Shown: in pieces, positions 1-64,000 of the stretch
Layout: the number at the start of each line of letters is the position of its first letter
How positions within the stretch are numbered: the first letter of the stretch is position 1
Assembly (NCBI RefSeq): GCF_000443995.1
Contig: NZ_AUMC01000008.1
Location: 186,001 to 250,000 of the forward strand
Source of the DNA: Bacteriovorax sp. BAL6_X
GTDB lineage: Bacteria; Bdellovibrionota; Bacteriovoracia; Bacteriovoracales; Bacteriovoracaceae
Direction: 5' to 3'
DNA length: 64,000 bases
The notes under the pieces: model-generated
Databases searched by the model: none
Seen by the model: the letters and a program-made list of their open reading frames with translations, nothing else
What the model was told of the DNA's origin: nothing
Translations under genes and position numbers: made by a program

Positions 1-1575
1 CTGGCAGAAGTTGCAAACAATATTATCGACCAATGTGCGGCACAAGGTGTTCCTTTTGCACGTGAATACGGTGGAACTCTTTCTAACCGTTCATTTGGTG
101 GTGCTCAAGTATCACGTACTTTCTATGCTAGAGGACAAACTGGTCAACAGCTTCTTCTAGGTGCTTACTCTTCTCTAATGAAAGAAGTAGGACGTGGAAA
201 AGTTCAAATGCTAACTCGTCGTGAAATGGTCGACCTAGTAATGGTTGACGGTCGCGCACGTGGTATCATCACAAGAAACGTAATCACTGGTGAATTTGAA
301 AAGCACGCAGCAGATGCAGTTCTTATGTGTACAGGTGGATACGGAAACGTTTACTACCTATCGACAAACGCAATGACTTCAAATGGTTCGGCAGCATGGA
401 AGGCCTATAAGAAAGGTGCAATGTTTGCCAACCCATGTTTCACTCAAATTCACCCAACTTGTATCCCAAGACACGGTGAAAACCAGTCGAAACTAACTCT
501 TATGTCAGAATCTCTAAGAAATGATGGACGAGTATGGGTTCCAAAAGTAGCCGGTGATCACAGAGCACCAAATGATATTCCAGAAGAAGAAAGAGATTAC
601 TATCTAGAAAGAAAGTATCCTTCATTTGGTAACCTTGTACCTCGTGACGTTGCTTCAAGAAATGCAAAAGAACAAATCGACCAAGGTAAGTCAGTACGAG
701 CTGGTGAAGAAGCTGTTTATCTAGACTTCGCTACAGCAATCGAGCGTGATGGTGAAGACGCTATTAAAGAGCGCTACGGTAACCTTTTTGATATGTACGA
801 AAGAATTACTGATGAAAACCCATATAAAGTTCCAATGAGAATCTACCCTGCTGTTCACTACACAATGGGTGGACTATGGGTTGACTACAACCTTCAAACA
901 ACTGTTCCAGGACTATTTGCTCTTGGTGAAGCGAACTTCTCAGACCACGGTGCAAACCGCCTAGGAGCATCTGCACTTATGCAAGGTCTAGCAGATGGTT
1001 ACTTTGTTGCACCATTTACAGTTCCTAATTATTTAGCATCTGAAAAACTAATGGGGAATAAAGTTGGAACTGATCACCCAGAATTTGACAAGGCACTTAC
1101 TGAATCAAAAAACAGATTCTCTAAGCTTCTTTCAATCAACGGAACAAGATCTGTTGAATCAATTCACAAAGAACTTGGTCAAATCATGTGGAACCATGTT
1201 GGTATGGCAAGAGATGAGAAGACTCTTAAGGCCGGAATTGAAAAGATTAAGAAACTTCGTGAAGTATTTTGGAAAGACGTTAAAGTTACAGGAACAGCAG
1301 ATGGAATCAATATCGAGCTTGAAAAAGCTAACCGTCTTGCAGACTTCCTAGAGCTTGGTGAGCTAATGGCACGCGACGCTCTTGAAAGACCAGAGTCATG
1401 TGGTGGTCACTTCAGAGAAGAGTCTCAGACAGAAGAAAACGAAGCACTTCGTGATGACAATAACTTCTGCCACGCAGCTGTATGGGAATACATGGGTGAA
1501 GGTAGTGAGCCAATTAGAAACGTTGAAGAACTAGACTTCCCTAACGTTCCACTAACACAAAGAAGTTACAAATAA
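1..1575 (+). CDS. sdhA: Succinate dehydrogenase/fumarate reductase flavoprotein subunit, 5' end missing
   Basis: The reading frame is open from base 1, so the N-terminus, including the FAD-binding Rossmann motif, lies outside the window. The visible 524 residues carry the capping and FAD-binding regions of the SdhA/FrdA family: IHPTCIP near 450-470, and GGLWVDYN followed by [17 protein letters not shown] near 870-965. The sequence style resembles the Wolinella/Bacteroidetes (cytochrome b558) type rather than the E. coli type. The protein oxidises succinate or reduces fumarate at the inner face of the membrane and passes electrons through SdhB. sdhB follows 12 bases downstream; a membrane cytochrome subunit would be expected upstream, outside the window. 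The direction of the reaction in vivo cannot be told from sequence. Confidence 0.95.
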
Positions 1576-1587
1576 GAGGTATATGAT

Positions 1588-2367
1588 ATGAGTAGCAATA
1601 ATAATATGACACTTCATCTTAAAATCTGGCGTCAAAAGAATCGTGAAGATAAAGGTCAAATGGCCGACTATACATTAGAAAACGTTTCTCCGGATGCTTC
1701 ATTTCTTGAAATGCTAGATCAGTTAAATGAGGAACTTATCCCACAAGGTGTTGAGCCAGTTGCTTTCGACCACGACTGTCGTGAAGGAATCTGTGGAATG
1801 TGTTCTCTAATGATCAACGGTCAAGCACATGGGCCAGAAGCTGAAACAACAACTTGTCAGCTTCACATGAGAAAATTTTCTGATGGTGACACGATCGTAA
1901 TCGAGCCATTTAGAGCAAGAGCTTTTCCTGTTGAAAAAGACCTTATGGTTGATCGTAGTGCATTTGATGAAATCATCGCAGCAGGTGGCTTCGTTTCAGT
2001 TAACACTGGAAATGCACAAGATGCTAACGCAATCCTAGTTCCAAAAGAACAAGCTGACCTAGCAATGGATGCTGCTGCATGTATTGGTTGTGGAGCTTGT
2101 GTTGCTTCATGTAAGAACGCTTCTGCTATGCTTTTCGTATCAGCAAAAGTTTCTCAAATGGCACTTCTTCCACAAGGACAAGCAGAAGCTTCTCAACGTG
2201 TTCAAAACATGGTTAAGAAGATGGATGATCTTGGATTTGGTAACTGTACTAACGAAGCAGAATGTGAAGCTTCATGTCCGAAAGGAATTGAAATCACAAA
2301 TATTGCTCGTATGAACAGAGAGCTACTAAAAGCAGCTGTTACTTCTAAAACGACACCAACTGTTTAA
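1588..2367 (+). CDS. sdhB: Succinate dehydrogenase/fumarate reductase iron-sulfur subunit
   Basis: 259 residues. The N-terminal plant-ferredoxin-like domain binds a [2Fe-2S] cluster through C64, C69, C72 and C90 ([10 protein letters not shown] then TTTC). The C-terminal domain has two further cysteine groups, [11 protein letters not shown] near residues 167-177 and [13 protein letters not shown] near 219-231, for the [3Fe-4S] and [4Fe-4S] clusters. It carries electrons between the SdhA flavin and the membrane quinone site. The start is set by AGAGGT eight bases before ATG, 12 bases after the sdhA stop, so the two are cotranscribed. An intrinsic terminator follows. Alanine codons are mostly GCA/GCT and GGCC is scarce, in line with high expression. 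Confidence 0.95.
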
Positions 2368-2390
2368 TTAAGTTAATTAAATTCAGATAA

Positions 2391-2420
2391 AATAAGGGCC
2401 TACAAATGTAGGCCTTTATT
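2391..2420 (+). terminator. Intrinsic terminator after sdhAB
   Basis: Inverted repeat AATAAGGGCCTACA (2391-2404) and TGTAGGCCTTTATT (2407-2420) with one G:U pair and a tiny loop. The 3' arm is T-rich and followed by TATTG. It closes the sdhAB transcript before the next gene. Confidence 0.8.
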
Positions 2421-2468
2421 TATTGTAAGCTCCAGTATCACAGCGTAGAATAAGCGAAAGGAGTATTT

Positions 2469-3053
2469 ATGAAAATCTTAGTTTCTCTCTTAATGACAAC
2501 ACTTACACTTGCTTTATCACCCGGTGACAAAGCACCACAATTCTCTCTTAAGAATCAAAATAACGAAATAATAAAGCTCTCAACTCTTAAAGGTGAGAAG
2601 GTCATTCTTGAGTGGTATAATGATGGCTGTCCCTTTGTTAGAAAGCACTATGACTCAATGAATATGCAACAAACCCAGAAACTAGCAAAAGAAAGAGGTT
2701 ATCACTGGCTTTCTATCAACTCATCTAATGTTGGCAAGCAGGGATATATCAAGGACGCACAAGCTGCAACGAATCGACTTAAAATCGAGAAATCTCATGC
2801 GACTCACTTCCTCATTGATACGGATGGAACTGTTGGTAAGCTATATAACGCAAAGACAACTCCAGAGATTTTTATTATTAATGAAAATGGAATTATCGAA
2901 TATATGGGTGCCATTGACAGCATCCCTTCGGCCGATAAAAGCGATATTCAAAATGCTCGAAACTATGTTAGAAACGCACTAGATCAACTTAAAGAGAATA
3001 AGAAAGTAAGTCCGGCCCGAACAAAACCGTATGGATGTAGTGTTAAGTACTAA
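2469..3053 (+). CDS. Exported thioredoxin-fold (AhpC/TSA, redoxin) family protein
   Basis: 194 residues. A short hydrophobic signal peptide (residues 1-16) is followed by the redoxin start GDKAPQFSLKNQ. The active-site region is NDGCPFVRKHY with C54; there is no CxxC, so this is the peroxiredoxin-like one-cysteine arrangement. A second cysteine lies near the C-terminus in KPYGCSVKY, an ending I associate with this subfamily, and may be the resolving residue. The thioredoxin-fold strand TPEIFIIN with its cis-proline is visible near residue 137. It probably reduces peroxides or disulphides in the periplasm. The ATG has AAGGAG upstream. Its stop codon shares one base with the next start, so translation is probably coupled. 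Confidence 0.8.
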   Translation: MKILVSLLMTTLTLALSPGDKAPQFSLKNQNNEIIKLSTLKGEKVILEWYNDGCPFVRKHYDSMNMQQTQKLAKERGYHWLSINSSNVGKQGYIKDAQAATNRLKIEKSHATHFLIDTDGTVGKLYNAKTTPEIFIINENGIIEYMGAIDSIPSADKSDIQNARNYVRNALDQLKENKKVSPARTKPYGCSVKY

Positions 3054-4147
3054 TGTTTATTTATAACGAAAATACCCAATTATTTGTAAAAAAAATCAGA
3101 CTCATGGCATGTGATATTTTCGCAAGTATTGGCCTATCTTTTAAACGCTCGCGCCTCCATTATAAAGGTATCATGTATCCACTTACATTTGTGGTAAATG
3201 ACTCTGATAAGATCCTAGGCTTCTACGATCCCCTAATTTATCAGATTGGTATCAACAAATGCTTTCTTACGATTAACGATTACAAGCTCCTAGAGAATGT
3301 CTTAAAACATGAGCTGGCCCATTTCCTCGTGCATATTGAATGTGGCATTCACGAACAGGCCCACGGCGTAGAGTTTAGAAATATATTTAAACGCTTTGGT
3401 TGGGATGAGAGCTTCTCAAAGTCTCAAGTCAACCTTACGGCCTTCGTTAGAACAAATGACAATATTACGGCAAAAATTCAAAAGCTCCTTGAACTTGCTA
3501 AGTCGGAAAATGAATTTGAGGCGAAGCTTGCAGCAAAGAAGGCCAACGACCTAATCCAAAAGCATAACCTAAATAAGCTAAAACTTAATCATTTAACACG
3601 TTCTGACATTAATATGAAAGAATTTGAAGATACTTATGTTAGACGTGTTGCCTCTTTTAAAAGGCGCAATATTCTTCATGACTGTCTTTACGATATTCTT
3701 AAAGAATATGCTGTCTCACCTGTTTTTAGCTCAGGTCGCGGTGGCGGTTATCTCGAAATCATCGGTGCCAAAGAAAATGTTGAAGCCGCTCATTTTATTT
3801 ATGACTATACATCTAAAGCAATGGAGGGCCTGTGGAATCAGGCAAAGAAGTCATCAAATTTAAAAGGAGTTCGAGCACGTAACTCCTACTACAAAAGCTT
3901 TACCAAATCGTTTCTAGACGAGTTAAAAGGTCACCAAAGTAAACAGATTAGCTCTCGTGAAATTATCCATATAAAAGGACTAGCACAGGCCCATAGAAAT
4001 CGAGTCTACCCTCGTGTATCATCACAAACAAGTCAGGCTACTAGCTTTGATGCAAATGCATGGAGTCTTGGCGCTAAGGCCGGTAAACAATTCAAAATGA
4101 GTAAAGGTATTGGGCAAAAATCAGGCACTAAACTTCTAAGTAATTAA
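3053..4147 (+). CDS. SprT-like zinc metallopeptidase domain fused to DUF2786
   Basis: 364 residues, no signal peptide, so cytoplasmic. Residues 1-130 contain the SprT-like zinc site HELAH (86-90) with a later EQAHG histidine as third ligand. Residues about 140-175 (KIQKLLELAKSENEFEAKLAAKKANDL) match DUF2786, a helical domain often found with SprT-type domains. The C-terminal third is basic and unassigned. SprT/Spartan proteins are proteases linked to DNA-protein crosslinks or zinc-ribbon proteins, but function for the DUF2786 fusions is not established, so I claim only the fold and the metal site. ATG overlaps the previous stop by one base, suggesting a two-gene operon with the thioredoxin-fold gene. 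Confidence 0.8.
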   Translation: MFIYNENTQLFVKKIRLMACDIFASIGLSFKRSRLHYKGIMYPLTFVVNDSDKILGFYDPLIYQIGINKCFLTINDYKLLENVLKHELAHFLVHIECGIHEQAHGVEFRNIFKRFGWDESFSKSQVNLTAFVRTNDNITAKIQKLLELAKSENEFEAKLAAKKANDLIQKHNLNKLKLNHLTRSDINMKEFEDTYVRRVASFKRRNILHDCLYDILKEYAVSPVFSSGRGGGYLEIIGAKENVEAAHFIYDYTSKAMEGLWNQAKKSSNLKGVRARNSYYKSFTKSFLDELKGHQSKQISSREIIHIKGLAQAHRNRVYPRVSSQTSQATSFDANAWSLGAKAGKQFKMSKGIGQKSGTKLLSN

Positions 4148-4230
4148 AATCTAATTAAAGATCTTTCTTAGTAAAAATTCTTAATATTTTACCCGAATTA
4201 CCGATATGATACTGGTAAAGCGGAGACTCA

Positions 4231-4620
4231 ATGGCGAAGATAGCAAATTCCAAAAAAATAATTAAAGGATTTATCACTCAATGTACGATGGTTTTTAAAT
4301 CATATGAGTACCATGTTGTTGAGTCTAAGAATAAGTCAAACCTTTGGCACTTTAGCGTTACTAAAGATGACAAGAAGTACGTTATCTATTGCACCAACTC
4401 TCTAGAAAAAGTACAAGGTATTATCAAGATTGCTCTAAAAAAACTACCGGAAGATACTAAGCTTGTCGTTATCTGTGACAACTTCTCTCCAGAGGATCGC
4501 ACAAAGGCAGAGTCTAACTCATACACGATTACTGACTTAGGTACGATTAAAAAGTATGGTATTGACCTACTTGAGGCCAAGCAACGAGAAACTTTGGCCA
4601 GAACGCGAAGAGCTGCTTAA
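4231..4620 (+). CDS. Conserved hypothetical cytoplasmic protein
   Basis: 129 residues, lysine-rich with a basic C-terminus (RETLARTRRAA). I do not recognise the family. Alternating hydrophobic strands (DKKYVIYCT, KLVVICDNF, YTITDLGTI) suggest a small alpha/beta domain; the run of a strand carrying D/K residues followed by helix is vaguely like PD-(D/E)XK folds, but there is no clear catalytic set. It starts with CGGAGAC before ATG. Upstream, ACCGATAT (4200-4207) or TATGAT (4204-4209) could serve as the -10 element. It converges on queE with only four bases between the stop codons and no visible hairpin. Confidence 0.6.
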   Translation: MAKIANSKKIIKGFITQCTMVFKSYEYHVVESKNKSNLWHFSVTKDDKKYVIYCTNSLEKVQGIIKIALKKLPEDTKLVVICDNFSPEDRTKAESNSYTITDLGTIKKYGIDLLEAKQRETLARTRRAA

Positions 4621-4624
4621 TTAG

Positions 4625-5329
4625 TTAAACACTTTTCTTATCTGCACCATAAATCCACTTGTGCTGCTGACCAATGACTCTAAAGGGTCCACCTTCTAAC
4701 TGATTCCACTCTTGAATATCGATGAATCTTTGCATCGGAAATTCTTCACTTGGCTCAAAGCATGGAGTTAGCACCCAAGGAAAATCAACTGGGCCTAGAC
4801 TCTCCTCTAGTTTTCGATAAGCGCCTAATGTATAATCAAAGTCCTTACGATCAGCGATAACTGCTTTAAGCTGGAATTTTCCATCATAGTTTTGTGCAAG
4901 TTTTTCAATTAATGCTAGACGTGTTTGAACACCTGTAGAAGGTGTTTTAAGGTCAAATGAGATATAGTCGAGGTTTTCAAAAACTTCATCAACAACACGT
5001 GTTCCAGCTGCTTCAATGTTAAGCTTAAAGCCTTTCTCTTTTAGAAATTTAGATAGGGCCACTACACTTGGAACATGTTTAGGATGAAGAGGGTCTCCTC
5101 CAGTAATTGATATCCAATTAATTTTTCCTTGATAAGACTCTTCTAGAACCTTTTCAAATATCGACTCAATAGACGTAGGCTCTATTTCAAAACTCCAAGT
5201 ATCCATCGAGTCACAATTAATACAACCAACGGCACAACCTTGAAAACGCACGAAGACCTGTGAGCGGCCAATAAAGACACCCTCTCCTTCTGTCGCACGG
5301 TAAATGTCGTTAATAAGATACTGCTGCAT
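4625..5329 (-). CDS. queE: 7-carboxy-7-deazaguanine synthase (radical SAM)
   Basis: 234 residues. N-terminal GEGVFIGRSQVFVRFQGC leads into the radical-SAM cluster motif C32-x3-C36-x2-C39, followed by ITGGDPLHP, the SAM-binding GGDP segment. QueE converts 6-carboxy-tetrahydropterin to 7-carboxy-7-deazaguanine in the preQ0/queuosine pathway. tgt, which inserts the deazapurine base into tRNA, lies 9 kb away in this window; other que genes are not here. Start: AAGAAGG seven bases before ATG. A promoter (5354-5381) sits just upstream. Assignment to QueE rather than another short radical-SAM activase rests on length, the Cys spacing and the N-terminal ATEGEG motif. Confidence 0.85.
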   Translation of the reverse strand: MQQYLINDIYRATEGEGVFIGRSQVFVRFQGCAVGCINCDSMDTWSFEIEPTSIESIFEKVLEESYQGKINWISITGGDPLHPKHVPSVVALSKFLKEKGFKLNIEAAGTRVVDEVFENLDYISFDLKTPSTGVQTRLALIEKLAQNYDGKFQLKAVIADRKDFDYTLGAYRKLEESLGPVDFPWVLTPCFEPSEEFPMQRFIDIQEWNQLEGGPFRVIGQQHKWIYGADKKSV

Positions 5330-5353
5330 TGAAAAACCTTCTTAAAGGGTATT

Positions 5354-5381
5354 TATATAGCATAAGGCCTTAAAATGTCAT
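5354..5381 (-). promoter_or_regulatory. Promoter of queE
   Basis: On the minus strand ATGACA (5376-5381), a 16-base spacer, and TATATA (5354-5359) preceded by TGC (extended -10). It lies about 25 bases upstream of the queE start. Confidence 0.5.
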
Positions 5382-5437
5382 ATATTTAAAAGTAAATCGA
5401 GTAATTGCTACATGAAATATGGCCCAAAGGAAGAAAT

Positions 5438-5968
5438 ATGATTGATATTGATGAACAGTTTCGCAAAGTCATCGCCGATTTACAGGCCTCAAGAAGGCCA
5501 AATTGTATTTATAGCAAAGAGGATTTCAGCGTCTTTAAGGCCCGCTTTCAAGAACTCAACAAAGAGGAGAATTGGGAAGCTCTTATTCCGCTTCTTTGCT
5601 TACTCGACAACACCATCACTCTTGATCATATCATCTACCCAGAAATCATGGATTGCTTAGCACTATGCCACGACCCAGAAGTCCTAACTCTATGCCTTGG
5701 GGTGGCCAGGAAACAAATTATCGATGAATTTCACAAAAGAGGCGAAAGACTGCCTTTTGACTTTCTCGAGGCCCTAGAAAAGCTAGTTGGCCATCAAAAC
5801 CCAGAAGTCTTTGAATGGACCCTACGTCTAATTGAATCTCTTGGTTCACAGTCAATCTACTTTAAAAAGGCCGTACTAGAGGCAAAGCCGGGCTTCTTTG
5901 CACGTTTTAATCAACATAAGAAGGCCTGTGTGGAAATTATTGAACTGCTTGAACGCCGCTGGCAATAG
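5438..5968 (+). CDS. Hypothetical helical protein
   Basis: 176 residues from the ATG at 5438, which has AAAGGAAG seven bases upstream; a TTG at 5405 in the same frame lacks a ribosome site. The protein is almost entirely amphipathic helix, with pairs such as DPEVLTLCLGVARKQI and NPEVFEWTLRLIESL that resemble HEAT/ARM-type helical repeats. No catalytic motif, signal peptide or membrane segment is seen. GGCC is extremely frequent in this gene (about nine in 530 bases). It sits directly upstream of the zinc-ribbon gene, 18 bases apart. Function unknown. Confidence 0.65.
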   Translation: MIDIDEQFRKVIADLQASRRPNCIYSKEDFSVFKARFQELNKEENWEALIPLLCLLDNTITLDHIIYPEIMDCLALCHDPEVLTLCLGVARKQIIDEFHKRGERLPFDFLEALEKLVGHQNPEVFEWTLRLIESLGSQSIYFKKAVLEAKPGFFARFNQHKKACVEIIELLERRWQ

Positions 5969-5973
5969 TGTGC

Positions 5974-5979
5974 TACAAT
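5974..5979 (+). promoter_or_regulatory. Candidate extended -10 for a leaderless mRNA (5987 gene)
   Basis: TGCTACAAT ends seven bases before the ATG at 5987 and there is no Shine-Dalgarno. Transcription would start at or next to the start codon. Confidence 0.45.
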
Positions 5980-5986
5980 TTAATTC

Positions 5987-6337
5987 ATGGATAGAAAGTT
6001 TAGCGCCAACGACAATTTTGAATTACTAAAGAACGAACGCAATATTGCTAATAGGCAAATGTATCAAATGCAACCTTCACAAGAGGTTCAAGTTCAAATC
6101 TTTCCAGATAAGAGTGTAACGCCAGCTAAATTTATTCCAAATACCACAATGCCTGGGACATTCAGGGCCCATCCTACGACGATCGCGGCCATGAGAAGTG
6201 ATCTCTTTGCAAATATGTATGACGAAACATTTGAAGAATTAAGCGCAATAATCACGTGCTCAGGCTGTAAAACAGAGGTTGATAAGCAATTTTGGAAGTT
6301 TTGCCCTCATTGTGAAGCATCGTTTCCAAAAATATAG
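5987..6337 (+). CDS. Hypothetical protein with C-terminal zinc ribbon
   Basis: 116 residues. Most of the chain is low in recognisable features and probably flexible (QMQPSQEVQVQIFPDKS). The last 30 residues form a zinc ribbon with two CxxC knuckles, ITCSGCKTEVDKQFWKFCPHC. Such ribbons bind nucleic acid or protein partners; which applies here is unknown. There is no ribosome binding site, and the extended -10 element seven bases upstream suggests a leaderless transcript. The preceding gene ends 18 bases upstream, so readthrough is also possible. Confidence 0.65.
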   Translation: MDRKFSANDNFELLKNERNIANRQMYQMQPSQEVQVQIFPDKSVTPAKFIPNTTMPGTFRAHPTTIAAMRSDLFANMYDETFEELSAIITCSGCKTEVDKQFWKFCPHCEASFPKI

Positions 6338-6460
6338 CTCTAAACTATTGATATTCCATGACAAAGTAATCCTTTGTAAGAAAAATACCTTTTACTAACA
6401 CCTCCCAGAACAGTAAATTCTTTCTACAACACACGAACACAATATTTGTTGTGCGTAATT

Positions 6461-6480
6461 GTTTTGCCTAAGCGCAAAAC
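6461..6480. repeat. Inverted repeat in the dksA upstream region
   Basis: GTTTTGC (6461-6467) and GCAAAAC (6474-6480) flank six bases, in the 197-base gap before dksA. It lies 55 bases before the ATG and could be an operator or a leader hairpin. No poly-T follows, so it is not a terminator. Confidence 0.4.
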
Positions 6481-6534
6481 TAAGGTTACAAACAACTTGT
6501 TTCACTGGAAGAAACACGGCACAAGGGAGTCGAA

Positions 6535-6966
6535 ATGAACAGAGCTAACTCGTATCTATCGGACAAGCAAATAGCTGCACTTAAAGATGCGCTACTTGCT
6601 GACAAAGAAAGAATTCTTAACAAAAACAGTGAGAAAGAGCAGTATTGCATGGACAAGAACGAACTACTTGACCCTCTAGACGAGGCAGTAGCAAACGTTC
6701 AAACATCGCAGGAAATTCGTTTCAGAAATCGTGAAAACTTCTACGTAAAGAAAATCAATAAAGCACTGACAAAAATCGAAAAAGGTGAATACGGCCTTTG
6801 CGATGAGTGTGATATTGAAATTGGTTTTGATCGCCTGATGGCGAGAAATACTGCTGAGCTTTGCATTGCATGTAAGGAAGAAGCTGAGCATGAAGAGAAA
6901 TCGAATGTTTACTTAAAGCGTTCTAAATCTCTTGGAAAGACAATTGCTGAAATTGGTAAAAGATAA
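6535..6966 (+). CDS. dksA: DksA-family RNA polymerase-binding transcription factor
   Basis: 143 residues, normal for DksA. The N-terminal coiled coil carries the tip motif D46-x-x-D49-x-A51 (DPLDEA), which in E. coli DksA acts in the RNA polymerase secondary channel. The C-terminal zinc finger is C89-x2-C92-x17-C110-x2-C113. Presence of the tip motif argues for a functional DksA rather than a TraR/YocK-type relative. DksA works with (p)ppGpp to repress stable-RNA promoters and activate biosynthetic and motility genes. Start: AAGGGAG eight bases before ATG. The gene is monocistronic, with a long upstream region and a bidirectional terminator directly after the stop. Confidence 0.9.
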   Translation: MNRANSYLSDKQIAALKDALLADKERILNKNSEKEQYCMDKNELLDPLDEAVANVQTSQEIRFRNRENFYVKKINKALTKIEKGEYGLCDECDIEIGFDRLMARNTAELCIACKEEAEHEEKSNVYLKRSKSLGKTIAEIGKR

Positions 6967-7000
6967 AAAATAAGGCCTCAAAAGAGGCCTTTTTTATTTG
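6966..7000. terminator. Bidirectional terminator between dksA and the convergent secreted-protein gene
   Basis: A-rich run, then AAGGCCTC (6972-6979), loop AAAA, GAGGCCTT (6984-6991) and a T-run to 6995. The flanking A and T tracts make it work on both strands. Confidence 0.85.
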
Positions 7001-7003
7001 TGC

Positions 7004-7666
7004 TTATTTTCTAAAGTAGCTAATGCTTAATAATTCAAACTCATCTGCAATATGATATTGCCCCGTTGAGAATTCCGCTGAGTTAGCGATTCCACTATCA
7101 ATAACATTCTTTCTAATATCTTTAATCTCATCTCTTTGAACATCAAAGTATAGAACGTAAACTTTGGAAGAAAGCTTATCAACCTTCTTAGCTCTCAGTC
7201 CCTGCTCGTTTAAAAATTTTTGTAGATCGACAATATTGGCCTGATCAACAGAAACGATAAGCTTATCACTTGCTATACTTTGACAGGCTCCTTTACTATC
7301 TTGGGCCAGGCCAACTCCTGAAAAGCTAAGGCCATGATCTTTTTCAATACTTGCTCTTAGACAGTAGTCGACCTTCTCATAAGAGATACGAAAGGCCATA
7401 GAAAGCCTTGGTCCACATAGTCCATAAGAGTGAATCATGTCTATTTTTTCGGCCACAAATTTTTGTTCATGTAGATATTGAACAACTTGGCCTAAAACTT
7501 CATCACGATTTGTATTAAGGCTTACTTGATCATTAAAGGATGCAATTTTTGTACGTCCTTGGTCTTCTTTATACCAACATGTATCGTTATTTACTGAAAT
7601 TAACGGACCTGCATAGATAAATTTACCTAGGAGTAATGAAAGTAAAGATATAATTATTTTCTTCAT
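7004..7666 (-). CDS. Hypothetical secreted protein
   Basis: 220 residues with a clear signal peptide (MKKIIISLLSLLLGKFIYAG) and no membrane anchor, so periplasmic or secreted. The mature part contains five cysteines. Two segments look related: one near residues 58-100 (VVQYLHEQKFVAEKID...) and one near 148-185 (LQKFLNEQGLRAKKVD...), suggesting an internal duplication of a small alpha/beta unit. I do not recognise the family. There is no ribosome binding site; a sigma-28-like promoter ends six bases before the ATG, which would give a leaderless mRNA. It diverges from the globin-like gene at 7715. Confidence 0.65.
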   Translation of the reverse strand: MKKIIISLLSLLLGKFIYAGPLISVNNDTCWYKEDQGRTKIASFNDQVSLNTNRDEVLGQVVQYLHEQKFVAEKIDMIHSYGLCGPRLSMAFRISYEKVDYCLRASIEKDHGLSFSGVGLAQDSKGACQSIASDKLIVSVDQANIVDLQKFLNEQGLRAKKVDKLSSKVYVLYFDVQRDEIKDIRKNVIDSGIANSAEFSTGQYHIADEFELLSISYFRK

Positions 7667-7672
7667 AAACTT

Positions 7673-7699
7673 TCATCGGTATTTAAAGTACAAAATTTA
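7673..7699 (-). promoter_or_regulatory. Sigma-28 (FliA)-like promoter
   Basis: Minus strand TAAATTTT (7692-7699), 11 bases, ACCGATGA (7673-7680). Against the E. coli FliA consensus TAAAGTTT-N11-GCCGATAA this is 7/8 and 6/8. It ends six bases before the start codon of the secreted protein. Confidence 0.5.
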
Positions 7700-7714
7700 G
7701 TGTAGACTTAACTT

Positions 7715-8113
7715 ATGACTGGCAATGATTACGAAATCAACATAATTGAGAAAGTTACTAGGACATTTTACACTAAGGCCATCAATGATGTTTTTATTGG
7801 TTATCACTTTAGAAAGATTACTGCCAAAAATGTCCCCCTAGCAAATATTGATGACTTTAATGAGCATTTAGAAGTTATCAACGCCTTTTGGCAGTCGCAG
7901 TTATTAGGAATTAAATTTCCACGCCCTGCGGCCCACCTACTTGAGGCCCATGAATACTTAAATATTCGCTTAGGCGAGCTTGGACGATGGGTAATATTGT
8001 TCAAGGAAACACTAGAAGAATATAGAGAAGAGAATCCTGAGTTCATTAATGCATGGGAAGTAAAGATCGACGCTTTTCAAACAGGATTTAAAAAGTACTT
8101 CTTTAAAAAATAA
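7715..8113 (+). CDS. Truncated haemoglobin (group III-like) or globin-fold protein
   Basis: 132 residues. The pattern FYTKAINDVFIGYHF, then DDFNEHLEVINAFWQSQLLG, then AAHLLEAHEYLNIRLGELGRWVILFKETL follows the group III truncated haemoglobin layout (FY...F, HL...FW, AH...F.RWL.LF..T), with the histidine in PAAHLLEAH as the likely proximal haem ligand. Such proteins bind O2 or NO. The match is by motif reading only. There is no Shine-Dalgarno; TAGACT (7703-7708) ends six bases before ATG, suggesting a leaderless mRNA. The next gene starts 27 bases downstream with its own ribosome site. Confidence 0.65.
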   Translation: MTGNDYEINIIEKVTRTFYTKAINDVFIGYHFRKITAKNVPLANIDDFNEHLEVINAFWQSQLLGIKFPRPAAHLLEAHEYLNIRLGELGRWVILFKETLEEYREENPEFINAWEVKIDAFQTGFKKYFFKK

Positions 8114-8140
8114 ATACGAAAGCAATAACGGGAGATCGAT

Positions 8141-8593
8141 ATGTTAAAACTTGAAAAGAATTTTCAGAACTTAACACTTAATTCATTTCCATTAAAGCTA
8201 GCGCTAGTATGTATTCTTTTACTTATTGTTGGACTTGGAAGCTTTATGACCTTCAATAATAAACTTAGTCAAAAAGATCTTTTGCTCTTTCTCTTTACAC
8301 CTACAGTTGTTCTATCCCTTCTTAAGCATCGTCATCTTGAGATGAGTAAACCCAGAAACACAGTAAGACTTGTTGCTCGCTCACTCTTAAGAAAACAAAT
8401 TACTCAATTCGGACTTGATGAAATCGAAAGAGTCGAACTCTTAAAGACAAAGGGTGCGACAGCATCAAATCACGCCATTCAAATACTCTTAAAAAGCAAC
8501 AAATATATTCTTATTACTAGTAGTGATATCATTGGAACAAATAAGAAATTAAAAAACTATCACGAAGAAATTAATCAGTGGCTATTGGACTAA
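8141..8593 (+). CDS. Hypothetical membrane protein with two transmembrane segments
   Basis: 150 residues. Two hydrophobic stretches (about 17-39 and 48-62) form a hairpin in the inner membrane. The rest (about 70-150) is a cytoplasmic alpha/beta domain with strands TVRLVARSLL, IERVELLKT and AIQILLKSNKYILITSS, a layout resembling bacterial PH (bPH2/YdbT-like) domains; that is only a guess. GGGAG precedes the ATG. It overlaps the convergent lipoprotein gene by four bases at the 3' ends, and no terminator is seen between them. Confidence 0.6.
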   Translation: MLKLEKNFQNLTLNSFPLKLALVCILLLIVGLGSFMTFNNKLSQKDLLLFLFTPTVVLSLLKHRHLEMSKPRNTVRLVARSLLRKQITQFGLDEIERVELLKTKGATASNHAIQILLKSNKYILITSSDIIGTNKKLKNYHEEINQWLLD

Positions 8594-9003
8594 TTACAAT
8601 CTTCTTTTGATTGTGGATTTTTGGCGTCGTAAACTTGTTTAACAAAGTCTACAAGAACAGGCTCACTTGCAACATCATCAAATAACCAGTTACGAGCATA
8701 GTATTGATTTAGCTTAAATGCGGCCAAGCAAGCTTCATGTGATGTCATATACTGCACGACAATCATTTCTACTAATCTAACCTTAAAACGTTTTGGAGAG
8801 CCTATGATACAACCTTCAGGGTAGTCCTTACAGTCTAATTGACGTTCTTCTTCTTTTAGCCCGATACGAACTTCTTCAATTGTATTATCAAACTTATAGG
8901 CCATATCAAACATTTCTAAAGGAGTATAGATATCCTTTTGTGAACATGATGGCATAATAAAGAATGATGAAAGAAAAAGTAAAATGCTAATACGTTTAAA
9001 CAT
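8590..9003 (-). CDS. Hypothetical small lipoprotein
   Basis: 137 residues. The N-terminus MFKRISILLFLSSFFIMPSC is a lipoprotein signal with the lipobox cysteine at residue 20. The mature part has five further cysteines, including two in DCKDYPEGCI, so disulphides are likely. Family not recognised. It has no ribosome binding site; TGATAAAAT (extended -10, hexamer at 9010-9015) ends six bases before the ATG, so the mRNA may be leaderless, with the promoter between this gene and the helicase stop. It overlaps the convergent gene by four bases. Confidence 0.6.
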   Translation of the reverse strand: MFKRISILLFLSSFFIMPSCSQKDIYTPLEMFDMAYKFDNTIEEVRIGLKEEERQLDCKDYPEGCIIGSPKRFKVRLVEMIVVQYMTSHEACLAAFKLNQYYARNWLFDDVASEPVLVDFVKQVYDAKNPQSKEDCN

Positions 9004-9019
9004 ATTAGCATTTTATCAT

Positions 9020-10327
9020 TTAACGGCGTCTGCCGCGAGAATTTTTTGATGTACGAGATGGTGTACGTGAGCTTGTACGTGAAGTAGTTTTCTTTTGAGG
9101 AAGCTTCCCTCTTCTAACAACTTTCTTTGTCGCCTTCTTGGCACCTGATTTCTTGGCCATTGACTTTAGAAAGATTGGATCAATCTTTAGAGTATCCTGA
9201 TTCTTAATGGCCTCATTGATTTGAGTAATTAATTTCTGATCCTTTTTTGTCACAAAGTTGTAAACACTTCCAGCTCTACCGGCACGTCCTACACGGCCAG
9301 AACGGTGAATATAGTAAACAGCTTCAAATGGAAGGTCATAATTAAGTACCCACTGAAGAGTTTTAATATCAATTCCACGAGCGGCCATATCTGTTGTGAT
9401 TAAGATGCCACCTGTTGCTTTAAACTTTTTAAAGTTTTCACTTCTTTCTTTAGCAGAAATATCACCATGAGAAACATAGAGATTTTTCACAAGCTTGGCC
9501 TGCTTCATATAGTTATATACTTCAACGGCCTTCTCTTTTTGATTAACAAAGATAATCCCACTACCCTTTGCTTCCTTCTTAACGAAAACATCTAGCATGG
9601 CATTCTTCTCAGTGTAGTCTAGAGCGATATTGAATGTTTCAATGGTTTGAGAAAGCCCATGTGAGCCAACTAAACTAATCGACTTAAATTGCATTCCTGA
9701 AAAGAAGTCGGCCTTTAGCATATCGAAATCATCGGCCATTGTCGCTGAAACAAGACACGCTTGATAAGAAGAAGTAAGATGGCGACGAATGGCCTTAAGC
9801 TCACGCATGAAGCCCATATCAAGAAGCTGATCTGCTTCATCAATAACAAGAAATTCAAGATCATCTAGTCGAATCTCTTTCTTTTCAAGCATCGACTTAA
9901 TACGTCCAGGACCACCAATAAGGATATCAAATGTTTGCTTTTTAAGAGTGCTTACTTTCTTCCCCTTTTCACCCCCAAGCGCAAGACGAACTCTCATCTT
10001 TGCATGGTGAGAGATCTTCTTACATTCATCAGAAACCTGCATTGCAAGCTCTTTGATTGGAAGTAAGATAATAGCACGAGGTGAACCTGCTTTTTGAGTC
10101 TTTAGATCAGATTCTGTTTCTTTTAACTTTTGAAATAAAGGAAGAAGATAACTTAGGGTCTTTCCGCTACCTGTTTGGGCCTGTACCTGTAGATTGTGGC
10201 CATCTAAAAACTCAGGAATTGCTTCAGACTGCACCTCTGTAGGCTTTGATAGCTTATTTTCTTTTAAGAAACCTGAAAACAGGTCCATATTAATAATTTC
10301 AACAAATTCTTTTGTGTTCTTTGCCAT
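9020..10327 (-). CDS. DEAD-box ATP-dependent RNA helicase
   Basis: 435 residues from the ATG at 10327, chosen because CTCTCCT on the plus strand gives an AGGAGAG ribosome site six bases upstream; the longer frame to 10369 has none. Motifs in order: Q-motif region (PTEVQSEAIP), Walker A AQTGSGKT, GGPGR, DEAD box as DEAD in VIDEADQLLD, SAT, and HRSGRVGRAGRAG. The tail (about residues 370-435) is basic and rich in R-T/S-R repeats ending in RGRRR, as in RhlE-type helicases that bind RNA nonspecifically. Probable roles are ribosome assembly, mRNA turnover or cold adaptation; the exact paralogue cannot be fixed. Confidence 0.9.
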   Translation of the reverse strand: MAKNTKEFVEIINMDLFSGFLKENKLSKPTEVQSEAIPEFLDGHNLQVQAQTGSGKTLSYLLPLFQKLKETESDLKTQKAGSPRAIILLPIKELAMQVSDECKKISHHAKMRVRLALGGEKGKKVSTLKKQTFDILIGGPGRIKSMLEKKEIRLDDLEFLVIDEADQLLDMGFMRELKAIRRHLTSSYQACLVSATMADDFDMLKADFFSGMQFKSISLVGSHGLSQTIETFNIALDYTEKNAMLDVFVKKEAKGSGIIFVNQKEKAVEVYNYMKQAKLVKNLYVSHGDISAKERSENFKKFKATGGILITTDMAARGIDIKTLQWVLNYDLPFEAVYYIHRSGRVGRAGRAGSVYNFVTKKDQKLITQINEAIKNQDTLKIDPIFLKSMAKKSGAKKATKKVVRRGKLPQKKTTSRTSSRTPSRTSKNSRGRRR

Positions 10328-10390
10328 TTTGTACTCTCCTAAATAGACAACTCCGCTCGCGACCAGCATTGGTCTACGCAGAAATAAATG

Positions 10391-10410
10391 GGGGGATCAT
10401 TAGATCCCCC
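10391..10410 (-). terminator. Candidate terminator after the outer-membrane barrel gene
   Basis: GGGGGATC (10391-10398) and GATCCCCC (10403-10410) with a four-base loop. On the minus strand the hairpin follows the barrel gene and is trailed by CATTTATTTC, a weak T-tract. Confidence 0.6.
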
Positions 10411-10435
10411 GATATTTAACACAATGTTTCTTAAA

Positions 10436-11731
10436 TTAGAAGTGTAGTCTGAAGTTTACAGAGTGAATTGTTGAAATTTTCACACCTTGTACTTCTGAAG
10501 TGATTGGTTGCTTAAGAGAATACATGAAATCCATGAATCCTAGCTTAAGTCTTGGAGTTAGAGTTAGGTGTTCAGAGTCTAGCATCCCTCTTACAGTAAC
10601 TGCTAGTCTCTCCTTCCAAACATGGAACATTACATCAGTACCAGCATAAACTCCATCAGCGAAATCATAACCATCTCTCATATGGAATCCTAGGAACGGG
10701 CGAACTCTCATATTTGAAAGATTGAAGCTATAATCAGTATGCATACGGTAACCAATTTCTGGCTCATATAGTGGGAGATAACCTTCATCGTTTTCGATTA
10801 CTGTCGCAAGCGCAATGTCTTGGATCTTAAACATTGTTCTAAAGTTTGATAACCAGTGAAAACCATAAGTGATATCGGCCATCGCATAAAGAGTCATATT
10901 TTGATCAAGGTTTTCAGTATCAATTACATCACCGTCTCCAGCAATAGCATCTTGATCAAGAACACGTCTTACGTCCGCTCTATATAAACCATAAAGAGAA
11001 AAAGAACCAAAGTGTCTTTCATTCTTATAATCAAAATTTAGCCCAGCAGTTACATCAGCTTTCACATAAGCATCAATGATTGGTGCCATTGAACCAGAAC
11101 CAGCAAATGGAAGAACTACACCTGTTCCACCCATAGCGTCTTCTAGAGCAGCTTTTTCACTAGCCGTTAATCCTAAGTCAGTTGCTAAATCATCAGTCGT
11201 ATAGCCAGCGTTACCTAGGATAGTATTTAATACTGATTGAGTAAGCTTACTCTCAAGAGCAGTTTTAAGTTCAGAGTTACCAGGTATCGCAGAGATCAGA
11301 GTATCTTTTTCAATCTCTTCTTCACCAATGCCAATAAGAGAGCCGACATTTACACCTAGCCTTACACTTGGGCTAATTAGGCCTTTGAAAGCATTAAATG
11401 ATGGAAGAGGAACTCCTACTTCTACATTTAACCTAAGATTCTGTTCAGTGTCTGCATAAGCTGACAGAACATCGGCCGCAGCCTGATCTGGATCATCTGA
11501 CTCAGATGCATCAGACACATCACCAACTAATTCCATAAGATCAGTATTAGCATAAACTGACATATCGACTAGAAAGTCATGCCCAGGTTCCCTAAGGAAT
11601 TCTTGAGTTTGAAATTTGTCTTCCATTAAACGAAAACGATCCTGTACATTGTAATCAGCATCGGCCGCAAAAGTCATTTGTCCTGCTAAGAGCGTAGCAA
11701 ACGTCGCTCTTACTAAAAAAAATTTTTTCAT
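10436..11731 (-). CDS. Outer-membrane beta-barrel protein, uncharacterised
   Basis: 431 residues. Signal peptide MKKFFLVRATFATLLAGQMTFAA. The mature chain alternates polar and aromatic residues in many short strands (RFGSF-like and FGFMDFMYSL segments) and ends in phenylalanine (VNFRLHF), the usual C-terminal signal for Bam-dependent barrels. A central stretch (about residues 160-205) is predicted helical and acidic, perhaps a plug or extracellular loop. Family not recognised; it could be a porin-like or surface protein. Ribosome site GGAAGGGG before ATG. It is divergent from the 11875 gene and followed by a hairpin terminator. Confidence 0.65.
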   Translation of the reverse strand: MKKFFLVRATFATLLAGQMTFAADADYNVQDRFRLMEDKFQTQEFLREPGHDFLVDMSVYANTDLMELVGDVSDASESDDPDQAAADVLSAYADTEQNLRLNVEVGVPLPSFNAFKGLISPSVRLGVNVGSLIGIGEEEIEKDTLISAIPGNSELKTALESKLTQSVLNTILGNAGYTTDDLATDLGLTASEKAALEDAMGGTGVVLPFAGSGSMAPIIDAYVKADVTAGLNFDYKNERHFGSFSLYGLYRADVRRVLDQDAIAGDGDVIDTENLDQNMTLYAMADITYGFHWLSNFRTMFKIQDIALATVIENDEGYLPLYEPEIGYRMHTDYSFNLSNMRVRPFLGFHMRDGYDFADGVYAGTDVMFHVWKERLAVTVRGMLDSEHLTLTPRLKLGFMDFMYSLKQPITSEVQGVKISTIHSVNFRLHF

Positions 11732-11874
11732 TTATTTGTCCCCTTCCGTGGTTAAATCTCCTTAATTGTCTTAACCAATATTAACACAAAATGAATTCTA
11801 AAAATTAGTAGGAAAATTTATATAATCCCTTTAAAATAGTAAGGAAATTAATTGAAAATTAACAAAGGTTGACT

Positions 11875-14025
11875 ATGCAGGTTGGTTTTATCCACAGCAC
11901 TTCTAATGAAAATCAAGAAATTCTTATCTCTGTCAAAGAGTTCTTTTTTAAAGAAGAAAATAATGAATTAATTATTTCAGAAAACGGTGGAAGCATCAAG
12001 GTTCAAGTTGATGATGACTGCTTAGTCCTAAAGTTAATTCAAAAAATTCAAGATGCTAAATTACAAGAGACTCCACTTCAAGAAGGTTCAACTTACTTCA
12101 TGGAAGTTGGTGAAAGACTTAGCTATAAAAATAGTGAGTTCAAATTAAAAACTCTCTCTCATGCACAACAACCTGACGAGTTTGAAGTTGCTTGTGAAAA
12201 TGATGAACTTAATTTAGATCTTGATGAAGATCTTGATGAAGATCAGAGCTTCCATCACCAAGAAAACCAAGAATCACTCGAAGAAATTAAGCTTGCCACT
12301 CAAGATGACTCATCTTTATTTGAAACAACAAGTAGTGATATGCTCGCCAAAGATGAGTCTGATGACGACACTGATAATGGAGATGAGGATATCTCTTTTA
12401 TTATTGATACAGATGACAATGGCCCAATTCAGGCCCCAATGAAAGATAACACTGACTCTCTTAGCATTACTCAAGTTCTTAACGTCGCTCGCCTACAAAA
12501 TGCAGAAACAGAACAAGACAAAAAGACAAAGAAGAACAAGAAGAAATCAAATAAAAATACAAAAAAGAAGAAATCCTCTAAGTCAAAAGATGCATCTCAT
12601 CTAAAATTAGGAACGGCCCGAGATTATGAAGGTGCAAAAATAAGAAAAGCACAGCAAAAGAAAAAGAAAACTAAACGAGATGAAAATAAATTAGTTGGTC
12701 CTTTTACTCGCTTTATGAGTGCATTATCACTAGTCTTTGCAGCCACGATTATTTCAACGCAAGTTGAAGTCGATGTCATCAACTCCTTAAGTGTTAAACT
12801 GGCCGACTTAACCAATACAGAACTTGCTAAATATGTAGATTTCTTAGTTAGTCAAGATATTGCAAAGATCTTTATCGTGCTGTTTGGAATCTTATTTATT
12901 TCTAATTTATTATTTAGCGTGTCGCCAACTCTATTTATTAGTGGTGCAACAACGTCTGGCTCATTTCTATCAAAGAGGGCAAAGGCCGTACTTAGAACTC
13001 CCCTCGATTTAATTGCACATCTTATTCCAATTTTTGAACTCCCCGTAGTATTTGATACTCCTTCATTAAAAGAGTTGATCACTCGAGGACGTATTACTTA
13101 TCGAGTAAAAGGCTTTAAATTTATTTCACTTATTAATTTGGCCATTTTTATTCTCTTAGTAATTGGTTACCCAATTATCCAAGAAGGCTTTTCCAATACC
13201 AAAGCTCCATCGCAAATTAATGTCCCTAAAGAGTTAGGGAAAAGGCCTTTAAAGATTAAAGAACTTCTACTCTCAAAGAAATTCTCACAAGAACATATTG
13301 TACTCAGGACCGGTGGCCCAAAGCCTTCTTATTTTATCATTAACAAAGACACGGCAAACACATATCTAGTTAAAATGACAGATTCGATGCCATTTAAAAG
13401 ATTTGAAAATAGCTTTAGCTCAATTCCATTTTTTAAGTATCGCTACCCTTACCTAAGTTCATTTTATAAAGATGAAAAGTCGAGCTTCTTAACAAGAGAA
13501 GATTTTGGAAAGTTATTCTGGGCCGGTGAAATAATTAAGGGTCGATCGACTAAAGACCTTGTCCACGTAGATCTACTTGCTATTGGCCAGTCAAAGAAAG
13601 CATTTTCAGAATTTAAAATGGATTATAAGCAGTATCGAAACTTGAATAGATTCACTTCATTCTATCGAGGAAGTAGTGATGAAATTTATCTCTATATAGC
13701 ACAAGATCAAGTTATGCAATTTTCTAAGATTGGCGGCAATATGAAATCAAGCGAACTTGAAGGCTTCACCTTCCTAGCAAGGCCAAAGGTTAAAATCGAA
13801 TATATTGACAGTGTTGAGAAGGCCTTTCAAGGTACTAATAAATCAATTTTAATGAGCCAACTTGAGGAGATCAACCAACTTGTCTCCCTAAAGGATAACG
13901 GTGAAAATCGCGCCTCATTCGTAAAATTTTCCAAGGATCTGGCCCATTTTTTACAAGGTAGCTCAAATACTGTTGGACAAGAAGCGGCAAAAGAAATATT
14001 AAAGCTAAGTACTTTAAATAATTAA
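11875..14025 (+). CDS. Large inner-membrane protein with acidic and lysine-rich tracts
   Basis: 716 residues from ATG 11875 (AAAGG six bases upstream; the TTG at 11869 is a less likely start). Layout: a small beta-rich N-terminal domain (1-95); an acidic linker (about 105-190, many D/E); a lysine-rich stretch (about 210-270); three hydrophobic helices near 278-297, 328-348 and 413-435; then a soluble C-terminal domain of about 280 residues. The acid-then-basic linker looks intrinsically disordered and could bind nucleic acid or the membrane surface. No known domain is recognised. TATAAT at 11821-11826 may be its -10. tgt follows 47 bases downstream with its own ribosome site. Confidence 0.65.
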   Translation: MQVGFIHSTSNENQEILISVKEFFFKEENNELIISENGGSIKVQVDDDCLVLKLIQKIQDAKLQETPLQEGSTYFMEVGERLSYKNSEFKLKTLSHAQQPDEFEVACENDELNLDLDEDLDEDQSFHHQENQESLEEIKLATQDDSSLFETTSSDMLAKDESDDDTDNGDEDISFIIDTDDNGPIQAPMKDNTDSLSITQVLNVARLQNAETEQDKKTKKNKKKSNKNTKKKKSSKSKDASHLKLGTARDYEGAKIRKAQQKKKKTKRDENKLVGPFTRFMSALSLVFAATIISTQVEVDVINSLSVKLADLTNTELAKYVDFLVSQDIAKIFIVLFGILFISNLLFSVSPTLFISGATTSGSFLSKRAKAVLRTPLDLIAHLIPIFELPVVFDTPSLKELITRGRITYRVKGFKFISLINLAIFILLVIGYPIIQEGFSNTKAPSQINVPKELGKRPLKIKELLLSKKFSQEHIVLRTGGPKPSYFIINKDTANTYLVKMTDSMPFKRFENSFSSIPFFKYRYPYLSSFYKDEKSSFLTREDFGKLFWAGEIIKGRSTKDLVHVDLLAIGQSKKAFSEFKMDYKQYRNLNRFTSFYRGSSDEIYLYIAQDQVMQFSKIGGNMKSSELEGFTFLARPKVKIEYIDSVEKAFQGTNKSILMSQLEEINQLVSLKDNGENRASFVKFSKDLAHFLQGSSNTVGQEAAKEILKLSTLNN

Positions 14026-14072
14026 AGTTAGTAGAAATATTTCAACAGTCGAGTTACGACAAAGGGTGATCT

Positions 14073-15218
14073 ATGCGTATTCAAGATCAAGTCAAAGAAC
14101 ACTTCAAATTCAAAGTTGTCCACGAAGATAAAAACTCAGGAGCAAGAGCAGGTGTTATCACAACTCCTCACGGAGAAATTCCAACACCAGTTTTTATGCC
14201 AGTTGGTACTCACGGTGCAATCAAAGCACTTCCACCAAACTTCCTAAAGGACCTGGACACTAAAATTATTCTTTCAAATACATACCACCTTCATTTATCT
14301 CCAGGCTCAAAGCTGGTTCAAAAAGCAGGTGGGCTTCATAAATTTATGAATTGGGATAGACCAATTCTTACAGACTCTGGTGGATTCCAAGTATTCTCTC
14401 TTCAACGAAAGAGTATCAAAGAAGAAGGTGCAGAGTTTAAAGATCATAAAGGTAAAGCAATTATGCTCTCACCTGAGACATCAATCCAAATTCAACAAGA
14501 GCTTGGATCGGATATCATGATGGCATTTGATGAGTGTATACCATATCCTGCAACTCGTGAGTACACAAAGAACTCAATTGATCGTACTCACCGCTGGTTA
14601 GATCGTTGTATCGACGCTTGGACGAACCCAAAACAGGCCCTATTTGGAATCATCCAAGGTTCAACTTACGATGACTACAGAGATGAGTGTCTTGATGAGC
14701 TTGTTAAGCGCGACCTTCCAGGTTATGCCATAGGTGGTGTATCTGTTGGAGAAGGGCCTGAGCTTATGGAAAAAATCGTTAAGTACACGGGACCTAAAAT
14801 GCCAAAAGATAAACCACGTTACGTAATGGGCGTTGGTAACCCGGAAGACCTTTGCATGATCTGGGAGCATGGAATCGATATGAGTGACTGTATCATTCCT
14901 ACGAAATTTGCTCGCGGTGGAACTTTATTTACAAAACGTGGAAAAATCAGAATTCGTCACAAGAACTATCGTCGTGACTTCTTTCCAATTGAACCAAATT
15001 GTAAGTGTTACTGCTGTGAAAACTTCACTCGTGCATATGTTAAGCACTTATTTGATTCAAATGAGATCCTAGGACAAGTACTAGCAACTATGCACAATAT
15101 TGAATTCTATAAGAATATGGCCGAAGAAGCTCGTGAAGCTATCTTAAAAGATCGCTACAATGAATGGAAAGCGGACTTCCTAAAGAGCTATAATAAAGAT
15201 GACGGTGCAAAAAACTAA
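14073..15218 (+). CDS. tgt: tRNA-guanine transglycosylase
   Basis: 381 residues, normal length. Motifs: PVFMPVGTHGAIK near residue 36, LTDSGGFQVFSL near 100 (catalytic aspartate region), GYAIGGVSVGE near 210, and the zinc site CKCYCCENFTRAYVKHLF near 310-330. It exchanges guanine-34 for a 7-deazaguanine (preQ1) in tRNAs with GUN anticodons during queuosine formation, matching queE in this window. Ribosome site AAAGGGTGAT before ATG. It is followed by a terminator shared with the convergent serC gene. Confidence 0.95.
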   Translation: MRIQDQVKEHFKFKVVHEDKNSGARAGVITTPHGEIPTPVFMPVGTHGAIKALPPNFLKDLDTKIILSNTYHLHLSPGSKLVQKAGGLHKFMNWDRPILTDSGGFQVFSLQRKSIKEEGAEFKDHKGKAIMLSPETSIQIQQELGSDIMMAFDECIPYPATREYTKNSIDRTHRWLDRCIDAWTNPKQALFGIIQGSTYDDYRDECLDELVKRDLPGYAIGGVSVGEGPELMEKIVKYTGPKMPKDKPRYVMGVGNPEDLCMIWEHGIDMSDCIIPTKFARGGTLFTKRGKIRIRHKNYRRDFFPIEPNCKCYCCENFTRAYVKHLFDSNEILGQVLATMHNIEFYKNMAEEAREAILKDRYNEWKADFLKSYNKDDGAKN

Positions 15219-15231
15219 ATAAGAGCTATAC

Positions 15232-15256
15232 AAAAGGGACACTGAGTGTCCCTTTT
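15232..15256. terminator. Bidirectional terminator between tgt and serC
   Basis: AAAAGGGACAC (15232-15242), loop TGA, GTGTCCCTTTT (15246-15256), followed by ATATTTAT. The A/T-rich outer arms allow function on both strands. Confidence 0.85.
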
Positions 15257-15260
15257 ATAT

Positions 15261-16385
15261 TTATGCTTGATTAATTGCGTTTGAAATAATTTTTGTAAGC
15301 TTTTGAAGGTCTTCAAATTTTACATTATGAAATAATGAAATTCTAAACTGGTTCTTACCAAGCTTTCTATAAGAGTCGATTCCGTTCACAACACCTTGTG
15401 CTTCTAGTACTTTAATAAGAGCTGCCGCTTCGTACTTGTCATCAACATTGATTGTCGCAACTGAAGTCGAGCGATACTTCTCATCTACAACATACGCTTC
15501 TAAGAAACTTTCTTCCTGTGCCCAACCATAAATCATATCAGCTTTCTTGCGTGCAAGATCAACCGCATTCCTCTGCCCACCTTGTGAGTTCATAAGTTTT
15601 ACTTGTTCATTAAGGAAGAAAAGAGTTGAAATACTTGGAGTGTTATAAGTTTGATTCTTTACTGAGTTATCAATGGCCGTCTGCCAATTCATAATCCCTG
15701 GAATATAGCGATCAGTTCCATTAATTTCTTGTGCTCTCTTAAGGGCCTTTGGAGACATTATAGCAACAAATAACCCTCCCTCAGAAGCAAATACTTTTTG
15801 CGGAGAAAAGAAGTAGCAGTCAATCTTTGAGATATCTAAAGGTATCTGACCCGCACCACTTGTTGCATCAACGGCCACGAGAGTATCATCATTTACAATT
15901 GGAATTGTCGTTGTCTGTACACCAGTTGATGTTTCATTAAGAGTGAAACAGATCATGTCTGCATCGGCATGCACTTCTGAGCCTTGTGGTTCGCAACCTT
16001 GTCCATACTCACTAGCAAATTCTTGGGCCTCAATCCATGGGATTCCATTGTGTGACTTAAACCACTTATTTGAGAACTCTCCACAAGTATAGTGAACACT
16101 TTTATTACGAACAAGGCCGAGTCCAATCATATCAAATAGAAAAGTTGCACCACCGTTGCCCATTACAACTTCATAACCTTCTGGTAAATTATAGAATTGC
16201 GCTAGGCCTTCTTGAATTTCTTTGACAAGATTTTTAACAGCAGGCTTACGGTGAGAAGTTCCCAAAAGTTTTGCTTTTGTCTCAGCAAGTCGCACTGAAA
16301 ATTCAGTTGGTATTAAAGATGGACCTACACCAAATCGTGGATCGCTTGGAATTAATTCACTTGGTACCTTATAATTTTCGAACAT
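15261..16385 (-). CDS. serC: Phosphoserine aminotransferase-like class V aminotransferase
   Basis: 374 residues from the ATG at 16385 (AAGGAT upstream); an in-frame extension to 16484 has no ribosome site. N-terminal PSDPRFGVGPSLIP and GTSHRKPAVKNLVKEI match the actinobacterial-type SerC. The PLP lysine lies in FFSPQKVFASEGG near residue 230, and the PLP-binding aspartate in VAVDATSGAGQ. The enzyme makes phosphoserine from 3-phosphohydroxypyruvate in serine synthesis, and can act in the PLP pathway. No serA or serB lies beside it. Other class V aminotransferases (serine-glyoxylate type) are an alternative, but the N-terminal motifs favour SerC. Confidence 0.8.
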   Translation of the reverse strand: MFENYKVPSELIPSDPRFGVGPSLIPTEFSVRLAETKAKLLGTSHRKPAVKNLVKEIQEGLAQFYNLPEGYEVVMGNGGATFLFDMIGLGLVRNKSVHYTCGEFSNKWFKSHNGIPWIEAQEFASEYGQGCEPQGSEVHADADMICFTLNETSTGVQTTTIPIVNDDTLVAVDATSGAGQIPLDISKIDCYFFSPQKVFASEGGLFVAIMSPKALKRAQEINGTDRYIPGIMNWQTAIDNSVKNQTYNTPSISTLFFLNEQVKLMNSQGGQRNAVDLARKKADMIYGWAQEESFLEAYVVDEKYRSTSVATINVDDKYEAAALIKVLEAQGVVNGIDSYRKLGKNQFRISLFHNVKFEDLQKLTKIISNAINQA

Positions 16386-16456
16386 ATTCAAAATCCTTTT
16401 TAAGCGGTTTAGGGGTATTTTAATGAAAATGCTAGTATTTGAAAACAAATAAGAAG

Positions 16457-16485
16457 TTGTCAAAGCTTGAAAACTTCTTAACAAT
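16457..16485 (+). promoter_or_regulatory. Candidate promoter for a leaderless mRNA (16492 gene)
   Basis: TTGTCA (16457-16462), 17 bases, AACAAT (16480-16485), then six bases to ATG. There is no Shine-Dalgarno before the gene. Confidence 0.45.
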
Positions 16486-16491
16486 TATGAC

Positions 16492-17094
16492 ATGAAAATA
16501 TCTCAAACCCTACTTCTATGCATTATAAGCATTCTTCCACTTTCTATATTAGCTAAAGATCATAGTATACCTGGCGAATTCTCACTTGGGATTGGAAACT
16601 TAACGAAGTATGTCGGAAAGATTCAATCCGATATAGATGGTGGCAGAAATTATTTCGCATTTAATCCTTTTATTAGAGCAAATTTTCGTACAGATATTCC
16701 GTGGCAAAAAGCACTTAATATTGAAGCAGGCCTAACAATCCCTAAATCAAGTGAAGATAGTGCTGTTACCGTAACCAACTTTTGGATTCAGGCCCTAATT
16801 GAGCATACATTTAACCAACACTTTAGAATACATGCAGGCCTTGGTATTTTCTTTACATATACGGCCATGGATGGTGAGATTCAAACCTTAGGAAATGGAA
16901 TGTCGACGCAACAATTCTATACACCAGAAGATTACCAAACAGCTATTAACAATATTGTCATAGTAGGCGGAGACTACCTTTTTAATAAGTCATACTATTT
17001 AAATGGACAATTAAGTGTCTTCAATATTGAAGATGGACAAGAGCGAGCATTTAGCTATGCTTTATCGATAAACTATACATTTGGAAATAAATAA
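16492..17094 (+). CDS. Small outer-membrane beta-barrel protein
   Basis: 200 residues. Signal peptide MKISQTLLLCIISILPLSILA. The rest alternates in barrel-type strands (GEFSLGIGNL, FRIHAGLGIFFTYTA, YLNGQLSVFNI, FSYALSINYTFG), consistent with an eight-stranded barrel. Family not recognised. The -10-like element six bases before ATG and the lack of a ribosome site suggest a leaderless mRNA. Its stop codon shares one base with the start of the matrixin gene, so the two are translationally coupled and may act together, for example in secretion or anchoring of the protease. Confidence 0.65.
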   Translation: MKISQTLLLCIISILPLSILAKDHSIPGEFSLGIGNLTKYVGKIQSDIDGGRNYFAFNPFIRANFRTDIPWQKALNIEAGLTIPKSSEDSAVTVTNFWIQALIEHTFNQHFRIHAGLGIFFTYTAMDGEIQTLGNGMSTQQFYTPEDYQTAINNIVIVGGDYLFNKSYYLNGQLSVFNIEDGQERAFSYALSINYTFGNK

Positions 17095-17933
17095 TGAAGC
17101 TAATTCTGTGCTTACTTCTATCAACGTATTCTTACGCTTTTACAATTAATGCAAATATTCCAATTCGTTTTTCAAACCCAGAAATTCGTGTTGATGTCGC
17201 TGACAATGCCTGTACTAATATTACAGATTCAGCAGATGAAATCATGGATATGGTGGAGATTGCAGCGAGTGAGTATTGGAATAAAATTGCAACAAGTAGC
17301 CTCCACTTAAAAGGTGGCAATATCTTAACTGTTGATGCTGATTATACAACAGAACAAATCTGTGCCGCTGGTGAAGCTGGCTGTGTCAGCCAGGTTCCAA
17401 GCACGAATACGCAAATATTAATCGTTTGCAATAGCAATAATACGGTTTTTACTTCAACAGGAATTTTAGCAGTTACGCTCCCAAACAACCTCAATGGAAC
17501 TGAAATCCAAGGCTCAGTTATTGGACTCAATGATATTGCAGGAACTCGCTACAATGATCAAACAAGATCACAAAAGATAGCCCTCTTTGCCCATGAGATT
17601 GGGCACGCTTTTGGCCTTGGCCACTCTTCAAAAGAAAGCTCACTTATGTATTTTAGGAATCTCACTGGGCGTGAAACAATTGGACAAGATGATTGGGACG
17701 GGGCCACTTATCTTTATCCAAAAGAACAAATTCCAATGTGTGGCTCAATTGTACCTATTAAAGACAGTGCCAATTTCGGTGGTCATATTAATGAGAAAAT
17801 TGAAGAGAAGATAAGTACGCATTATTCTGAACGTCCGTCAGAAAAGGATACCGCCGCCTTGATCATGGGTCTGGGCATGTTATTATTAGTCTTAGTTACA
17901 TCTAAAAAATTTGCACAAGCAAAAATTTATTAA
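17094..17933 (+). CDS. Matrixin-type secreted zinc metalloprotease with C-terminal anchor
   Basis: 279 residues. Signal peptide MKLILCLLLSTYSYA. The zinc site is HEIGHAFGLGH starting at H167, followed by the Met-turn SSLMYF, the metzincin arrangement (M10A/matrixin-like). Three cysteine pairs are plausible (two in AAGEAGC-type loops). Near the C-terminus (about 253-272) a hydrophobic segment, AALIMGLGMLLLVLV, followed by KK, looks like a membrane anchor, unusual for this family. No propeptide cysteine switch is obvious. It probably digests protein outside the cytoplasm; the substrate is unknown. Coupled to the barrel gene by a one-base overlap. Confidence 0.8.
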   Translation: MKLILCLLLSTYSYAFTINANIPIRFSNPEIRVDVADNACTNITDSADEIMDMVEIAASEYWNKIATSSLHLKGGNILTVDADYTTEQICAAGEAGCVSQVPSTNTQILIVCNSNNTVFTSTGILAVTLPNNLNGTEIQGSVIGLNDIAGTRYNDQTRSQKIALFAHEIGHAFGLGHSSKESSLMYFRNLTGRETIGQDDWDGATYLYPKEQIPMCGSIVPIKDSANFGGHINEKIEEKISTHYSERPSEKDTAALIMGLGMLLLVLVTSKKFAQAKIY

Positions 17934-17951
17934 CAAAAGACAATATTTTAC

Positions 17952-17978
17952 TAAAGTATTGTCACTAAGTACCGATAA
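17952..17978 (+). promoter_or_regulatory. Sigma-28 (FliA)-like promoter
   Basis: TAAAGTAT (17952-17959), 11 bases, ACCGATAA (17971-17978): 7/8 and 7/8 to the E. coli FliA consensus. It ends seven bases before the ATG of a 40-codon ORF. Confidence 0.6.
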
Positions 17979-17985
17979 TCACATT

Positions 17986-18108
17986 ATGGAATCAAAGTCA
18001 GGTAAATTTATTATTGGAATTCTTATTATTTTCTTATTCAAGATTACTGTTGCAGATAATATGAGAGACTCCAAATCACAAAAGGTAACAATTTCAGTTC
18101 TTAAGTAA
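17986..18108 (+). CDS. Possible 40-residue exported or membrane peptide
   Basis: Small ORF starting MESKSGKFIIGILIIFLFKI with a hydrophobic core of about 13 residues, followed by TVADNM, which could be a signal-peptidase site or the end of a membrane helix. There is no ribosome binding site. The supporting evidence is the FliA-like promoter whose predicted transcription start coincides with this ATG, which would make a leaderless mRNA. It overlaps the murD 3' end by eight bases in the convergent direction. Alternatively the promoter drives a noncoding RNA antisense to the end of murD. Confidence 0.4.
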   Translation: MESKSGKFIIGILIIFLFKITVADNMRDSKSQKVTISVLK

Positions 18109-19408
18109 GAGCTAATTTTGTAAAGTGCTCTCCTCTTTTGACGTAATTTGCGTATTGATCAAAAGATGGAAATGCTGGTGAAAAAAGAATTACATCTGCA
18201 TTAAACCCTGCTTTAAAAATATCATCCAAATTTTCAAAATATTCAGATTCTATTTCAAAATTCAATTCACTTAATACTTTTCCAGACTCTCCAAAGAAGA
18301 GAATTCTTTTAATTTGATCTTTAAATGGCAATAACTTTTCTAGCTGATTATCACCGTGACCTCGAAGTTGGCCACCAATTATGAGCTCAACATTCCCAAG
18401 CTCCTTAACTCCATTTAATGCAGTTAGTGTTGCTTCCCAATTTGTCGACTTTGCATCATTAAAAAAGTACTGTCCTTTGTCTTGCTTAATCATTTGCAAG
18501 CGGTACTCAACGCCATTAAAAACATCACAGGCTTTTTGAAAGGCCTTAATATTACCAGTAAACGCATCCCACATAAGATACACAAAGTATGTATTAACTA
18601 GATTATGTTCACCGTAAATTTTTAGTTTCATAATATCAATAACTTCAGAAAGCTCTTCTTTAACTTTTCCAATTGAAAGATCCAATTGATGCTCATTGCG
18701 AATGGCGTACTCATTCTTGACTTCTAAGTCGTTAGGAAGAAAGGCAATTCCCTGATTTGCCATATTTTTAAAGATTTCAAATTTATCCTGTCCGTATGTT
18801 TTCAAGTCATCGTAACGTTCACCATGACTAAATGTAAGATTTAAAAGCCCGGCAACGTCACATTGAAACTCATCGATCAAGTTTAACTGAAAGCTTGAGA
18901 GCTCTAAGATGATACCTTGAGCAGGTTCACGCTCTCCACTCATTCGCTCATAAATATAATCACAAAAAGGCGTTCCAATATTTCCTCCAACAAAGTAATC
19001 TCCCGTTGGATCTTGCTTGCCACACTCTTCCAAGAAAGAGACAACAGTAGTCTTCCCATTCGTCCCAGTTACGCCTAAAATTGGAGCATCGGCAAATTTA
19101 TAGGCCAATTCAATTTCACACCAAATCGGACAAGTCGCTTTGGAGAAAAGTGGAAGCTCTTTAGACATTCCAGGACTTAGAATTATAAGGTCCATTTCCC
19201 CTAAAATATTACAGGCCTCGTCTTGAACAACCCTGGCCTTGATACATGAGCTATCTTCAATCGCCGGCCACGTTTCAACAGCACCCTGATTAACTAAATA
19301 AATATCCTTACCTAGAAAAGTCAGTAGGCGTAGGGCCGAAAGACCAGAAAGCCCTAGGCCAACAACAGCGATTTTATTATACTTATTTAGCGATTCATTA
19401 ATGATCAT
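18101..19408 (-). CDS. murD: UDP-N-acetylmuramoylalanine--D-glutamate ligase
   Basis: 435 residues from the ATG at 19408, which has GGAAGGT upstream; the longer frame to 19471 would run into the divergent gene's start region. N-terminal Rossmann-like NKIAVVGLGLSGLSA binds the UDP moiety, the ATP loop is VTGTNGKTT near residue 110, and the C-terminal ligase domain includes YFNDAKSTN and IIGGQLRGHGD. MurD adds D-glutamate to UDP-MurNAc-L-Ala in peptidoglycan synthesis. The gene stands alone, away from the usual mur/fts (dcw) cluster. Confidence 0.9.
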   Translation of the reverse strand: MIINESLNKYNKIAVVGLGLSGLSALRLLTFLGKDIYLVNQGAVETWPAIEDSSCIKARVVQDEACNILGEMDLIILSPGMSKELPLFSKATCPIWCEIELAYKFADAPILGVTGTNGKTTVVSFLEECGKQDPTGDYFVGGNIGTPFCDYIYERMSGEREPAQGIILELSSFQLNLIDEFQCDVAGLLNLTFSHGERYDDLKTYGQDKFEIFKNMANQGIAFLPNDLEVKNEYAIRNEHQLDLSIGKVKEELSEVIDIMKLKIYGEHNLVNTYFVYLMWDAFTGNIKAFQKACDVFNGVEYRLQMIKQDKGQYFFNDAKSTNWEATLTALNGVKELGNVELIIGGQLRGHGDNQLEKLLPFKDQIKRILFFGESGKVLSELNFEIESEYFENLDDIFKAGFNADVILFSPAFPSFDQYANYVKRGEHFTKLALT

Positions 19409-19443
19409 ATGACTATTACCTTCCAAATTATGGATAAAAGTGC

Positions 19444-19449
19444 TACATT
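19444..19449 (+). promoter_or_regulatory. Candidate extended -10 for a leaderless mRNA (19457 gene)
   Basis: TGCTACATT ends seven bases before the ATG at 19457, the same layout as at 5974. A possible -35 is TTCCAA at 19421-19426 with 17 bases between. Confidence 0.4.
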
Positions 19450-19456
19450 GCTGTGC

Positions 19457-20728
19457 ATGAATTACCAGCAAATATTTTTAAACCTTGCCTCTATTTTAAG
19501 GCCATATAGTCAGCTATGGCAAAAAGAAGTTCTCCAGGCTTGGCGTGCTGGTGAGATTGATGAAATAATTCCAGAAGAACTCATCGCTCCGTTAAGAAAG
19601 CTAAGTCATGAAGAACTCTACGAGCTTGACTGCTTAAGAGATTATTCAAAACTTGAAGAAGGTCCACTTAAGTCTCTCTTAAATTCACTAAAAGAAAATG
19701 AAGTTTATGAGATCGTTGAAGAATCCCTAATTCGTGGAGTCGACGAACTTCCAAGTTGGGCATTTTTTAAAGTTAAGGGAAAGAAGCAGGATGAGATTCT
19801 GGCGATTGCAAACTTTCTAACTAAGCTTAGAGATAAAGAAGGCGACTTCAAGCACACAGTTGATATTGGAGGAGGCGTTGGGCACCTATCCCGCACTCTT
19901 GCTCATTACTTTGGCATGGAGATGATAAGTCTTGATATCAACACAGAATTTCAAGAAATTGGCCGCACTCGCCTAAAAAAATACCCAAAACCAGAAGGTG
20001 CTAAAGACGTAAATTTTATTAACCATGACTTTAGCATCGACCTAGAGGGAAAAGAGAATTCTCGAATATTCAGCAAAGACTCATTCTCATTAGGTCTTCA
20101 CACGTGTGGGCCTTTAGCGCTAAAGCATATGCAAGTAGCAAGTAGAAACCAAACAAGAGGGCTACTTAACTTTGGCTGCTGCTATAATAAGCTAGAGCCA
20201 AAATCGGATACTAACCTTTCACAATTTGCAAAAGAAAACAGTCCTCTTCAAATTGAAAGCAATAGCTTAACACTAGCAACTCGAGGTCATCAGAGTATGG
20301 AACTTGAAGACTTCAATCAAAAAAAGCGTGTGAAATTTTATCGCTACTGTCTTCAATTCTATATCGATACTGTTTACGGAAAAGAGATCGACATCATCCC
20401 TATTGGTGATGCTCACAAGAGACTCTACGCCCTTACATTTAGTGAATATGCAATTGCAAAGCTAACTGAAAATAATATTCCAATTAACTTTAGTCCAAAA
20501 GAATTTGATCAGTTCTTTGAAGATCATCAAGATATTCTAGAGAAGTTATTTCTAGCAAATGTTGTTCGTTGGCAATTTGGACGTGCCCTAGAGCTTTACC
20601 TTCTCTATGATCGTGCTATCATGCTACATGAACGAGGAAAAGAGGCCAGACTCATGGCCTTCTTTAATGAAGTTGAATCCCCTCGCAATATTGGAATTTG
20701 GTATCATGAAGCAGAATCAAAATCATAA
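19457..20728 (+). CDS. METTL25/Methyltransf_32-like SAM-dependent methyltransferase
   Basis: 423 residues from ATG 19457; the in-frame ATG at 19409 would overlap the murD upstream region and lacks a ribosome site. The SAM motif I is HTVDIGGGVGHLSRTLA near residue 137, followed by the acidic end of strand 2 (ISLDIN). The pair GLHTCGPLALKHM and LLNFGCCYNKL is the signature I associate with Methyltransf_32, found in eukaryotic METTL25/METTL25B. The family's substrate is poorly known in bacteria. The start is probably leaderless. The following SDR gene starts 23 bases before this stop. Confidence 0.75.
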   Translation: MNYQQIFLNLASILRPYSQLWQKEVLQAWRAGEIDEIIPEELIAPLRKLSHEELYELDCLRDYSKLEEGPLKSLLNSLKENEVYEIVEESLIRGVDELPSWAFFKVKGKKQDEILAIANFLTKLRDKEGDFKHTVDIGGGVGHLSRTLAHYFGMEMISLDINTEFQEIGRTRLKKYPKPEGAKDVNFINHDFSIDLEGKENSRIFSKDSFSLGLHTCGPLALKHMQVASRNQTRGLLNFGCCYNKLEPKSDTNLSQFAKENSPLQIESNSLTLATRGHQSMELEDFNQKKRVKFYRYCLQFYIDTVYGKEIDIIPIGDAHKRLYALTFSEYAIAKLTENNIPINFSPKEFDQFFEDHQDILEKLFLANVVRWQFGRALELYLLYDRAIMLHERGKEARLMAFFNEVESPRNIGIWYHEAESKS

Positions 20729-21479
20729 AAGTATTTTAATTACTGGCGCAACGACAGGTATGGGCAAGGCCTTCGCTGACTACTTTGCGACTCTAGGATT
20801 TGATCTTTATCTGCATGGCCGAAACATTGCCCTGCTCGAGCAAAATGCAAAAGAATATCAAGATAAGTATCAAGTTAATTGTGAAATCATTATCAAGGAT
20901 CTCGCAGATGAAGATGCATGTGAATTCCTAATTTCAAGAATAAAAACACCTCTTACATACCTTGTGAATAACGCTGGTTTTGGAGTCGCAGGAAAATTCC
21001 CAGAAACAGATATAAAAAAACAAGTATATATGCAAAGAGTACATGTCGAAGTGCCAATGCGCCTTACTCATCACTTCTTACAACAAAGTGAAAAACTTAA
21101 AGTTATCAATATCGCCTCTCTCTATGCCTTCTTCCCAGTACCAAGACAAAGTGTTTACGCTGCTTCGAAAAGCATGCTTCACTCTTTTAGCCTGGCCCTA
21201 GGCCGAGATCTAAATGGAACCAACAAACAGGTCATCTCTGTTTGCCCAGGACTTGTCTATACTCAATTTCGTATCAATCAAGGAAAGGTCGAAAGGCAAC
21301 ACTTTAGTGGAATCTCATCAGAACAAGTAGTAAAAGAGACAATGGACGCGCTAGGTAAAAACAAATTCTACATTGTTCCAGGTTTTCTAAATAAAATCTT
21401 TAAAATAATTCTAACAATAATACCACACACACTTACGCTTCGAATCATTGAACGTGTTAACACAGGGCGTGGTTACTAA
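20706..21479 (+). CDS. Short-chain dehydrogenase/reductase
   Basis: 257 residues from ATG 20706, overlapping the methyltransferase gene by 23 bases; the longer frame from 20607 is unlikely. NAD(P)-binding TGATTGMGKA near residue 15, NNAGFG near 85, catalytic serine in NIASLYAFFPV and YAASK near 148-152, and the SVCPGLVYT segment. It is a classical SDR with a C-terminal hydrophobic helix (LNKIFKIILTIIPHTLTL) that may contact membrane, as in ketone/fatty-acyl reductases. Substrate unknown. The overlap means translational coupling to the methyltransferase. Confidence 0.85.
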   Translation: MKQNQNHKSILITGATTGMGKAFADYFATLGFDLYLHGRNIALLEQNAKEYQDKYQVNCEIIIKDLADEDACEFLISRIKTPLTYLVNNAGFGVAGKFPETDIKKQVYMQRVHVEVPMRLTHHFLQQSEKLKVINIASLYAFFPVPRQSVYAASKSMLHSFSLALGRDLNGTNKQVISVCPGLVYTQFRINQGKVERQHFSGISSEQVVKETMDALGKNKFYIVPGFLNKIFKIILTIIPHTLTLRIIERVNTGRGY

Positions 21480-21569
21480 AAATACCTTACATCTCTGGTC
21501 AGATATATAATTACCCATTAAAATAGCGTCCACACAACACACAGATTAATTGTAAATTATGAGGACACC

Positions 21570-22556
21570 ATGCAAACAACAACTGTTAATATCCATGATA
21601 TTAAATTAAATAGTGAATACCTAAGAACTAATACTGATGTTGAGACATTAAAAATCAGTATCGAAAATATTGGTCTAATCAATCCTCTAACAATCAATAA
21701 AGAAAACGAACTTCTAGCTGGTGCTAGAAGATATCAGGCCCTAAAAGAGCTTGGAATTGAAGAAGTTCCTGTTCATGTTGTTGATCGCAAATCACTTGAA
21801 CAAGAGTTAATCTCAATTGATGAGAACCTTGTTAGAAGAGCTCTTGATAAGCTCGAATTTGAGAAGTGTCTTAATCGTGGACGCGAAATTTTTGAAGAGC
21901 TAAACCCAACGGCCACTAAGATTGAAGTTGATGTCATTGCAACAACAACAGAGGAAAAGAAGCTTGAGAAGGCAAAAGAAGAGCAAGATCAGGATTCATT
22001 TGCTGCCATTACGGCACAAAAGACAGGTCTTTCAAAGAGTGTGATCAAAGGTGCAATTAAAAGAGATGCACTTGCCTCAGAGCATGTAAAGAAAGCACGT
22101 CAACTTGGTCATATCAATGCAAGTGTAACTAACGAGATCATCAAACTAGATAAAGAAGTACAAGACAGCGTTCTTCCAATGATCTCAGATAAAACAGTAA
22201 AAGAAGTAAAGCAAATCGTGGCAGCTGCAAAGCGTGGCGGTGTTCAAGAAGCCGAACAAGAAATTGAAACGATGGAGCCATTACCAGCGGAATATGCTCA
22301 CCTTAGAAACCTTTCTAAAAGAATGAATAAGAACCTTACTCGTATTCTTTTAGAGGAGCTTACTTACGAAGGTAAAGAATCAGCTTCTATAATGAAAGAA
22401 TTAAGAAAGATGCAAGAAAATCTTGAGCGCTTTTTCAATATGGGAACGACTTCTAATCATATTTCATCTGATGATATATCAGAAGAAGTTATTTCCGAGC
22501 CTACTATTGTTTTAGATGAAGGCCAGCAGGACTTCAATCCAGAGTACCCTCTTTAG
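21570..22556 (+). CDS. ParB/Srx-domain (ParB N-terminal-like) protein
   Basis: 328 residues, cytoplasmic. Residues 5-90 match the ParB N-terminal nuclease/CTPase-like domain: TLKISIENIGLINPLTI, the arginine motif LLAGARRYQALKELG (ParB consensus GERRYRA, here GARRYQA), and ISIDENLVRRALDKLEFE. A charged spacer and a possible helix-turn-helix region (TGLSKSVIKGAIKRD) follow, then a coiled C-terminus. There is no parA beside it (the parA here is 14 kb away) and I saw no parS-like palindrome, so a chromosome-partition role is not assured. Ribosome site TGAGGA before ATG. Confidence 0.75.
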   Translation: MQTTTVNIHDIKLNSEYLRTNTDVETLKISIENIGLINPLTINKENELLAGARRYQALKELGIEEVPVHVVDRKSLEQELISIDENLVRRALDKLEFEKCLNRGREIFEELNPTATKIEVDVIATTTEEKKLEKAKEEQDQDSFAAITAQKTGLSKSVIKGAIKRDALASEHVKKARQLGHINASVTNEIIKLDKEVQDSVLPMISDKTVKEVKQIVAAAKRGGVQEAEQEIETMEPLPAEYAHLRNLSKRMNKNLTRILLEELTYEGKESASIMKELRKMQENLERFFNMGTTSNHISSDDISEEVISEPTIVLDEGQQDFNPEYPL

Positions 22557-22592
22557 CCCTACCCACTTTACAAAAAATTGACAATATAATGC

Positions 22593-22630
22593 TTTAGACA
22601 GATGACGAATTACTTGGTCATCTGTTTAAA
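22593..22630. repeat. 14-base inverted repeat before dsbB
   Basis: TTTAGACAGATGAC (22593-22606) and GTCATCTGTTTAAA (22617-22630) with a ten-base loop and one G:U pair. It may end the ParB-like transcript, or act as an operator, since it covers the -35 element proposed for dsbB. No T-run follows directly. Confidence 0.6.
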
Positions 22631-22643
22631 GTTTCGTTATTAT
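22615..22643 (+). promoter_or_regulatory. Candidate promoter for leaderless dsbB mRNA
   Basis: TGGTCA (22615-22620), 17 bases, TATTAT (22638-22643), then seven bases to the dsbB ATG. No Shine-Dalgarno is present. Confidence 0.45.
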
Positions 22644-22650
22644 ATTCAAC

Positions 22651-23091
22651 ATGAAATTAGTCAAAGAAAACACCCTCTTTATTATGTGGATTATTGCCGT
22701 ACTCGCAGCAGCAGGATCACTATTCTTTAGTGTCATTATGGAATTTGTTCCGTGTACACTTTGTTGGTGGCAGAGAATTACGATGTATCCACTTGCAGCG
22801 ATTTTACTGATTGGTTTTTATCAAGATGATAAACGAAGCATTCTCTACGCTGCTCCATTTATCATTTCAGGATGGGCCATTTCAATCTATCACAACCTCG
22901 TTCAACTTAAGGTCATTCCGGAAAGTGCGAGTCCCTGCGTAAGTGGTGTCCCATGTTCAGAGAAATGGATTAACTGGTTCGGATTTATCTCAATCCCAAT
23001 GCTGGCATTCTTCGCCTTTACAATTTTATTTTCACTATTCTTATTAGAAGTTTATAGCAACAAGGATTTCTTAAATGCAAAAAAGTCATAA
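22651..23091 (+). CDS. dsbB: DsbB-family disulphide oxidoreductase
   Basis: 146 residues, four transmembrane helices. The first periplasmic loop holds FVPCTLCWWQRITMYP, the CxxC that takes electrons to quinone, and the second holds ASPCVSGVPC, the pair that reoxidises DsbA. The short length and CTLCWWQR match the DsbB/BdbC family. It passes electrons from DsbA to the quinone pool in the inner membrane. The gene overlaps the dsbA-like gene by 17 bases, so the partner pair is cotranscribed. The many cysteine-bearing surface proteins in this window are plausible clients. Confidence 0.9.
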   Translation: MKLVKENTLFIMWIIAVLAAAGSLFFSVIMEFVPCTLCWWQRITMYPLAAILLIGFYQDDKRSILYAAPFIISGWAISIYHNLVQLKVIPESASPCVSGVPCSEKWINWFGFISIPMLAFFAFTILFSLFLLEVYSNKDFLNAKKS

Positions 23092-23719
23092 AATTATAGC
23101 TGCAATCGTTACTGTTATTGCAGTCTTTGCCATTAGTGCAACATTTTACAAAAAACAACAAGCTGCCAAACTCGGATTCATGGCCAATGAGAACCACAAG
23201 TTATTTGAACGTGACTACTCTCCTTCTCTTGGACCAGATGATGCAAAAGTTGTCTTAGTAGAATTTTTAGACCCAGAGTGCGAGTCTTGTCGTGCCTTTT
23301 CGCCATATGTAAAAGAGATCATGGAGAAATATGAGGGACAGATAAAACTAGTTGTTCGCTACGCTGCTTTTCACAAAAACTCGGCCTATGCAATTTCAAT
23401 TCTTGAAGCAGCTAGAAAGCAAGGCCAATACTGGCAAACACTTGATTTACTCTTTAAAAGTCAACCAGCTTGGGGAAATCACCACAACCCACGTCCTGAC
23501 TTAATCTGGAACTACTTAACAACTCTTGAACTAGATATAGATAAAGTTAAAAAAGATATGCACGATCCAAAATTTATGGAATGGATAAAACAAGATGCTG
23601 AAGATGGTAAGACGCTTGGAGTTCGTGGAACACCAACATTCTTTATCAATGGAAAACCACTAGAGCGTTTTAGCTATCAACAACTAGAATTACAAATTCG
23701 AGAAGAATTAAATAAATAG
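23075..23719 (+). CDS. Membrane-anchored DsbA-family thiol-disulphide oxidoreductase
   Basis: 214 residues. An uncleaved N-terminal helix (about 6-24) anchors the thioredoxin-fold domain in the periplasm. The active site is EFLDPECESCRAFSP (CESC), and the cis-proline strand is GVRGTPTFFING. This is the DsbA/Thioredoxin_4 (BdbD-like) type rather than the long E. coli DsbA. It introduces disulphides into exported proteins and is recharged by the DsbB-like protein encoded just upstream. AAGGAT precedes the ATG inside the dsbB gene. Confidence 0.85.
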   Translation: MQKSHKIIAAIVTVIAVFAISATFYKKQQAAKLGFMANENHKLFERDYSPSLGPDDAKVVLVEFLDPECESCRAFSPYVKEIMEKYEGQIKLVVRYAAFHKNSAYAISILEAARKQGQYWQTLDLLFKSQPAWGNHHNPRPDLIWNYLTTLELDIDKVKKDMHDPKFMEWIKQDAEDGKTLGVRGTPTFFINGKPLERFSYQQLELQIREELNK

Positions 23720-23720
23720 A

Positions 23721-24746
23721 ATGCATACCTTTGCCAACTCCCACTTTCTAAATTTAATTGAAGATAGTGGGAGTGCATCCCCAGAAAGAGGTTGGGAAGC
23801 GACTCACCTTACGGCCAATAACAATCAACTCATTTCATATATAAAATCTCATAGTTATGGTGAGTATATATTTGATTGGGCCTGGGCCGACCTCTATCAT
23901 CGAATGGGACTTGAGTATTATCCTAAACTCATACACGCCATTCCTTTTACTCCAGTTAATAATAGTAAATTCACGCAAGAATTTGATACGACACTGCTTA
24001 CAAAATCCTTTGATATGTATCAGAATTTAAAACTATCAAGTGAACACTACTATTTTACAGATAATAGCTATTATTGCCTGAAAGACTTAGGATTCTTTAA
24101 ACAAATTACGACTCAGTATCATTTCATTAATGATTACGCTTCATTTGAAGACTATCTTTCAAGGCTAAAAAAAAATAAAAGAAAAAGCATAAAGAAAGAG
24201 CGAAAGGCCTGCCATTTATATGATATTGAGATCAAAAAGACTTGTGCAAGTGAACTCACTAAAGATCAACTAAAACAGATCTATGGCCTATATTTAACAA
24301 CCATTGATAAGAAGTCTGCTTATGCCTACCTAACACTCGACTTCTTTCTTGGCCTAAACACCCTAGACAATTGTTTTTTCCACCTGGCCTATAAAGAAGA
24401 TTCAATTATTGCCATGTCCCTATTTTTTGAATCAAAAACTAAGTTGTATGGACGCTACTGGGGAATTCACCCTCTTCATCAAAGTAAATATGAATTTTTG
24501 CATTTTGAAATGTGCTACTATATGGCGATGGAGTATTGCATCGATAATAGACTAGAGGTATTTGAAGCCGGTGCTCAAGGAGAACAAAAGCTCTACCGAG
24601 GCTTTAGACCGATTGAAATTGAGTCTTGGCACCATTTAAAGAACCCACAACTTCATCATGCTATTGCAAACCACGTAGAAAACCAGAATATAAATTTAAA
24701 GAAATATCATGAAGATTTAAAAGAGCTACTTCCTTTTAAAAAGTAG
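23721..24746 (+). CDS. GNAT/FemAB-like acyltransferase (COG3146/DUF482 type)
   Basis: 341 residues. N-terminal SPERGWEATHL and FDWAWADLYHRMGLEYYPKLIHAIPFTPV match the peptidogalycan biosynthesis/recognition family COG3146, which has two GNAT-like domains as in FemAB. A middle segment RLKKNKRKSIKKERKACHLYDIEIKK and the late GRYWG...FEAGAQGEQKLYRGFRP region are typical. Reaction and acceptor are not established. It starts one base after the dsbA-like stop, so it belongs to the dsb operon. A tail-to-tail arrangement with clpB follows, with no visible hairpin. Confidence 0.75.
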   Translation: MHTFANSHFLNLIEDSGSASPERGWEATHLTANNNQLISYIKSHSYGEYIFDWAWADLYHRMGLEYYPKLIHAIPFTPVNNSKFTQEFDTTLLTKSFDMYQNLKLSSEHYYFTDNSYYCLKDLGFFKQITTQYHFINDYASFEDYLSRLKKNKRKSIKKERKACHLYDIEIKKTCASELTKDQLKQIYGLYLTTIDKKSAYAYLTLDFFLGLNTLDNCFFHLAYKEDSIIAMSLFFESKTKLYGRYWGIHPLHQSKYEFLHFEMCYYMAMEYCIDNRLEVFEAGAQGEQKLYRGFRPIEIESWHHLKNPQLHHAIANHVENQNINLKKYHEDLKELLPFKK

Positions 24747-24758
24747 CCCTTAGTCTGA

Positions 24759-27125
24759 TTAGTTTATTACTATTTGAGAATCTTTATAGTCGATTTTTAA
24801 GTCTTTTTCTTCTAAGTCATGTGCCATTATTTCTTTTGACAAAGGTCTTGTAACTAATCGATTAAAGATTGAAGCAAGAGGCCTTGCTCCGTATGCCTCA
24901 CTATAGCCTTGTTCATTGAGTCTAGTGCGTACACTTTCTGATAAATCGACCTTAAGCTTACGTCCAAGTAATCTTGAATTAAGTAATCGCACTTGCTTAT
25001 CAATTAGCGAATTCATAATTGAGCGATCAAGTGCATTGTATGTTAACACTGAATCAAGTCTTCCAAGAACTTCAGGTTTAAAGGCAGTCTCAACAACTTT
25101 TGCATTTGTCGTCAAAAGGATAATCGTATTTTTAAAGTCAATTGTTCGTCCTTTATTATCTGTTAGCCTACCATCATCCAAAATTTGTAATAGAATGTCG
25201 CCAAAGTCATAATGGGCCTTTTCAATCTCATCAAAGAGAATTACAGAATAAGGGTGGCGTCTAACCGCCTCAGTTAGAACACCACCTTCTTCATAACCAA
25301 CATAACCAGGGGCCGCACCAATGAGCTTACTCACTGAGTGTTTTTCGCTAAATTCAGAAAGATCAAAACGAATTAAATTATCCTGTGTATCAAACAAGAA
25401 CTCACATAAAGCCTTTGCTGTCTCAGTCTTCCCGACACCACTAGGACCTTTTAGGAGGAACGAACCTAGTGGTCGAGAAGGATCAGTCAGGCCAGCGTGG
25501 GCCGAAACAATTGTATCTGCAATTTCAGTTAATGCTTCATCTTGTCCGAAGACACGAGACTTTAAGAAGCCTTCAAGTTGTAAGATCTGTGCTTGTTTTG
25601 ACTTAAGGATTTTCTCAACTGGAATCCCCTTTTGTCTTGAGATGACAAGAGCAATATCTTTAGTCGCAAGGACCCAGTCGTGATGACAAGATTCAAGCTC
25701 TTTTTCAACTTCTGGTAACTGAGAATATTTTATCATTGAAGCTTTTTCATAGTCCTGATTTCTCTCAGCAGCTTCTAGTTCAAAACTTAGCCTGTCTCTT
25801 TGATTTTTTAACTCTGAGACACGCTTAAGAGAAAGAACCTCTTCTTCCCATGAGCTCTTTTGCTCATTGAATTTTTTTTCAAGCTCTTCAACTTCCTTGG
25901 CCAGTTTTTCATTGTCCTTATCAATTTGCATATTCACTTTCTTTGAGCGAATTTCAGCTTCTAACTCCACGAGTTTTGCAGGCATTGCTTCAGCAGAGAG
26001 TTTAAGTGCACTTGCCGCTTCATCAACAAGGTCGATGGCCTTATCGGGTAAATTCTTATCTGTAATATATTGATCAGATAAAATAACGGAGTTGAAAATT
26101 GCATCATCAGAAATCTTAATTCCATGATGAATCTCTAGCTTCTCGCGAATCCCCATTAATATTTCAATAGCATCTTCTTTTGAAGGTTCATTTACAGGAA
26201 CGGCACGAAAGCGTCTTTCCAGAGCACTATCTCCAAGAATATACTTTTGATACTCTTCATCAGTTGTTGCACCAATACAATTTAGTTCACCTCTTGCCAG
26301 TGCTGGCTTTAAAAGATTGGCCGCATCCATAGCACCATCAGTTTTACCTGCACCAACTAACTGATGAATTTCATCAATAAAGAGAATCGACGTTGCCGCA
26401 TTTTGCTTTATATACTTTAAAAGTTTTTGTAAACGCTCTTCAAACTCACCGCGAAACTTAGTGCCGGCGATTAGAGCCCCCATATCAAGAGCGTAGACCG
26501 TTTTACCTTCAAGTACATCTGCAACAGTTCCTTTGACAATCATTTCCGCAAGGCCTTCAACAATAGCTGTTTTACCAACTCCGGCAGGTCCAACTAAGAC
26601 AGGATTATTTTTCCCTCGACGCCCAAGGATTTCCATTACCGCTCGGATTTCTTTCGAACGACCAATAACTGGATCAAGTTTGCCTTCTGTGGCCATTTCA
26701 TTCAGGTTTGTCAGGAAGGCCGGAACCTCTTCTTCATCATCTCCATTCATAGCAGAACTAAAGGTATTAGGATCGATATTGAGGGACGAAAGAGTTGCGA
26801 CAATATGTTTTAGAAGGTCAGTTTCAGTTACTTCTTGACGGCCAGATTGAATAGCATTCGAAGATGCTAATGTGAGCCACTTACTAAGCCCTGCAGTAGG
26901 TCTTACGTTATCGAGAGAAACTTCCTGAGAAGCTTGAGGCAAGCGCTCAATTTCTGATTTAATATCTTTTAATTTATTTTTTAATGCTCTTGATGAGAAA
27001 GAAGAAGGATTCTTTACCAGCCCGTAAGCTAGGTGCCACTCAGATAGTTGAGTATTCTTCTTTTCCACGAGAAGTGATTGGGCAATATCAAGACTGCCTG
27101 CAACGATTGAATCGTACTTATTCAT
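24759..27125 (-). CDS. clpB: ClpB-like AAA+ disaggregase
   Basis: 788 residues from the ATG at 27125 (GGAGGA seven bases upstream). Clp N-domain-like repeats (1-150), first AAA+ module with GPAGVGKT and DEIH, a coiled middle domain of about 120 residues ([27 protein letters not shown]), and a second AAA+ module with GPSGVGKT and DEIE. The middle-domain sequence is ClpB-like, not ClpA-like. No P-loop for ClpP docking (IGF/L) is evident. E. coli ClpB is 857 residues, so this one is somewhat short, mainly in the N-domain and middle coil. It extracts protein from aggregates with DnaK. No CIRCE or sigma-32 site was recognised. Confidence 0.85.
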
Positions 27126-27261
27126 AAAAATTCCTCCACGCAATTTTTTGGGTATAAACACCTAAAATCATGAGGTAATTTTCCCCTTCTACTAATAAGA
27201 TGGGACGTGTTTTATAATTGTCAAGGTAACCAATTTTTTTTTCGAAATAAATGAGATTATT

Positions 27262-28974
27262 ATGAATAAATTTTTTCTAAAACTTTTTCTTGCCTTTATT
27301 TTAATCATTAAGTCTCAGGCCTTTGGCCAAAAACTACCTCCCCTCGACTTGAGCTCACCTCGCGCGACCATGAATTATTTTTTAAAATCCATGAAGGCCT
27401 ATAAGCTCGGTAATGACCAGGGTCTCGATCAAGCGATACTTGCCCTAGATGGCCGTCATATTCCAAATACTGTTAAAGACTTCAAGTTAAAAGATTTCTC
27501 GAGAACACTTATTACTGTTTTTGATCGCATCGAATATATTGATGTAAAAAATATTCCACGAAAAGTTGCTGATGGAATCTGGTACTATCGAAAAGAAGTC
27601 GTACAAGTAGAAAATAAAGATCACAATGTGGAGATTTCCATTCGCCAAGTACAACGTGATGATAAAATGGTCTGGCTCTTTACTAAAGAAACAATGACAT
27701 CACTTCGCTTTTATGATCTTTCATTAAAAGGTAAAAAAGTTGCTAAAGATGTCGTATATAGTCAGTCACCGAAAGATCGACTAAAAGAGTACCTTCCAGC
27801 TTGGACTTTTCATCAAAGATTTCTTTTATTAAATATTCACTGGATTCTACTTTTAGTCATTACTCTTTTTAGCTTTATTATAGATCGTATTGTACGCCAC
27901 TATATTGCGGCGAAGACGATTTCAATTCTAAAAAAGAGAAATATCACATTTACAGAAAAGCAACAGAATAGACTAACATCACCATTTGGAAGCCTTGCCT
28001 TTGCTTATGTCTTTCAGACCCTGGCGACTTGGATTGACCTCCCTTCAGATGCGCTTGTTCTAGTCGTTAAGGCCTGTGATATTGTCATGGCCATATCCGT
28101 CGTATTTATCTTAAACCAACTCTTAACAGTTATCTGTCTCTATCTTGAAGATAAGGCACGTGAAACTGAAAATAAGTTTGATGATATTGTTGTTCCACTT
28201 ATAAGAAAGACCGCCAGATTCTTTATCTATGCTGTCGGTATCATTTTTATTGGAGATGCATTAGAGCTAGACATGAAGTCAATCCTTGCAGGTATGGGAA
28301 TTGGTGGTATCGCCTTTGCTCTAGCTGCCAAGGATACAATTTCGAACCTCTTTGGTTCATTCACGGTTCTCTTTGATAATCCATTCACAATTGGAGATTG
28401 GGTTAAGATTAACAATGATATCGAAGGTATTATTGAAGAAGTCGGAATGCGATCGACTCGAATCAGAACATTTCACAACTCGCTCTTATCCGTTCCAAAT
28501 GGAAATCTGATCAACGCAAATATCGACAATCTTGGGCGCAGAAGATTTCGTCGCTTTAATACAACTCTTGGAATCGATTATGCGACACCACCAGAGAAGA
28601 TAGAAAATTTTTGTGAAAGTATTCGACAAATTATCGTTGCTCACCCAATGACAAGAAAGGATAATTTCCAAGTTTATTTTAATAGCATGGGAGCAAGCTC
28701 ACTAAATATTCTCGTGTATATGTTCTGGGAAGTGCCAAGCTGGGATGATGAATTAAATGAGAAGCATAAATTCTTACTCGATATTCTGAGGGCCGCAAAA
28801 AAGCATGAAATTAACTTTGCCTTCCCAACTCAAACTCTTCACGTTCAACAAGATCCTGGTGTCACCTATTCGCCAGAAGACGTGAATTTTGATCGTTCAC
28901 AGCAGATTGCAAATGAACTTGCGAGCGACAGATGGAATGCACCTAATCGCTCGTCTAAACTTCGATTAAAATAA
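27262..28974 (+). CDS. MscS-family mechanosensitive ion channel with exported N-terminal domain
   Basis: 570 residues. Signal peptide (1-22), a periplasmic domain of about 170 residues, hydrophobic helices near 190-212, 240-260 and 275-297, then the MscS core: the pore helix region SILAGMGIGGIAFALAAKDTISNLFGS, and the beta domain GDWVKINNDIEGIIEEVGMRSTRIRTF. It opens under membrane tension to release solutes in osmotic downshock. The N-terminal extension is longer than in E. coli MscS (286 residues) and resembles the YbdG/MscK type. TATAAT at 27213-27218 may be its promoter. It converges on the acylase gene with three bases between. Confidence 0.9.
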   Translation: MNKFFLKLFLAFILIIKSQAFGQKLPPLDLSSPRATMNYFLKSMKAYKLGNDQGLDQAILALDGRHIPNTVKDFKLKDFSRTLITVFDRIEYIDVKNIPRKVADGIWYYRKEVVQVENKDHNVEISIRQVQRDDKMVWLFTKETMTSLRFYDLSLKGKKVAKDVVYSQSPKDRLKEYLPAWTFHQRFLLLNIHWILLLVITLFSFIIDRIVRHYIAAKTISILKKRNITFTEKQQNRLTSPFGSLAFAYVFQTLATWIDLPSDALVLVVKACDIVMAISVVFILNQLLTVICLYLEDKARETENKFDDIVVPLIRKTARFFIYAVGIIFIGDALELDMKSILAGMGIGGIAFALAAKDTISNLFGSFTVLFDNPFTIGDWVKINNDIEGIIEEVGMRSTRIRTFHNSLLSVPNGNLINANIDNLGRRRFRRFNTTLGIDYATPPEKIENFCESIRQIIVAHPMTRKDNFQVYFNSMGASSLNILVYMFWEVPSWDDELNEKHKFLLDILRAAKKHEINFAFPTQTLHVQQDPGVTYSPEDVNFDRSQQIANELASDRWNAPNRSSKLRLK

Positions 28975-28977
28975 AAT

Positions 28978-31284
28978 TTACAAAGGCCTTAGAGTTAATA
29001 CTTTAGGGCCAGACTTCTTCATCAGCTCAAAGCTAAAAATTTGAGGACGATACTCATCATTCATAAAACGCTCTCTCTGATTATCATAATATGGGGAAAG
29101 CATATGGCCAGAATTTCCTAAAGGTAGAATTCCATAAGAAATATCAACATTAGCGAAATCGATAAGACGACGAGTACTAGGACCAGTTACCGGCGTATGC
29201 CCACTGTCACAAGAAACACGTCGAATATGATTAATGCTATTAATCGAGCCATTTGCCTCATATGGCCCATGGTTAAATAGCTTTGCAAGGAAATCATTCT
29301 TAGCAAAAGGATGAGGCATCGTAAGTTGGTGAACACGCCCCCAACGCCATTGACTAATATCATCACCAAGCTTTGATTTCAAAAATTCAACAGACTCTTT
29401 AAATGCCATTGAGATCACTAAATCACGATCTTCAACAGGAGCAGTCTTTTCAATATCCCACCAACTATCAAATGGTGTATCAAGTAGACGATAGTAGAAA
29501 ATCCAAGAATTAATGGCCTTGCAATACTTAGTGTAGTCCTCTCCCATCTCATCCATTAGAAGTTTACGAATACGCATATTAGTTTCATGAAATATAGAAG
29601 GTGCAACTTGCTCCTTACGCGAGTGTCCTTTCCAATCCATAAAAACTTCAAGGGCCTCTTCTTCAAGAGAGTTCATCGGATATTTCTTAACTGCATTATG
29701 AATGATTTTCTGCATCTTGCGATTATTTGAACTAAAGCTTGCAGTTTGTACCATCTTCTGAGAATCCATATCCCAGTTTTCACGAAGTTCGAGTGACTTG
29801 AGGATTGTATTGTAGCGATTATCAGAATGCCAACCACCACGATGATAGATTCCTTCCTTCATTGTCTTAGGTGCATCATTAGCAGAAACAACAAAACCAC
29901 TTTTAGGATTAATTTCATGTGGTTTCTCGTCAAATGTATAAGTTCCTAAAATTTTTCGATCAGGAGTTTGTACAAGATCAGACTCAAGAGGATGAGACCT
30001 CTTATAACTGTCCCCCATAATTAGTCGAGCAATATTACCATCAGCATCAGCATAGACAATATTTAGGCCGGGTGACTTTACAATACTTGTGGCCTTCTTA
30101 ATTTCGTCTAAGTTCTTTGCACGCCCTAGCCCATAAAATCCTTCAATAGGTTTATTGCCGTCTTGAAAGAAACTAAAATGAGCGGCGATATTCTTAGCGT
30201 CTTTATTAACGGCCTCAACGATCTCATTAACAACCGGTCCTTTTTCACTCCACTTAATTTGAAAATCAATCGAGTCTTCTCCCTTAACTTTTATTAGTGA
30301 ATCCTCAATACGAATAACTTCAAAATCATCATCTAATTGATAGAGATCAACATCATCTGTATAACTTATAGTTAATCCCCAACCTAGCTTACGATTATGT
30401 CCCATGGCCGGAAATGGAATAAGTGGTAGGAAGTGGCCATACATATGAAAGCCTTCTTCTTTATTCTTTATATTTGCTTCATACCAAATATTTGGTGCGG
30501 AGAAGTTAATATGAGGATCACTTGCAAGAATTGGGCTTCTAGACTTTGTCTTTTTGCCAGAGATTGCCCAAGCATTTGAGCCTGTAAATGTACCGATACC
30601 TTTTAAAAGAGATTCATAGTCGATAAAGTTTGCATCAACGACACGTCTTAAGCGTTTTGAAAAGTCAACTTCGTTATTAGCGAATAGATATTTGAAGTCG
30701 CGATGTTTAACCTTGGCCATAATACTTTGATAAGCAACTTCATTTCTTATAAATGGAGAAAAACTATAATTTAGATATACGAAGACACCATATATATCTT
30801 CAAGATCAATTTTCTTTGGTTTAATTCCTAATAAGAAAAATTCAATTGGCCGTACATTATTTTCAAGATAGTAATTATAGCCGGCCATAAATGAATCAAG
30901 ATCTTTTCTAACGATAGGATCTAGAGTCTTTAAAATGCCGTCACGAATATACTTTGAATTTAATGTACGAAATAGCTTATCAACGGGGATGAGATCAGGG
31001 CCTAATATTTCGGCAAGTCTTCCCTGTCCAGCACGACTAATTAGCTCATATTGAAAACTACGATCACTGGCCATTGAGAAGCCAAGAGCATAATTCATAT
31101 CATGGCGGGAGTCCGCTTCGATGTGAACAACACCTTCGTGGTCACGATAAATCTTTGTTAAACCATTAAGTCCATCGATTTTAAGACTTCCATGCATTAC
31201 AGGGAAAGAGCCTAAGAGCATAAAATAAACACAAGCGCTTATTAAAACAAAAAGGCCTATAGCAATACCTAGAATCTTTTTCAT
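28978..31284 (-). CDS. Penicillin-acylase-family (S45) N-terminal-nucleophile hydrolase
   Basis: 768 residues with a signal/anchor helix (1-25). The precursor would be cut before the nucleophile serine of TGSNAWAISG near residue 236, giving alpha and beta chains of a typical S45 enzyme. YRDHEGVVHIEA and SMASDRSFQYELISRAGQGRLAEI at the start of the alpha chain, and PILASDPHI just after the serine, are family signatures. Substrates of S45 enzymes include beta-lactam side chains, acyl-homoserine lactones and other amides; which applies here is unknown. It precedes the next gene with nine bases between 31284 and 31294 and probably follows it in one transcript. Confidence 0.85.
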   Translation of the reverse strand: MKKILGIAIGLFVLISACVYFMLLGSFPVMHGSLKIDGLNGLTKIYRDHEGVVHIEADSRHDMNYALGFSMASDRSFQYELISRAGQGRLAEILGPDLIPVDKLFRTLNSKYIRDGILKTLDPIVRKDLDSFMAGYNYYLENNVRPIEFFLLGIKPKKIDLEDIYGVFVYLNYSFSPFIRNEVAYQSIMAKVKHRDFKYLFANNEVDFSKRLRRVVDANFIDYESLLKGIGTFTGSNAWAISGKKTKSRSPILASDPHINFSAPNIWYEANIKNKEEGFHMYGHFLPLIPFPAMGHNRKLGWGLTISYTDDVDLYQLDDDFEVIRIEDSLIKVKGEDSIDFQIKWSEKGPVVNEIVEAVNKDAKNIAAHFSFFQDGNKPIEGFYGLGRAKNLDEIKKATSIVKSPGLNIVYADADGNIARLIMGDSYKRSHPLESDLVQTPDRKILGTYTFDEKPHEINPKSGFVVSANDAPKTMKEGIYHRGGWHSDNRYNTILKSLELRENWDMDSQKMVQTASFSSNNRKMQKIIHNAVKKYPMNSLEEEALEVFMDWKGHSRKEQVAPSIFHETNMRIRKLLMDEMGEDYTKYCKAINSWIFYYRLLDTPFDSWWDIEKTAPVEDRDLVISMAFKESVEFLKSKLGDDISQWRWGRVHQLTMPHPFAKNDFLAKLFNHGPYEANGSINSINHIRRVSCDSGHTPVTGPSTRRLIDFANVDISYGILPLGNSGHMLSPYYDNQRERFMNDEYRPQIFSFELMKKSGPKVLTLRPL

Positions 31285-31293
31285 GCTGATCTC

Positions 31294-32697
31294 TTAATTC
31301 TTAAATAGATTGTTACTTTTAACTAATTCAACGACTTCCTCTGGAAGCATATTTTCCCAACCACTCTCATCCTTTTCGATCATCTCGATAACTGTTCGAG
31401 ACCAGATTCCTGATGCATCATGATCATAACCTTCAAGATCAACGATTAGCTTGTTTTCACGAAGATACTTAACAAGGAACTCTAGCGAGCTATCATAAGT
31501 AACATCCGCAAAACTTAAGCGCTTCTTAGAATCATTATCGTCAGCACATGGATAGAGATATAATTTAGTATTTAGGCCAAAAAGTTCACCTAAACCACCA
31601 AGGATACCAAAGGACGTATTCTCATAGTGCTTGATATTTAAAATTTCATTTAAGTTATATGTGTTTGTGATAAAGGCAATTTGATTCTTAGCAATTGGTT
31701 GCAAGAATTGATTTAATTCGAAATATGAAGCGAAATTTGTGATCAAAACTTTTTGCTTTATCTTTGCAAGTAAATCAACACGAGCTAAGAAGTCAGCGTT
31801 ATCAATTGATGATGAACGTGAAAGAAGCTTTGACATTGAGATCTCTGAAAGAGTCACAACATTCTCACATTTCTCACTTGTACATAATAGCTCACGCCCA
31901 ACTTTAAGAGCGTCAACATTACCCTTTGTTGGTGGTCTAAAAGAACCTCTAAGAACAACAAGTGGTTTGCGATATAAGTAATCCTTGATTTGAACAACTT
32001 TACCATTCTCATCAAACATCACGGCCGAAGTAAACTTTCTTTTAACAAGCTCTAAAGAAAGAATACGCGGATCAACACCATCAAAAGCAGGGCCTCTAAC
32101 GTCAATCATATCAATTCTTAAACGACTTGCTGAAAGGTTATCCATTAGAGATGAAACGAGATGAGAAGAATCATTAGTATTATAGAAACAGCTGTGAATC
32201 ATATTTACACCAAGAAAACCAATGGCCTCTTGTTGTTGAAGATTTTCTTGATCCAGCATATTTACGTGAAGAATAAGATCAGATGGAGCAGCTCCTGCTT
32301 CATGTTGAAAACGAACACCAAGCCAACCATGACACTCACCGCGTCCCGAGTAACTTTTTGCAGCAACAGTATCGGCAAAGCAAAAGAATTTCGTTCCTTC
32401 TTCTCTTTGATCCTTGAGACGCTTATACATCTTTGAAAATTCAGTCTCTAGCATCGTATGTAAACGACCTTGTGAAACATAACGTCCCGACGCTTCCACT
32501 CCGTAGATCGCATCAGAGATTTTCATATCATAAGCAGACATCGTCTTAGCAACAGTACCGGCCGCTCCACCAGCTCTAAAGAACTCGCGTGCAACTTCTT
32601 GACCTGCGCCAATTTCTGCGAAACTGCCGTAAACCTTATTATCTAAATTAATTTGTAATGCTTTTTGTTTTGATGATAGAATTTGGCAAAAATCCAT
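31294..32697 (-). CDS. Conserved uncharacterised protein (YGSFAEIGAGQEVAR family)
   Basis: 467 residues, no signal peptide. The N-terminus has KVYGSFAEIGAGQEVAREFF and FRAGGAAGTVAKTMSAYD, the hallmark of a widespread cytoplasmic family that databases label inconsistently (for example TonB-dependent receptor or nicotinate-nucleotide adenylyltransferase). Residues about 240-255 (VVLRGSFRPPTKGN) look like a nucleotidyltransferase-type segment. The barrel/receptor label is clearly wrong for a protein lacking a signal. Function unknown. It diverges from the ferredoxin gene; the promoter region between them is 51 bases. Confidence 0.7.
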   Translation of the reverse strand: MDFCQILSSKQKALQINLDNKVYGSFAEIGAGQEVAREFFRAGGAAGTVAKTMSAYDMKISDAIYGVEASGRYVSQGRLHTMLETEFSKMYKRLKDQREEGTKFFCFADTVAAKSYSGRGECHGWLGVRFQHEAGAAPSDLILHVNMLDQENLQQQEAIGFLGVNMIHSCFYNTNDSSHLVSSLMDNLSASRLRIDMIDVRGPAFDGVDPRILSLELVKRKFTSAVMFDENGKVVQIKDYLYRKPLVVLRGSFRPPTKGNVDALKVGRELLCTSEKCENVVTLSEISMSKLLSRSSSIDNADFLARVDLLAKIKQKVLITNFASYFELNQFLQPIAKNQIAFITNTYNLNEILNIKHYENTSFGILGGLGELFGLNTKLYLYPCADDNDSKKRLSFADVTYDSSLEFLVKYLRENKLIVDLEGYDHDASGIWSRTVIEMIEKDESGWENMLPEEVVELVKSNNLFKN

Positions 32698-32748
32698 AGT
32701 ATAAATTCCTTAAAATTTTTTAGTTATAATAACAGCTTAGGACTCTAT

Positions 32749-33039
32749 ATGGCAAAAGAACACGACACTAATCTCTTTAAAAAGCACATCTTTATTTGCA
32801 AGAGCTGCAAGAAGAATGATTGTCCTATGCTTGAAGATGCCATGGCCTTAAAAAGCGAATTAAAGTCTTATTTCAATGAGAAATATGGAAAGGGCGTTGT
32901 TAGGGTGACATCAAGTGACTGCCTTGGAAAATGCCGTGAAGGTATCCATATTGTCAGTTATCCAGAGGCAAAGTGGTTTAAGGATGGCACAAAAAAGTCG
33001 GCCCGAGACTTAATAGATTACGTAGATTCAAGTATTTAG
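32749..33039 (+). CDS. Thioredoxin-like [2Fe-2S] ferredoxin
   Basis: 96 residues from the ATG at 32749; the frame extending to 32683 overlaps the divergent gene. CKSCKKNDCP near 20-30 and SSDCLGKCREG near 58-67 supply four cysteines in the spacing of thioredoxin-like [2Fe-2S] ferredoxins (C-x(8-12)-C ... C-x3-C). These transfer electrons in anaerobic or metal-linked reactions; the partner is unknown. TATAAT at 32725-32730 is a good -10 and gives a leader of about a dozen bases carrying TAGGA. Confidence 0.75.
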   Translation: MAKEHDTNLFKKHIFICKSCKKNDCPMLEDAMALKSELKSYFNEKYGKGVVRVTSSDCLGKCREGIHIVSYPEAKWFKDGTKKSARDLIDYVDSSI

Positions 33040-33091
33040 CTGAAGTTCACAAAAAATTGACTTAGATTTATCAAATATTATCCGATAACGA

Positions 33092-33100
33092 TGATATAAT
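33092..33100 (+). promoter_or_regulatory. Extended -10 promoter of the 37-residue membrane protein
   Basis: TGATATAAT with no good -35 at 17 bases. A second candidate, TCCGATAA (33081-33087 region), resembles the sigma-28 -10 but its -35 is poor. Confidence 0.5.
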
Positions 33101-33129
33101 ATCCTTAGGAAAGGAACCAAGGAGTGATT

Positions 33130-33243
33130 ATGTGGATTCCTGTTATCATCGTCGGTATTTTAGTTGGTATTGCTTCAGTGAAAGAAAAGCAGGCCCGCGA
33201 AAAAAGAGCTAAGGCCTACATCCCTATTAAAGTAAAAGATTAA
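33130..33243 (+). CDS. 37-residue single-pass membrane protein
   Basis: Short ORF reading MWIPVIIVGILVGIASVKEK, then a basic tail ending in KVKD. One transmembrane helix (about 3-18) with a positively charged cytoplasmic tail. AAGGAG lies five bases before the ATG and an extended -10 about 30 bases upstream, so it is very likely expressed. It converges on hemB with six bases between. It is too short for most gene callers. Function unknown. Confidence 0.75.
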   Translation: MWIPVIIVGILVGIASVKEKQAREKRAKAYIPIKVKD

Positions 33244-33249
33244 ACAGAT

Positions 33250-34239
33250 TTAGTTTTTGGCAAATTGTACGGCCACTTCTTTAGCGAAATATGTTAAAAT
33301 CATATCGCATCCGGCTCGTTTAAAGCTCGTTAACATCTCCATTGCTACGGCATCGCCATCAACCCAACCGTTCTGGGCAGCAGCTTTTACCATTGCATAC
33401 TCACCTGACACATTATAAGCAGCAACTGGAAGATTGGTACGCTCTTTCATCTTAGCGATGATATCAAGGTAGCTGATTCCTGGTTTAACCATTAAGATAT
33501 CTGCTCCCTCAGCTTCATCAAGTTCAATTTCACGTAGGGCCTCAATTGTATTGGCAGAGTCCATTTGATAAGTCTTCTTATCACCTGCTTTAGGTGCACT
33601 ATCAAGAGCATCTCTAAAAGGTCCGTAAAATGCCGAAGCATACTTGGCCGTATAAGACATAATTTGAGTATTTGTGAACGAATCACTATCAAGGGCCTCA
33701 CGAATAACGGCAATACGGCCATCCATCATATCTGATGGGCCAATAATATCACTTCCCGCTTGGGCCTGCGCAAGTGCCATGGCCGCAAGAATATCTAGTG
33801 TTTCATCATTTAAAATCTCACCAGTCTTTTCACAAACAAGCCCATCATGGCCATCACTTGAGTAAGGGTCCATTGCAACATCTGTCATGATAAGCATACC
33901 AGGGCAAGCATCCTTAATATCTTTAATTGTCTGTTGAAGAAGGCCATTTGGATTCTTTGATTCAGTAGCAAAGCGATCTTTAATTGAATCATCAAGAGCA
34001 GGAAATAGTGAAACACACTTAATACCTAAATTCCAAAGTTCTTTTACTTCCCTAACGATAAGATCACGAGAGTAACGATTAATCCCAGGCATTGATGTTA
34101 CAGGAACTGTTTGATTTTGCCCGTCGATAATAAATAAAGGCATTATAAGATCATCAACAGTCAGAGTCGTCTCACGCATAAGAGATCTCATCGCATGATT
34201 CTTTCTATTTCTTCTTGGTCGAATATTATTTAAATACAT
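33250..34239 (-). CDS. hemB: Delta-aminolevulinic acid dehydratase (porphobilinogen synthase)
   Basis: 329 residues. RPRRNRKNHAMRSLMRET at the N-terminus, the metal/active-site loop DVAMDPYSSDGHDGLV near residue 120, and the Schiff-base lysine in ILMVKPGISYLDII near 250. The loop lacks the three cysteines of zinc-dependent HemB and matches the magnesium-type DxALDPY. It condenses two 5-aminolevulinates to porphobilinogen in haem synthesis. GGGAAT precedes the ATG. sufE lies 14 bases upstream, so the two are probably cotranscribed. Confidence 0.95.
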   Translation of the reverse strand: MYLNNIRPRRNRKNHAMRSLMRETTLTVDDLIMPLFIIDGQNQTVPVTSMPGINRYSRDLIVREVKELWNLGIKCVSLFPALDDSIKDRFATESKNPNGLLQQTIKDIKDACPGMLIMTDVAMDPYSSDGHDGLVCEKTGEILNDETLDILAAMALAQAQAGSDIIGPSDMMDGRIAVIREALDSDSFTNTQIMSYTAKYASAFYGPFRDALDSAPKAGDKKTYQMDSANTIEALREIELDEAEGADILMVKPGISYLDIIAKMKERTNLPVAAYNVSGEYAMVKAAAQNGWVDGDAVAMEMLTSFKRAGCDMILTYFAKEVAVQFAKN

Positions 34240-34253
34240 CTCTAAATTCCCTT

Positions 34254-34685
34254 TTATAGGCCCATTTGAATTTTAGTTTTAAATGCTAGTGCGTACATTG
34301 AAATTTGCTTAATCATACTTGAAAGCCCGTTGGCACGAGACATTGAAAGGTGCTGTCGAAGACCTATTGTATCTAAAAACTCAGGCCTTGTTGCGAGGAT
34401 CTCATCCGGCGTGGCATCTGAATAAACACCTACAAGTATTGAAACAATTCCCTTAACGATGGCAGCATCACTATCGGCGCGAAAGTAAACCTTACCATCT
34501 TTAAGCTCAGGAATTAGCCATACTTGAGACTGGCATCCTTTCACTTTATACTCTTCTTTTTGTAAGTCTTCAGGTAGAGATTCCATCTCTTTTCCACGAG
34601 AGATGATATGCATATAGCGATCTTCCCAATCACCAAAACCTTTGAATTCTGAAATAAGTGCGTCAACTCTTTCTTGTATTTGCAA
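34254..34685 (-). CDS. sufE: SufE-family sulfur acceptor
   Basis: 143 residues from a TTG start, which has AAGGAG six bases upstream. The motif VKGCQSQVWLIPEL carries the sulfur-accepting cysteine (near residue 50), and ADSDAAIVKGIVSIL and GLRQHLSMSRANGL are conserved in SufE. It takes persulphide sulfur from a cysteine desulphurase for Fe-S cluster assembly. The desulphurase is not in the window. Downstream hemB shares the transcript. Confidence 0.9.
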   Translation of the reverse strand: MQIQERVDALISEFKGFGDWEDRYMHIISRGKEMESLPEDLQKEEYKVKGCQSQVWLIPELKDGKVYFRADSDAAIVKGIVSILVGVYSDATPDEILATRPEFLDTIGLRQHLSMSRANGLSSMIKQISMYALAFKTKIQMGL

Positions 34686-34727
34686 AATGAACTCCTTAAG
34701 TCAATATGTATCGGAGTCTAGCATTTT

Positions 34728-34979
34728 TTAAATAATGCGTGAAGCAAACTCCACTACTTTTTCTATTTGAGCGGCCATGTGGTCAATAAATTTTTGAAGG
34801 GCAATGAAAAAGCCGTAATTTCCAACCTGATTCGTTAGCATCGCAATCATTGAATCCATAATATCAAGAAATGGTTGCAAACCAAATTTCTTTACCAATA
34901 ATTCAAGATAAGTAGCGACACCTTCCACGTCACGTCCTTCGTTAGTTACAACATATAATGGGTTCTTAATAGTGGCCAC
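34728..34979 (-). CDS. Hypothetical 83-residue protein downstream of parA
   Basis: Starts at GTG with GGAG five bases upstream. The sequence is mostly two amphipathic helices with a glycine turn (QVGNYGFFIALQKF). No known domain. It lies 30 bases downstream of parA in the same direction, so it may be cotranscribed; whether it works with ParA is unknown. TATAGT-like sequences in the gap could also give it a promoter of its own. Confidence 0.55.
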   Translation of the reverse strand: MATIKNPLYVVTNEGRDVEGVATYLELLVKKFGLQPFLDIMDSMIAMLTNQVGNYGFFIALQKFIDHMAAQIEKVVEFASRII

Positions 34980-35009
34980 GAAAGCTCCTTTTTATCTCTT
35001 ATACTATAG

Positions 35010-35885
35010 TTATAAAGTCGAATCGTTCCATGAATCAATTAAATTTGCGATTTTATTAAATTGTTCATGAAGCGGTCGATACTCCTTGGAATTATAGGCG
35101 TAGATCGACTTTTTTGCGGCCTGAGACTTCACAATCTGGGCCTTATTAAAGAATGGAGCAATAAAGCGGTCATCTCCAGTTACTTTACGAATAAGTTCCT
35201 TAATTTCATCAAGATCACTCTCCTCTTGCTTACGTCTAGTGTCCATTAAATTTGGAATATGCGTGATGATCTCAGGAAGCTTAACAATTTCCATATCCTC
35301 AATATCTGAGAGCATTCCATAGAAGTGCTCTAGGCCCTTCATTGAAAAGTCATCTGGCCTAAAGGGAACAATGACTCCATCACTCACACAAATACTATTA
35401 ACAACTAAAAGCCCAAGCGTTGGAGGGCAATCAATAAGAATATAGTCATAGCGTTTTCTAATTCCAGCTTGCTCAATATATTTCTTTAAAATCATTTGCC
35501 TTGGAGAACTTATGGCGGCCACACATAATTCAAATCCAGATAACTCTTGGGCCGAAGGAAGAAGGTCGACTCCCACATCAGTTTTTAAAACAACTTTTTC
35601 AAAAATAGTTGATGAATGTAAATGCTTAAGCTCTTTTACAGAGTTTAGTAGCAAGTTGAAAATACTGATGCTATTACGGCTTTCATCGTGTCCAAAAAGG
35701 TAACTCATATTGGCCTGAGGATCCATATCAATAACTAGAACCTTATGACCTTTGTGGGCCAAGGCATGTGCCGTATTAAAACACATCGTTGTTTTACCAA
35801 CTCCACCTTTTTGATTAAGAAAAGAAATGATTTTTCCCTTCCCTAAGTCTTGTGATTTTCCAGCACGATTGCGACCAAAGAACAT
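35010..35885 (-). CDS. parA: ParA-family ATPase
   Basis: 291 residues from the ATG at 35885, which has GGGAG six bases upstream; the ATG at 35909 has no ribosome site. Deviant Walker A NQKGGVGKTT near residue 28, Walker A' DMDPQANMSYLF, and IDCPPTLGLL. It binds DNA nonspecifically as an ATP dimer and moves or places cargo. No parB and no parS-like palindrome is beside it, so this may be an orphan ParA that positions something other than the chromosome. An extended -10 promoter sits directly upstream. Confidence 0.9.
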   Translation of the reverse strand: MFFGRNRAGKSQDLGKGKIISFLNQKGGVGKTTMCFNTAHALAHKGHKVLVIDMDPQANMSYLFGHDESRNSISIFNLLLNSVKELKHLHSSTIFEKVVLKTDVGVDLLPSAQELSGFELCVAAISSPRQMILKKYIEQAGIRKRYDYILIDCPPTLGLLVVNSICVSDGVIVPFRPDDFSMKGLEHFYGMLSDIEDMEIVKLPEIITHIPNLMDTRRKQEESDLDEIKELIRKVTGDDRFIAPFFNKAQIVKSQAAKKSIYAYNSKEYRPLHEQFNKIANLIDSWNDSTL

Positions 35886-35936
35886 AACCTTCTCCCAAGA
35901 ATCATTCATTGACTTGATACTTGAAGATTATAGCAT

Positions 35937-35945
35937 AATTTCAAA
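35937..35945 (-). promoter_or_regulatory. Extended -10 promoter of parA
   Basis: Minus strand TGCTATAAT, a perfect -10 with the TGn extension. It lies between the stop of the giant lipoprotein gene and parA. Confidence 0.6.
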
Positions 35946-35957
35946 TGTTAGCACCAA

Positions 35958-38900
35958 TTAGTCATACTGATTTGGATCAAGTTCGATAACACAACGCAGA
36001 CCAATTCTACTGCTCGCCTCAGAATCTGGAAGAAACTCAAATGCATAGACACCGGCCCCAGAAAGACTTTCATAATCCCCACCACTAACCATATTTCCGT
36101 TTACTCCATCAGTGTTGTTAAAGATTCTAAAGATCTCATCATCATGAAGTTGAGAGTTAGTTATTCCAGCTGTTGATCCGATTCTTAGCGTATAATCATT
36201 AATCACACTTCCAGGCATAGCATCTTCTGTGGCCTTGGCCGCATTAGAAATTGGAATACCAAAAACATAGTTAAAGTATCTAGCACTATAATCTGATACA
36301 TTCTCAAATAAGTGACTATCAAGCTCAAGATCACAAATATTGTCCCCATCAGAGTCATTACAAGGCCCAATATAAGAATCCATTATGTAATCCCCTGTCC
36401 CACCATAGATATCGGCCTTAGTCGAAACGATTGAAGCAAATGAGTAGATATTAGAGTTGAAGCCATATACTGTATTTGAAATCTCAGCCACATTTCCTAC
36501 AGCATCTTGTACACCAAAAGCTGATATACAGTCTTGTGTAAATACAGAACCTGTATGAAGAGAGCGAATTCCTGAAGAGTTTGTTCCTGGGATAGTATGA
36601 ATATCTGAAGAACTTAAATTATCAATATCCATATATGATGATTCTAGACCACTTGCCCCTGATGCATTACATTTACTTGAAGAATTAAGTGCAAGTCCCC
36701 TTTCCACAACTTCAATATTTGCATCAGAAGTAGCTCTTACATCCCAAGCACTATAAGCGATCTGCTCATCACGATCTGGAAGTTTATAAGTAGTCGCAGC
36801 ACCATATCCGACAATAGTCGGAGATCCAGTAAGTGTAGTACATGCGTTAGCTGCATTTGCATTTGTAATATTTGTTAAAGGTGGTAAGAAAGATTGAAAT
36901 GCTACTGCAGAATCTAAAGTATGAGTTGCAAAGTTTTGCCATACCCCATTTTTTACATAGCAAGTACCTGTTGATCTTTCATAGAAAATAGACCCGTCTG
37001 GCCCATCATATGCACCTAAGTTCTGAGCAATACATTGGCCATCTGTCGTATCACAACTTGTCTTAGAGTACGGGCATCCCATTTCAAAACGAGGAACAAG
37101 TAAGTCCTTTCCAAAGTCATAAATTGAACCAATTGTACCAAGAGCTGAAGCAGTGTCACCAAAGCCTTTATATTCACAAACATAATTACTATCAATAAAT
37201 GAATCTGAATGCATCATCTCACAAGCTTTCTTATTAACCATCCAACGATGGACGAATGCAAAGTTTTCTTGTGGAGCAACTACTGTTAATTTTGCAACAT
37301 TATTATTTGTTGTAATCTCAAGTGATTCATTGTCACCAAGCTGATTCGTAAAATTTAAAACAGGTCTTACTTCATAGACATAAGTGTGATTTGGAACAGG
37401 TGCTAAACGTGAGTTCTCACCGTTATCAATATAAGTATTAGAAGAAGTAATTAGATCTCTATTTAAAGGATTACTATAGTTGAATGTATGTAGAGGCCCT
37501 GCTTTCTTACGATAAATATTATAACCTTGAATTGCACCAGACGTACCAACAGTGAAGTCTTCCCACTCAACACTTACACTTGAGGTCCCATGATATGGAA
37601 TCCAATTTGTCCCGTCAGAATAAAAACAATCTTCATCCGTAGTTGCACGGTAGCCTGTATTAAATAAGAATTTTCCGTCGTTATCGCTTGCAAGTAATGT
37701 CTCTGTTTGTGAGTTAAAGACAACGCTAACAGATGAAGCATCACTTGAATCATATGTAACATCTCCAATACAGCTTGCACTATTAAGATCATCACATGTC
37801 GTAGTTGTATCTTCTAGCAGGCCATTAGACGTATAATCGCGATTTACTTCTGAAATATTACAGGCAACAGATTTACTAATTAAAACCCAATCATTTGAAG
37901 TCGTTCCTGTTGAGTAGTAACACTGATTGGCCGCCGTACGATATATAGCACCAGCTGAGTCAGGTACGACATTACTAGTTGCGGGCGAAACCGTTCCGTA
38001 ACACTCTTTTCCACCATCGCACTTTGTTAGTGAATGAGAACATGTAAAGCTAGATTCAACTCGAATACCAAAGTGATCAACTTTAGTTCCTAGAGCTTTA
38101 ACATCGGCCCAACCGTGATGAGCAACCGTTTGAGGCTCAACTCTAACTTTAAACGAAACAGATGTTCTTGGTGAACCTGTACCATTATCGACAAGATCAA
38201 ATGAAATTGTCGTTTCCCCATATTGTGACGCCGTTGGGATCATTTTAATTCTTAATACTTCATTAATTGAAATTCCATTATCAATTACTCCACTGGCCAT
38301 AGCGCCTGTTACTACTGCAAGATCCCCTGCTTCACTATATTCACCATCAAGGTCAGTATCCTTTAAGAATTGAATATTCATTGGTTGTATAAGTACATTA
38401 TTAGTTGAAACAATATTTTCAATCGTTACCGTTTGAGAAGCTTCATTAATGCTACCACCTTCACTAATAATAACATTATCAATAATAATATCTTCTTTTT
38501 CACCTACAATAACATCACTCATAAAGCTCGCATTTTGAACCCCATTATTTGAAGCAACTGCCCAGTCATCTGTGTCAACTGATTCATAACAAAGCCCATT
38601 AGTACGATCAAAGTAAACAACAGGATTATCACTTACGTGAGAAGTAGGATTGAAGCTAGGTGCCCCATGACCAATACAATTATTTACACCACATTCAGTA
38701 CGACCTGCGCGGCGATCATAAACAGAGTAATTACAAATTACAGGAGCATCAGAAGTTTCTTGAACAATAACATCAAGACTTTGTACAACTGACTCCGCAC
38801 TACTTGAATCCCTAACAACAAATTGGAAGTCATCAGGTGTTCCTATTGTATTAGCACTATTACCGTTTAATGTTTCATATAAACATGTGATAGAACCACC

Positions 38901-40577
38901 TGAAGAAATCGCACAATCTTTAATTGTTCCCTCAGTGCCAGCAAGAGAGCCTTGTCCTGCCATCGTGTTGATACGGTTTCCACTTCCATCAATAAAGTAA
39001 ACCGTAAGAGATGACATTGTATTATCGACATCAGAAACACTTCCAAGAGTAATTGTTTCACTTACACTATTCCAGTCTGAAGACTCATTCATAGTGTGAG
39101 TAAATGGGCCACCTGCCACAACAGGTGGATCATTCTTAGCGTTGATGACCACATTGATATAACCAGTTGTATGAAAGTCGGCCATACTCGTTAAAGGTAG
39201 CGGTGAATCTGAAATTTGATACTCAACAGTAAAGACACCATTTGCATCTCCATCAAAAAAGAGATTACAAAAAGTAGCATCATCCACACTATTAGCGTGG
39301 AATGTATCACCAGGAGCTCCTGTACAAGAGCCTTGAATATCTGGATAGCTTGTTAAGTTTTTAAATTTATAACGTAGATCAGAACTTGGAAATCCCATGT
39401 AAGAATCATCTGATGCTGTTGGAAAATAAAGCCCTACTGCAGTTTGGGCCCCAGGCGTCCCTGTACTATCTTCGTCTACAGTTACTGTAATAATATTTGC
39501 AGCAACTGGCTCATCATCAACTTCAGTCACACGAACTGAAGCAACTCCAGTATTTGAATACTGGCCATTTGCATAAATTTGGTACTCAACCATATCTTCT
39601 ATCGCCGCATTAAAGTAATCTGTACTAGTTGTAAACGCTAACGTACACTTACCTAGTGAGCAATTACATGAGATATCTGAGTTTTGTACACTTGCATGTA
39701 CCGAGCTAGCAACACAATAAGTTGCAAAGTCACCATCATAATCAAAGTAGCCAGAGACAGGGACTTCATTGACTTCACTATCGAATTCAAAAGTAATTAG
39801 AGAATCTTCACTTACAGTTGTGCTTCTTGTCGCCGCAACACTTGGAGCTTGATCAATATTTGTCACATCAACATATAATCTTGAAACAGCGCTATCACCA
39901 TCATCATCACTAATATAAAAATCAATATGTGAAGATCCATTAAAATGACGAGAAGGTTCAATATTCATCGAACAAGTACCGCTAATACATTCGCAAGTTG
40001 CACCTAACATTTTAATCCCAGGTGTCGGACTCTCCGTCGTATTCGGACCTGTAATCGTAGCAACGATGATTGGATTAATTGTTGCACTAGAGTTTATTGC
40101 ATTAATAATTTGCAACGAAGTTGAAAAGCCTGCATCAATTTGAACAGTAATTGTATTTGTTGTTATTGAGACTACTTCGGCCCCAGCAGAAACTGTTGGG
40201 TTATCTACTAACTCTAGATAAAGCTCTGAGAAGTTCATTGCATTTTGCCAAGTGTTTACCTTTTCAAACGTCATTGAGCCAATCGTTATTGTTTGGTTTA
40301 GACCTGTTGAGCTATCAACAATTGTGCATGAAGTAGGTATTCCTCCATTTTGATCTGTAAAAGAAATTGGAAAACTTGTCATGGCATCATCTTCAAGCAT
40401 AGAAACTGAAGTTGTTGTAATAACCGGTGCCTTTGGAGAAACATCAAGAATACAGCTTCTAGTGATTTCATCAAAGTAGTGCCCATCATCACAGCTTGCC
40501 TGCTTTAAAGAATTCATCTGCGGTGTACAGCCGATAAAAGCACTTAAAAATATTGAAATTAATAGTATACGATTCAT
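35958..40577 (-). CDS. Giant surface lipoprotein: Ig/cadherin-like repeats, Cys-rich modules, FGE/lectin-fold C-terminus
   Basis: 1539 residues from the ATG at 40577 (GGAAAGGT upstream; the frame to 40598 lacks one). Lipoprotein signal with lipobox SAFIGC. From about residue 45 to 640 there are Ig/cadherin-like repeats, several opening with a V(S/D)EDS motif. Four cysteine-rich modules lie at about 615, 845, 905 and 1165, sharing the pattern C...C...(I/V)Y/F...CY...W. A fibronectin-III-like segment is near 1000-1080. The last 310 residues resemble the formylglycine-generating-enzyme/C-type-lectin fold (KLPDRDEQIAYSAW, VGNVAEI, RIGLRCV) but look non-catalytic. Probably a surface adhesin. A FliA-like promoter precedes it. 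Confidence 0.75.
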   Translation of the reverse strand: MNRILLISIFLSAFIGCTPQMNSLKQASCDDGHYFDEITRSCILDVSPKAPVITTTSVSMLEDDAMTSFPISFTDQNGGIPTSCTIVDSSTGLNQTITIGSMTFEKVNTWQNAMNFSELYLELVDNPTVSAGAEVVSITTNTITVQIDAGFSTSLQIINAINSSATINPIIVATITGPNTTESPTPGIKMLGATCECISGTCSMNIEPSRHFNGSSHIDFYISDDDGDSAVSRLYVDVTNIDQAPSVAATRSTTVSEDSLITFEFDSEVNEVPVSGYFDYDGDFATYCVASSVHASVQNSDISCNCSLGKCTLAFTTSTDYFNAAIEDMVEYQIYANGQYSNTGVASVRVTEVDDEPVAANIITVTVDEDSTGTPGAQTAVGLYFPTASDDSYMGFPSSDLRYKFKNLTSYPDIQGSCTGAPGDTFHANSVDDATFCNLFFDGDANGVFTVEYQISDSPLPLTSMADFHTTGYINVVINAKNDPPVVAGGPFTHTMNESSDWNSVSETITLGSVSDVDNTMSSLTVYFIDGSGNRINTMAGQGSLAGTEGTIKDCAISSGGSITCLYETLNGNSANTIGTPDDFQFVVRDSSSAESVVQSLDVIVQETSDAPVICNYSVYDRRAGRTECGVNNCIGHGAPSFNPTSHVSDNPVVYFDRTNGLCYESVDTDDWAVASNNGVQNASFMSDVIVGEKEDIIIDNVIISEGGSINEASQTVTIENIVSTNNVLIQPMNIQFLKDTDLDGEYSEAGDLAVVTGAMASGVIDNGISINEVLRIKMIPTASQYGETTISFDLVDNGTGSPRTSVSFKVRVEPQTVAHHGWADVKALGTKVDHFGIRVESSFTCSHSLTKCDGGKECYGTVSPATSNVVPDSAGAIYRTAANQCYYSTGTTSNDWVLISKSVACNISEVNRDYTSNGLLEDTTTTCDDLNSASCIGDVTYDSSDASSVSVVFNSQTETLLASDNDGKFLFNTGYRATTDEDCFYSDGTNWIPYHGTSSVSVEWEDFTVGTSGAIQGYNIYRKKAGPLHTFNYSNPLNRDLITSSNTYIDNGENSRLAPVPNHTYVYEVRPVLNFTNQLGDNESLEITTNNNVAKLTVVAPQENFAFVHRWMVNKKACEMMHSDSFIDSNYVCEYKGFGDTASALGTIGSIYDFGKDLLVPRFEMGCPYSKTSCDTTDGQCIAQNLGAYDGPDGSIFYERSTGTCYVKNGVWQNFATHTLDSAVAFQSFLPPLTNITNANAANACTTLTGSPTIVGYGAATTYKLPDRDEQIAYSAWDVRATSDANIEVVERGLALNSSSKCNASGASGLESSYMDIDNLSSSDIHTIPGTNSSGIRSLHTGSVFTQDCISAFGVQDAVGNVAEISNTVYGFNSNIYSFASIVSTKADIYGGTGDYIMDSYIGPCNDSDGDNICDLELDSHLFENVSDYSARYFNYVFGIPISNAAKATEDAMPGSVINDYTLRIGSTAGITNSQLHDDEIFRIFNNTDGVNGNMVSGGDYESLSGAGVYAFEFLPDSEASSRIGLRCVIELDPNQYD

Positions 40578-40602
40578 TACCTTTCCCAAGTATCCCAATA
40601 AC

Positions 40603-40629
40603 TTATCGCCAAAATATTCCTTAACTTTA
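40603..40629 (-). promoter_or_regulatory. Sigma-28 (FliA)-like promoter of the giant lipoprotein gene
   Basis: Minus strand TAAAGTTA (40622-40629), exactly 11 bases, GGCGATAA (40603-40610): 7/8 and 7/8 to the E. coli FliA consensus. It lies 26 bases upstream of the start codon, in the right place. Confidence 0.75.
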
Positions 40630-40767
40630 AATAAACACGAATAAACACTTACGTTATTTCAGCATTATAAAATATTGCTCTTCTTGCCTCTAGAAAGATG
40701 TGATATTGAGGACTTAGGAATAGGACGGCCAGCTAAAGCGCCTATAATAGCTGACAAACGCAATCAC

Positions 40768-43632
40768 CTACTGACAGAACTTAAAACTTTGATTTAGTGA
40801 GCAAAGAGCTTCTCTCATTTCTTCATTCTCTTCTTTAAGCTTACTATTCTCTTCTTTTAGAGAAGCTATCTCACGTGTATTTTGAGCTACCTGAGATTCA
40901 ACCCCCTCACTCATAAGTTTGAACATCGCCAAATTGCCATCGAGTTCTTTTACCGCTTCAATAAGTGGTGATACAAGTACAGCATAATCAACAGATAACC
41001 AACCATCAGCATTTTCAATAACGGCCGTTGGAAATTGTGCCTGCACATCTTGAGCAATCACACCAATCGAGTGCATCCCAGGAGATAGAGACTTCTCATT
41101 CCAGTTAAACTCAACACCTTTAAGGGCCTTTATTTTATCAAGGGCATGATCGATTTCTGTCACATTGTCTTTGAGTCTTTCATCTGAAGTACAATTCGTT
41201 GCACCAGCTCCACCTCCAAGAGTACAGTCTGTTGATCCTTGAACTCTTAGATTCCCTACGACATGAAGTTGCTCAGAAGGAGTTGTTGTACCGACACCTA
41301 CACGCCCAGCGGCAGTTACAGTCATGCGGTCTGTATTTGCGGTAGATATTGTCACAGGTAGGTTTGAGCCGACTGCTCCCGCCGTATTTAAATTCCCAAG
41401 CTTGATACCGGCCCCATTATCAACCAATACTTCAAAGTTATTTAACGTCCCACCTTTAAACACAACATTATCAATTCCACCTTGAGATATAATTTTCTGT
41501 GCAGAAGTCACTTGTCCAAAAAATGCAGAGCTTGTAGTTGCATCCCCTGCAATGTTATTAACAGAGATATTACCAAAATCAACATCACCTGTTACAGTAA
41601 TGTCACTATCAAAAGTAGCATTCCCCGTAACTTGTAGAGTTCCATCTACAACGGCCGCACCAGTTGTATTGAATGCGCCAGTATTTGTAAGTCCGCCTGT
41701 TGAAGTAATCCCATTGCCTTGAATTGTCCCAGTCGCCGTCAGATTTGTAGTTGAAAGGTTTCCTGAGTGTGAAAGAGTCCCTGAAACAATTGTATTACTA
41801 AATTGTGAAATGCCTGTAACGTTTAGGTTACCGGCCAATTGAGTACTACCTCCAACAACCATTTGATAACCAGAGGTATCAGAAACAGCAGTACTTCCTA
41901 CAAGTAGCCTTCCATTATTAGTAAGTCTCATATTTTCTTGCTGTGTATTCGTTGTATTTGCAGTCGTATAAAAGTTCAGCTCTGTTCCAAGATTTGTTGC
42001 ACTAAAATTTTCAGTCGCAGTCGAACGAATACTAGCAGTATTTACTATTCCACTACCAGTATCTCCACCAAAGTTTAAGAGACCTAGAATATCATTTGCA
42101 GTCGTCATTGAAGGTGCAGTAATAAGACCTTGTGAACTTGCGAGATTGATTGACGACTGATTGCCACCATATGAATAAAATTGTCCACTTGCATCTCCAG
42201 AATCACTACGTACATCAATTTGAGCAGTAGCATTGAATGTACCGAGATTAGATGTGTGTCCAAAAGATAAATTTCCATTTGCATCGTATAGAGCAAAGTC
42301 AGAAGATTCTGATTGGAAGGCGATATCACCAGGGCCGGAGCTACCAGCTGTAATTGTTGTTGTTCCACTATTTGTCATATTAACAGCATTAATATTGGTT
42401 ATCCCCGATCCATCTCCAACAAAGTTGGCCGCTGTTACAGTTGAGGAAATATTTAAATTACCATTGACTCCCGAATTTCCATAAACATAGAAAAGATAGA
42501 GAGGATCTGGAGTACCACCAATTGATGTGCGCCCTGCTGAATCAATGAAAAACTCTGCAGAATTCCAAAAGCTAGAAGTTAAGCTATCACCATCTCCATC
42601 AACATCGATAAAGAAGTAATTCATTCCACCAATATTTGTGTTACTACCATAAACACCCATCGTAGCGTTGTGTTCTTGTCTTAAACCAAAAGATAGTGCT
42701 CTTGCCCAACTAGAGCCAAGCCCTGTACCAACATTTCCACCCACGTGTAAAAGAATACTTTCTTCCGCAGTTGTAGGCCCTGCAATATTTCCACTCACAG
42801 TTAACTTAGATGGCCCTTCATATGGATCATCAGAGATTGTTACCTTTCCACCTGAACCACTACGTCTAATATGTGAACCACTTATATCCCAAGGTCCAGC
42901 GTAACTCCCGTTACTTAATTGAAGGTCCCACTTATTCGTTGATTCATTAAAACGAATAATATCACCCGCTGTGAAAGTTTCAATATTACCATCACCATTT
43001 AAATCACCAGCAACTGGAGCAGCATCGTTAACAACATAGAAGTCCCCATTATTGACTCCGGCAACTGAAGGAGCTGTGACTCCTCCTGTATCAAGAATGA
43101 GACGTCCTAAATAGTTAGACCCACCTAGATAGTCAACAGCAACCCATGAAGCTCCGTTATACTGCAAAACTTGGCCAGCACTTGATGCCCCCAGAGAGCT
43201 TAACTTTGAATTCGTTATTGCGCCGTCTTGAATTTTACTTGTTGAGATTGAACTATTTTGAACATCAAAACTAACAGAAGTTACAGTTTGTCCGAATGCA
43301 TCTGTTACAATAAGGTCATAGATAAAGCCACCAACGATTTTTAAACCATTAGGAACCCCTAACCTAACCATATTTGCTGACTTTGATAAGATATTTAAAT
43401 TGATAACCTGGGGCCCATTCTTTGTTTTGACTGCACTAATCGTTGATAGATTTGTCCCATTGAGAATCAATTGGTTTGAAGAAACTTCAATAAGTGTAAT
43501 CTGATGCCTCTTCGTAAGATCAGAAGTATCTGACGAGTTAGCATTATCACGGCCTGTATTACTAACAGGTTTACACGCGATAAAAAGTACAACTAAGAGA
43601 ATGTAAAAAGTATCTTTAAGTTTCATATCCAT
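40768..43632 (-). CDS. Tail-fibre-like lipoprotein with C-terminal intramolecular chaperone (peptidase S74) domain
   Basis: 954 residues. Lipoprotein signal with lipobox LFIAC. N-terminal IPT/TIG-like domain (about 45-125), then KIQDGAITNSKLSS and QVLQYNGASWV, sequences usual before fibre shafts. The centre is glycine-, serine- and threonine-rich low-complexity repeat (NLNVTGI..., GTLQVTGNATF...) as in trimeric fibres. The C-terminal 130 residues start with TSDERLKDNV and carry GVIAQDVQAQFP, the endosialidase-type S74 domain that trimerises the fibre and then cuts itself off, followed by a coiled coil. This architecture is normal for phage fibres but here is on a lipoprotein. Start: AGGGAT before ATG 43632; ATG 43626 is also possible. 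Confidence 0.8.
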   Translation of the reverse strand: MDMKLKDTFYILLVVLFIACKPVSNTGRDNANSSDTSDLTKRHQITLIEVSSNQLILNGTNLSTISAVKTKNGPQVINLNILSKSANMVRLGVPNGLKIVGGFIYDLIVTDAFGQTVTSVSFDVQNSSISTSKIQDGAITNSKLSSLGASSAGQVLQYNGASWVAVDYLGGSNYLGRLILDTGGVTAPSVAGVNNGDFYVVNDAAPVAGDLNGDGNIETFTAGDIIRFNESTNKWDLQLSNGSYAGPWDISGSHIRRSGSGGKVTISDDPYEGPSKLTVSGNIAGPTTAEESILLHVGGNVGTGLGSSWARALSFGLRQEHNATMGVYGSNTNIGGMNYFFIDVDGDGDSLTSSFWNSAEFFIDSAGRTSIGGTPDPLYLFYVYGNSGVNGNLNISSTVTAANFVGDGSGITNINAVNMTNSGTTTITAGSSGPGDIAFQSESSDFALYDANGNLSFGHTSNLGTFNATAQIDVRSDSGDASGQFYSYGGNQSSINLASSQGLITAPSMTTANDILGLLNFGGDTGSGIVNTASIRSTATENFSATNLGTELNFYTTANTTNTQQENMRLTNNGRLLVGSTAVSDTSGYQMVVGGSTQLAGNLNVTGISQFSNTIVSGTLSHSGNLSTTNLTATGTIQGNGITSTGGLTNTGAFNTTGAAVVDGTLQVTGNATFDSDITVTGDVDFGNISVNNIAGDATTSSAFFGQVTSAQKIISQGGIDNVVFKGGTLNNFEVLVDNGAGIKLGNLNTAGAVGSNLPVTISTANTDRMTVTAAGRVGVGTTTPSEQLHVVGNLRVQGSTDCTLGGGAGATNCTSDERLKDNVTEIDHALDKIKALKGVEFNWNEKSLSPGMHSIGVIAQDVQAQFPTAVIENADGWLSVDYAVLVSPLIEAVKELDGNLAMFKLMSEGVESQVAQNTREIASLKEENSKLKEENEEMREALCSLNQSFKFCQ

Positions 43633-43646
43633 AAATCCCTAATTTC

Positions 43647-43673
43647 ATATCGGAGATTAATAAATAAAGTTAA
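43647..43673 (-). promoter_or_regulatory. Sigma-28-like promoter of the fibre lipoprotein gene
   Basis: Minus strand TTAACTTT (43666-43673), 11 bases, TCCGATAT (43647-43654): 6/8 and 6/8 to the FliA consensus. Weaker than the others, but in position 15 bases before the start. Confidence 0.45.
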
Positions 43674-43761
43674 ACTATTAATATTACTATACCAAACCCC
43701 TTGGTTATCAAGAGCAAATAAGGAGTATTTGCCAATGATTTCTTTAACTTGTCATTGGTTA

Positions 43762-43767
43762 TAAAAT
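43762..43767 (+). promoter_or_regulatory. Candidate -10 for a leaderless mRNA (43774 gene)
   Basis: TAAAAT ends six bases before the ATG and no Shine-Dalgarno is visible. Just upstream is an inverted repeat CCAATGA/TCATTGG (43732-43758). Confidence 0.4.
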
Positions 43768-43773
43768 ACTTGT

Positions 43774-44727
43774 ATGAATAGCTTTCGAAGATTTTTGCAA
43801 ACTCTACTAGTCACTATGGCATTTCTGACAGTGGCCGATCACGCCATTGCTGAAAAATACGATCTCAACACAAACTTAATTGTCATTCAAAATATTGCCA
43901 ATGACGGGATGTCTTTTGTTATTCGTAAAGGAAGAGTAGATAATATTGTTAAAGGCCAAGTGTCGCTATTCTCTTCGAAGGAAATCTCTTTTACAGCTCG
44001 TGCCATCTCTATAACAAAAGAGTACTCACAGTGGATTGTTACAGACAATAATATCAGAGTACCGTTTGAGAAAGGACAAATTGTTACTGTTAACTATTCT
44101 CCGGAAAGAGTTTGGTTAGAGATTCCAAAGATTCTTGGTGATGAGAATTACAGAAAAATGCTTGCAGAAGAAGAGATGTCTCTTAAAGAAAAGCAATTTC
44201 AGCGCTACGATAATCGATTTGAATTCTTCTATGGCAAAAATCAAGGGCTGAGCGAATCAACAAGTTCTAGTACTAATAATGATGGCACGAGAACTGGGGA
44301 TACATTCCAATTCAATTACGCTATTCCTATTAACCAAACATTCCAAACAACAATTGGCTTTCGCTATGACCTTGACCTACTCACTCTTCTCAACCCAAAT
44401 GTTGAACAAGAAACAAAGAGAATGTTGGGAACGGCGGCCCTAAAAATATCATTCGATAATAACTGGAGCTACCGTTTTAGCTACTTTGTTTCCCTTGGAG
44501 TCGGTTTTGGTCGTTCTGAAACGAGTATCCAAGATACCGTAAGAGTAGGAAGTGCAATGCTTCTTCCATCTGTAAGTTTAGGACTTGAATACAAAGTTTC
44601 AACCTCCCAGTCACTTATCTTTAAAGCTAATTTTGATGCTATCCAATCAGATGAAGAATTTGCTGATGGCTTTCAGCAATCTACTGATCAAACAATGTTT
44701 GGGCTATCTGTTGGTTACGCCTTTTAA
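43774..44727 (+). CDS. Outer-membrane beta-barrel protein, uncharacterised
   Basis: 317 residues. Signal peptide (1-26) ending near HAIAEKYD. The N-terminal 100 residues form a soluble beta-rich domain (VIRKGRVDNIVKGQVSLFSSKEISF), and the rest is a barrel (FQTTIGFRYDLDLL, YRFSYFVSLGVGFG, GLSVGYAF) with the C-terminal phenylalanine typical of Bam substrates. It diverges from the fibre lipoprotein gene with 141 bases between, and overlaps by four bases the convergent 50-residue secreted peptide gene. Confidence 0.65.
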   Translation: MNSFRRFLQTLLVTMAFLTVADHAIAEKYDLNTNLIVIQNIANDGMSFVIRKGRVDNIVKGQVSLFSSKEISFTARAISITKEYSQWIVTDNNIRVPFEKGQIVTVNYSPERVWLEIPKILGDENYRKMLAEEEMSLKEKQFQRYDNRFEFFYGKNQGLSESTSSSTNNDGTRTGDTFQFNYAIPINQTFQTTIGFRYDLDLLTLLNPNVEQETKRMLGTAALKISFDNNWSYRFSYFVSLGVGFGRSETSIQDTVRVGSAMLLPSVSLGLEYKVSTSQSLIFKANFDAIQSDEEFADGFQQSTDQTMFGLSVGYAF

Positions 44728-44876
44728 GTATCACCTTCACCATCGTGAGGAATTGAAGGCTTAATCAAAATCCTAATAATATAACTAAAGAACGATTCTT
44801 TCTCTCTTTTATGCTTAAAGAAAGAAGCTTCAGAAACAGGTTGTAATAATAAGGCAATCAGTAGAATTACTTTCAT
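44724..44876 (-). CDS. 50-residue exported peptide
   Basis: Reads MKVILLIALLLQPVSEASFF, a signal peptide with a probable cut after SEA, then a short basic/aromatic mature part (about 33 residues) ending SIPHDGEGDT. AGGGGGAT precedes the ATG by five bases, a strong ribosome site. It was found by translating the 285-base gap by hand. It overlaps the barrel gene's stop by four bases, and its coding strand shows ordinary codon use. No family recognised; a toxin-like or envelope peptide is possible. Confidence 0.65.
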   Translation of the reverse strand: MKVILLIALLLQPVSEASFFKHKREKESFFSYIIRILIKPSIPHDGEGDT

Positions 44877-44942
44877 CTATCCCCCTAATTAGAAACAATA
44901 ATGAAAGGAAAACATACAGATAATTAAATGTCACTTGATGGG

Positions 44943-44985
44943 ACAAAAAAATAGGCCTTCATTAAGTAATCTTAAGAAGGCCTAT
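44943..44985 (-). terminator. Intrinsic terminator after the FKBP gene
   Basis: On the minus strand ATAGGCCTTC (44976-44985 complement) and GAAGGCCTAT (44951-44960 complement), with an inner TTAAG/CTTAA extension, followed by a T-run at 44943-44950. Confidence 0.85.
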
Positions 44986-45012
44986 CTATAATTTAATAAA
45001 TTCGTTTTGGAA

Positions 45013-45699
45013 TTATTTCTTTGCTGCAGGTAGAACTTCGATTAGTTCAACTTCAAAAGTAAGCGTTGCGCCACCTGGAATTGATGGAGGAGCTCCTTGA
45101 TCACCATAGGCAAGCTCAGATGGAATAACTAGTTTAATTTTTCCACCTTCACCAATTAGTTGCATCCCTTCTGTCCAACCTTTAATTACTCTATTAAGTG
45201 GGAACTCGATTGGCTTATTTCTCTTATAAGATGAATCAAATTCTGTTCCATCTCTTAAAGTACCTTTATAATGAACTTTTACTGTATCAGTTTCAGCTGG
45301 CTTCTTAGCAGAACCCGCTTCAATGATCTTATAAGCTAGGCCAGACTCAGTTTTCTTCGCACCTTCTTTAGCTACGAAATCAGCAAGAAATTTTGCACCA
45401 GCATCTTTTTCAGTCTTAGATACTTCACTCATTCTTTGATTTACGATATCTCTAAATTTGAATGCAAATTGTCTTGTATCAATATCAGTTGCATCCTTAG
45501 TCATACCGTCACGAACACCCTGAATTAGGTTATTCATTTCTCTTTCAGTAAGTTTAAAGTCTTTAAACCTTTTTCCGTAAACATGCCCAACTGAATAAAA
45601 TATCTTATCATTTTCAGTCTCAGGCTTTACTTCAGCTTTCTTACCGCATGAAACAAATAGTAATGGCGCAATTGCCATTGTTGCTAGTAGTTTCTTCAT
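45013..45699 (-). CDS. FKBP-type peptidyl-prolyl isomerase, lipoprotein (FkpA/Mip-like)
   Basis: 228 residues. Lipoprotein signal with lipobox LLFVSC. An N-terminal helical dimerisation region (about 30-120, [19 protein letters not shown]) precedes the FKBP domain (about 125-225) with [27 protein letters not shown] and [19 protein letters not shown]. This is the Mip/FkpA layout: a periplasmic prolyl isomerase and chaperone. AAGGATGT precedes the ATG. It is anchored to a membrane by its lipid, unlike soluble FkpA. Confidence 0.9.
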
Positions 45700-45789
45700 T
45701 TAACATCCTTTGTCTAAATTTATTGAAGTCTAGTTACAAATTAATATTTATCTTAATAGATTAAAGTGGTTTAGTCTGCTTTTCAAGCC

Positions 45790-46428
45790 TTAAATATTTT
45801 CATCCATGGCCTTATTGGCCAACATATCGCAATGCTCATTTTGTGGATGACCACTATGTCCTTTTACCCATCGAAATTGTAAATTTGAAAAACGGCCAAC
45901 TATTTCATCAAAGCTCTGCCAAAGCTCAATATTTTCTGGAGTTTTTTTGTCCGCTTTTTTCCAACCACGTGCCTTCCAACCAGGAACCCATTTCGAAATT
46001 CCATCAACAACATATTTCGAGTCACTATAAAGGAAGGCCGCATGACTGTTATCAAGCCCCATTTCTTCTAGTTCATTCTCTAATGACTTTAGTGATTCAA
46101 TGGCACCAGTAAGCTCCATGCGGTTATTAGTCGTTTGAAACTCAAAGCCAGAACTTTCAAAGAAGACCACGCCTTCAGGATTTTGTCCCATTGCACCCCA
46201 TGCACCAGGACCAGGATTTCCACGGCAACCGCCATCACTATAAACAGTATATGCCCCCATTGCTTCCATAGGGATACTGAAGTGGCCATTTCCACTTGTA
46301 ACACCATTTTCAACATCTTCAAGTAGATCAACGCTTTCTCTTAATTGAGCAATTGCATCATGATCGTCTTGCGTATCGAGAACGCTTTCCAAATATTCTA
46401 AAGTTTTTAGTATGCTTTTCTTTTTCAT
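45790..46428 (-). CDS. rnhA: Ribonuclease HI with N-terminal extension
   Basis: 212 residues. The first 55 residues are an acidic helical extension (LEYLESVLDTQDDHDAIAQ) unlike the hybrid-binding domain of eukaryotic RNase H1. The catalytic domain has YSDGGCRGNPGPG (first aspartate), MELTGAIE (glutamate), LYSDSKYV (second aspartate) and WVKGHSGHPQNEHCDMLAN (handle region and fourth acid). It cuts RNA in RNA-DNA hybrids. The gene is alone and divergent from the M14 peptidase gene. Ribosome site weak. Confidence 0.9.
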   Translation of the reverse strand: MKKKSILKTLEYLESVLDTQDDHDAIAQLRESVDLLEDVENGVTSGNGHFSIPMEAMGAYTVYSDGGCRGNPGPGAWGAMGQNPEGVVFFESSGFEFQTTNNRMELTGAIESLKSLENELEEMGLDNSHAAFLYSDSKYVVDGISKWVPGWKARGWKKADKKTPENIELWQSFDEIVGRFSNLQFRWVKGHSGHPQNEHCDMLANKAMDENI

Positions 46429-46470
46429 TACTTAAGGATTCCTTTTTAAAGTCATAAGTATAAATCTTCA

Positions 46471-46499
46471 TTTACAAAAAAGGAAACTTCCACCACAAT
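46471..46499 (+). promoter_or_regulatory. Candidate promoter for a leaderless mRNA (46506 gene)
   Basis: TTTACA (46471-46476), 17 bases, CACAAT (46494-46499), then six bases to ATG, with no Shine-Dalgarno. Confidence 0.5.
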
Positions 46500-46505
46500 T
46501 TCTTT

Positions 46506-47186
46506 ATGGAATTTATAAAATTAGAGTCAGGTAAAACAGTTAACAATCTTGAAATCGAAGCTTTTAAAAATAAAGTTGATTCATCTCGCTTTATCTACAT
46601 CATGGCAGGAGTTCACGGAGATGAGATCGAGGGAGTTCACTGCTTAAAAGAAATTTTTTCGTGGCTTAAAAACGAAGTAGAGATTGATCTACCTTTAGTT
46701 GTAATTCCAATTGTTAATATTGATGGTGTTAATGCTGGCACACGTGTTAATGCCAACGGCGTAGACCTAAACCGTAACCTTCCTACTCAGAGTTGGGAGG
46801 GTGATTTTGAAGAGGCCAAGTACAACCCAGGAGTGGCACCTTTGAGTGAGCCTGAAAATCAATATCTAGACAAACTCTTTAAAGAGTATCCACCGGCCTT
46901 TATCTTATCTATTCATTCATGGAAGCCAATCGTAAACTACAATGGTGACTGTAAGGATGTTGCGCAACTTTTGGCCAGGCACAATAAATATCCTATAGCA
47001 GATGATATCGGCTACCCAACTCCAGGTTCACTTGGAACATATGGCAGTGTCGATCTCGCAGCACCTGTGCTCACATTTGAATGTCCAACTATCGACACAG
47101 GAATCACTGTCGAAGAAGTATGGCAAGAAAATGAAGCCGGTTTCAAAGAGATGATCACTTCAGGAATTCTGAAACGATTCCTTTAA
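46506..47186 (+). CDS. M14-family zinc carboxypeptidase (MpaA-like murein peptide amidase)
   Basis: 226 residues, no signal peptide, so cytoplasmic. AGVHGDEIEGV gives the first zinc ligands (HxxE), NANGVDLNRNLP is the substrate-binding arginine segment, ILSIHSW the third ligand, and TFECPT the catalytic glutamate. Length and motifs resemble MpaA, which cuts gamma-D-Glu-meso-DAP bonds in recycled murein peptides, although succinylglutamate-desuccinylase relatives share the motifs. There is no ribosome site, and the promoter -10 ends six bases before the ATG, so it is probably leaderless. Confidence 0.8.
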   Translation: MEFIKLESGKTVNNLEIEAFKNKVDSSRFIYIMAGVHGDEIEGVHCLKEIFSWLKNEVEIDLPLVVIPIVNIDGVNAGTRVNANGVDLNRNLPTQSWEGDFEEAKYNPGVAPLSEPENQYLDKLFKEYPPAFILSIHSWKPIVNYNGDCKDVAQLLARHNKYPIADDIGYPTPGSLGTYGSVDLAAPVLTFECPTIDTGITVEEVWQENEAGFKEMITSGILKRFL

Positions 47187-47220
47187 AAGTTAATTTACTC
47201 TTCTTAAACAAAATTAACTT
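47187..47220. repeat. Inverted repeat after the M14 peptidase gene
   Basis: AAGTTAATTT (47187-47196) and AAATTAACTT (47211-47220) separated by 14 bases, directly after the stop codon. A weak terminator candidate; no T-run follows. Confidence 0.45.
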
Positions 47221-47575
47221 ATCTTCGCTAGCGTCCAATCCGTTAATAAGGCATATTTAAAATGAGAGTGCTGCATAGCGGCGCCCATGTTTAAAATTTG
47301 GTACAACAATCATTTAGGCCCTAATATCCCTCATAATCCCTCTCTCTTTTGGGCCTAAGTGTAATCGGAGGCCGTCCCACGGCCTCCCTTTATATCCCCT
47401 AAAATATCGTCAACTTCCTAAACGGCCCTATAGATTTTCCAAAGTCGGCGTCTTAGACCTCCTATTGTTATATATTTACTTCAAATGCGAACTCGTCCGA
47501 AACTGAACAAATGGCATACTATTTGCATCAAGTATTAGACGAATATCATTTTCAGGAACGAAAAAAGGAGACAGA
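47221..47575 (+). other. 389-base gene-free gap (47187-47575): no ORF, candidate small-RNA region
   Basis: The gap between the M14 peptidase and barrel genes has no ORF with a ribosome site on either strand. After the repeat at 47187-47220 it contains two strong hairpins (see 47300-47392) and then 180 bases in which I see no clear structure. The barrel gene's GTG start has AAGGAG at its end. No clear promoter consensus was found; CATATTTAAAAT near 47250 is one weak -10 candidate. Confidence 0.5.
47300..47392 (+). ncRNA. Candidate small RNA with C-rich loop and terminator hairpin
   Basis: First hairpin: CATTTAGGCCC (47311-47321) and GGGCCTAAGTG (47351-47361), an 11-pair stem with one G:U and a 29-base loop that holds two copies of ATCCCTC. 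Second hairpin: GGAGGCCGT (47367-47375), loop CCC, ACGGCCTCC (47379-47387), then CTTTATAT, a terminator. C-rich unpaired loops are typical of sRNAs that pair with ribosome sites. The ends are approximate. No family recognised. Confidence 0.4.
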
Positions 47576-48415
47576 GTGACACCATTTAAGTGTATCTCAT
47601 TAATTTTACTAGCACTTACAACAACATCTGTTGTTGCCCAAAGTAGCACTAGTAATATCCAAGGTGTCAAAAAAGCACCGGGTGCGACTAGAAATTGGTC
47701 AGCTAGAATTGATACAACAGTTTCAAGAGACTTATTAAAGACTTCTGAAGCGAATCATTATAGTGGAATGTATAACTCATTTCGTTTCAATATTATTACA
47801 GATAAAGGTAGCTTCGCCGCTAAAACAACAGTATCAAAAGACTTTGTTGATGAGCGAAAAAGTAGAATCAGTGATACGTCTGTATCCTTTACTAGAAAGG
47901 CTTCTCAGCCATTTGATGGAGTTGTTTCTTTTGGTACAGCATCAATAAAACTACCAACAAGTAAAGTTTCGAGAAAATATTCTAACCTTCAAGCAGGAAT
48001 TAGCTTAAGTGAAGGCCTATCAATAGCCGATAGTGTTATTGGGATTAAGGACCTATCTGCATTAGTTATTCTTGGTGCATCCAAGAACTTCCATGAGTAC
48101 GAAACATCTATGACTGGAAGCTCAAATACTTCATATAGTCTTTCATCAATTGCATATCTGACATATAGCATGTCGGATGAGCTATACCTATCTCTTGGAG
48201 GAACATATATGAAAGGTTGGACATATCAGAACAATACAAAAGATGCTTATTCGTTCTCTCAAGCTATTGGTTATAGCTTTGGCCCTAAATACAACCTAGA
48301 GATAGGTCATGAATTTGGAGGAACTCCCCTATCTCCGGATGGGAAGAAGGTTGAGATCGATTTATTTGATGAAAGAGATTCATCAGTATATGCCTCACTA
48401 ACAATAAAAATATAG
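47576..48415 (+). CDS. Outer-membrane beta-barrel protein upstream of the giant metalloprotease
   Basis: 279 residues from GTG, with AAGGAG five bases upstream. Signal peptide MTPFKCISLILLALTTTSVVA. The mature chain is made of barrel-like strands (FRFNIITDKGSFAAKTTVSK, SLSSIAYLTYSMSDELYLSLGGTY, YNLEIGHEFGG) and ends SLTIKI. Family not recognised. The metalloprotease gene starts 65 bases downstream in the same direction with no terminator between, so the two are probably cotranscribed and may work together at the outer membrane. Confidence 0.6.
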   Translation: MTPFKCISLILLALTTTSVVAQSSTSNIQGVKKAPGATRNWSARIDTTVSRDLLKTSEANHYSGMYNSFRFNIITDKGSFAAKTTVSKDFVDERKSRISDTSVSFTRKASQPFDGVVSFGTASIKLPTSKVSRKYSNLQAGISLSEGLSIADSVIGIKDLSALVILGASKNFHEYETSMTGSSNTSYSLSSIAYLTYSMSDELYLSLGGTYMKGWTYQNNTKDAYSFSQAIGYSFGPKYNLEIGHEFGGTPLSPDGKKVEIDLFDERDSSVYASLTIKI

Positions 48416-48480
48416 AACACGCATAACGAATACAAAGAGAATAAAGAACAAATGACAAAAAGAACAAAGGTAGATGGAAA

Positions 48481-51400
48481 ATGAAAATCAAAAATGAAAA
48501 CAAATTTGGAATGCTTAGAGGCCTTACACATGCATTCGCATTGGCCGCGATTCTTTCAAGTTGTGCAAAGACTCTTCCGGACAAAGAGCCTGATTTTGCT
48601 CAAGAAAGCTATCGTACAAAGAATTCTGTAACTTCAGCTAAGCTTGTAGTTGAAGCAATTGCTGTTGCAACTCAAGAAGAACTTTCTAAAAATAGAATTT
48701 CGACAGACTTAATTGACACAAGTGTTGGTAGTGAAGCAAAGACTCTTTACTCAACTCAAATCGTTAATTCTAATGATAAAACTTATAATGTTCTTGTAAA
48801 AGATCTTCTAGTTTTTGCAGAGAAAGAAGGTCAGAAATTTGAAATCACATTTGATCTAACGACAAACTACCTAGTAGCATACATAGCTCCAGCAGACACT
48901 AGTGCAAAAGCTTTTAGTGCTTCAAATAAGATTATTCGCGATGTTCTTCCAGTTAAAGCTTCTAAGCTTGACCGCATTCCACTATTTCAATATGGCGTTG
49001 ACTTCTACCAAAGAGAAAATGTTAAAAACGACCTTGATGAAAAAACAAGACATATCAGATATATTGAAAAAGATCGTTCTGAATCAACTCACTACAAAGT
49101 TGATTACCTAATCGAAAACAGAACTTACACAGGTGTTTTCGGAATGGATCAAAAAGAGATCGCGACTATCTACCGTCGTGATAAAGTTGAAAGTAACCTA
49201 TTCACAGTAGGCCAACTTGAAGATCGTATCCTTAATAATGAAAATGCTTTCACTACTTCAAAGCATGATGGTCACGTATTTGATAACAAAGACCTAATAA
49301 AGGTTATTCTTGATGACAATGAAAGTAAGGCATACTTTGCACGTGTTATTAAGAAAGAAAATCTAACTGACAATGAAGAACAACTAGTTCGTGCAGAAAG
49401 ATTCAACCTACTATTTTCAAGATGTGACGCGGATACTGCACAAAGAGCAAAGATCGCTCTTGATAACTGTTTCCTACGCTCAGAGATCTCTGAAAAAATT
49501 AAGTACGTAAAATTCAAGTACGATATCGATGATAATGATGAAGTTTTAGCTGAAACAAAAATCTCTTCAAGCACTGTTGCTGAAGATGCAAAATTCATTC
49601 AACTAGAAAAAGATTCTCAACCTGAAGAGATTTACCCAACAGAAATTAGAAATGAGCTATCAACTGCTTGGTTAAAGCTTGAAAAATTTAAGAATCAAGA
49701 ATTTACTTTTAGAAGAGTTTTAGAAGACTCTCCAAATATTTTCAATTATAGCTTTGCAGGTTCTAAAGCAACTTTCCACGTGGAAATCGTTAAGTTCCAC
49801 TTTGAGCCAGGACGTGTTCTTGTTAAAAGGTCAAAACCGCTTCTTGATAAAACAGGATCAACAAATCTTGATACAGAGCCTTTACTAGCATTTGAAGCTG
49901 AATACTTCCGTGAAAGTAAGAATGACAAAGGTGGTATCGTCTACGTTCCAGCAAGTCACAATGATGAAAGAGCTATTGCTGTTGTAAACCTTGGTAACGA
50001 CCAAATTGGTGATGTTCTTACATCACTAGACCCTTACCTAATGAGTGTTTGTGGAGGCGGAAAGGCCCACGGACTGACAGAGGTAAGAGATATCGTACAG
50101 GTTGTTGATGGAAAAGATGATTTCCTTAACTTCTCTACTCAATCAACTTATAAAAAAGGTAACCTATTTAATTGTGCTGACTTTGGTGGAGATTACTGGG
50201 GACAACAGAATGAAACGATGACTTTCAAAGAAAGAACAACTTTCATGAAGTACAATCAAGAGTTCGAAGAGCCAGAGCAAAATCTTTCTTACGAAGTACA
50301 AAAGAAGTTTAACTTTGGTCTATTCACAGGTTCTAAGCTAGTTCCAAAAGGATACACTGAGCAAACTCGTGACTTTGATACAACTGTAGATCTACCAATG
50401 GTATTTGATATCAGAAATGGTAAGAATATCGAGTACGTTCTAACAGGGATTCCATCAAATAAATACGACAAAGATGGAAAACTAGTTAGAAAGTTAACTC
50501 AAACAGAACTTGATCTAAGAAATAAAATTATCGTTTCTTCTCAAAAAGTTATTGATGATATCAACCTAGGTTTCAAGCGTGCATTCAAAGGTACTCAATA
50601 CGAAGGGCGTGGTGATGTTATCACTCTTAAGATTGAAAAAGATGATTCAATTCCAGCTGGAACAAAGAACCTTTCTCTAACTCACAATCTTGATGGTGAG
50701 TCACGTTCAGTAAATATCGAAGTTGTGGAAAAAACTCACTTAGGAGATCTACAACGTAACCATATCTACTGGGTAGAAAAAGCTACTTCAAGTTCAATTA
50801 TTGGTCTTGGAGGTCCATCGTTTAACCCAAGAAACGGTGTTGTTGAATCAGCTTCTGTTTACCTATACGGTGGTAACATGAAGTCTTCAATTAACTGGAT
50901 GGTTGATAAAGCGATCGCAGAGAAGAACTTTGTTAAGAATATTACTCCAACTAAAGAGCTTCAAAAACTTGCAGATGAGCTTAACAAGAAAGCAATTGAA
51001 GATGCTCTAGCAGAGCACAAGGCAAAGACTCAAGCAGCAGGACAAGCGACTCAAGTTGCTAACACAGATGAAGTAGAAGTTGAAATTGAAGGTGAAACAG
51101 TAACTCAAAGCTCGAAGAAAGCTGAGATGAAATCTCACCGTCACGGTGTTGCTCACACTAACTTAAAGAGCAATCTACTTAATACAATTAAGCGTCCAAA
51201 TATGGCCTCACAGATGGGGAAAATCAAAGATGCTCACCGTCTAATGAAGAATGATTTTAGAGCTAGCTCATTTGATAAAGATGAAGTTCTTTCTAACTTC
51301 ACAAGAGCTAACCAAAAAGAGGCAAAAGCAGTACATGCTGCTTGGCAAGCAATTGCTAATAAGGACGACGTTGCACTACAAGCAGCAATTCACGGTGACA

Positions 51401-53910
51401 ACTCAATTGAGGCCCTTCAAGCGAAGATCAAGCATTCAATGGAGTACGATACTAAGGGTAATAAAAACCCTATTTGTAACCACGAAACAGCTGAGTTTGC
51501 ACTTAGTAACCTTGCTAAGAACTACGATGTTCTTGAAATGGCAAAAACTGACGAAGGAAAGAATGACATTCTAATTGATATCTGGATGCCAACTCTTGCA
51601 CACGAGATCGGACACAACCTTGGTCTACGTCACAACTTCGTTGGTTCATTTGATAAGAAGAACTGGGTATTCCCAGGAGAGAAAGAAGCAAAGAGAACTT
51701 CATCTTCAGTTATGGACTACACAATTGATGACCACGCTACTTACGATGGTCTAGCTCCATACGATGTATACGCACTACGTGCAGCTTATACAGGAATGGT
51801 AGAACTTGAAGGATATACTAACTCGAAAAAGACATCAATTGAGATCAATGGTGTTGACGTTAAGGTATCTTCTGTTGAATCTGAATTTGAACCAGGTCTA
51901 TACTACCACCTAGTAAGAATTAAAGATGTCATTGATGCACTTGTTGGTGAAAATGGTAACCCTGCAAATATCTCTAAGCATAGACTTATGGCAGAAGCAG
52001 GCCTTAAGAGAATCAGATTCTGTTCAGATGAGGACGCAGGAAACTCTCCTCAGTGTAACAGACACGACTTTGGTTCATCTTTTGAAGAAATCGTTGATTA
52101 CCAAATTGCAGACTACCGTCAGATGTACGAGTATATCTACTTCCCAGGAAAGCGTAAGCAGTTCTATGGTGGAGCAGCATTTGGTTGGCTAATGGATAAA
52201 TTCTATAAGTTAAGAATGATGAACGAAGAAGTATTCTATCACCTAATTTATACTCCTGAGTTGTACTCTCAAGCAGATCAAGCAACTCATGATGCAACAA
52301 CTAACGACCTAGTAAATGGTGTAATCAAGTCACTATTCTTCCTACAGTCAGTAGTTGCGACTCCAGATATCACTCCAGGAGCTGGGCTTGATACTGAAGC
52401 ACAAAGAAATAAGAGATTTGTTTCGACTCTAGTTCCAACTCAAACTGAGGTTACAGCTGATGATGGAACAGTTCTACAAGTAGCGACTCAAAAACCAATG
52501 GTTGTAGAAACAAAGTGGAATGAAGCAATCTCACTTGATAGTGATTCATATAGAGCGAAAAACCGTGGTGTTGAATATGATAAAGCAGCAGCTCTAATTG
52601 CACTTACAGAGTCTGAGTCGTACTCATACAAGTACCGTTCAAACTCTCTAAGAATTCCATACCAGTTACTAGAGCAGTACCTGTTTGGAATTGATATTAA
52701 GGATTCAATTGTACAATCAACAATTGGAGAAGTTCTTTCTGGTCAAGTTACTCCACTAGTATATGACCCAGCAATAGGACGTAATATCCCACTAACTAAT
52801 GGAGCCTTCAGCGTTGAAGTTGGTGAAGTTGAAACTAACTATGCTGCTATCGGTGGTCTAGTTTACGGTAATATTGATACATTTGAACAAACAGCTAACC
52901 CTGCACGTGCATTTTGGGTAAATCATATTTCTCAAAGAGATCTACTTACTGAGACTTTCGAGCACGAAGGGCAAACTTACCAAATCCCAGAGGATTATGT
53001 AGCTGAGAAAACTGATATCAGAAAAGCATATGTACCTTATGCACAAGACTCATATGTAGCTGGTAACGTTATCCAGAAAGCAAGTATGATGCAGTTAATT
53101 TCTCACGATGAGCGTTGGTCAACATTCTTTGAAGAATGGGAAAAGGCGCAAATTGAAGGGCTTCAACTTGCACAAACTCCAGCAGCACAAGATGCAACTG
53201 AAGATACAATGAAAGCTCAAAAGACCGAGCTTGAAATGGCAGCTGCTCTTGGAAATGCAGCAACAATTAAATCAGAGATGCAGAAATACTTCGCTCAAAT
53301 TAATGCTCTTCTTGCTTCACAAGATCAAAAAGAGATGATTGCAGGATTCCTTGCTCAAAGAGCACTTATTAAGCAAGCTGGTTCTTACTTTGTATCAGCT
53401 CAGTTTACAGTAATGATGAATGATATTGGCCTTGAAGGTGTAACACTAGACTACATCAACCAAGTTCTAAGTCAGGCAATCGTACCAATCGCTTTTGAAG
53501 CAGAAGCATGTCGTCTTGCAGACCAGTACTGTTCAACGGTTGATATGATTCAAATGGCGAAAACAGGAAATAAGGATAGATACTTAGATAATAAGATCAC
53601 TAACCTTCTGAATAACTTCTCAATGCCTTCAGTTAATGACCAAGGTCAAGTTGAGTTATTCGCACCAGTTATTACTAAGATTATCCAAGGTCTTAATAAT
53701 AACGAACAAATCAAGCTAGGAGATGTTTTCTTAAGAGATATTCAAGAAAACAGCTTCGCTCAGATTCAACAAATGGATCAGCTTGTTGGTGAAGCTATGA
53801 CGAAAATGAAAGTTACTAAAGACGTTGATAGCTTCTATGGAGATATGAAAAGAAACGTAAAACTTCTTGGATTATACTTCAGAATGATTAACCCGATGGA
53901 AGGAAAATAA
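48481..53910 (+). CDS. Giant zinc metalloprotease lipoprotein (Met-zincin, DUF4953/DUF5117-like)
   Basis: 1809 residues. Lipoprotein-type N-terminus with lipobox ILSSC at about residue 29. The zinc site is HEIGHNLGLRHNFVGS at about 1041, followed by SSVMDYTIDDH, the methionine turn; the HNF ending is typical of the Met-zincin family with DUF4953. Upstream are about 1000 residues of beta-rich sequence; downstream about 700, largely helical, with several cysteine pairs. The codons avoid GGCC, suggesting high expression. It is likely to be an exposed protease acting on host, prey or envelope proteins; substrate unknown. Its 5430 bases have no in-frame break. A terminator follows. Confidence 0.85.
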   Translation: MKIKNENKFGMLRGLTHAFALAAILSSCAKTLPDKEPDFAQESYRTKNSVTSAKLVVEAIAVATQEELSKNRISTDLIDTSVGSEAKTLYSTQIVNSNDKTYNVLVKDLLVFAEKEGQKFEITFDLTTNYLVAYIAPADTSAKAFSASNKIIRDVLPVKASKLDRIPLFQYGVDFYQRENVKNDLDEKTRHIRYIEKDRSESTHYKVDYLIENRTYTGVFGMDQKEIATIYRRDKVESNLFTVGQLEDRILNNENAFTTSKHDGHVFDNKDLIKVILDDNESKAYFARVIKKENLTDNEEQLVRAERFNLLFSRCDADTAQRAKIALDNCFLRSEISEKIKYVKFKYDIDDNDEVLAETKISSSTVAEDAKFIQLEKDSQPEEIYPTEIRNELSTAWLKLEKFKNQEFTFRRVLEDSPNIFNYSFAGSKATFHVEIVKFHFEPGRVLVKRSKPLLDKTGSTNLDTEPLLAFEAEYFRESKNDKGGIVYVPASHNDERAIAVVNLGNDQIGDVLTSLDPYLMSVCGGGKAHGLTEVRDIVQVVDGKDDFLNFSTQSTYKKGNLFNCADFGGDYWGQQNETMTFKERTTFMKYNQEFEEPEQNLSYEVQKKFNFGLFTGSKLVPKGYTEQTRDFDTTVDLPMVFDIRNGKNIEYVLTGIPSNKYDKDGKLVRKLTQTELDLRNKIIVSSQKVIDDINLGFKRAFKGTQYEGRGDVITLKIEKDDSIPAGTKNLSLTHNLDGESRSVNIEVVEKTHLGDLQRNHIYWVEKATSSSIIGLGGPSFNPRNGVVESASVYLYGGNMKSSINWMVDKAIAEKNFVKNITPTKELQKLADELNKKAIEDALAEHKAKTQAAGQATQVANTDEVEVEIEGETVTQSSKKAEMKSHRHGVAHTNLKSNLLNTIKRPNMASQMGKIKDAHRLMKNDFRASSFDKDEVLSNFTRANQKEAKAVHAAWQAIANKDDVALQAAIHGDNSIEALQAKIKHSMEYDTKGNKNPICNHETAEFALSNLAKNYDVLEMAKTDEGKNDILIDIWMPTLAHEIGHNLGLRHNFVGSFDKKNWVFPGEKEAKRTSSSVMDYTIDDHATYDGLAPYDVYALRAAYTGMVELEGYTNSKKTSIEINGVDVKVSSVESEFEPGLYYHLVRIKDVIDALVGENGNPANISKHRLMAEAGLKRIRFCSDEDAGNSPQCNRHDFGSSFEEIVDYQIADYRQMYEYIYFPGKRKQFYGGAAFGWLMDKFYKLRMMNEEVFYHLIYTPELYSQADQATHDATTNDLVNGVIKSLFFLQSVVATPDITPGAGLDTEAQRNKRFVSTLVPTQTEVTADDGTVLQVATQKPMVVETKWNEAISLDSDSYRAKNRGVEYDKAAALIALTESESYSYKYRSNSLRIPYQLLEQYLFGIDIKDSIVQSTIGEVLSGQVTPLVYDPAIGRNIPLTNGAFSVEVGEVETNYAAIGGLVYGNIDTFEQTANPARAFWVNHISQRDLLTETFEHEGQTYQIPEDYVAEKTDIRKAYVPYAQDSYVAGNVIQKASMMQLISHDERWSTFFEEWEKAQIEGLQLAQTPAAQDATEDTMKAQKTELEMAAALGNAATIKSEMQKYFAQINALLASQDQKEMIAGFLAQRALIKQAGSYFVSAQFTVMMNDIGLEGVTLDYINQVLSQAIVPIAFEAEACRLADQYCSTVDMIQMAKTGNKDRYLDNKITNLLNNFSMPSVNDQGQVELFAPVITKIIQGLNNNEQIKLGDVFLRDIQENSFAQIQQMDQLVGEAMTKMKVTKDVDSFYGDMKRNVKLLGLYFRMINPMEGK

Positions 53911-53946
53911 TCCAAACCATCTACCAATTAAATTGTCATTTAATGA

Positions 53947-53973
53947 GAAACCCGCCCTGTCCAGGCGGGTTTC
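53947..53973. terminator. Terminator shared by the metalloprotease and the convergent GNAT gene
   Basis: GAAACCCGCC (53947-53956) and GGCGGGTTTC (53964-53973) with a seven-base loop, followed by TTCATATT. Confidence 0.85.
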
Positions 53974-53979
53974 TTCATA

Positions 53980-54504
53980 TTAGAGATCGATCCAAAACCT
54001 CATCTTCTTCACACCGTCAACTTCAATAATATTCTCAAGCTCTCCGCCATTCTTGCGAATCGTCTTCTCTGATCCAATATTACCTTCATCACAAGTAACA
54101 AGAACCTTTTTAAGGCCCTTAATATTGTTTCTAACGAAGTTTAAAGACTCTGCAAGGATTTGAGTCGCATAACCTTGATTGCGGAAATTAGGGCATACTC
54201 CGTAACCAATATGGCCACCAACCTTTAAAAGATGATCATTTAATTCAAAGCGAATTGAAGTACGACCTACAATTTTCCCCTCTTCATTGAAGGCAAAAAG
54301 TAATGCAGCAGGCACATGCTCTTTAGGGATATGGTGTCCCTTAGCAAAACTTGGTGCAACTTCAACATAAGTTTGAAAGTCCTTATTTGCGATACTTTCC
54401 CAGTAGTGAACAAAGTCGAAATTTTCCTCCCACACTTCGTTAAAGGCCATGAGAAATTCAGCTTCATCCACTGATTGTAAGTACCTTAGAATAACCTTAC
54501 TCAT
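53980..54504 (-). CDS. GNAT-family N-acetyltransferase
   Basis: 174 residues. The acetyl-CoA segment is HIGYGVCPNFRNQGYATQIL near residue 97, the classical motif A (R/QxxGxA), and VLVTCDEGNIGSEKTIRKNGG follows. The sequence matches the COG3981-type predicted acetyltransferases. Substrate unknown. The ATG directly abuts the Nudix gene's TAG, and GGGAG lies within that gene's end, so the two are coupled. Confidence 0.85.
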   Translation of the reverse strand: MSKVILRYLQSVDEAEFLMAFNEVWEENFDFVHYWESIANKDFQTYVEVAPSFAKGHHIPKEHVPAALLFAFNEEGKIVGRTSIRFELNDHLLKVGGHIGYGVCPNFRNQGYATQILAESLNFVRNNIKGLKKVLVTCDEGNIGSEKTIRKNGGELENIIEVDGVKKMRFWIDL

Positions 54505-55017
54505 CTAAACATCTCCCATTAATAATTCACAACTTGCTAAGTAAATATCGGCCTGTAGACAACGATCTTTATTTCTAAGGAGCTGATTTAGCTCTTCAAT
54601 ATTAGCTGATTTTATCAAGTGAGTTGAGGCTCTATTTTCGGTAATAGCAACTTCACCGGTAAAGACTACTGCTGCAGAGATTGGATGTGGAAAGTACTCT
54701 CGTAACGGTGAATCGTACTTATCATCTAGGATCCAGTGTCCAAGTTTGTTGATACTTTTAACACTTATGCCTAGTTCAAGACCTAACATTCTCTCTAGGC
54801 CAAAAATAACACTTTCACCATCCTTAAGTTCACCACCAGGATAATCAAGCTTACCACTGTCTTTAACGAGGTATAACCATTCATTACCAACCTTTGGTAC
54901 AAAGAAAACATTGGTTATAAGAGATTCATCAATAGCTTCTTCTGTTAAGAAAAAGCTACGCTTAAAATGCTCATTATTAACTGGTTTTAAAAGAGTAGAA
55001 TACTTAGTCTTATCCAT
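54505..55017 (-). CDS. Degenerate Nudix-domain protein
   Basis: 170 residues. The Nudix box is GGELKDGESVIFGLERMLGLELG: the outer glycine, glutamate and arginine are kept, but the REUxEE core reads RMLGLE, missing one of the metal-binding glutamates. Either the hydrolase is inactive and serves as a binding domain, or its metal site is altered. The fold and the surrounding LDYPGGEL are otherwise Nudix-like. No ribosome site; TATACT six bases before ATG suggests a leaderless mRNA. It is coupled to the GNAT gene. Confidence 0.7.
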   Translation of the reverse strand: MDKTKYSTLLKPVNNEHFKRSFFLTEEAIDESLITNVFFVPKVGNEWLYLVKDSGKLDYPGGELKDGESVIFGLERMLGLELGISVKSINKLGHWILDDKYDSPLREYFPHPISAAVVFTGEVAITENRASTHLIKSANIEELNQLLRNKDRCLQADIYLASCELLMGDV

Positions 55018-55023
55018 AAGAAA

Positions 55024-55029
55024 AGTATA
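55024..55029 (-). promoter_or_regulatory. Candidate -10 for a leaderless mRNA (Nudix-GNAT operon)
   Basis: Minus strand TATACT ends six bases before the ATG at 55017. It lies just below the terminator hairpin of the ferredoxin gene, so the operon has its own start. Confidence 0.45.
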
Positions 55030-55036
55030 ACAGAAA

Positions 55037-55054
55037 GGCCCTCAAAAGAGGGCC
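55037..55054 (-). terminator. Terminator after the membrane-anchored ferredoxin gene
   Basis: Minus strand GGCCCTC, loop TTTT, GAGGGCC, followed by TTTCTGTT. 32 bases after the stop codon. Confidence 0.75.
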
Positions 55055-55085
55055 CTAATATAAATTGAAAAATTTTTAATTTAAG

Positions 55086-55925
55086 TTATGCTTTATTGAA
55101 TTTGATAACTTCTGTTGGACAAGCTTCAGCGGCCTCAAGAATTAGAAGTCCATTATCAAGTGGTGCATCTGGACGAATAATACAGTTAGTATCAGTAACT
55201 TCAAATACTTCAGGATAGATACCTTCACAAGCGTTACAAACGATACAACCTTCATCGATCCAAACTTTAGAAACTGCAAAGTTTTCTTGAGCAGGAGCAC
55301 CTGCACCAGCAGCACCAGCGAATTCACCAGCAAATTGTGGATTAGCAGAAATTCTTAGACCTACAGGAATATCTCCTTGAGGAATTGAATCTGCAATAAA
55401 TGAACGAGTTGTTTGGTGATAGAACATCTTTGGTTTTACATAACCATATTTCTCATTGAATGACTCAACAGTATTCTCAGCACCACGGAAAGCTTCAATA
55501 AATTTACGTCCCTTCATAGTACGAGATTGTGTAAGGCCATCTTTAGACTTAAGCTCAATTTCTACAGTTGAAGAATCAAGATTCTCAAGTTCTAAAATTT
55601 CTTTAAAAGCTGGGCCCATTTTAACTTCGACACCAAAGTCTGAATCTTGAACAGCAAAGTCACTTGAAACAGTAATTTGCGTCTTCTTACCAAATGGATT
55701 AAATAGCCTAACAACAACATGATTGAATTTTGCAGGCTCTCTCGAATTATTCCAACGGTAACCAAAAGCAAAACTTTCATCGCTTGAAGATTTTAAAACT
55801 TCAAACTTCGACTTCCCAAATAGGAAGAAGAATGAACCTGAAAGAAGGCTTAAAACACCTAGTTGGACAACCATCCCTGTTACAACTAATAATGCAATAG
55901 CTAATGCAATTAAAGTAGTATTCAC
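55086..55925 (-). CDS. Membrane-anchored single-cluster ferredoxin
   Basis: 279 residues from a GTG start with AAGGAGAT upstream. A hydrophobic N-terminus (about 5-37) anchors the protein, followed by an uncharacterised domain (about 40-195, beta-rich, VVVRLFNPFGKKTQITV) and a Gly/Ala-Pro linker (FAGAAGAGAPAQ). The C-terminal 65 residues are a one-cluster ferredoxin with CIVCNACEGIYPEVFEV and a distant EACPTEV, i.e. C-x2-C-x2-C...CP, the [4Fe-4S] or [3Fe-4S] type. Membrane-bound electron carrier with an unknown partner. An extended -10 promoter lies upstream. Confidence 0.7.
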   Translation of the reverse strand: MNTTLIALAIALLVVTGMVVQLGVLSLLSGSFFFLFGKSKFEVLKSSSDESFAFGYRWNNSREPAKFNHVVVRLFNPFGKKTQITVSSDFAVQDSDFGVEVKMGPAFKEILELENLDSSTVEIELKSKDGLTQSRTMKGRKFIEAFRGAENTVESFNEKYGYVKPKMFYHQTTRSFIADSIPQGDIPVGLRISANPQFAGEFAGAAGAGAPAQENFAVSKVWIDEGCIVCNACEGIYPEVFEVTDTNCIIRPDAPLDNGLLILEAAEACPTEVIKFNKA

Positions 55926-55959
55926 TTTATCTCCTTAAATTTCACTTGTAATTTCCTAG

Positions 55960-55968
55960 AGTATAGCA
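55960..55968 (-). promoter_or_regulatory. Extended -10 promoter of the ferredoxin gene
   Basis: Minus strand TGCTATACT, between the truB stop and the ferredoxin start, with about 30 bases of leader. Confidence 0.55.
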
Positions 55969-55978
55969 CGAATTAAAA

Positions 55979-56947
55979 TTATTCGTCTAAGGAATTACAC
56001 ATAGTTAAATCGATTTTATCTAACGCGGCAGGACTAAATCCTACACAACTTTTAATTAGGCCACCATTAGCAACAGCAAGTCCAAGTGTTTGATTTTGCG
56101 ATCTTATCCAATAGTGTCCATCGGCCAAGTCCATCTTTAATGTTTGGCCATTTATAAATCGAAGCGCACTGGCCTCATCTAATTCCAATTTTTCAAAGCC
56201 AATGAGCTCAGTAATTGGGTTTGTATAATTCAATAAAAAATCATTAGCACTAAAATCTTCATCATCAAATATCGATAAATCAATGCTATTCTCTAAGTTA
56301 ATGCCGGCCGAATTAGTTCGTCTTAGATCTTCTAGAGCGCCTCTTGTTCCAAGCTTCTTAGCAAGATCATCAAAGAGAACGCGTATATAAGTTCCAGAGG
56401 AAACACAAACTCGAAAAGTGACTTTACGTCCTTGAACTTCTAAAAGTTCAACTTCATGAATTATTCTTTCTACTGGTGGTTTTTCAATAAAGACACCTTC
56501 ACGGGCCCACTCATGAAGTGCCTTACCTTCATGCTTAGTAGCAGAAAAGGCCGGTGGGCTTTGCATATATGAACCGACAAATGACTTAAGTTCTTTATTT
56601 ACATCGTCAAAGCTTACTTCAGAAAATTCTAACTCTTCAATCGTTCCTTCTTGCGTATCAAAGTCCCCTGTTGGAGAATTTATACCGAGGACTCCCGTTG
56701 CTATATATTCTTTAGAATCAATTTGAGTGTATTGATTGAGTCTTGTCGCAGGCCCAATACCAATAACTAAAAGACCTGTTGCAAATGGATCAAGAGTTCC
56801 AAAGTGACCGATCTTTCCAATATTTTTAGGAAGGTTTCTTTTAAAGCGTCTTATCACATCAAATGAAGTCATCCCTTTCGGTTTATCGACTTTAAAAAAG
56901 AAAGGCCCAAAGATTGGGCCTTTAAATTTCTTATTTCTTGAAGCCAT
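55979..56947 (-). CDS. truB: tRNA pseudouridine-55 synthase
   Basis: 322 residues. FKVDKPKGMTSFDVIRRF near residue 18, catalytic aspartate D53 in HFGTLDPFATGLL, YIATGVLGINSPTGDFDT, and SSGTYIRVLFDDLAKKLG. It makes pseudouridine at position 55 of the T-loop of tRNAs. The ATG shares one base with the rbfA stop, so translation is coupled. The C-terminal extension (about 230-322) contains a PUA-like domain. Confidence 0.95.
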   Translation of the reverse strand: MASRNKKFKGPIFGPFFFKVDKPKGMTSFDVIRRFKRNLPKNIGKIGHFGTLDPFATGLLVIGIGPATRLNQYTQIDSKEYIATGVLGINSPTGDFDTQEGTIEELEFSEVSFDDVNKELKSFVGSYMQSPPAFSATKHEGKALHEWAREGVFIEKPPVERIIHEVELLEVQGRKVTFRVCVSSGTYIRVLFDDLAKKLGTRGALEDLRRTNSAGINLENSIDLSIFDDEDFSANDFLLNYTNPITELIGFEKLELDEASALRFINGQTLKMDLADGHYWIRSQNQTLGLAVANGGLIKSCVGFSPAALDKIDLTMCNSLDE

Positions 56948-57303
56948 TAGAAAGACTTTCCTTTATCTTTTTCAGATTGCAGAAGTTTTTCAATTTCCTG
57001 CTCATCTTCAAACTGAGAATCATATTCAGCAGTTAAAGAAGGCGTATGCCTTACCTGTAAAGTCTTAGCAAGGTGGCTTCTGATCTTACCTAAAGAAGTG
57101 TCCATTGCCTTAGCAATATCACCTCTTTTGGCCGGATCAAAAGTATCCCAAAATAACTTTGCCGTAGAAAAGTCAGGGCTTATTTCAACTTTTGTAATCG
57201 AACAAAAAGTAAACGCTGAATTATCTAATCCACGACGAAGTAATTGATTTACTTCATTTTTAATCTGTTCTTCATACTGAAGTTTTTTCTTATTGCCACT
57301 CAT
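56947..57303 (-). CDS. rbfA: Ribosome-binding factor A
   Basis: 118 residues, normal length. The KH-like fold segments FTFCSITKVEISPDFSTAKLFW and KIRSHLAKTLQVRHTPSLTAEYD match RbfA. It helps mature the 30S subunit, in particular 16S rRNA processing. The start lies 16 bases after the infB stop, as in the usual operon. Confidence 0.9.
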   Translation of the reverse strand: MSGNKKKLQYEEQIKNEVNQLLRRGLDNSAFTFCSITKVEISPDFSTAKLFWDTFDPAKRGDIAKAMDTSLGKIRSHLAKTLQVRHTPSLTAEYDSQFEDEQEIEKLLQSEKDKGKSF

Positions 57304-57319
57304 GACATCTCCAACCGAA

Positions 57320-60085
57320 TTAAAGAATTGGTGAGTCTGCTGTTAAAACATCCTCAAGCTTACGTTTCTTTTCTTTCAGTTTATATGCTTCGAATAAGTC
57401 ACCAACTTTAATGTCATCATAGTTCTCTAAGCCAACACCACATTCATAACCATTCTTAACTTCTTTAACATCGTCTTTAAATCTCTTAAGTGAAGACATC
57501 TTACCATCAAACATGATCTTACCTTCTCTAAGAAGACGAACATTACAACCAACTTGGATATTACCGTCAACAACAACTGAACCAGCAATCGTTCCAATTT
57601 TTGGTACAGAGAATGTATCACGTACTTCTGCGCGCCCGATATACTCTTCAGTAAACTCAGGATCAAGAAGACCTTCAACAGCAAGTTTCACATCATTGAT
57701 TAGTTCATAGATGATTGAGTAAGTCTTTACATCAATTCCATACTGCTCTGATAATTTACGAGCTGAAGTTGATGGTCTCATATTAAATCCAAGAACAAAG
57801 GCACCAGATGTATTTGCAAGCTCAATGTCAGAATCACTGATTTGACCTACACCACCACGGATAACTTTTACTTCTACTTCTGGATTTGAAATTGTCTCAA
57901 TAGCAGATTTAATTGCTTCAAAAGAACCTTGTACATCTGAACGAATAATAAGATTAAGATCTTTCTTCTGACCTTCTTCAGTTGCAGCTGTTGCAAAGAA
58001 GTCTTCAAGAGAAACTTTTGGCCCTTGAGTTTGAGCGGCCGCTTCGATTCTTATTCTTTCATCAATTCGGTTTTGAGCGATTTTCTTAGCCTCTCTTTCA
58101 TTTTTAACAACATTAAGAGAGTCACCAGGTGAAGGAGCTTCACTTAAACCAATAATCTGAACAGGCATTGAAGGACCAACTTTCGAATGTTGCTTTCCTT
58201 TGTGATCAGTTAGACTTCTCGCACGTCCGTAAGTTTCACCAACAACAATCGAGTCACCTTTTTTAAGTGTACCTGTTTGAACAAGAACTGTTGCAACTGG
58301 ACCACGTCCATGCTCAACTCTTGACTCAATAACAACACCCTCAGCAGGACCTTTCGGCTCTGCTCTAAGCTCCATAATTTCAGCTTGTAGAGCAATTGCT
58401 TCTAGAAGCTCGTCAACACCATCTCCTTTAAGAGCTGAAATGTGACAGAATTGAGTTTCCCCACCCCATTCTTCAGGAGTGATACTAAATTCAGTTAGAG
58501 CTTGTTTAATACGATCTGGGTTAGCACCTTCACGGTCCATTTTATTAACCGCTACAATTAATGGCTTACCTGCAGATTGAATATACTTAATTGATTCAAC
58601 TGTTTGAGGCATTACACCATCGTCAGCTGCTACAATAAGAATTACGATATCTGTAATATCAGCACCACGTTGTCTCATAGCACCAAAGGCCGCGTGACCT
58701 GGAGTATCTAAGAAAGTTAACTTAGAGTCTTTAACATCTACCGAGTAAGCTCCAATATGCTGAGTGATCCCACCAGCTTCGCCAGCAGCAATCGATTCAT
58801 TTCTAATATAATCAAGTAGAGTTGTCTTACCATGGTCAACGTGACCCATAATCGTAACGACAGGAGCACGTAGAGGTAACTTATTAAGTTGCTCTTCTGA
58901 AAGCTCTTCTTTCCCTAGTGCTGCATCCTCATCAAATGACTGATCTTCGACTCTATAGTCATAAAGCGACGCAATCTGACTTGCTAGCTTAAGACCAATA
59001 TAATCACCATTTCTCACAAGAAGATTAAGATCAAGACACTTGTCGATCATATCCTTAAGCTTCACAGAAAGTTTCTTCGCTAACTGCTCAGCGTAAGCAC
59101 CACCGTGTAACTTAACAACTCTTTTTGCTTCTTTTACTTCTGTAATTTCAGTTGACTTCGAAGGACCTGAATACTGACGCTTTCTCTTGACTTGAGTATA
59201 CATTGGGCGTCCAGTACCTTGAAGCGAAGAGTAAGACTTCATTTCTGTACTTGCACGTTCTTCATTAAGAGCTTGCGAACGGTTAACCGTTTTCTTCGCA
59301 CTTAACATAGAAGCAAGACCACTCAGACGATTTTTATCCTTTTTCGCTGTACGATCTTCATCACTTCCGGCCGGACCAGCTTTGGCATTAATATCATCTT
59401 CAGCTTTATCTTCTTTACCTGCTGCTTTCTTTGCCTTGCGAGCAGCGGCTTTCTCTTTATCTTCCTTAGTCGGAGCAGAAACAATTCTTAGACCAAATGG
59501 CTTACCATCTAAAGTCGTCGACTCTTTCTCTTCCACTTTATCCTTAGGAGCTTCTTCTTTAGTCTTAGCTTCAGGAGAGCTTTCTTCTTTAGCTTCGACT
59601 TCAGTCGTTTCTTCTTTTACTTCAGGAGCCTCTGGTTCTTCCATTACAGGAGTACTTACAGACTCTTCAGCTTTTACTTCAGTAACTTCAGAAGATTCGA
59701 TTACAGCTTCTGTGTTTTCATCATCAGAAGTAGCCTCCGAAGACTTTGATGAAGCTTTACGACGTACAACAGTTTTCTTTTTACGAGTAACCGTTTTCTT
59801 AGCAGGCTTATCTTCCTCGCTCTCTCCGTCAGCTTTTGCTGCAGACTTCTTTCTAACTGTCGCCTTTTTCGCAGCTTTCTTTTTGACCGTCTTCTTCTTA
59901 GTTGCCTTCTCAGCAGATGCTTTTTCAGCACTTGATCCAGCAAGTTCTTGCCACTTAGTAATATCTTCATCAGATAGTACAGACATGTGGTTTCTTACTG
60001 AGAATCCGTGAGACTTCAGCTCTTCTACGAGGTCTAATGGCTTCTTTCCGAGTTCATTGGCCAATTCAAATATTTTCTTAGGCAT
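57320..60085 (-). CDS. infB: Translation initiation factor IF-2
   Basis: 921 residues. IF2 N-terminal domain (1-50, IFELANELGKKPLDLVEEL), then an alanine/lysine/glutamate-rich linker of about 200 residues with T-K-K repeats, then the GTPase (from about 420) with GHVDHGKTTLLD, DTPGHAAFG and NKMD, and domains III-IV to the C-terminus. It delivers fMet-tRNA to the 30S complex. The long low-complexity linker is normal for IF-2 of delta- and related proteobacteria. Encoded between nusA and rbfA as expected. Confidence 0.95.
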   Translation of the reverse strand: MPKKIFELANELGKKPLDLVEELKSHGFSVRNHMSVLSDEDITKWQELAGSSAEKASAEKATKKKTVKKKAAKKATVRKKSAAKADGESEEDKPAKKTVTRKKKTVVRRKASSKSSEATSDDENTEAVIESSEVTEVKAEESVSTPVMEEPEAPEVKEETTEVEAKEESSPEAKTKEEAPKDKVEEKESTTLDGKPFGLRIVSAPTKEDKEKAAARKAKKAAGKEDKAEDDINAKAGPAGSDEDRTAKKDKNRLSGLASMLSAKKTVNRSQALNEERASTEMKSYSSLQGTGRPMYTQVKRKRQYSGPSKSTEITEVKEAKRVVKLHGGAYAEQLAKKLSVKLKDMIDKCLDLNLLVRNGDYIGLKLASQIASLYDYRVEDQSFDEDAALGKEELSEEQLNKLPLRAPVVTIMGHVDHGKTTLLDYIRNESIAAGEAGGITQHIGAYSVDVKDSKLTFLDTPGHAAFGAMRQRGADITDIVILIVAADDGVMPQTVESIKYIQSAGKPLIVAVNKMDREGANPDRIKQALTEFSITPEEWGGETQFCHISALKGDGVDELLEAIALQAEIMELRAEPKGPAEGVVIESRVEHGRGPVATVLVQTGTLKKGDSIVVGETYGRARSLTDHKGKQHSKVGPSMPVQIIGLSEAPSPGDSLNVVKNEREAKKIAQNRIDERIRIEAAAQTQGPKVSLEDFFATAATEEGQKKDLNLIIRSDVQGSFEAIKSAIETISNPEVEVKVIRGGVGQISDSDIELANTSGAFVLGFNMRPSTSARKLSEQYGIDVKTYSIIYELINDVKLAVEGLLDPEFTEEYIGRAEVRDTFSVPKIGTIAGSVVVDGNIQVGCNVRLLREGKIMFDGKMSSLKRFKDDVKEVKNGYECGVGLENYDDIKVGDLFEAYKLKEKKRKLEDVLTADSPIL

Positions 60086-60124
60086 TTTTTCTCCGTAGTA
60101 TGACTACACTTTTCTATTTTAAAA

Positions 60125-61537
60125 TTACTTAATTTTAAATGCAGCTAATTCTTCTCTTAATCTTCTTTCTGCTTCATTAAATTTATCAGTACCTTCTTCA
60201 TCCTGATCAGCACCTTCTTTATTAATAATACCTAGGTACTTAGGAACTGCAGAAGCAGATACTAATTCTTCTTCACCTTCTGGTTGAAGCTCAATTGACC
60301 CTTCTTCAACTAGCTTTGCTGCTTCATCAATTGCGGCTTGAGCTGCAGCAGCATCAACACCGGCCATTGAAGCAATCTCTTCAGCAGGAGTTGCCATGAA
60401 GTCACCAATTGCCATGATACTATTTTGAACAAGTACTTGTGCCATAGCATCTGTAACAGATGGAATTTGAAGTAGGTTTTCAACTGCTTTATTAACTTTT
60501 TCTTGAAGTTTAGACTTCGAGATAATGTTAATATTATATCCAGATAGCATTGCTGCTAGACGAACGTTTTGTCCACGACGTCCAATTGCAAGTGATAACT
60601 GATCCTCTTCTACGATAACGTCCATTGATTTAGAATCGTGATCGATAGAGATATTTTCAATTTCAGATGGTGCAAGAGCGGCAATTGCAAATGTTGCCAG
60701 ATCATCATTCCATCTTACGATATCAATTTTTTCACCTTGAAGTTCATTTACAATATTTTGAACACGTGAACCTTTCATACCAACACAAGCACCTACAGGA
60801 TCAATATCCTTATCTACTGACTGAACAGCAATTTTAGCTCTTTGTCCTGGTTCTCTAGCAGCAGATTTGATTTCAATAGTTCCATCTTGAATTTCTGGTA
60901 CTTCTATTTCAAATAGCTTAACAAGGAACATTGGAGAAGTTCTTGATAGTCTAATTTCAGGTCCGCGGTTAGTCATAACAACTTCCGTTAAGAATGCTTG
61001 TACTCTATCTCCTGGGTTGAATTGTTCACCTGGGATTAGCTCTCTTCTTGAAAGAACAGCGTCTGCCTTTCCAAGATCAACGATCACATTTCCACGCTCA
61101 TATCTTCTTACAATACCTGTTACAAGGTCACCTTGTCTGTGCTTAAACTCAGAGAATAGAATCTCTCTTTCAGCATCACGAACCTTTTGCATGATAATCT
61201 GACGTGCAGTTTGTACGTCAACACGAGTAAAATTAGGGTTTTCAATCTTAATACCTAATTGATCACCAACCTCAACATCTTCATCAAGTTCTCTAGCATC
61301 ACCTAGGTTGATTTCAATAATTGAATCTCTTACTTCGTCAACTACGTTTTTATATTGAAAGATCTCAACATCGTCATCATCTTCATTGTAACGAGTTTCG
61401 TACTCACCTTGGATACCAAACTTCTTTCTTGCTGTTACTAAGAAAGCTTGTTCAATAGCGTTTACGATAATTGTCTTATCGATCCCACGGTCTTTTCCTA
61501 AAACATCAATAATCTTACTTAATTCTGAGAAACTCAT
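60125..61537 (-). CDS. nusA: Transcription termination/antitermination factor NusA
   Basis: 470 residues. N-terminal RNA-polymerase-binding domain (1-125), S1 domain near 135-195 (GIVRRYERGNVIVDLGKADAVLSRRE), two KH domains around 230-345 (VGACVGMKGSRVQNIVNELQGEKIDIVRW; SLAIGRRGQNVRLA), and a helix-hairpin-helix C-terminus (GDFMATPAEEIASMAG). It stabilises pausing and modulates intrinsic termination. That is relevant because a terminator precedes its own operon, as in E. coli autoregulation. The start is 16 bases after the rimP stop. Confidence 0.95.
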   Translation of the reverse strand: MSFSELSKIIDVLGKDRGIDKTIIVNAIEQAFLVTARKKFGIQGEYETRYNEDDDDVEIFQYKNVVDEVRDSIIEINLGDARELDEDVEVGDQLGIKIENPNFTRVDVQTARQIIMQKVRDAEREILFSEFKHRQGDLVTGIVRRYERGNVIVDLGKADAVLSRRELIPGEQFNPGDRVQAFLTEVVMTNRGPEIRLSRTSPMFLVKLFEIEVPEIQDGTIEIKSAAREPGQRAKIAVQSVDKDIDPVGACVGMKGSRVQNIVNELQGEKIDIVRWNDDLATFAIAALAPSEIENISIDHDSKSMDVIVEEDQLSLAIGRRGQNVRLAAMLSGYNINIISKSKLQEKVNKAVENLLQIPSVTDAMAQVLVQNSIMAIGDFMATPAEEIASMAGVDAAAAQAAIDEAAKLVEEGSIELQPEGEEELVSASAVPKYLGIINKEGADQDEEGTDKFNEAERRLREELAAFKIK

Positions 61538-61553
61538 TTTTCACCTCAAACAA

Positions 61554-62069
61554 TTACACTTCTGGTTCAAGTGCGATCTTATTAATATCATTTAAGTTTA
61601 ATTTTAAATCAAAATCACTATCGAGAGTCACATCGATAAAATCATCACCAAAGCTATTTAATACGCAAATAATTTTTTTTGCATTAGCTGTCTTTTTATC
61701 AAGTTTTTCACCTGGAAAAAGATCACCAAACTTCTTACTCAGTTGAACTAGAATACGTTCACTGATACTTAACTCTAGATGCTCTCTCGTTTTTATTTTT
61801 CTAAACATTCCTGGTGAAGACACTTCTAAAACGATGTCATCAGGAATCCAATCGAGTGCTTCCATAGGCTCACTAAAAGCACGGTCAACACTTACACAGT
61901 CCTCGATAACGGCAGTCTTAGTTTCTTTATTCATTATATAAACACGTAAAGTTTTAGAGCCTTTGATATATTCCATATCGTATAGAAGATACCCTTCTGC
62001 ACTTACTACTTCTTGAGTAAGTTCATAAAACTTTTGTTCCATACCTGAATAAGAGATATCTAAATCCAT
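61554..62069 (-). CDS. rimP: Ribosome maturation factor RimP
   Basis: 171 residues from the ATG at 62069, which has GGGA eight bases upstream (the ATG at 62078 has none). N-terminal MEQKFYELTQEVVSAEGYLLYDMEYIKG and the LEVSSPGMFRKIKTREH segment are RimP signatures. It is needed for 30S assembly. First gene of the rimP-nusA-infB-rbfA-truB operon; a promoter and a terminator-like hairpin precede it. Confidence 0.9.
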   Translation of the reverse strand: MDLDISYSGMEQKFYELTQEVVSAEGYLLYDMEYIKGSKTLRVYIMNKETKTAVIEDCVSVDRAFSEPMEALDWIPDDIVLEVSSPGMFRKIKTREHLELSISERILVQLSKKFGDLFPGEKLDKKTANAKKIICVLNSFGDDFIDVTLDSDFDLKLNLNDINKIALEPEV

Positions 62070-62104
62070 TAAACGCATCCCATATGCTTTTATAAAAAAG
62101 CCTA

Positions 62105-62142
62105 TAAAAATAAAAAAAAAGGGTAGCCCTAAAAGTCTACCC
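62105..62142 (-). terminator. Intrinsic terminator/attenuator between the promoter and rimP
   Basis: Minus strand GGGTAG (62137-62142), ten-base loop, CTACCC (62121-62126), followed by nine T (62112-62120). It lies downstream of the promoter at 62224-62251 and only 36 bases before the rimP start, so it must be read through for the operon to be expressed. Confidence 0.8.
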
Positions 62143-62223
62143 GATTATATCTTGTTAAATATTTAACTAATCGTTATTTACTCAAAAATTGAAAAATCTT
62201 TTCTAATTTCTAAGTACTTATTA

Positions 62224-62251
62224 ATTATCAAAGATTTTGAAATCTTGTCAA
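62224..62251 (-). promoter_or_regulatory. Sigma-70 promoter of the rimP-nusA operon
   Basis: Minus strand TTGACA (62246-62251, perfect), 16 bases, GATAAT (62224-62229, 5/6). The transcript would start near 62217, giving a leader of about 150 bases before rimP. Confidence 0.7.
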
Positions 62252-62282
62252 GGTTTGTCATTGATAACTTATGAAAACAACT

Positions 62283-62747
62283 TCAATTTACAACTCTATG
62301 CATTATAACAGCATTACCTCCATCTGCATAGAAATTCTTCTTTAAATGAATTTTCTCAAGCCCCAAAGTCTCATAAAACCTGATAGCGCCTTCGTTTGAA
62401 GCCTCCACTTCCAGGTAAATCTGAAATATTTGGCCATTAAAAGTCTTTTGACAATGACTCAACATGGCCTCAAACAGCTTCTTTGCTATGGAGCGCCTTC
62501 TAAAATCCGGATGAACAATTATTTTATATAAATGGCAAAAATCTGGTGCGTTGACTTCAAAAACACAAATACCTTGAATCTCATCGTCTGCGGCCCAGAT
62601 ACATGAGATTTCTCGACCACTTGAGGCCAAGCCTAACCAGCTCTCTTTAGTCCATGGCCAGTTAAAGAAACTTGACTCAAACTTCGCTAGCTCCTCGAGC
62701 TTAGGCTCTACGATATTAGAAAGTAGACTTTGCTTAAAATCACTCAT
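62283..62747 (-). CDS. GNAT-family acetyltransferase (RimI-like)
   Basis: 154 residues. IIVHPDFRRRSIAKKLFEAML near residue 75 is the acetyl-CoA-binding motif, and GAIRFYETLGLEKIHLKKNFY the usual C-terminal segment. The sequence resembles RimI/ElaA-type enzymes, which acetylate protein N-termini, but the substrate cannot be told. It starts two bases after the upstream gene's stop, so it belongs to the operon with the next two genes. Between this gene and rimP lies the attenuator region. Confidence 0.85.
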   Translation of the reverse strand: MSDFKQSLLSNIVEPKLEELAKFESSFFNWPWTKESWLGLASSGREISCIWAADDEIQGICVFEVNAPDFCHLYKIIVHPDFRRRSIAKKLFEAMLSHCQKTFNGQIFQIYLEVEASNEGAIRFYETLGLEKIHLKKNFYADGGNAVIMHRVVN

Positions 62748-62749
62748 GG

Positions 62750-63244
62750 CTACAGAAATAGTCTCGAACTAATATTCTTAAAAACAAAATCTTTGTATTC
62801 AGTAAATTGTGAAGATGATGTATCTAACTTATTAGATTCCACAAAACTATTATATCTCTTCTTGAGTTCCTTATTAGTGTTATAGATTTCGTAAACTTTA
62901 CCAACTAGGTCTTTTGAGACCTTGCATTTTCCAAGTTTAGGATTATCCATGTACTCGTTTTCAAGGTTTAGTGACTTTGACAAAATCAATGCTCTTAGAA
63001 CTAAATCTTTTTCACTAGCAACGAAATGACGAGGTCCGATCTTTACTTGCTCAAGCCTTGAACTCAACCCAGACAGCTTTTGGATGTAATTATCCTTGCC
63101 TATCAAACAAACGCTCTGATGATATGCTTTTAAAAGTTCATTGATATTACGGCCAAAGTAAATCTGGCCATTAACAGAGAAAAGGGCCCTGTCTTTAAGG
63201 GCCCATATATTCATCATAAATATTGAAATAAGAATAAATCGCAT
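62750..63244 (-). CDS. Hypothetical secreted protein
   Basis: 164 residues. Signal peptide MRFILISIFMMNIWA, and no other membrane segment. The mature part is predicted alpha-helical and basic, with two cysteines (one in SVCLIGK, one in KLGKCKV), which could form a disulphide. Family not recognised. No ribosome site. It lies between the regulator gene and the GNAT gene, in the same direction, so the three probably form one transcript. Confidence 0.6.
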   Translation of the reverse strand: MRFILISIFMMNIWALKDRALFSVNGQIYFGRNINELLKAYHQSVCLIGKDNYIQKLSGLSSRLEQVKIGPRHFVASEKDLVLRALILSKSLNLENEYMDNPKLGKCKVSKDLVGKVYEIYNTNKELKKRYNSFVESNKLDTSSSQFTEYKDFVFKNISSRLFL

Positions 63245-63259
63245 TAAGTATAATGCTAA

Positions 63260-64000
63260 TTAAACAGGAGAACTAATGTCAACGTTTGCAACAGCTTTAC
63301 CAGCAGTAAGCTTTGTTTCCATTTGGTAACGAATCTTAACATCAGGATTGAAAGTATACCCATCCTTTCCACGAATGATGTACTTTCTTTTAGTATTACT
63401 GTTGTCCTTAGGCTCAATAAGCTTTCTTAGACGTGAGATTGACGTGTAGATAAGCTTATCGTGAATAAGAGGATTGTATTCATCTTTCCATATCTCGCGT
63501 GCCAGATCTTCTTTGTCGTAAAAAGAACCACGATTTTTAGCAAGTAAGAAAAGGATCTCTAAAAGAACAAAGCGATGCTTAAAATCAATCACACCAATAT
63601 TCTTTTCTTTTACTTTTCTATTATTACGATCAAGATAGATATCAACACTTGAATCATTTACTTCATGAATCTCAGCATCAAGTACGTTAGTTAAACGCTT
63701 AAAGGTTGTTGAATCAACAGCTTGTTTTGCAAGGTTATAATAAAGTGTCGCTCTATCATAATCACCTTTAACCTTTTCAACTTGTCCAATTCCTAAAAGG
63801 ATATAACCGTAAAGATTCCAACATTTTTTATTCTGAAGAGTAATATTAGCAAGGTTATAATGCTTTAATGAACCTTCAACATCACCCTTTGCAATAAGGA
63901 TTTTTCCGTAAGTCATATGCATTGATCCACCTAAGTATTCCTTATTAATGATTTTTAATAAGTTATCTAGTTGGGCCATATAATCAAGCGATAGATCAAA
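63260..64000 (-). CDS. TPR/winged-helix transcriptional regulator, truncated by the window edge
   Basis: The frame stays open to base 64000, so the start is beyond the window. The visible part has TPR-like helical repeats (GKILIAKGDVEGSLKHYNLANITL, GQVEKVKGDYDRATLYYNLA) followed by an OmpR/PhoB-type winged helix near the C-terminus (NRGSFYDKEDLAREIWKDEYNPLIHDKLIYTSISRLRKLIEP, RGKDGYTF). This pairs an output DNA-binding domain with a protein-interaction domain, a combination seen in SARP-like regulators. It is not a response regulator, as no receiver domain is visible. The following two genes may be its targets or partners. Confidence 0.75.
   Translation of the reverse strand, partial: FDLSLDYMAQLDNLLKIINKEYLGGSMHMTYGKILIAKGDVEGSLKHYNLANITLQNKKCWNLYGYILLGIGQVEKVKGDYDRATLYYNLAKQAVDSTTFKRLTNVLDAEIHEVNDSSVDIYLDRNNRKVKEKNIGVIDFKHRFVLLEILFLLAKNRGSFYDKEDLAREIWKDEYNPLIHDKLIYTSISRLRKLIEPKDNSNTKRKYIIRGKDGYTFNPDVKIRYQMETKLTAGKAVANVDISSPV

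Follow-up and report, generated by a model that had tools for sequence, protein, structure and literature searches.

The locus studied here raises the question of whether a two-box element in front of a large lipoprotein gene of a predatory bacterium is a sigma-28 (FliA) promoter, and what such a promoter would say about the time and place at which the protein acts. The window, which is the whole 64-kb stretch of DNA that was analyzed, belongs to Bacteriovorax sp. BAL6_X (genome size 3,233,679 bases), a cultured marine predator with Vibrio as prey (PMC4511183). The name Bdellovibrio in the earlier note holds only in the broad sense of Bdellovibrio and like organisms, as the strain belongs to the Halobacteriovorax lineage and not to Bdellovibrio itself. 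The NCBI taxonomy places Halobacteriovorax within the Bacteriovoracia, Halobacteriovoraceae. The following features were assigned:

35010..35909, minus strand: ParA/MinD-like ATPase gene, 48 nt downstream of the lipoprotein gene (a gene of this kind follows at 15 of 27 orthologous loci)
35958..40577, minus strand: 1539-aa lipoprotein with lipobox signal peptide, Big/cadherin-like repeat stalk, Fn3-like domain and C-terminal C-type-lectin/FGE-fold domain (from the ORF, alignment, Pfam, model and fold search)
40578..40597, minus strand: predicted short leader with the G-rich ribosome site GGGAAAGG before the ATG (from sequence)
40602..40608, minus strand: −10 box CGATAAG, 16 nt after TAAAG (CGATAAG is present in 22 of 31 orthologue regions)
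40625..40629, minus strand: −35 box TAAAG of the sigma-28 type (exact match to the flagellin-trained family consensus)
40768..43632, minus strand: upstream 954-aa lipoprotein with C-terminal peptidase S74, a MAT-like fibre protein (weak site TTAAC-N16-CGATATG)

The motif TAAAGTTA-N11-GGCGATAA occurs a single time in the window, at 40603-40629 on the minus strand. Direct comparison with the E. coli-type consensus TAAAGTTT-N11-GCCGATAA revealed one mismatch in each box, as the earlier note had claimed, and the TAAAG and CGATAA boxes do lie at the proper sigma-28 distance. The full minus-strand element TAAAGTTAAGGAATATTTTGGCGATAAG extends from 40629 to 40602, one base beyond the box first described. 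The gene behind it and its length (1,539 codons) had been given correctly, whereas the distance from the last base of that box to the ATG at 40577 is 25 nt and not 26 nt. The transcription start is predicted about 6-8 nt past the −10 box. An in-frame TTG at 40598 was rejected as start codon, since a position only 4 nt after the −10 box is too close for translation to begin there if this promoter is used.

For the identification of sigma-28 sites, a two-box weight matrix was trained solely on sequences upstream of 34 flagellin genes, which came from 29 genera of the same family. This own-family matrix was chosen so that the argument does not rest on the E. coli consensus. Expectation maximization was seeded with TAAAG and CGATAA, with the flanks and the spacing (13-18) left free. 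The resulting motif was TtcTAAAGaa.T, 16 nt, CGAtAAGt, with a posterior above 0.6 in 28 of the 34 flagellin regions. The site of the lipoprotein gene, which was outside the training set, matches both cores of the clade motif TAAAG-N16-CGAtAAG without a mismatch. It scores 19.1 bits, which is inside the range of true flagellin promoters; the second-best site of the window reaches 13.1 bits. First-order Markov sequence yields approximately 2 sites of at least 18 bits per Mb on both strands, corresponding to about 0.13 per window at any position. The genome encodes only one clear FliA (C10:210497, 277 bits, above the family cut-off), together with FlgM and several flagellins, and the same two-box element is found before the flagellin genes of BAL6_X and its relatives.

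Next, the conservation of the element was analyzed. Of 97 sampled genomes, 46 encode relatives of the lipoprotein, and only one of these lies outside the family. A scan of named genomes with the lipoprotein as single query gave no match. In the other sampled families of the phylum no homologue was detected, except for a short C-terminal match in one genome. Regions of 330 nt around the frame start of 30 orthologues were scored with the flagellin matrix, and 118 neighbouring genes were treated alike. The median was 14.7 bits for the orthologues and 0.5 bits for the neighbouring genes (p=4e-13), where the 30 regions are mutually related and do not represent 30 independent events. A score of at least 14 bits was reached by 16 of the 30 orthologues compared to 4 of the 118 neighbours, one of which is really the orthologue of strain DB6_IX. 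At least 10 bits were found in 21 of the 30 orthologues, covering 16 genera. For CGATAAG, seen in 22 of 31 regions as listed above, the chance expectation is 0.026 per region. The strongest control for a conserved element is the distribution of box spacings: T[ATC]AAG and CGA[TA]AAG occur together with a gap of 16 nt in 14 loci and of 17 nt in 6 loci, and no other gap between 10 and 23 nt was seen more than once.

The cultured strain DB6_IX, of the same genus, carries TTAAG-N16-CGATAAG (19.0 bits) 24 nt upstream of the matched N-terminus. The spacer between the boxes is unconserved in the aligned sites, whose columns were picked by score, so that this display taken alone is biased. Among the low-scoring orthologues, L100 has no site and L085, L092 and L094 reach approximately 7 bits. 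In several orthologues the highest-scoring site falls within the open frame, close to or beyond a possible N-terminus. Two genomes (G032 and G036) have neither flagellins nor the lipoprotein, and this joint absence is a weak but consistent sign.

It would also be conceivable that the gene is read mainly from the promoter of the S74 fibre gene by operon read-through, leaving the FliA site as a minor internal promoter. Both genes are on the same strand with a gap of 190 nt, belong to a similar functional class, and no terminator-like site was found between them. Nevertheless, the site is kept in loci where the upstream gene differs and is on the opposite strand (L079, L082, L086, L091), and we consider read-through as the main source very unlikely. 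Recognition of the element by a different sigma factor or regulator is judged highly improbable. Two further sigma-70 family genes give weaker matches to the FliA model, and FliA binding is itself predicted, but the same element precedes the flagellins in a genome with one clear FliA and matches the FliA-type motif of Bdellovibrio. A chance match in an A+T-rich intergenic region has a close to negligible probability: Markov sequence does yield about two such sites per Mb, but the specific spacing and the recurrence of the site at this position in front of orthologues from many genera already contradict chance. In a search of the region, no sigma-70-type site was found just before the lipoprotein gene, and sites of this type were fewer than in shuffled sequence. 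The sigma-28 reading of the earlier note is thus borne out by the flagellin-type motif, the presence of the FliA and FlgM genes and the conservation before orthologues, and the site is very probably a genuine sigma-28 (FliA) promoter.

The ATPase gene is probably co-transcribed with the lipoprotein gene, although it could instead use a promoter of its own. Its product could serve in polar placement. A FliA promoter for the S74 gene of the window is unsupported, the site TTAAC-N16-CGATATG scoring just 1.5 bits; in some relatives, FliA-like sites do precede the gene that occupies this upstream position. Elsewhere in the window, a 1809-aa protein with a metzincin-type protease region (DUF4953/reprolysin-like) is encoded at 48481-53910 on the plus strand.

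The distribution of the motif was determined by positional statistics on an 824-kb genome sample and by pattern scans of the whole genome. Sites of at least 16 bits occur at 14.6 per Mb in the sample compared to 3.3 in Markov sequence (approximately 4.4-fold). Five of these 12 sites fall in upstream windows against an expected 0.8, and two are flagellin sites from the training set. The pattern TWAAG-N16-CGAWAAG has 17 exact copies in the whole genome, most of them shortly upstream of an ORF on the same strand. The exported or envelope proteins encoded behind exact copies include flagellin, the 1539-aa lipoprotein, an M23 peptidase with a lipobox-like N-terminus, a FecR-domain protein and further ones without a Pfam match. 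Such a genome-wide scan had been expected in the earlier note to list more surface genes, and further envelope genes were indeed found. With at most one mismatch, 184 copies were counted compared to 139 for the reversed-pattern control. Since this excess is modest, the weaker matches are mostly noise.

Several individual sites were also recorded. A FliA-like site in the window (17949-17981, plus strand, TAAAGTATTGTCACTAAGTACCGATAA, 12.2 bits) lies 7 nt upstream of an ORF of 40 codons that includes a hydrophobic segment and may represent a small protein or an RNA. At locus L230 (2419-8054), a FliA-type site of 16.5 bits precedes an apparently exported 1060-aa protein without a Pfam match, and the next gene encodes a 782-aa lipoprotein-like protein. 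At L231 (2346-7499), a site of 16.1 bits stands before a 486-aa protein and then an exported 1176-aa protein, whose N-terminus by eye resembles tail-fibre-like MAT proteins. The site at L205 (1501-3026, 20.4 bits) is located upstream of the gene for a sigma-54 activator and may connect the two sigma systems. L228 (4528-15000) holds a tandem array of large lipoprotein-like genes, of which the 1720-aa one is a distant relative of the window lipoprotein and has no FliA-type site.

The lipoprotein status proposed earlier agrees with the signal peptide and its lipobox, whose Cys17 is invariant in all 15 aligned orthologues (27-38% identical to the window copy). The window copy has the lipobox FIGC with F at position −3, and many orthologues are canonical. 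Bacterial Ig/cadherin-like repeats were detected by Pfam in 12 of the 15 orthologues, and the FGE-sulfatase domain (PF03781) in 8 of them, though without such a match in the window copy. A tandem-95 repeat (NCBIfam) was found below threshold. The predicted structure of the last 560 residues (pLDDT 79.8, pTM 0.84) comprises an Fn3-like domain with a C-type-lectin/FGE fold C-terminal to it. Its top fold match is TaqVP (Z 18.6, rmsd 4.6, 281 residues), with CarF, Mtd, PorK and FGE next (Z 12-14).

TaqVP and Mtd are C-type-lectin-fold variable proteins of diversity-generating retroelements (DGR), a role that the fold of the C-terminal 560 aa had suggested here as well. Unlike in those systems, neither an RVT_1 reverse transcriptase in the BAL6_X genome nor a repeat of at least 30 bases near the gene was found, and this candidate role was dropped for want of RVT_1 and a template repeat. 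The absence of RVT_1 from the genome argues that the lipoprotein is not a current retroelement target. The likeness to FGE/SUMF1 (PF03781) covers the fold and the family match in the 8 orthologues. No cysteine is present in the window protein or in the consensus between the GGS and GFRC motifs, where we take the FGE active-site pair to be located. As this pair is missing from the C-terminal stretch, enzyme activity is unlikely, and the modelled domain suggests binding as likelier than catalysis. PorK/GldK of the type IX secretion system are likewise lipoproteins with an FGE-like domain, but their solved chains have about 440-490 residues and no long repeat stalk.

In the proposed mechanism, completion of the flagellar hook would lead to export of FlgM, which would free FliA and switch on flagellin and the lipoprotein gene together. 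The promoter would thereby drive the lipoprotein gene, and probably also the ParA-like ATPase gene, within the flagellar/attack-phase regulon. The protein would be exported and lipid-anchored in the envelope, with the C-type-lectin-like domain at the tip of an Ig/cadherin-like stalk, where it would most likely bind a ligand, plausibly on prey, in the free-swimming phase. Transcription from the site, its timing, co-transcription, surface exposure and prey binding are what we infer from the combined data. Because a flagellar start signal is kept before its gene across much of the family, the lipoprotein is probably produced by the swimming BAL6_X cell, and it is a good candidate for contact with prey.

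From the fold and the genomic context, we give a prey-contact role about even chances. A serious competing possibility, to which we give somewhat less than even chances, keeps the FliA-dependent promoter but assigns the protein a structural or sensory function in the envelope of the motile cell, for instance in the flagellar sheath or in an envelope ring like that of PorK/GldK, instead of prey contact. In its favour, PorK/GldK, which are lipoproteins of the FGE-like type, also rank among the top fold matches (Z 13.4), and the ParA-like partner could mean polar placement; yet the variable protein TaqVP is the best match, Mtd also scores high, and the gene next door encodes an S74 fibre lipoprotein, of a class that attack-phase Bdellovibrio displays on its surface (PMC10769870).

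In Bdellovibrio, attack-phase genes are known to be under FliA control. In B. bacteriovorus, TTAAG-N16-CCGATA was described at 92 of 140 mapped attack-phase promoters, cell-surface genes included (PMC3627812). An E. coli reporter showed that the TAD pilus promoter depends on FliA, and fliA could not be deleted in B. bacteriovorus (PMC5430801). Promoter sequences suggested FliA dependence in other predators, with BAL6_X among the compared genomes (PMC5430801). The sites described here have essentially the same boxes and spacing and likewise precede non-flagellar envelope genes in addition to flagellins. They differ in the family (Bacteriovoracaceae/Halobacteriovoraceae), in the motif TAAAG-N16-CGATAAG and in starts that are predicted rather than mapped. 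The upstream S74 lipoprotein resembles in plan the MAT fibres displayed on attack-phase Bdellovibrio cells (PMC10769870).

The new observation is a FliA-type site conserved ahead of the gene for one particular lipoprotein that carries a lectin-like tip. A rather doubtful extension is that the C-type-lectin-tipped stalk lipoprotein, the S74 or another fibre lipoprotein and the ParA-like positioning ATPase form a FliA-controlled envelope module kept across the family, which would be the prey-recognition apparatus of the Bacteriovoracaceae, positioned at the attack pole and coupled to swimming. For the study of prey recognition by predatory bacteria, especially outside Bdellovibrio, a promoter shared with flagellin and retained before one large envelope protein in much of a predator family provides a specific candidate in a culturable strain. 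It also widens the likely role of FliA as an attack-phase regulator of envelope genes beyond Bdellovibrio, to include the Bacteriovorax/Halobacteriovorax lineage.

Follow-up and report, generated by a model that had tools for sequence, protein, structure and literature searches.

An S74 fiber protein with a predicted lipid anchor in Bacteriovorax and the likely exchange of its tip

The 954-amino acid protein examined here, encoded in a 64,000-nucleotide stretch of the genome of Bacteriovorax sp. BAL6_X (the window), is probably a lipid-anchored, self-processing trimeric fiber that acts like the mosaic adhesive trimer (MAT) adhesins of Bdellovibrio bacteriovorus, a reading to which we give a probability of roughly 0.7. 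An adhesive, self-cleaved surface fiber is the best-supported interpretation of the evidence, with trimerization, cleavage, display and adhesion inferred from the MATs and from the lipobox adhesin Bd0875. A self-cleaving adhesive fiber on a cell is not new, having already been published in the form of the MATs. What separates the window protein's family from the MATs of strain HD100 is, on sequence evidence, a predicted lipid anchor followed by an IPT-like base.

The window organism belongs to the phylum of Bdellovibrio, as does genome G146, but to a different family. In the part of Caulton et al. 2024 drawn on here (PMC10769870), the MAT superfamily of B. bacteriovorus HD100 comprises 21 fiber proteins, 13 of them with an S74 domain, and all 21 carry a conserved β-rich domain of about 130 amino acids after the signal peptide. 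MAT tips gave trimeric structures, TNF-like and C-type-lectin tips occur among them, Bd2439 binds glycans, and tagged MATs were displayed on the cell surface. The S74 catalytic motif is SDxxxK; Bd3182 self-cleaves at S782, and cleavage is blocked by S782A. The surface element to which the MAT base would attach was left to further study in that part of the paper. An earlier note on this DNA took S74 domains to belong normally to phage fibers, a view that overlooks the published cellular S74 MATs (PMC10769870). The window genome (3.23 Mb, 10 contigs) has six S74 matches, five of them besides the 954-amino acid protein.

Results

Architecture of the fiber protein

The open reading frame begins with ATG and its coordinates are exact by ORF reading. 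The architecture proposed in the earlier note holds for the 954-residue protein, which consists of a lipobox, a small β-rich N-terminal domain of about 110 residues, a fiber body and a C-terminal S74 domain. The features of the locus are as follows.

40768-43632, minus strand: coding sequence of the putatively lipidated S74 fiber protein, 954 aa
43573-43632, minus strand: lipoprotein signal peptide and lipobox, residues 1-20 (FIAC, C20), by reading and by the family Cys column
43237-43575, minus strand: IPT-like base domain, residues 20-132, from family alignments A1 and A2, PDB matches and hhalign
41188-43236, minus strand: fiber body, residues 133-815, G/S/T/N-rich, from MAT structures, phage tail-fiber PHROGs and composition
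41266-41301, minus strand: capping-loop-like motif, residues 778-789, VGVGTTTPSEQL, from likeness to the published MAT/MyRF motif
40822-41307, minus strand: apparently exchanged tip module, residues 776-937, from 75% identity to L039, a fiber encoded elsewhere in the genome of a sister species
40771-41187, minus strand: S74 chaperone-protease and C-terminal helix, residues 816-954, from profile, motif and AlphaFold2 fold
41170-41187, minus strand: catalytic motif SDERLK, S816 to K821, an SDxxxK motif with the cut predicted before S816
43774-44727, plus strand: divergent small outer-membrane β-barrel-like protein, OMP_b-brl below cut-off, kept in three genomes
35958-40598, minus strand: downstream 1546-aa lipoprotein-like protein (FIGC), with same-locus copies in three other genomes

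The lipid base

The lipoprotein signal reads MDMKLKDTFYILLVVLFIAC-K, with the lipobox FIAC and Cys20. The claim of a lipoprotein signal is strengthened by the position of Cys20 in an alignment column where 53 of 56 lipid-base rows have Cys. One gene is counted twice among these rows (the open end of L055 is L097), and S74 is overrepresented, some of the rows having been collected through their S74 domain. Among the three rows lacking the aligned Cys, L046 carries a separate lipobox further toward the N-terminus, and the frames of L131 and L132 run open at the fetched 5' edge. A single regular expression for lipoprotein signals matched 45 of the 53 lipid-base members, the remaining eight showing a lipobox by eye; it matched none of 14 HD100 MATs, none of five MAT-base proteins from the window's family and none of 36 S74 ORFs from phage contigs whose N-terminus was complete. 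By analogy, we infer lipidation and an outer-membrane location for the window protein.

The resemblance of the base to IPT domains is modest. The two best PDB matches of a profile built from 51 base rows are IPT/TIG proteins of Bacteroides (5e7g, E 0.0032; 6e57, E 0.011), and so point toward the IPT-like domain of the earlier note; against it, Pfam TIG matched weakly and in only three of 15 lipid-base members, with a best E of 0.017. The 51 rows form alignment A2, from which L046, the L055 duplicate, L112, L131, L132 and the second L113 piece were omitted. Single-sequence AlphaFold2 modeling of the base (residues 20-186) gave a pLDDT of 41.3, and P0001 had no relative in genome_contigs or viral_contigs.

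The lipid base was found in 58 of the 368 genomes of the phylum, 49 of the 58 being in the window's family. A sample of 58 genomes from that family contained 22 with the lipid base. No genome of f6, the family of G146, is among the 58 genomes with the lipid base. A search of the literature for S74 with a lipobox, or for a peptidase S74 lipoprotein adhesin, found no such protein, although the supplementary tables of PMC10769870, which deal with other strains, may mention one. The parts consulted of two comparative-genomics papers on these predators (PMC11656739 and PMC12827227) do not mention S74 fibers.

The S74 tip and its predicted cleavage

That the protein ends in an S74 domain is confirmed by a PF13884 match at residues 816-871 (E 1.7e-15; 57.5 bits against a Pfam cut-off of 22), by the intact SDxxxK motif, present as SDERLK at residues 816-821, and by a chaperone fold in the model. 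The AlphaFold2 model of residues 765-954, made with 38 sequences (the window protein and 37 viral relatives), has a mean pLDDT of 83.9 and shows a helix after the S74 domain. Its top 11 Foldseek matches in the PDB are intramolecular chaperones (7dc3, 3gw6 and 3gud), and VIA-align gave Z scores of 8.7 for 7dc3, 7.5 for 3gw6, 5.9 for 3gud and 5.0 for the T5 fiber 4uw8.

Autocleavage before S816, releasing a 15.5-kDa piece, is predicted by analogy. A cut at S816 would divide the chain of 96.6 kDa (uncut, from Cys20) into 81.1 kDa (from Cys20) and 15.5 kDa (139 aa). A Ser-Lys motif alone does not prove cleavage, and since the support for cleavage here consists of motif and analogy, the S74 domain might instead be a non-cleaving stabilizer, with the full-length protein as the mature form. 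We consider this very improbable: the S, D and K residues are intact in all 61 S74 proteins read in the phylum, among them the 25 that have the lipid base, and Bd3182 does cleave (PMC10769870).

The fiber body and the question of phage origin

The body (residues 133-815) is glycine/threonine-rich and more generally rich in G, S, T and N. Three crystal structures of MATs match it, mostly near the C-terminal end of the body: 8ojn (Bd3182, E 1.9e-5), 8ond (Bd2133, E 0.0046) and 8ol4 (Bd2439, E 0.0067). Tail-fiber and baseplate families of PHROGs match residues 387-899, with E values down to 2.9e-33, and 367 phage records match the window protein, as might be expected if it were not a cell adhesin but a phage tail fiber or tailocin part, domesticated or captured recently. 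Such an origin is nevertheless exceedingly unlikely. No phage record covers 80% of the protein, and among the matches listed (15 of 367) all are confined to residues 664-919. Many cellular genomes of the phylum (58 of 368) conserve the base, and none of the 36 phage-contig S74 ORFs shows a lipobox. As the earlier note had stated, no phage genes are nearby: none of 12 neighbors matches structural, packaging or integration PHROGs at E 0.001, the PHROGs matches among them being to a ParA-like protein, an RNase H, a carboxypeptidase and an acetyltransferase.

Neighboring genes and the side of the membrane

Three other genomes of the genus (L165, L167 and L168) show the same arrangement of barrel gene, fiber gene, large lipoprotein gene and ParA-like gene. 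The barrel-like protein (43774-44727) matches Pfam OMP_b-brl at E 0.046, below the cut-off, and its relatives adjoin the fiber gene at the same three loci. It was rejected as a dedicated partner of the protein class, being absent from three other lipid-base S74 stretches (L164, L166 and L170). The 1546-aa protein has no Pfam match, and its C-terminus has no PDB sequence match; by eye, its terminal GLRCVIEL resembles the GFRCVYRP with which FGE-like tips finish. Elsewhere in the window (48481-53910), an 1809-aa protein has a lipoprotein-like start and, by eye, a zinc-protease-like motif, HEIGHNLGLRH.

A lipobox by itself does not fix the side of the membrane that a protein faces. The self-processed trimer could be anchored in the outer membrane and point inward, as an envelope scaffold or spacer. 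Surface exposure needs a flipping route, and no dedicated translocation gene was recognized among the neighbors; the adjacent barrel-like gene is the only translocation candidate and, as noted, is not found near every such fiber gene. We nonetheless judge an inward orientation unlikely. MATs with a like body and S74 tip, and Bd0875 as well, are surface displayed in the phylum (parts consulted of PMC10769870 and PMC11003981), and the strong diversity and exchange of tips fit outward binding better than a scaffold.

Exchange of the tip at a syntenic locus

In residues 51-624 the window fiber is approximately 30% identical to its positional orthologue L040, and in the tip 34%. Compared with L039, which lies at another locus in the sister genome that also carries L040, it shares 31% over the base and 75% over residues 776-937 (72% at the DNA level). 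Base and tip trees were built for 24 lipid-base S74 proteins, and in AU tests the grouping of the base with L039 was rejected (p 0.016), as was the grouping of the tip with L040, L043 and L045 (p 0.008). The AU groups were chosen after BLAST had shown the pattern and hence were not blind; the independent support comes from synteny. In the free base tree, the nearest relative of the window protein is L124 (90/72) and not the positional orthologues, although holding the window base with the latter costs just 0.6 log units and is not rejected (p 0.44).

A foreign tip has likely been swapped into this syntenic locus, as judged from these comparisons. The fiber gene would have retained its place and its base, and the last 40 or so fiber residues and the chaperone would have been exchanged as one cassette, the exchanged piece spanning the end of the mature fiber and nearly the whole chaperone. 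Joint exchange of fiber end and chaperone would be understandable if each chaperone has to match the fiber end that it folds. Hypermutation of the tip by a diversity-generating retroelement was considered and rejected, since the window genome has no reverse transcriptase (PF00078). For work on how tips and chaperones are exchanged, the locus supplies a definite breakpoint some 40 residues ahead of the predicted cleavage site; such exchange bears on how these bacteria alter what they bind.

Varied ends on the lipid base and varied bases under the S74 tip

One genome (G018) encodes 15 lipid-base genes, seven of which end in S74 and eight in other tips. Among nine non-S74 ends scanned with Pfam, FGE-sulfatase matched one over and one below the cut-off, BclA_C matched one weakly, and six matched nothing. 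Two tip types resemble published MAT tips (FGE/lectin-like and C1q/BclA-like), and similar tips seem to occur on both bases. The mosaic character of the MATs, a constant base with varied tips, is therefore found in the window's family too, in the ends of the G018 proteins and in the conflict between tip and base.

There were 54 S74 matches in 38 genomes. Of these, 39 were read either completely or partially; the rest were 14 matches from G030 and one from G028. The 39 comprise 16 with the lipid base, 11 with a prepilin start, five with the MAT base, two short proteins and five unassigned (three of them cut at the fetched edge). In a tree of 61 S74 domains the base classes are interleaved, though not at random: 26 changes are needed where the minimum possible is five, and none of 200 shuffles was as low. 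Across starred branches of this tree the lipid class requires at least seven changes. The locus-level test described above is preferred to the 61-domain tree because the bootstrap of the latter is not settled and several of its branches are long.

The 11 S74 proteins that start with a type IV prepilin-like segment are encoded at L036 (1070-2662, G000 contig 3), L041, L049, L051, L065 (two) and L053 (five tandem genes), and SDxxxK is intact in every one. When ten of them were scanned, S74 was over the cut-off in all ten, and N_methyl was over it in three, below it in three and without a match in four. In the window genome the prepilin-S74 gene is surrounded by sugar-modifying genes, and a scan of ten neighbors found no pilus gene. 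These proteins possibly place phage-type tips on pilus-like filaments, to judge from their sequences. A literature search for pilin with S74 found no such protein in the titles and abstract openings among the matches listed, and these prepilins with S74 tips may be the newer observation. Two genomes of the family also encode short proteins (L048, 145 aa; L063, 148 aa) that are mostly S74, with SDxxxK intact and no evident signal peptide. On G000 contig 5 (5933 bases), an S74 protein finishes at locus L034 and a MAT-type base begins 3' of it, which may mark a tandem fiber array that broke the assembly.

Relation to the MAT base

We took G146 as HD100: it matches the Bd2439 fragment of 8ol4 at 100% over 111 residues, it has 13 S74 proteins, and in one protein of 922 aa the S74 motif lies at residue 782, in agreement with the published S782. 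Fourteen HD100 MATs were read, namely the 13 S74 proteins and Bd2439. The MAT-base alignment A3 (17 rows) contains 12 of them and five proteins of the window's family; the other two, L151 and L160, were missed by the start pattern, and by eye both have the NYQGR base. The A2 base profile had no match at E 10 in the 14 HD100 MATs, and hhalign of A2 (51 rows) against A3 (17 rows) gave a probability of 0.7%. Weak matches of the A1 profile to HD100 MATs fall at model positions 115-174, which is the fiber segment past the base, apart from one poor exception at 89-110. Three MAT bases are also encoded in the window's own genome. In place of the conserved MAT domain of about 130 amino acids, the window protein has a different base.

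Discussion

We propose a pathway for the protein. A precursor with a Sec/lipoprotein signal (96.6 kDa from Cys20) would receive its lipid at Cys20 and be transported to the outer membrane. The S74 domains would fold three chains in register and, after a cut before S816, the 15.5-kDa chaperone would be released, leaving an 81-kDa fiber tethered by its lipid. The exposed β-helical end of the fiber could then bind glycans or other surface structures, plausibly those of prey bacteria or of a surface.

A broader idea, to which we lend slightly less than even odds, is that the S74 tip is a free cassette found on at least three unrelated anchors (IPT-like lipoprotein, MAT base and type IV prepilins). 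It would move between loci and re-arm adhesins together with their chaperone, the anchor setting the place and distance of display.

Several known systems share parts of this design. The S74 fold and catalytic motif are common to the window protein, to phage S74 fibers and spikes (endosialidase, 3gw6; T5 L-shaped fiber, 4uw8) and to MyRF (7dc3), but the window protein is predicted to be a secreted, lipid-tethered cellular protein and belongs to no virion. The IPT/TIG domains of Bacteroides SGBP-B (5e7g and 6e57) are the best PDB matches of the base profile. SGBP-B proteins are lipidated surface proteins with the binding end outward. The window protein differs from them in having a single IPT-like domain that is followed by a fiber and S74. 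In the part consulted of PMC11003981, B. bacteriovorus Bd0875 is a lipobox MIDAS adhesin on the predator surface; surface adhesion by the window fiber is argued from this case, since it places a lipobox adhesin at the cell surface within the phylum. The likeness is that of a lipobox adhesin, whereas Bd0875 has a MIDAS/VWA fold and neither fiber nor S74. The S74 subgroup of the MATs, exemplified by Bd3182, shares with the window protein its phylum, a cellular fiber with a homologous β-helical body, a capping-loop-like motif, a C-terminal SDxxxK S74 domain and the combination of one base with varied tips. The MATs have a signal peptide without a lipobox and a 'TYQGR' domain, in contrast to the lipobox and IPT-like domain of the window family, which seems to solve, by means of a lipid, the surface attachment left open for the MAT base.
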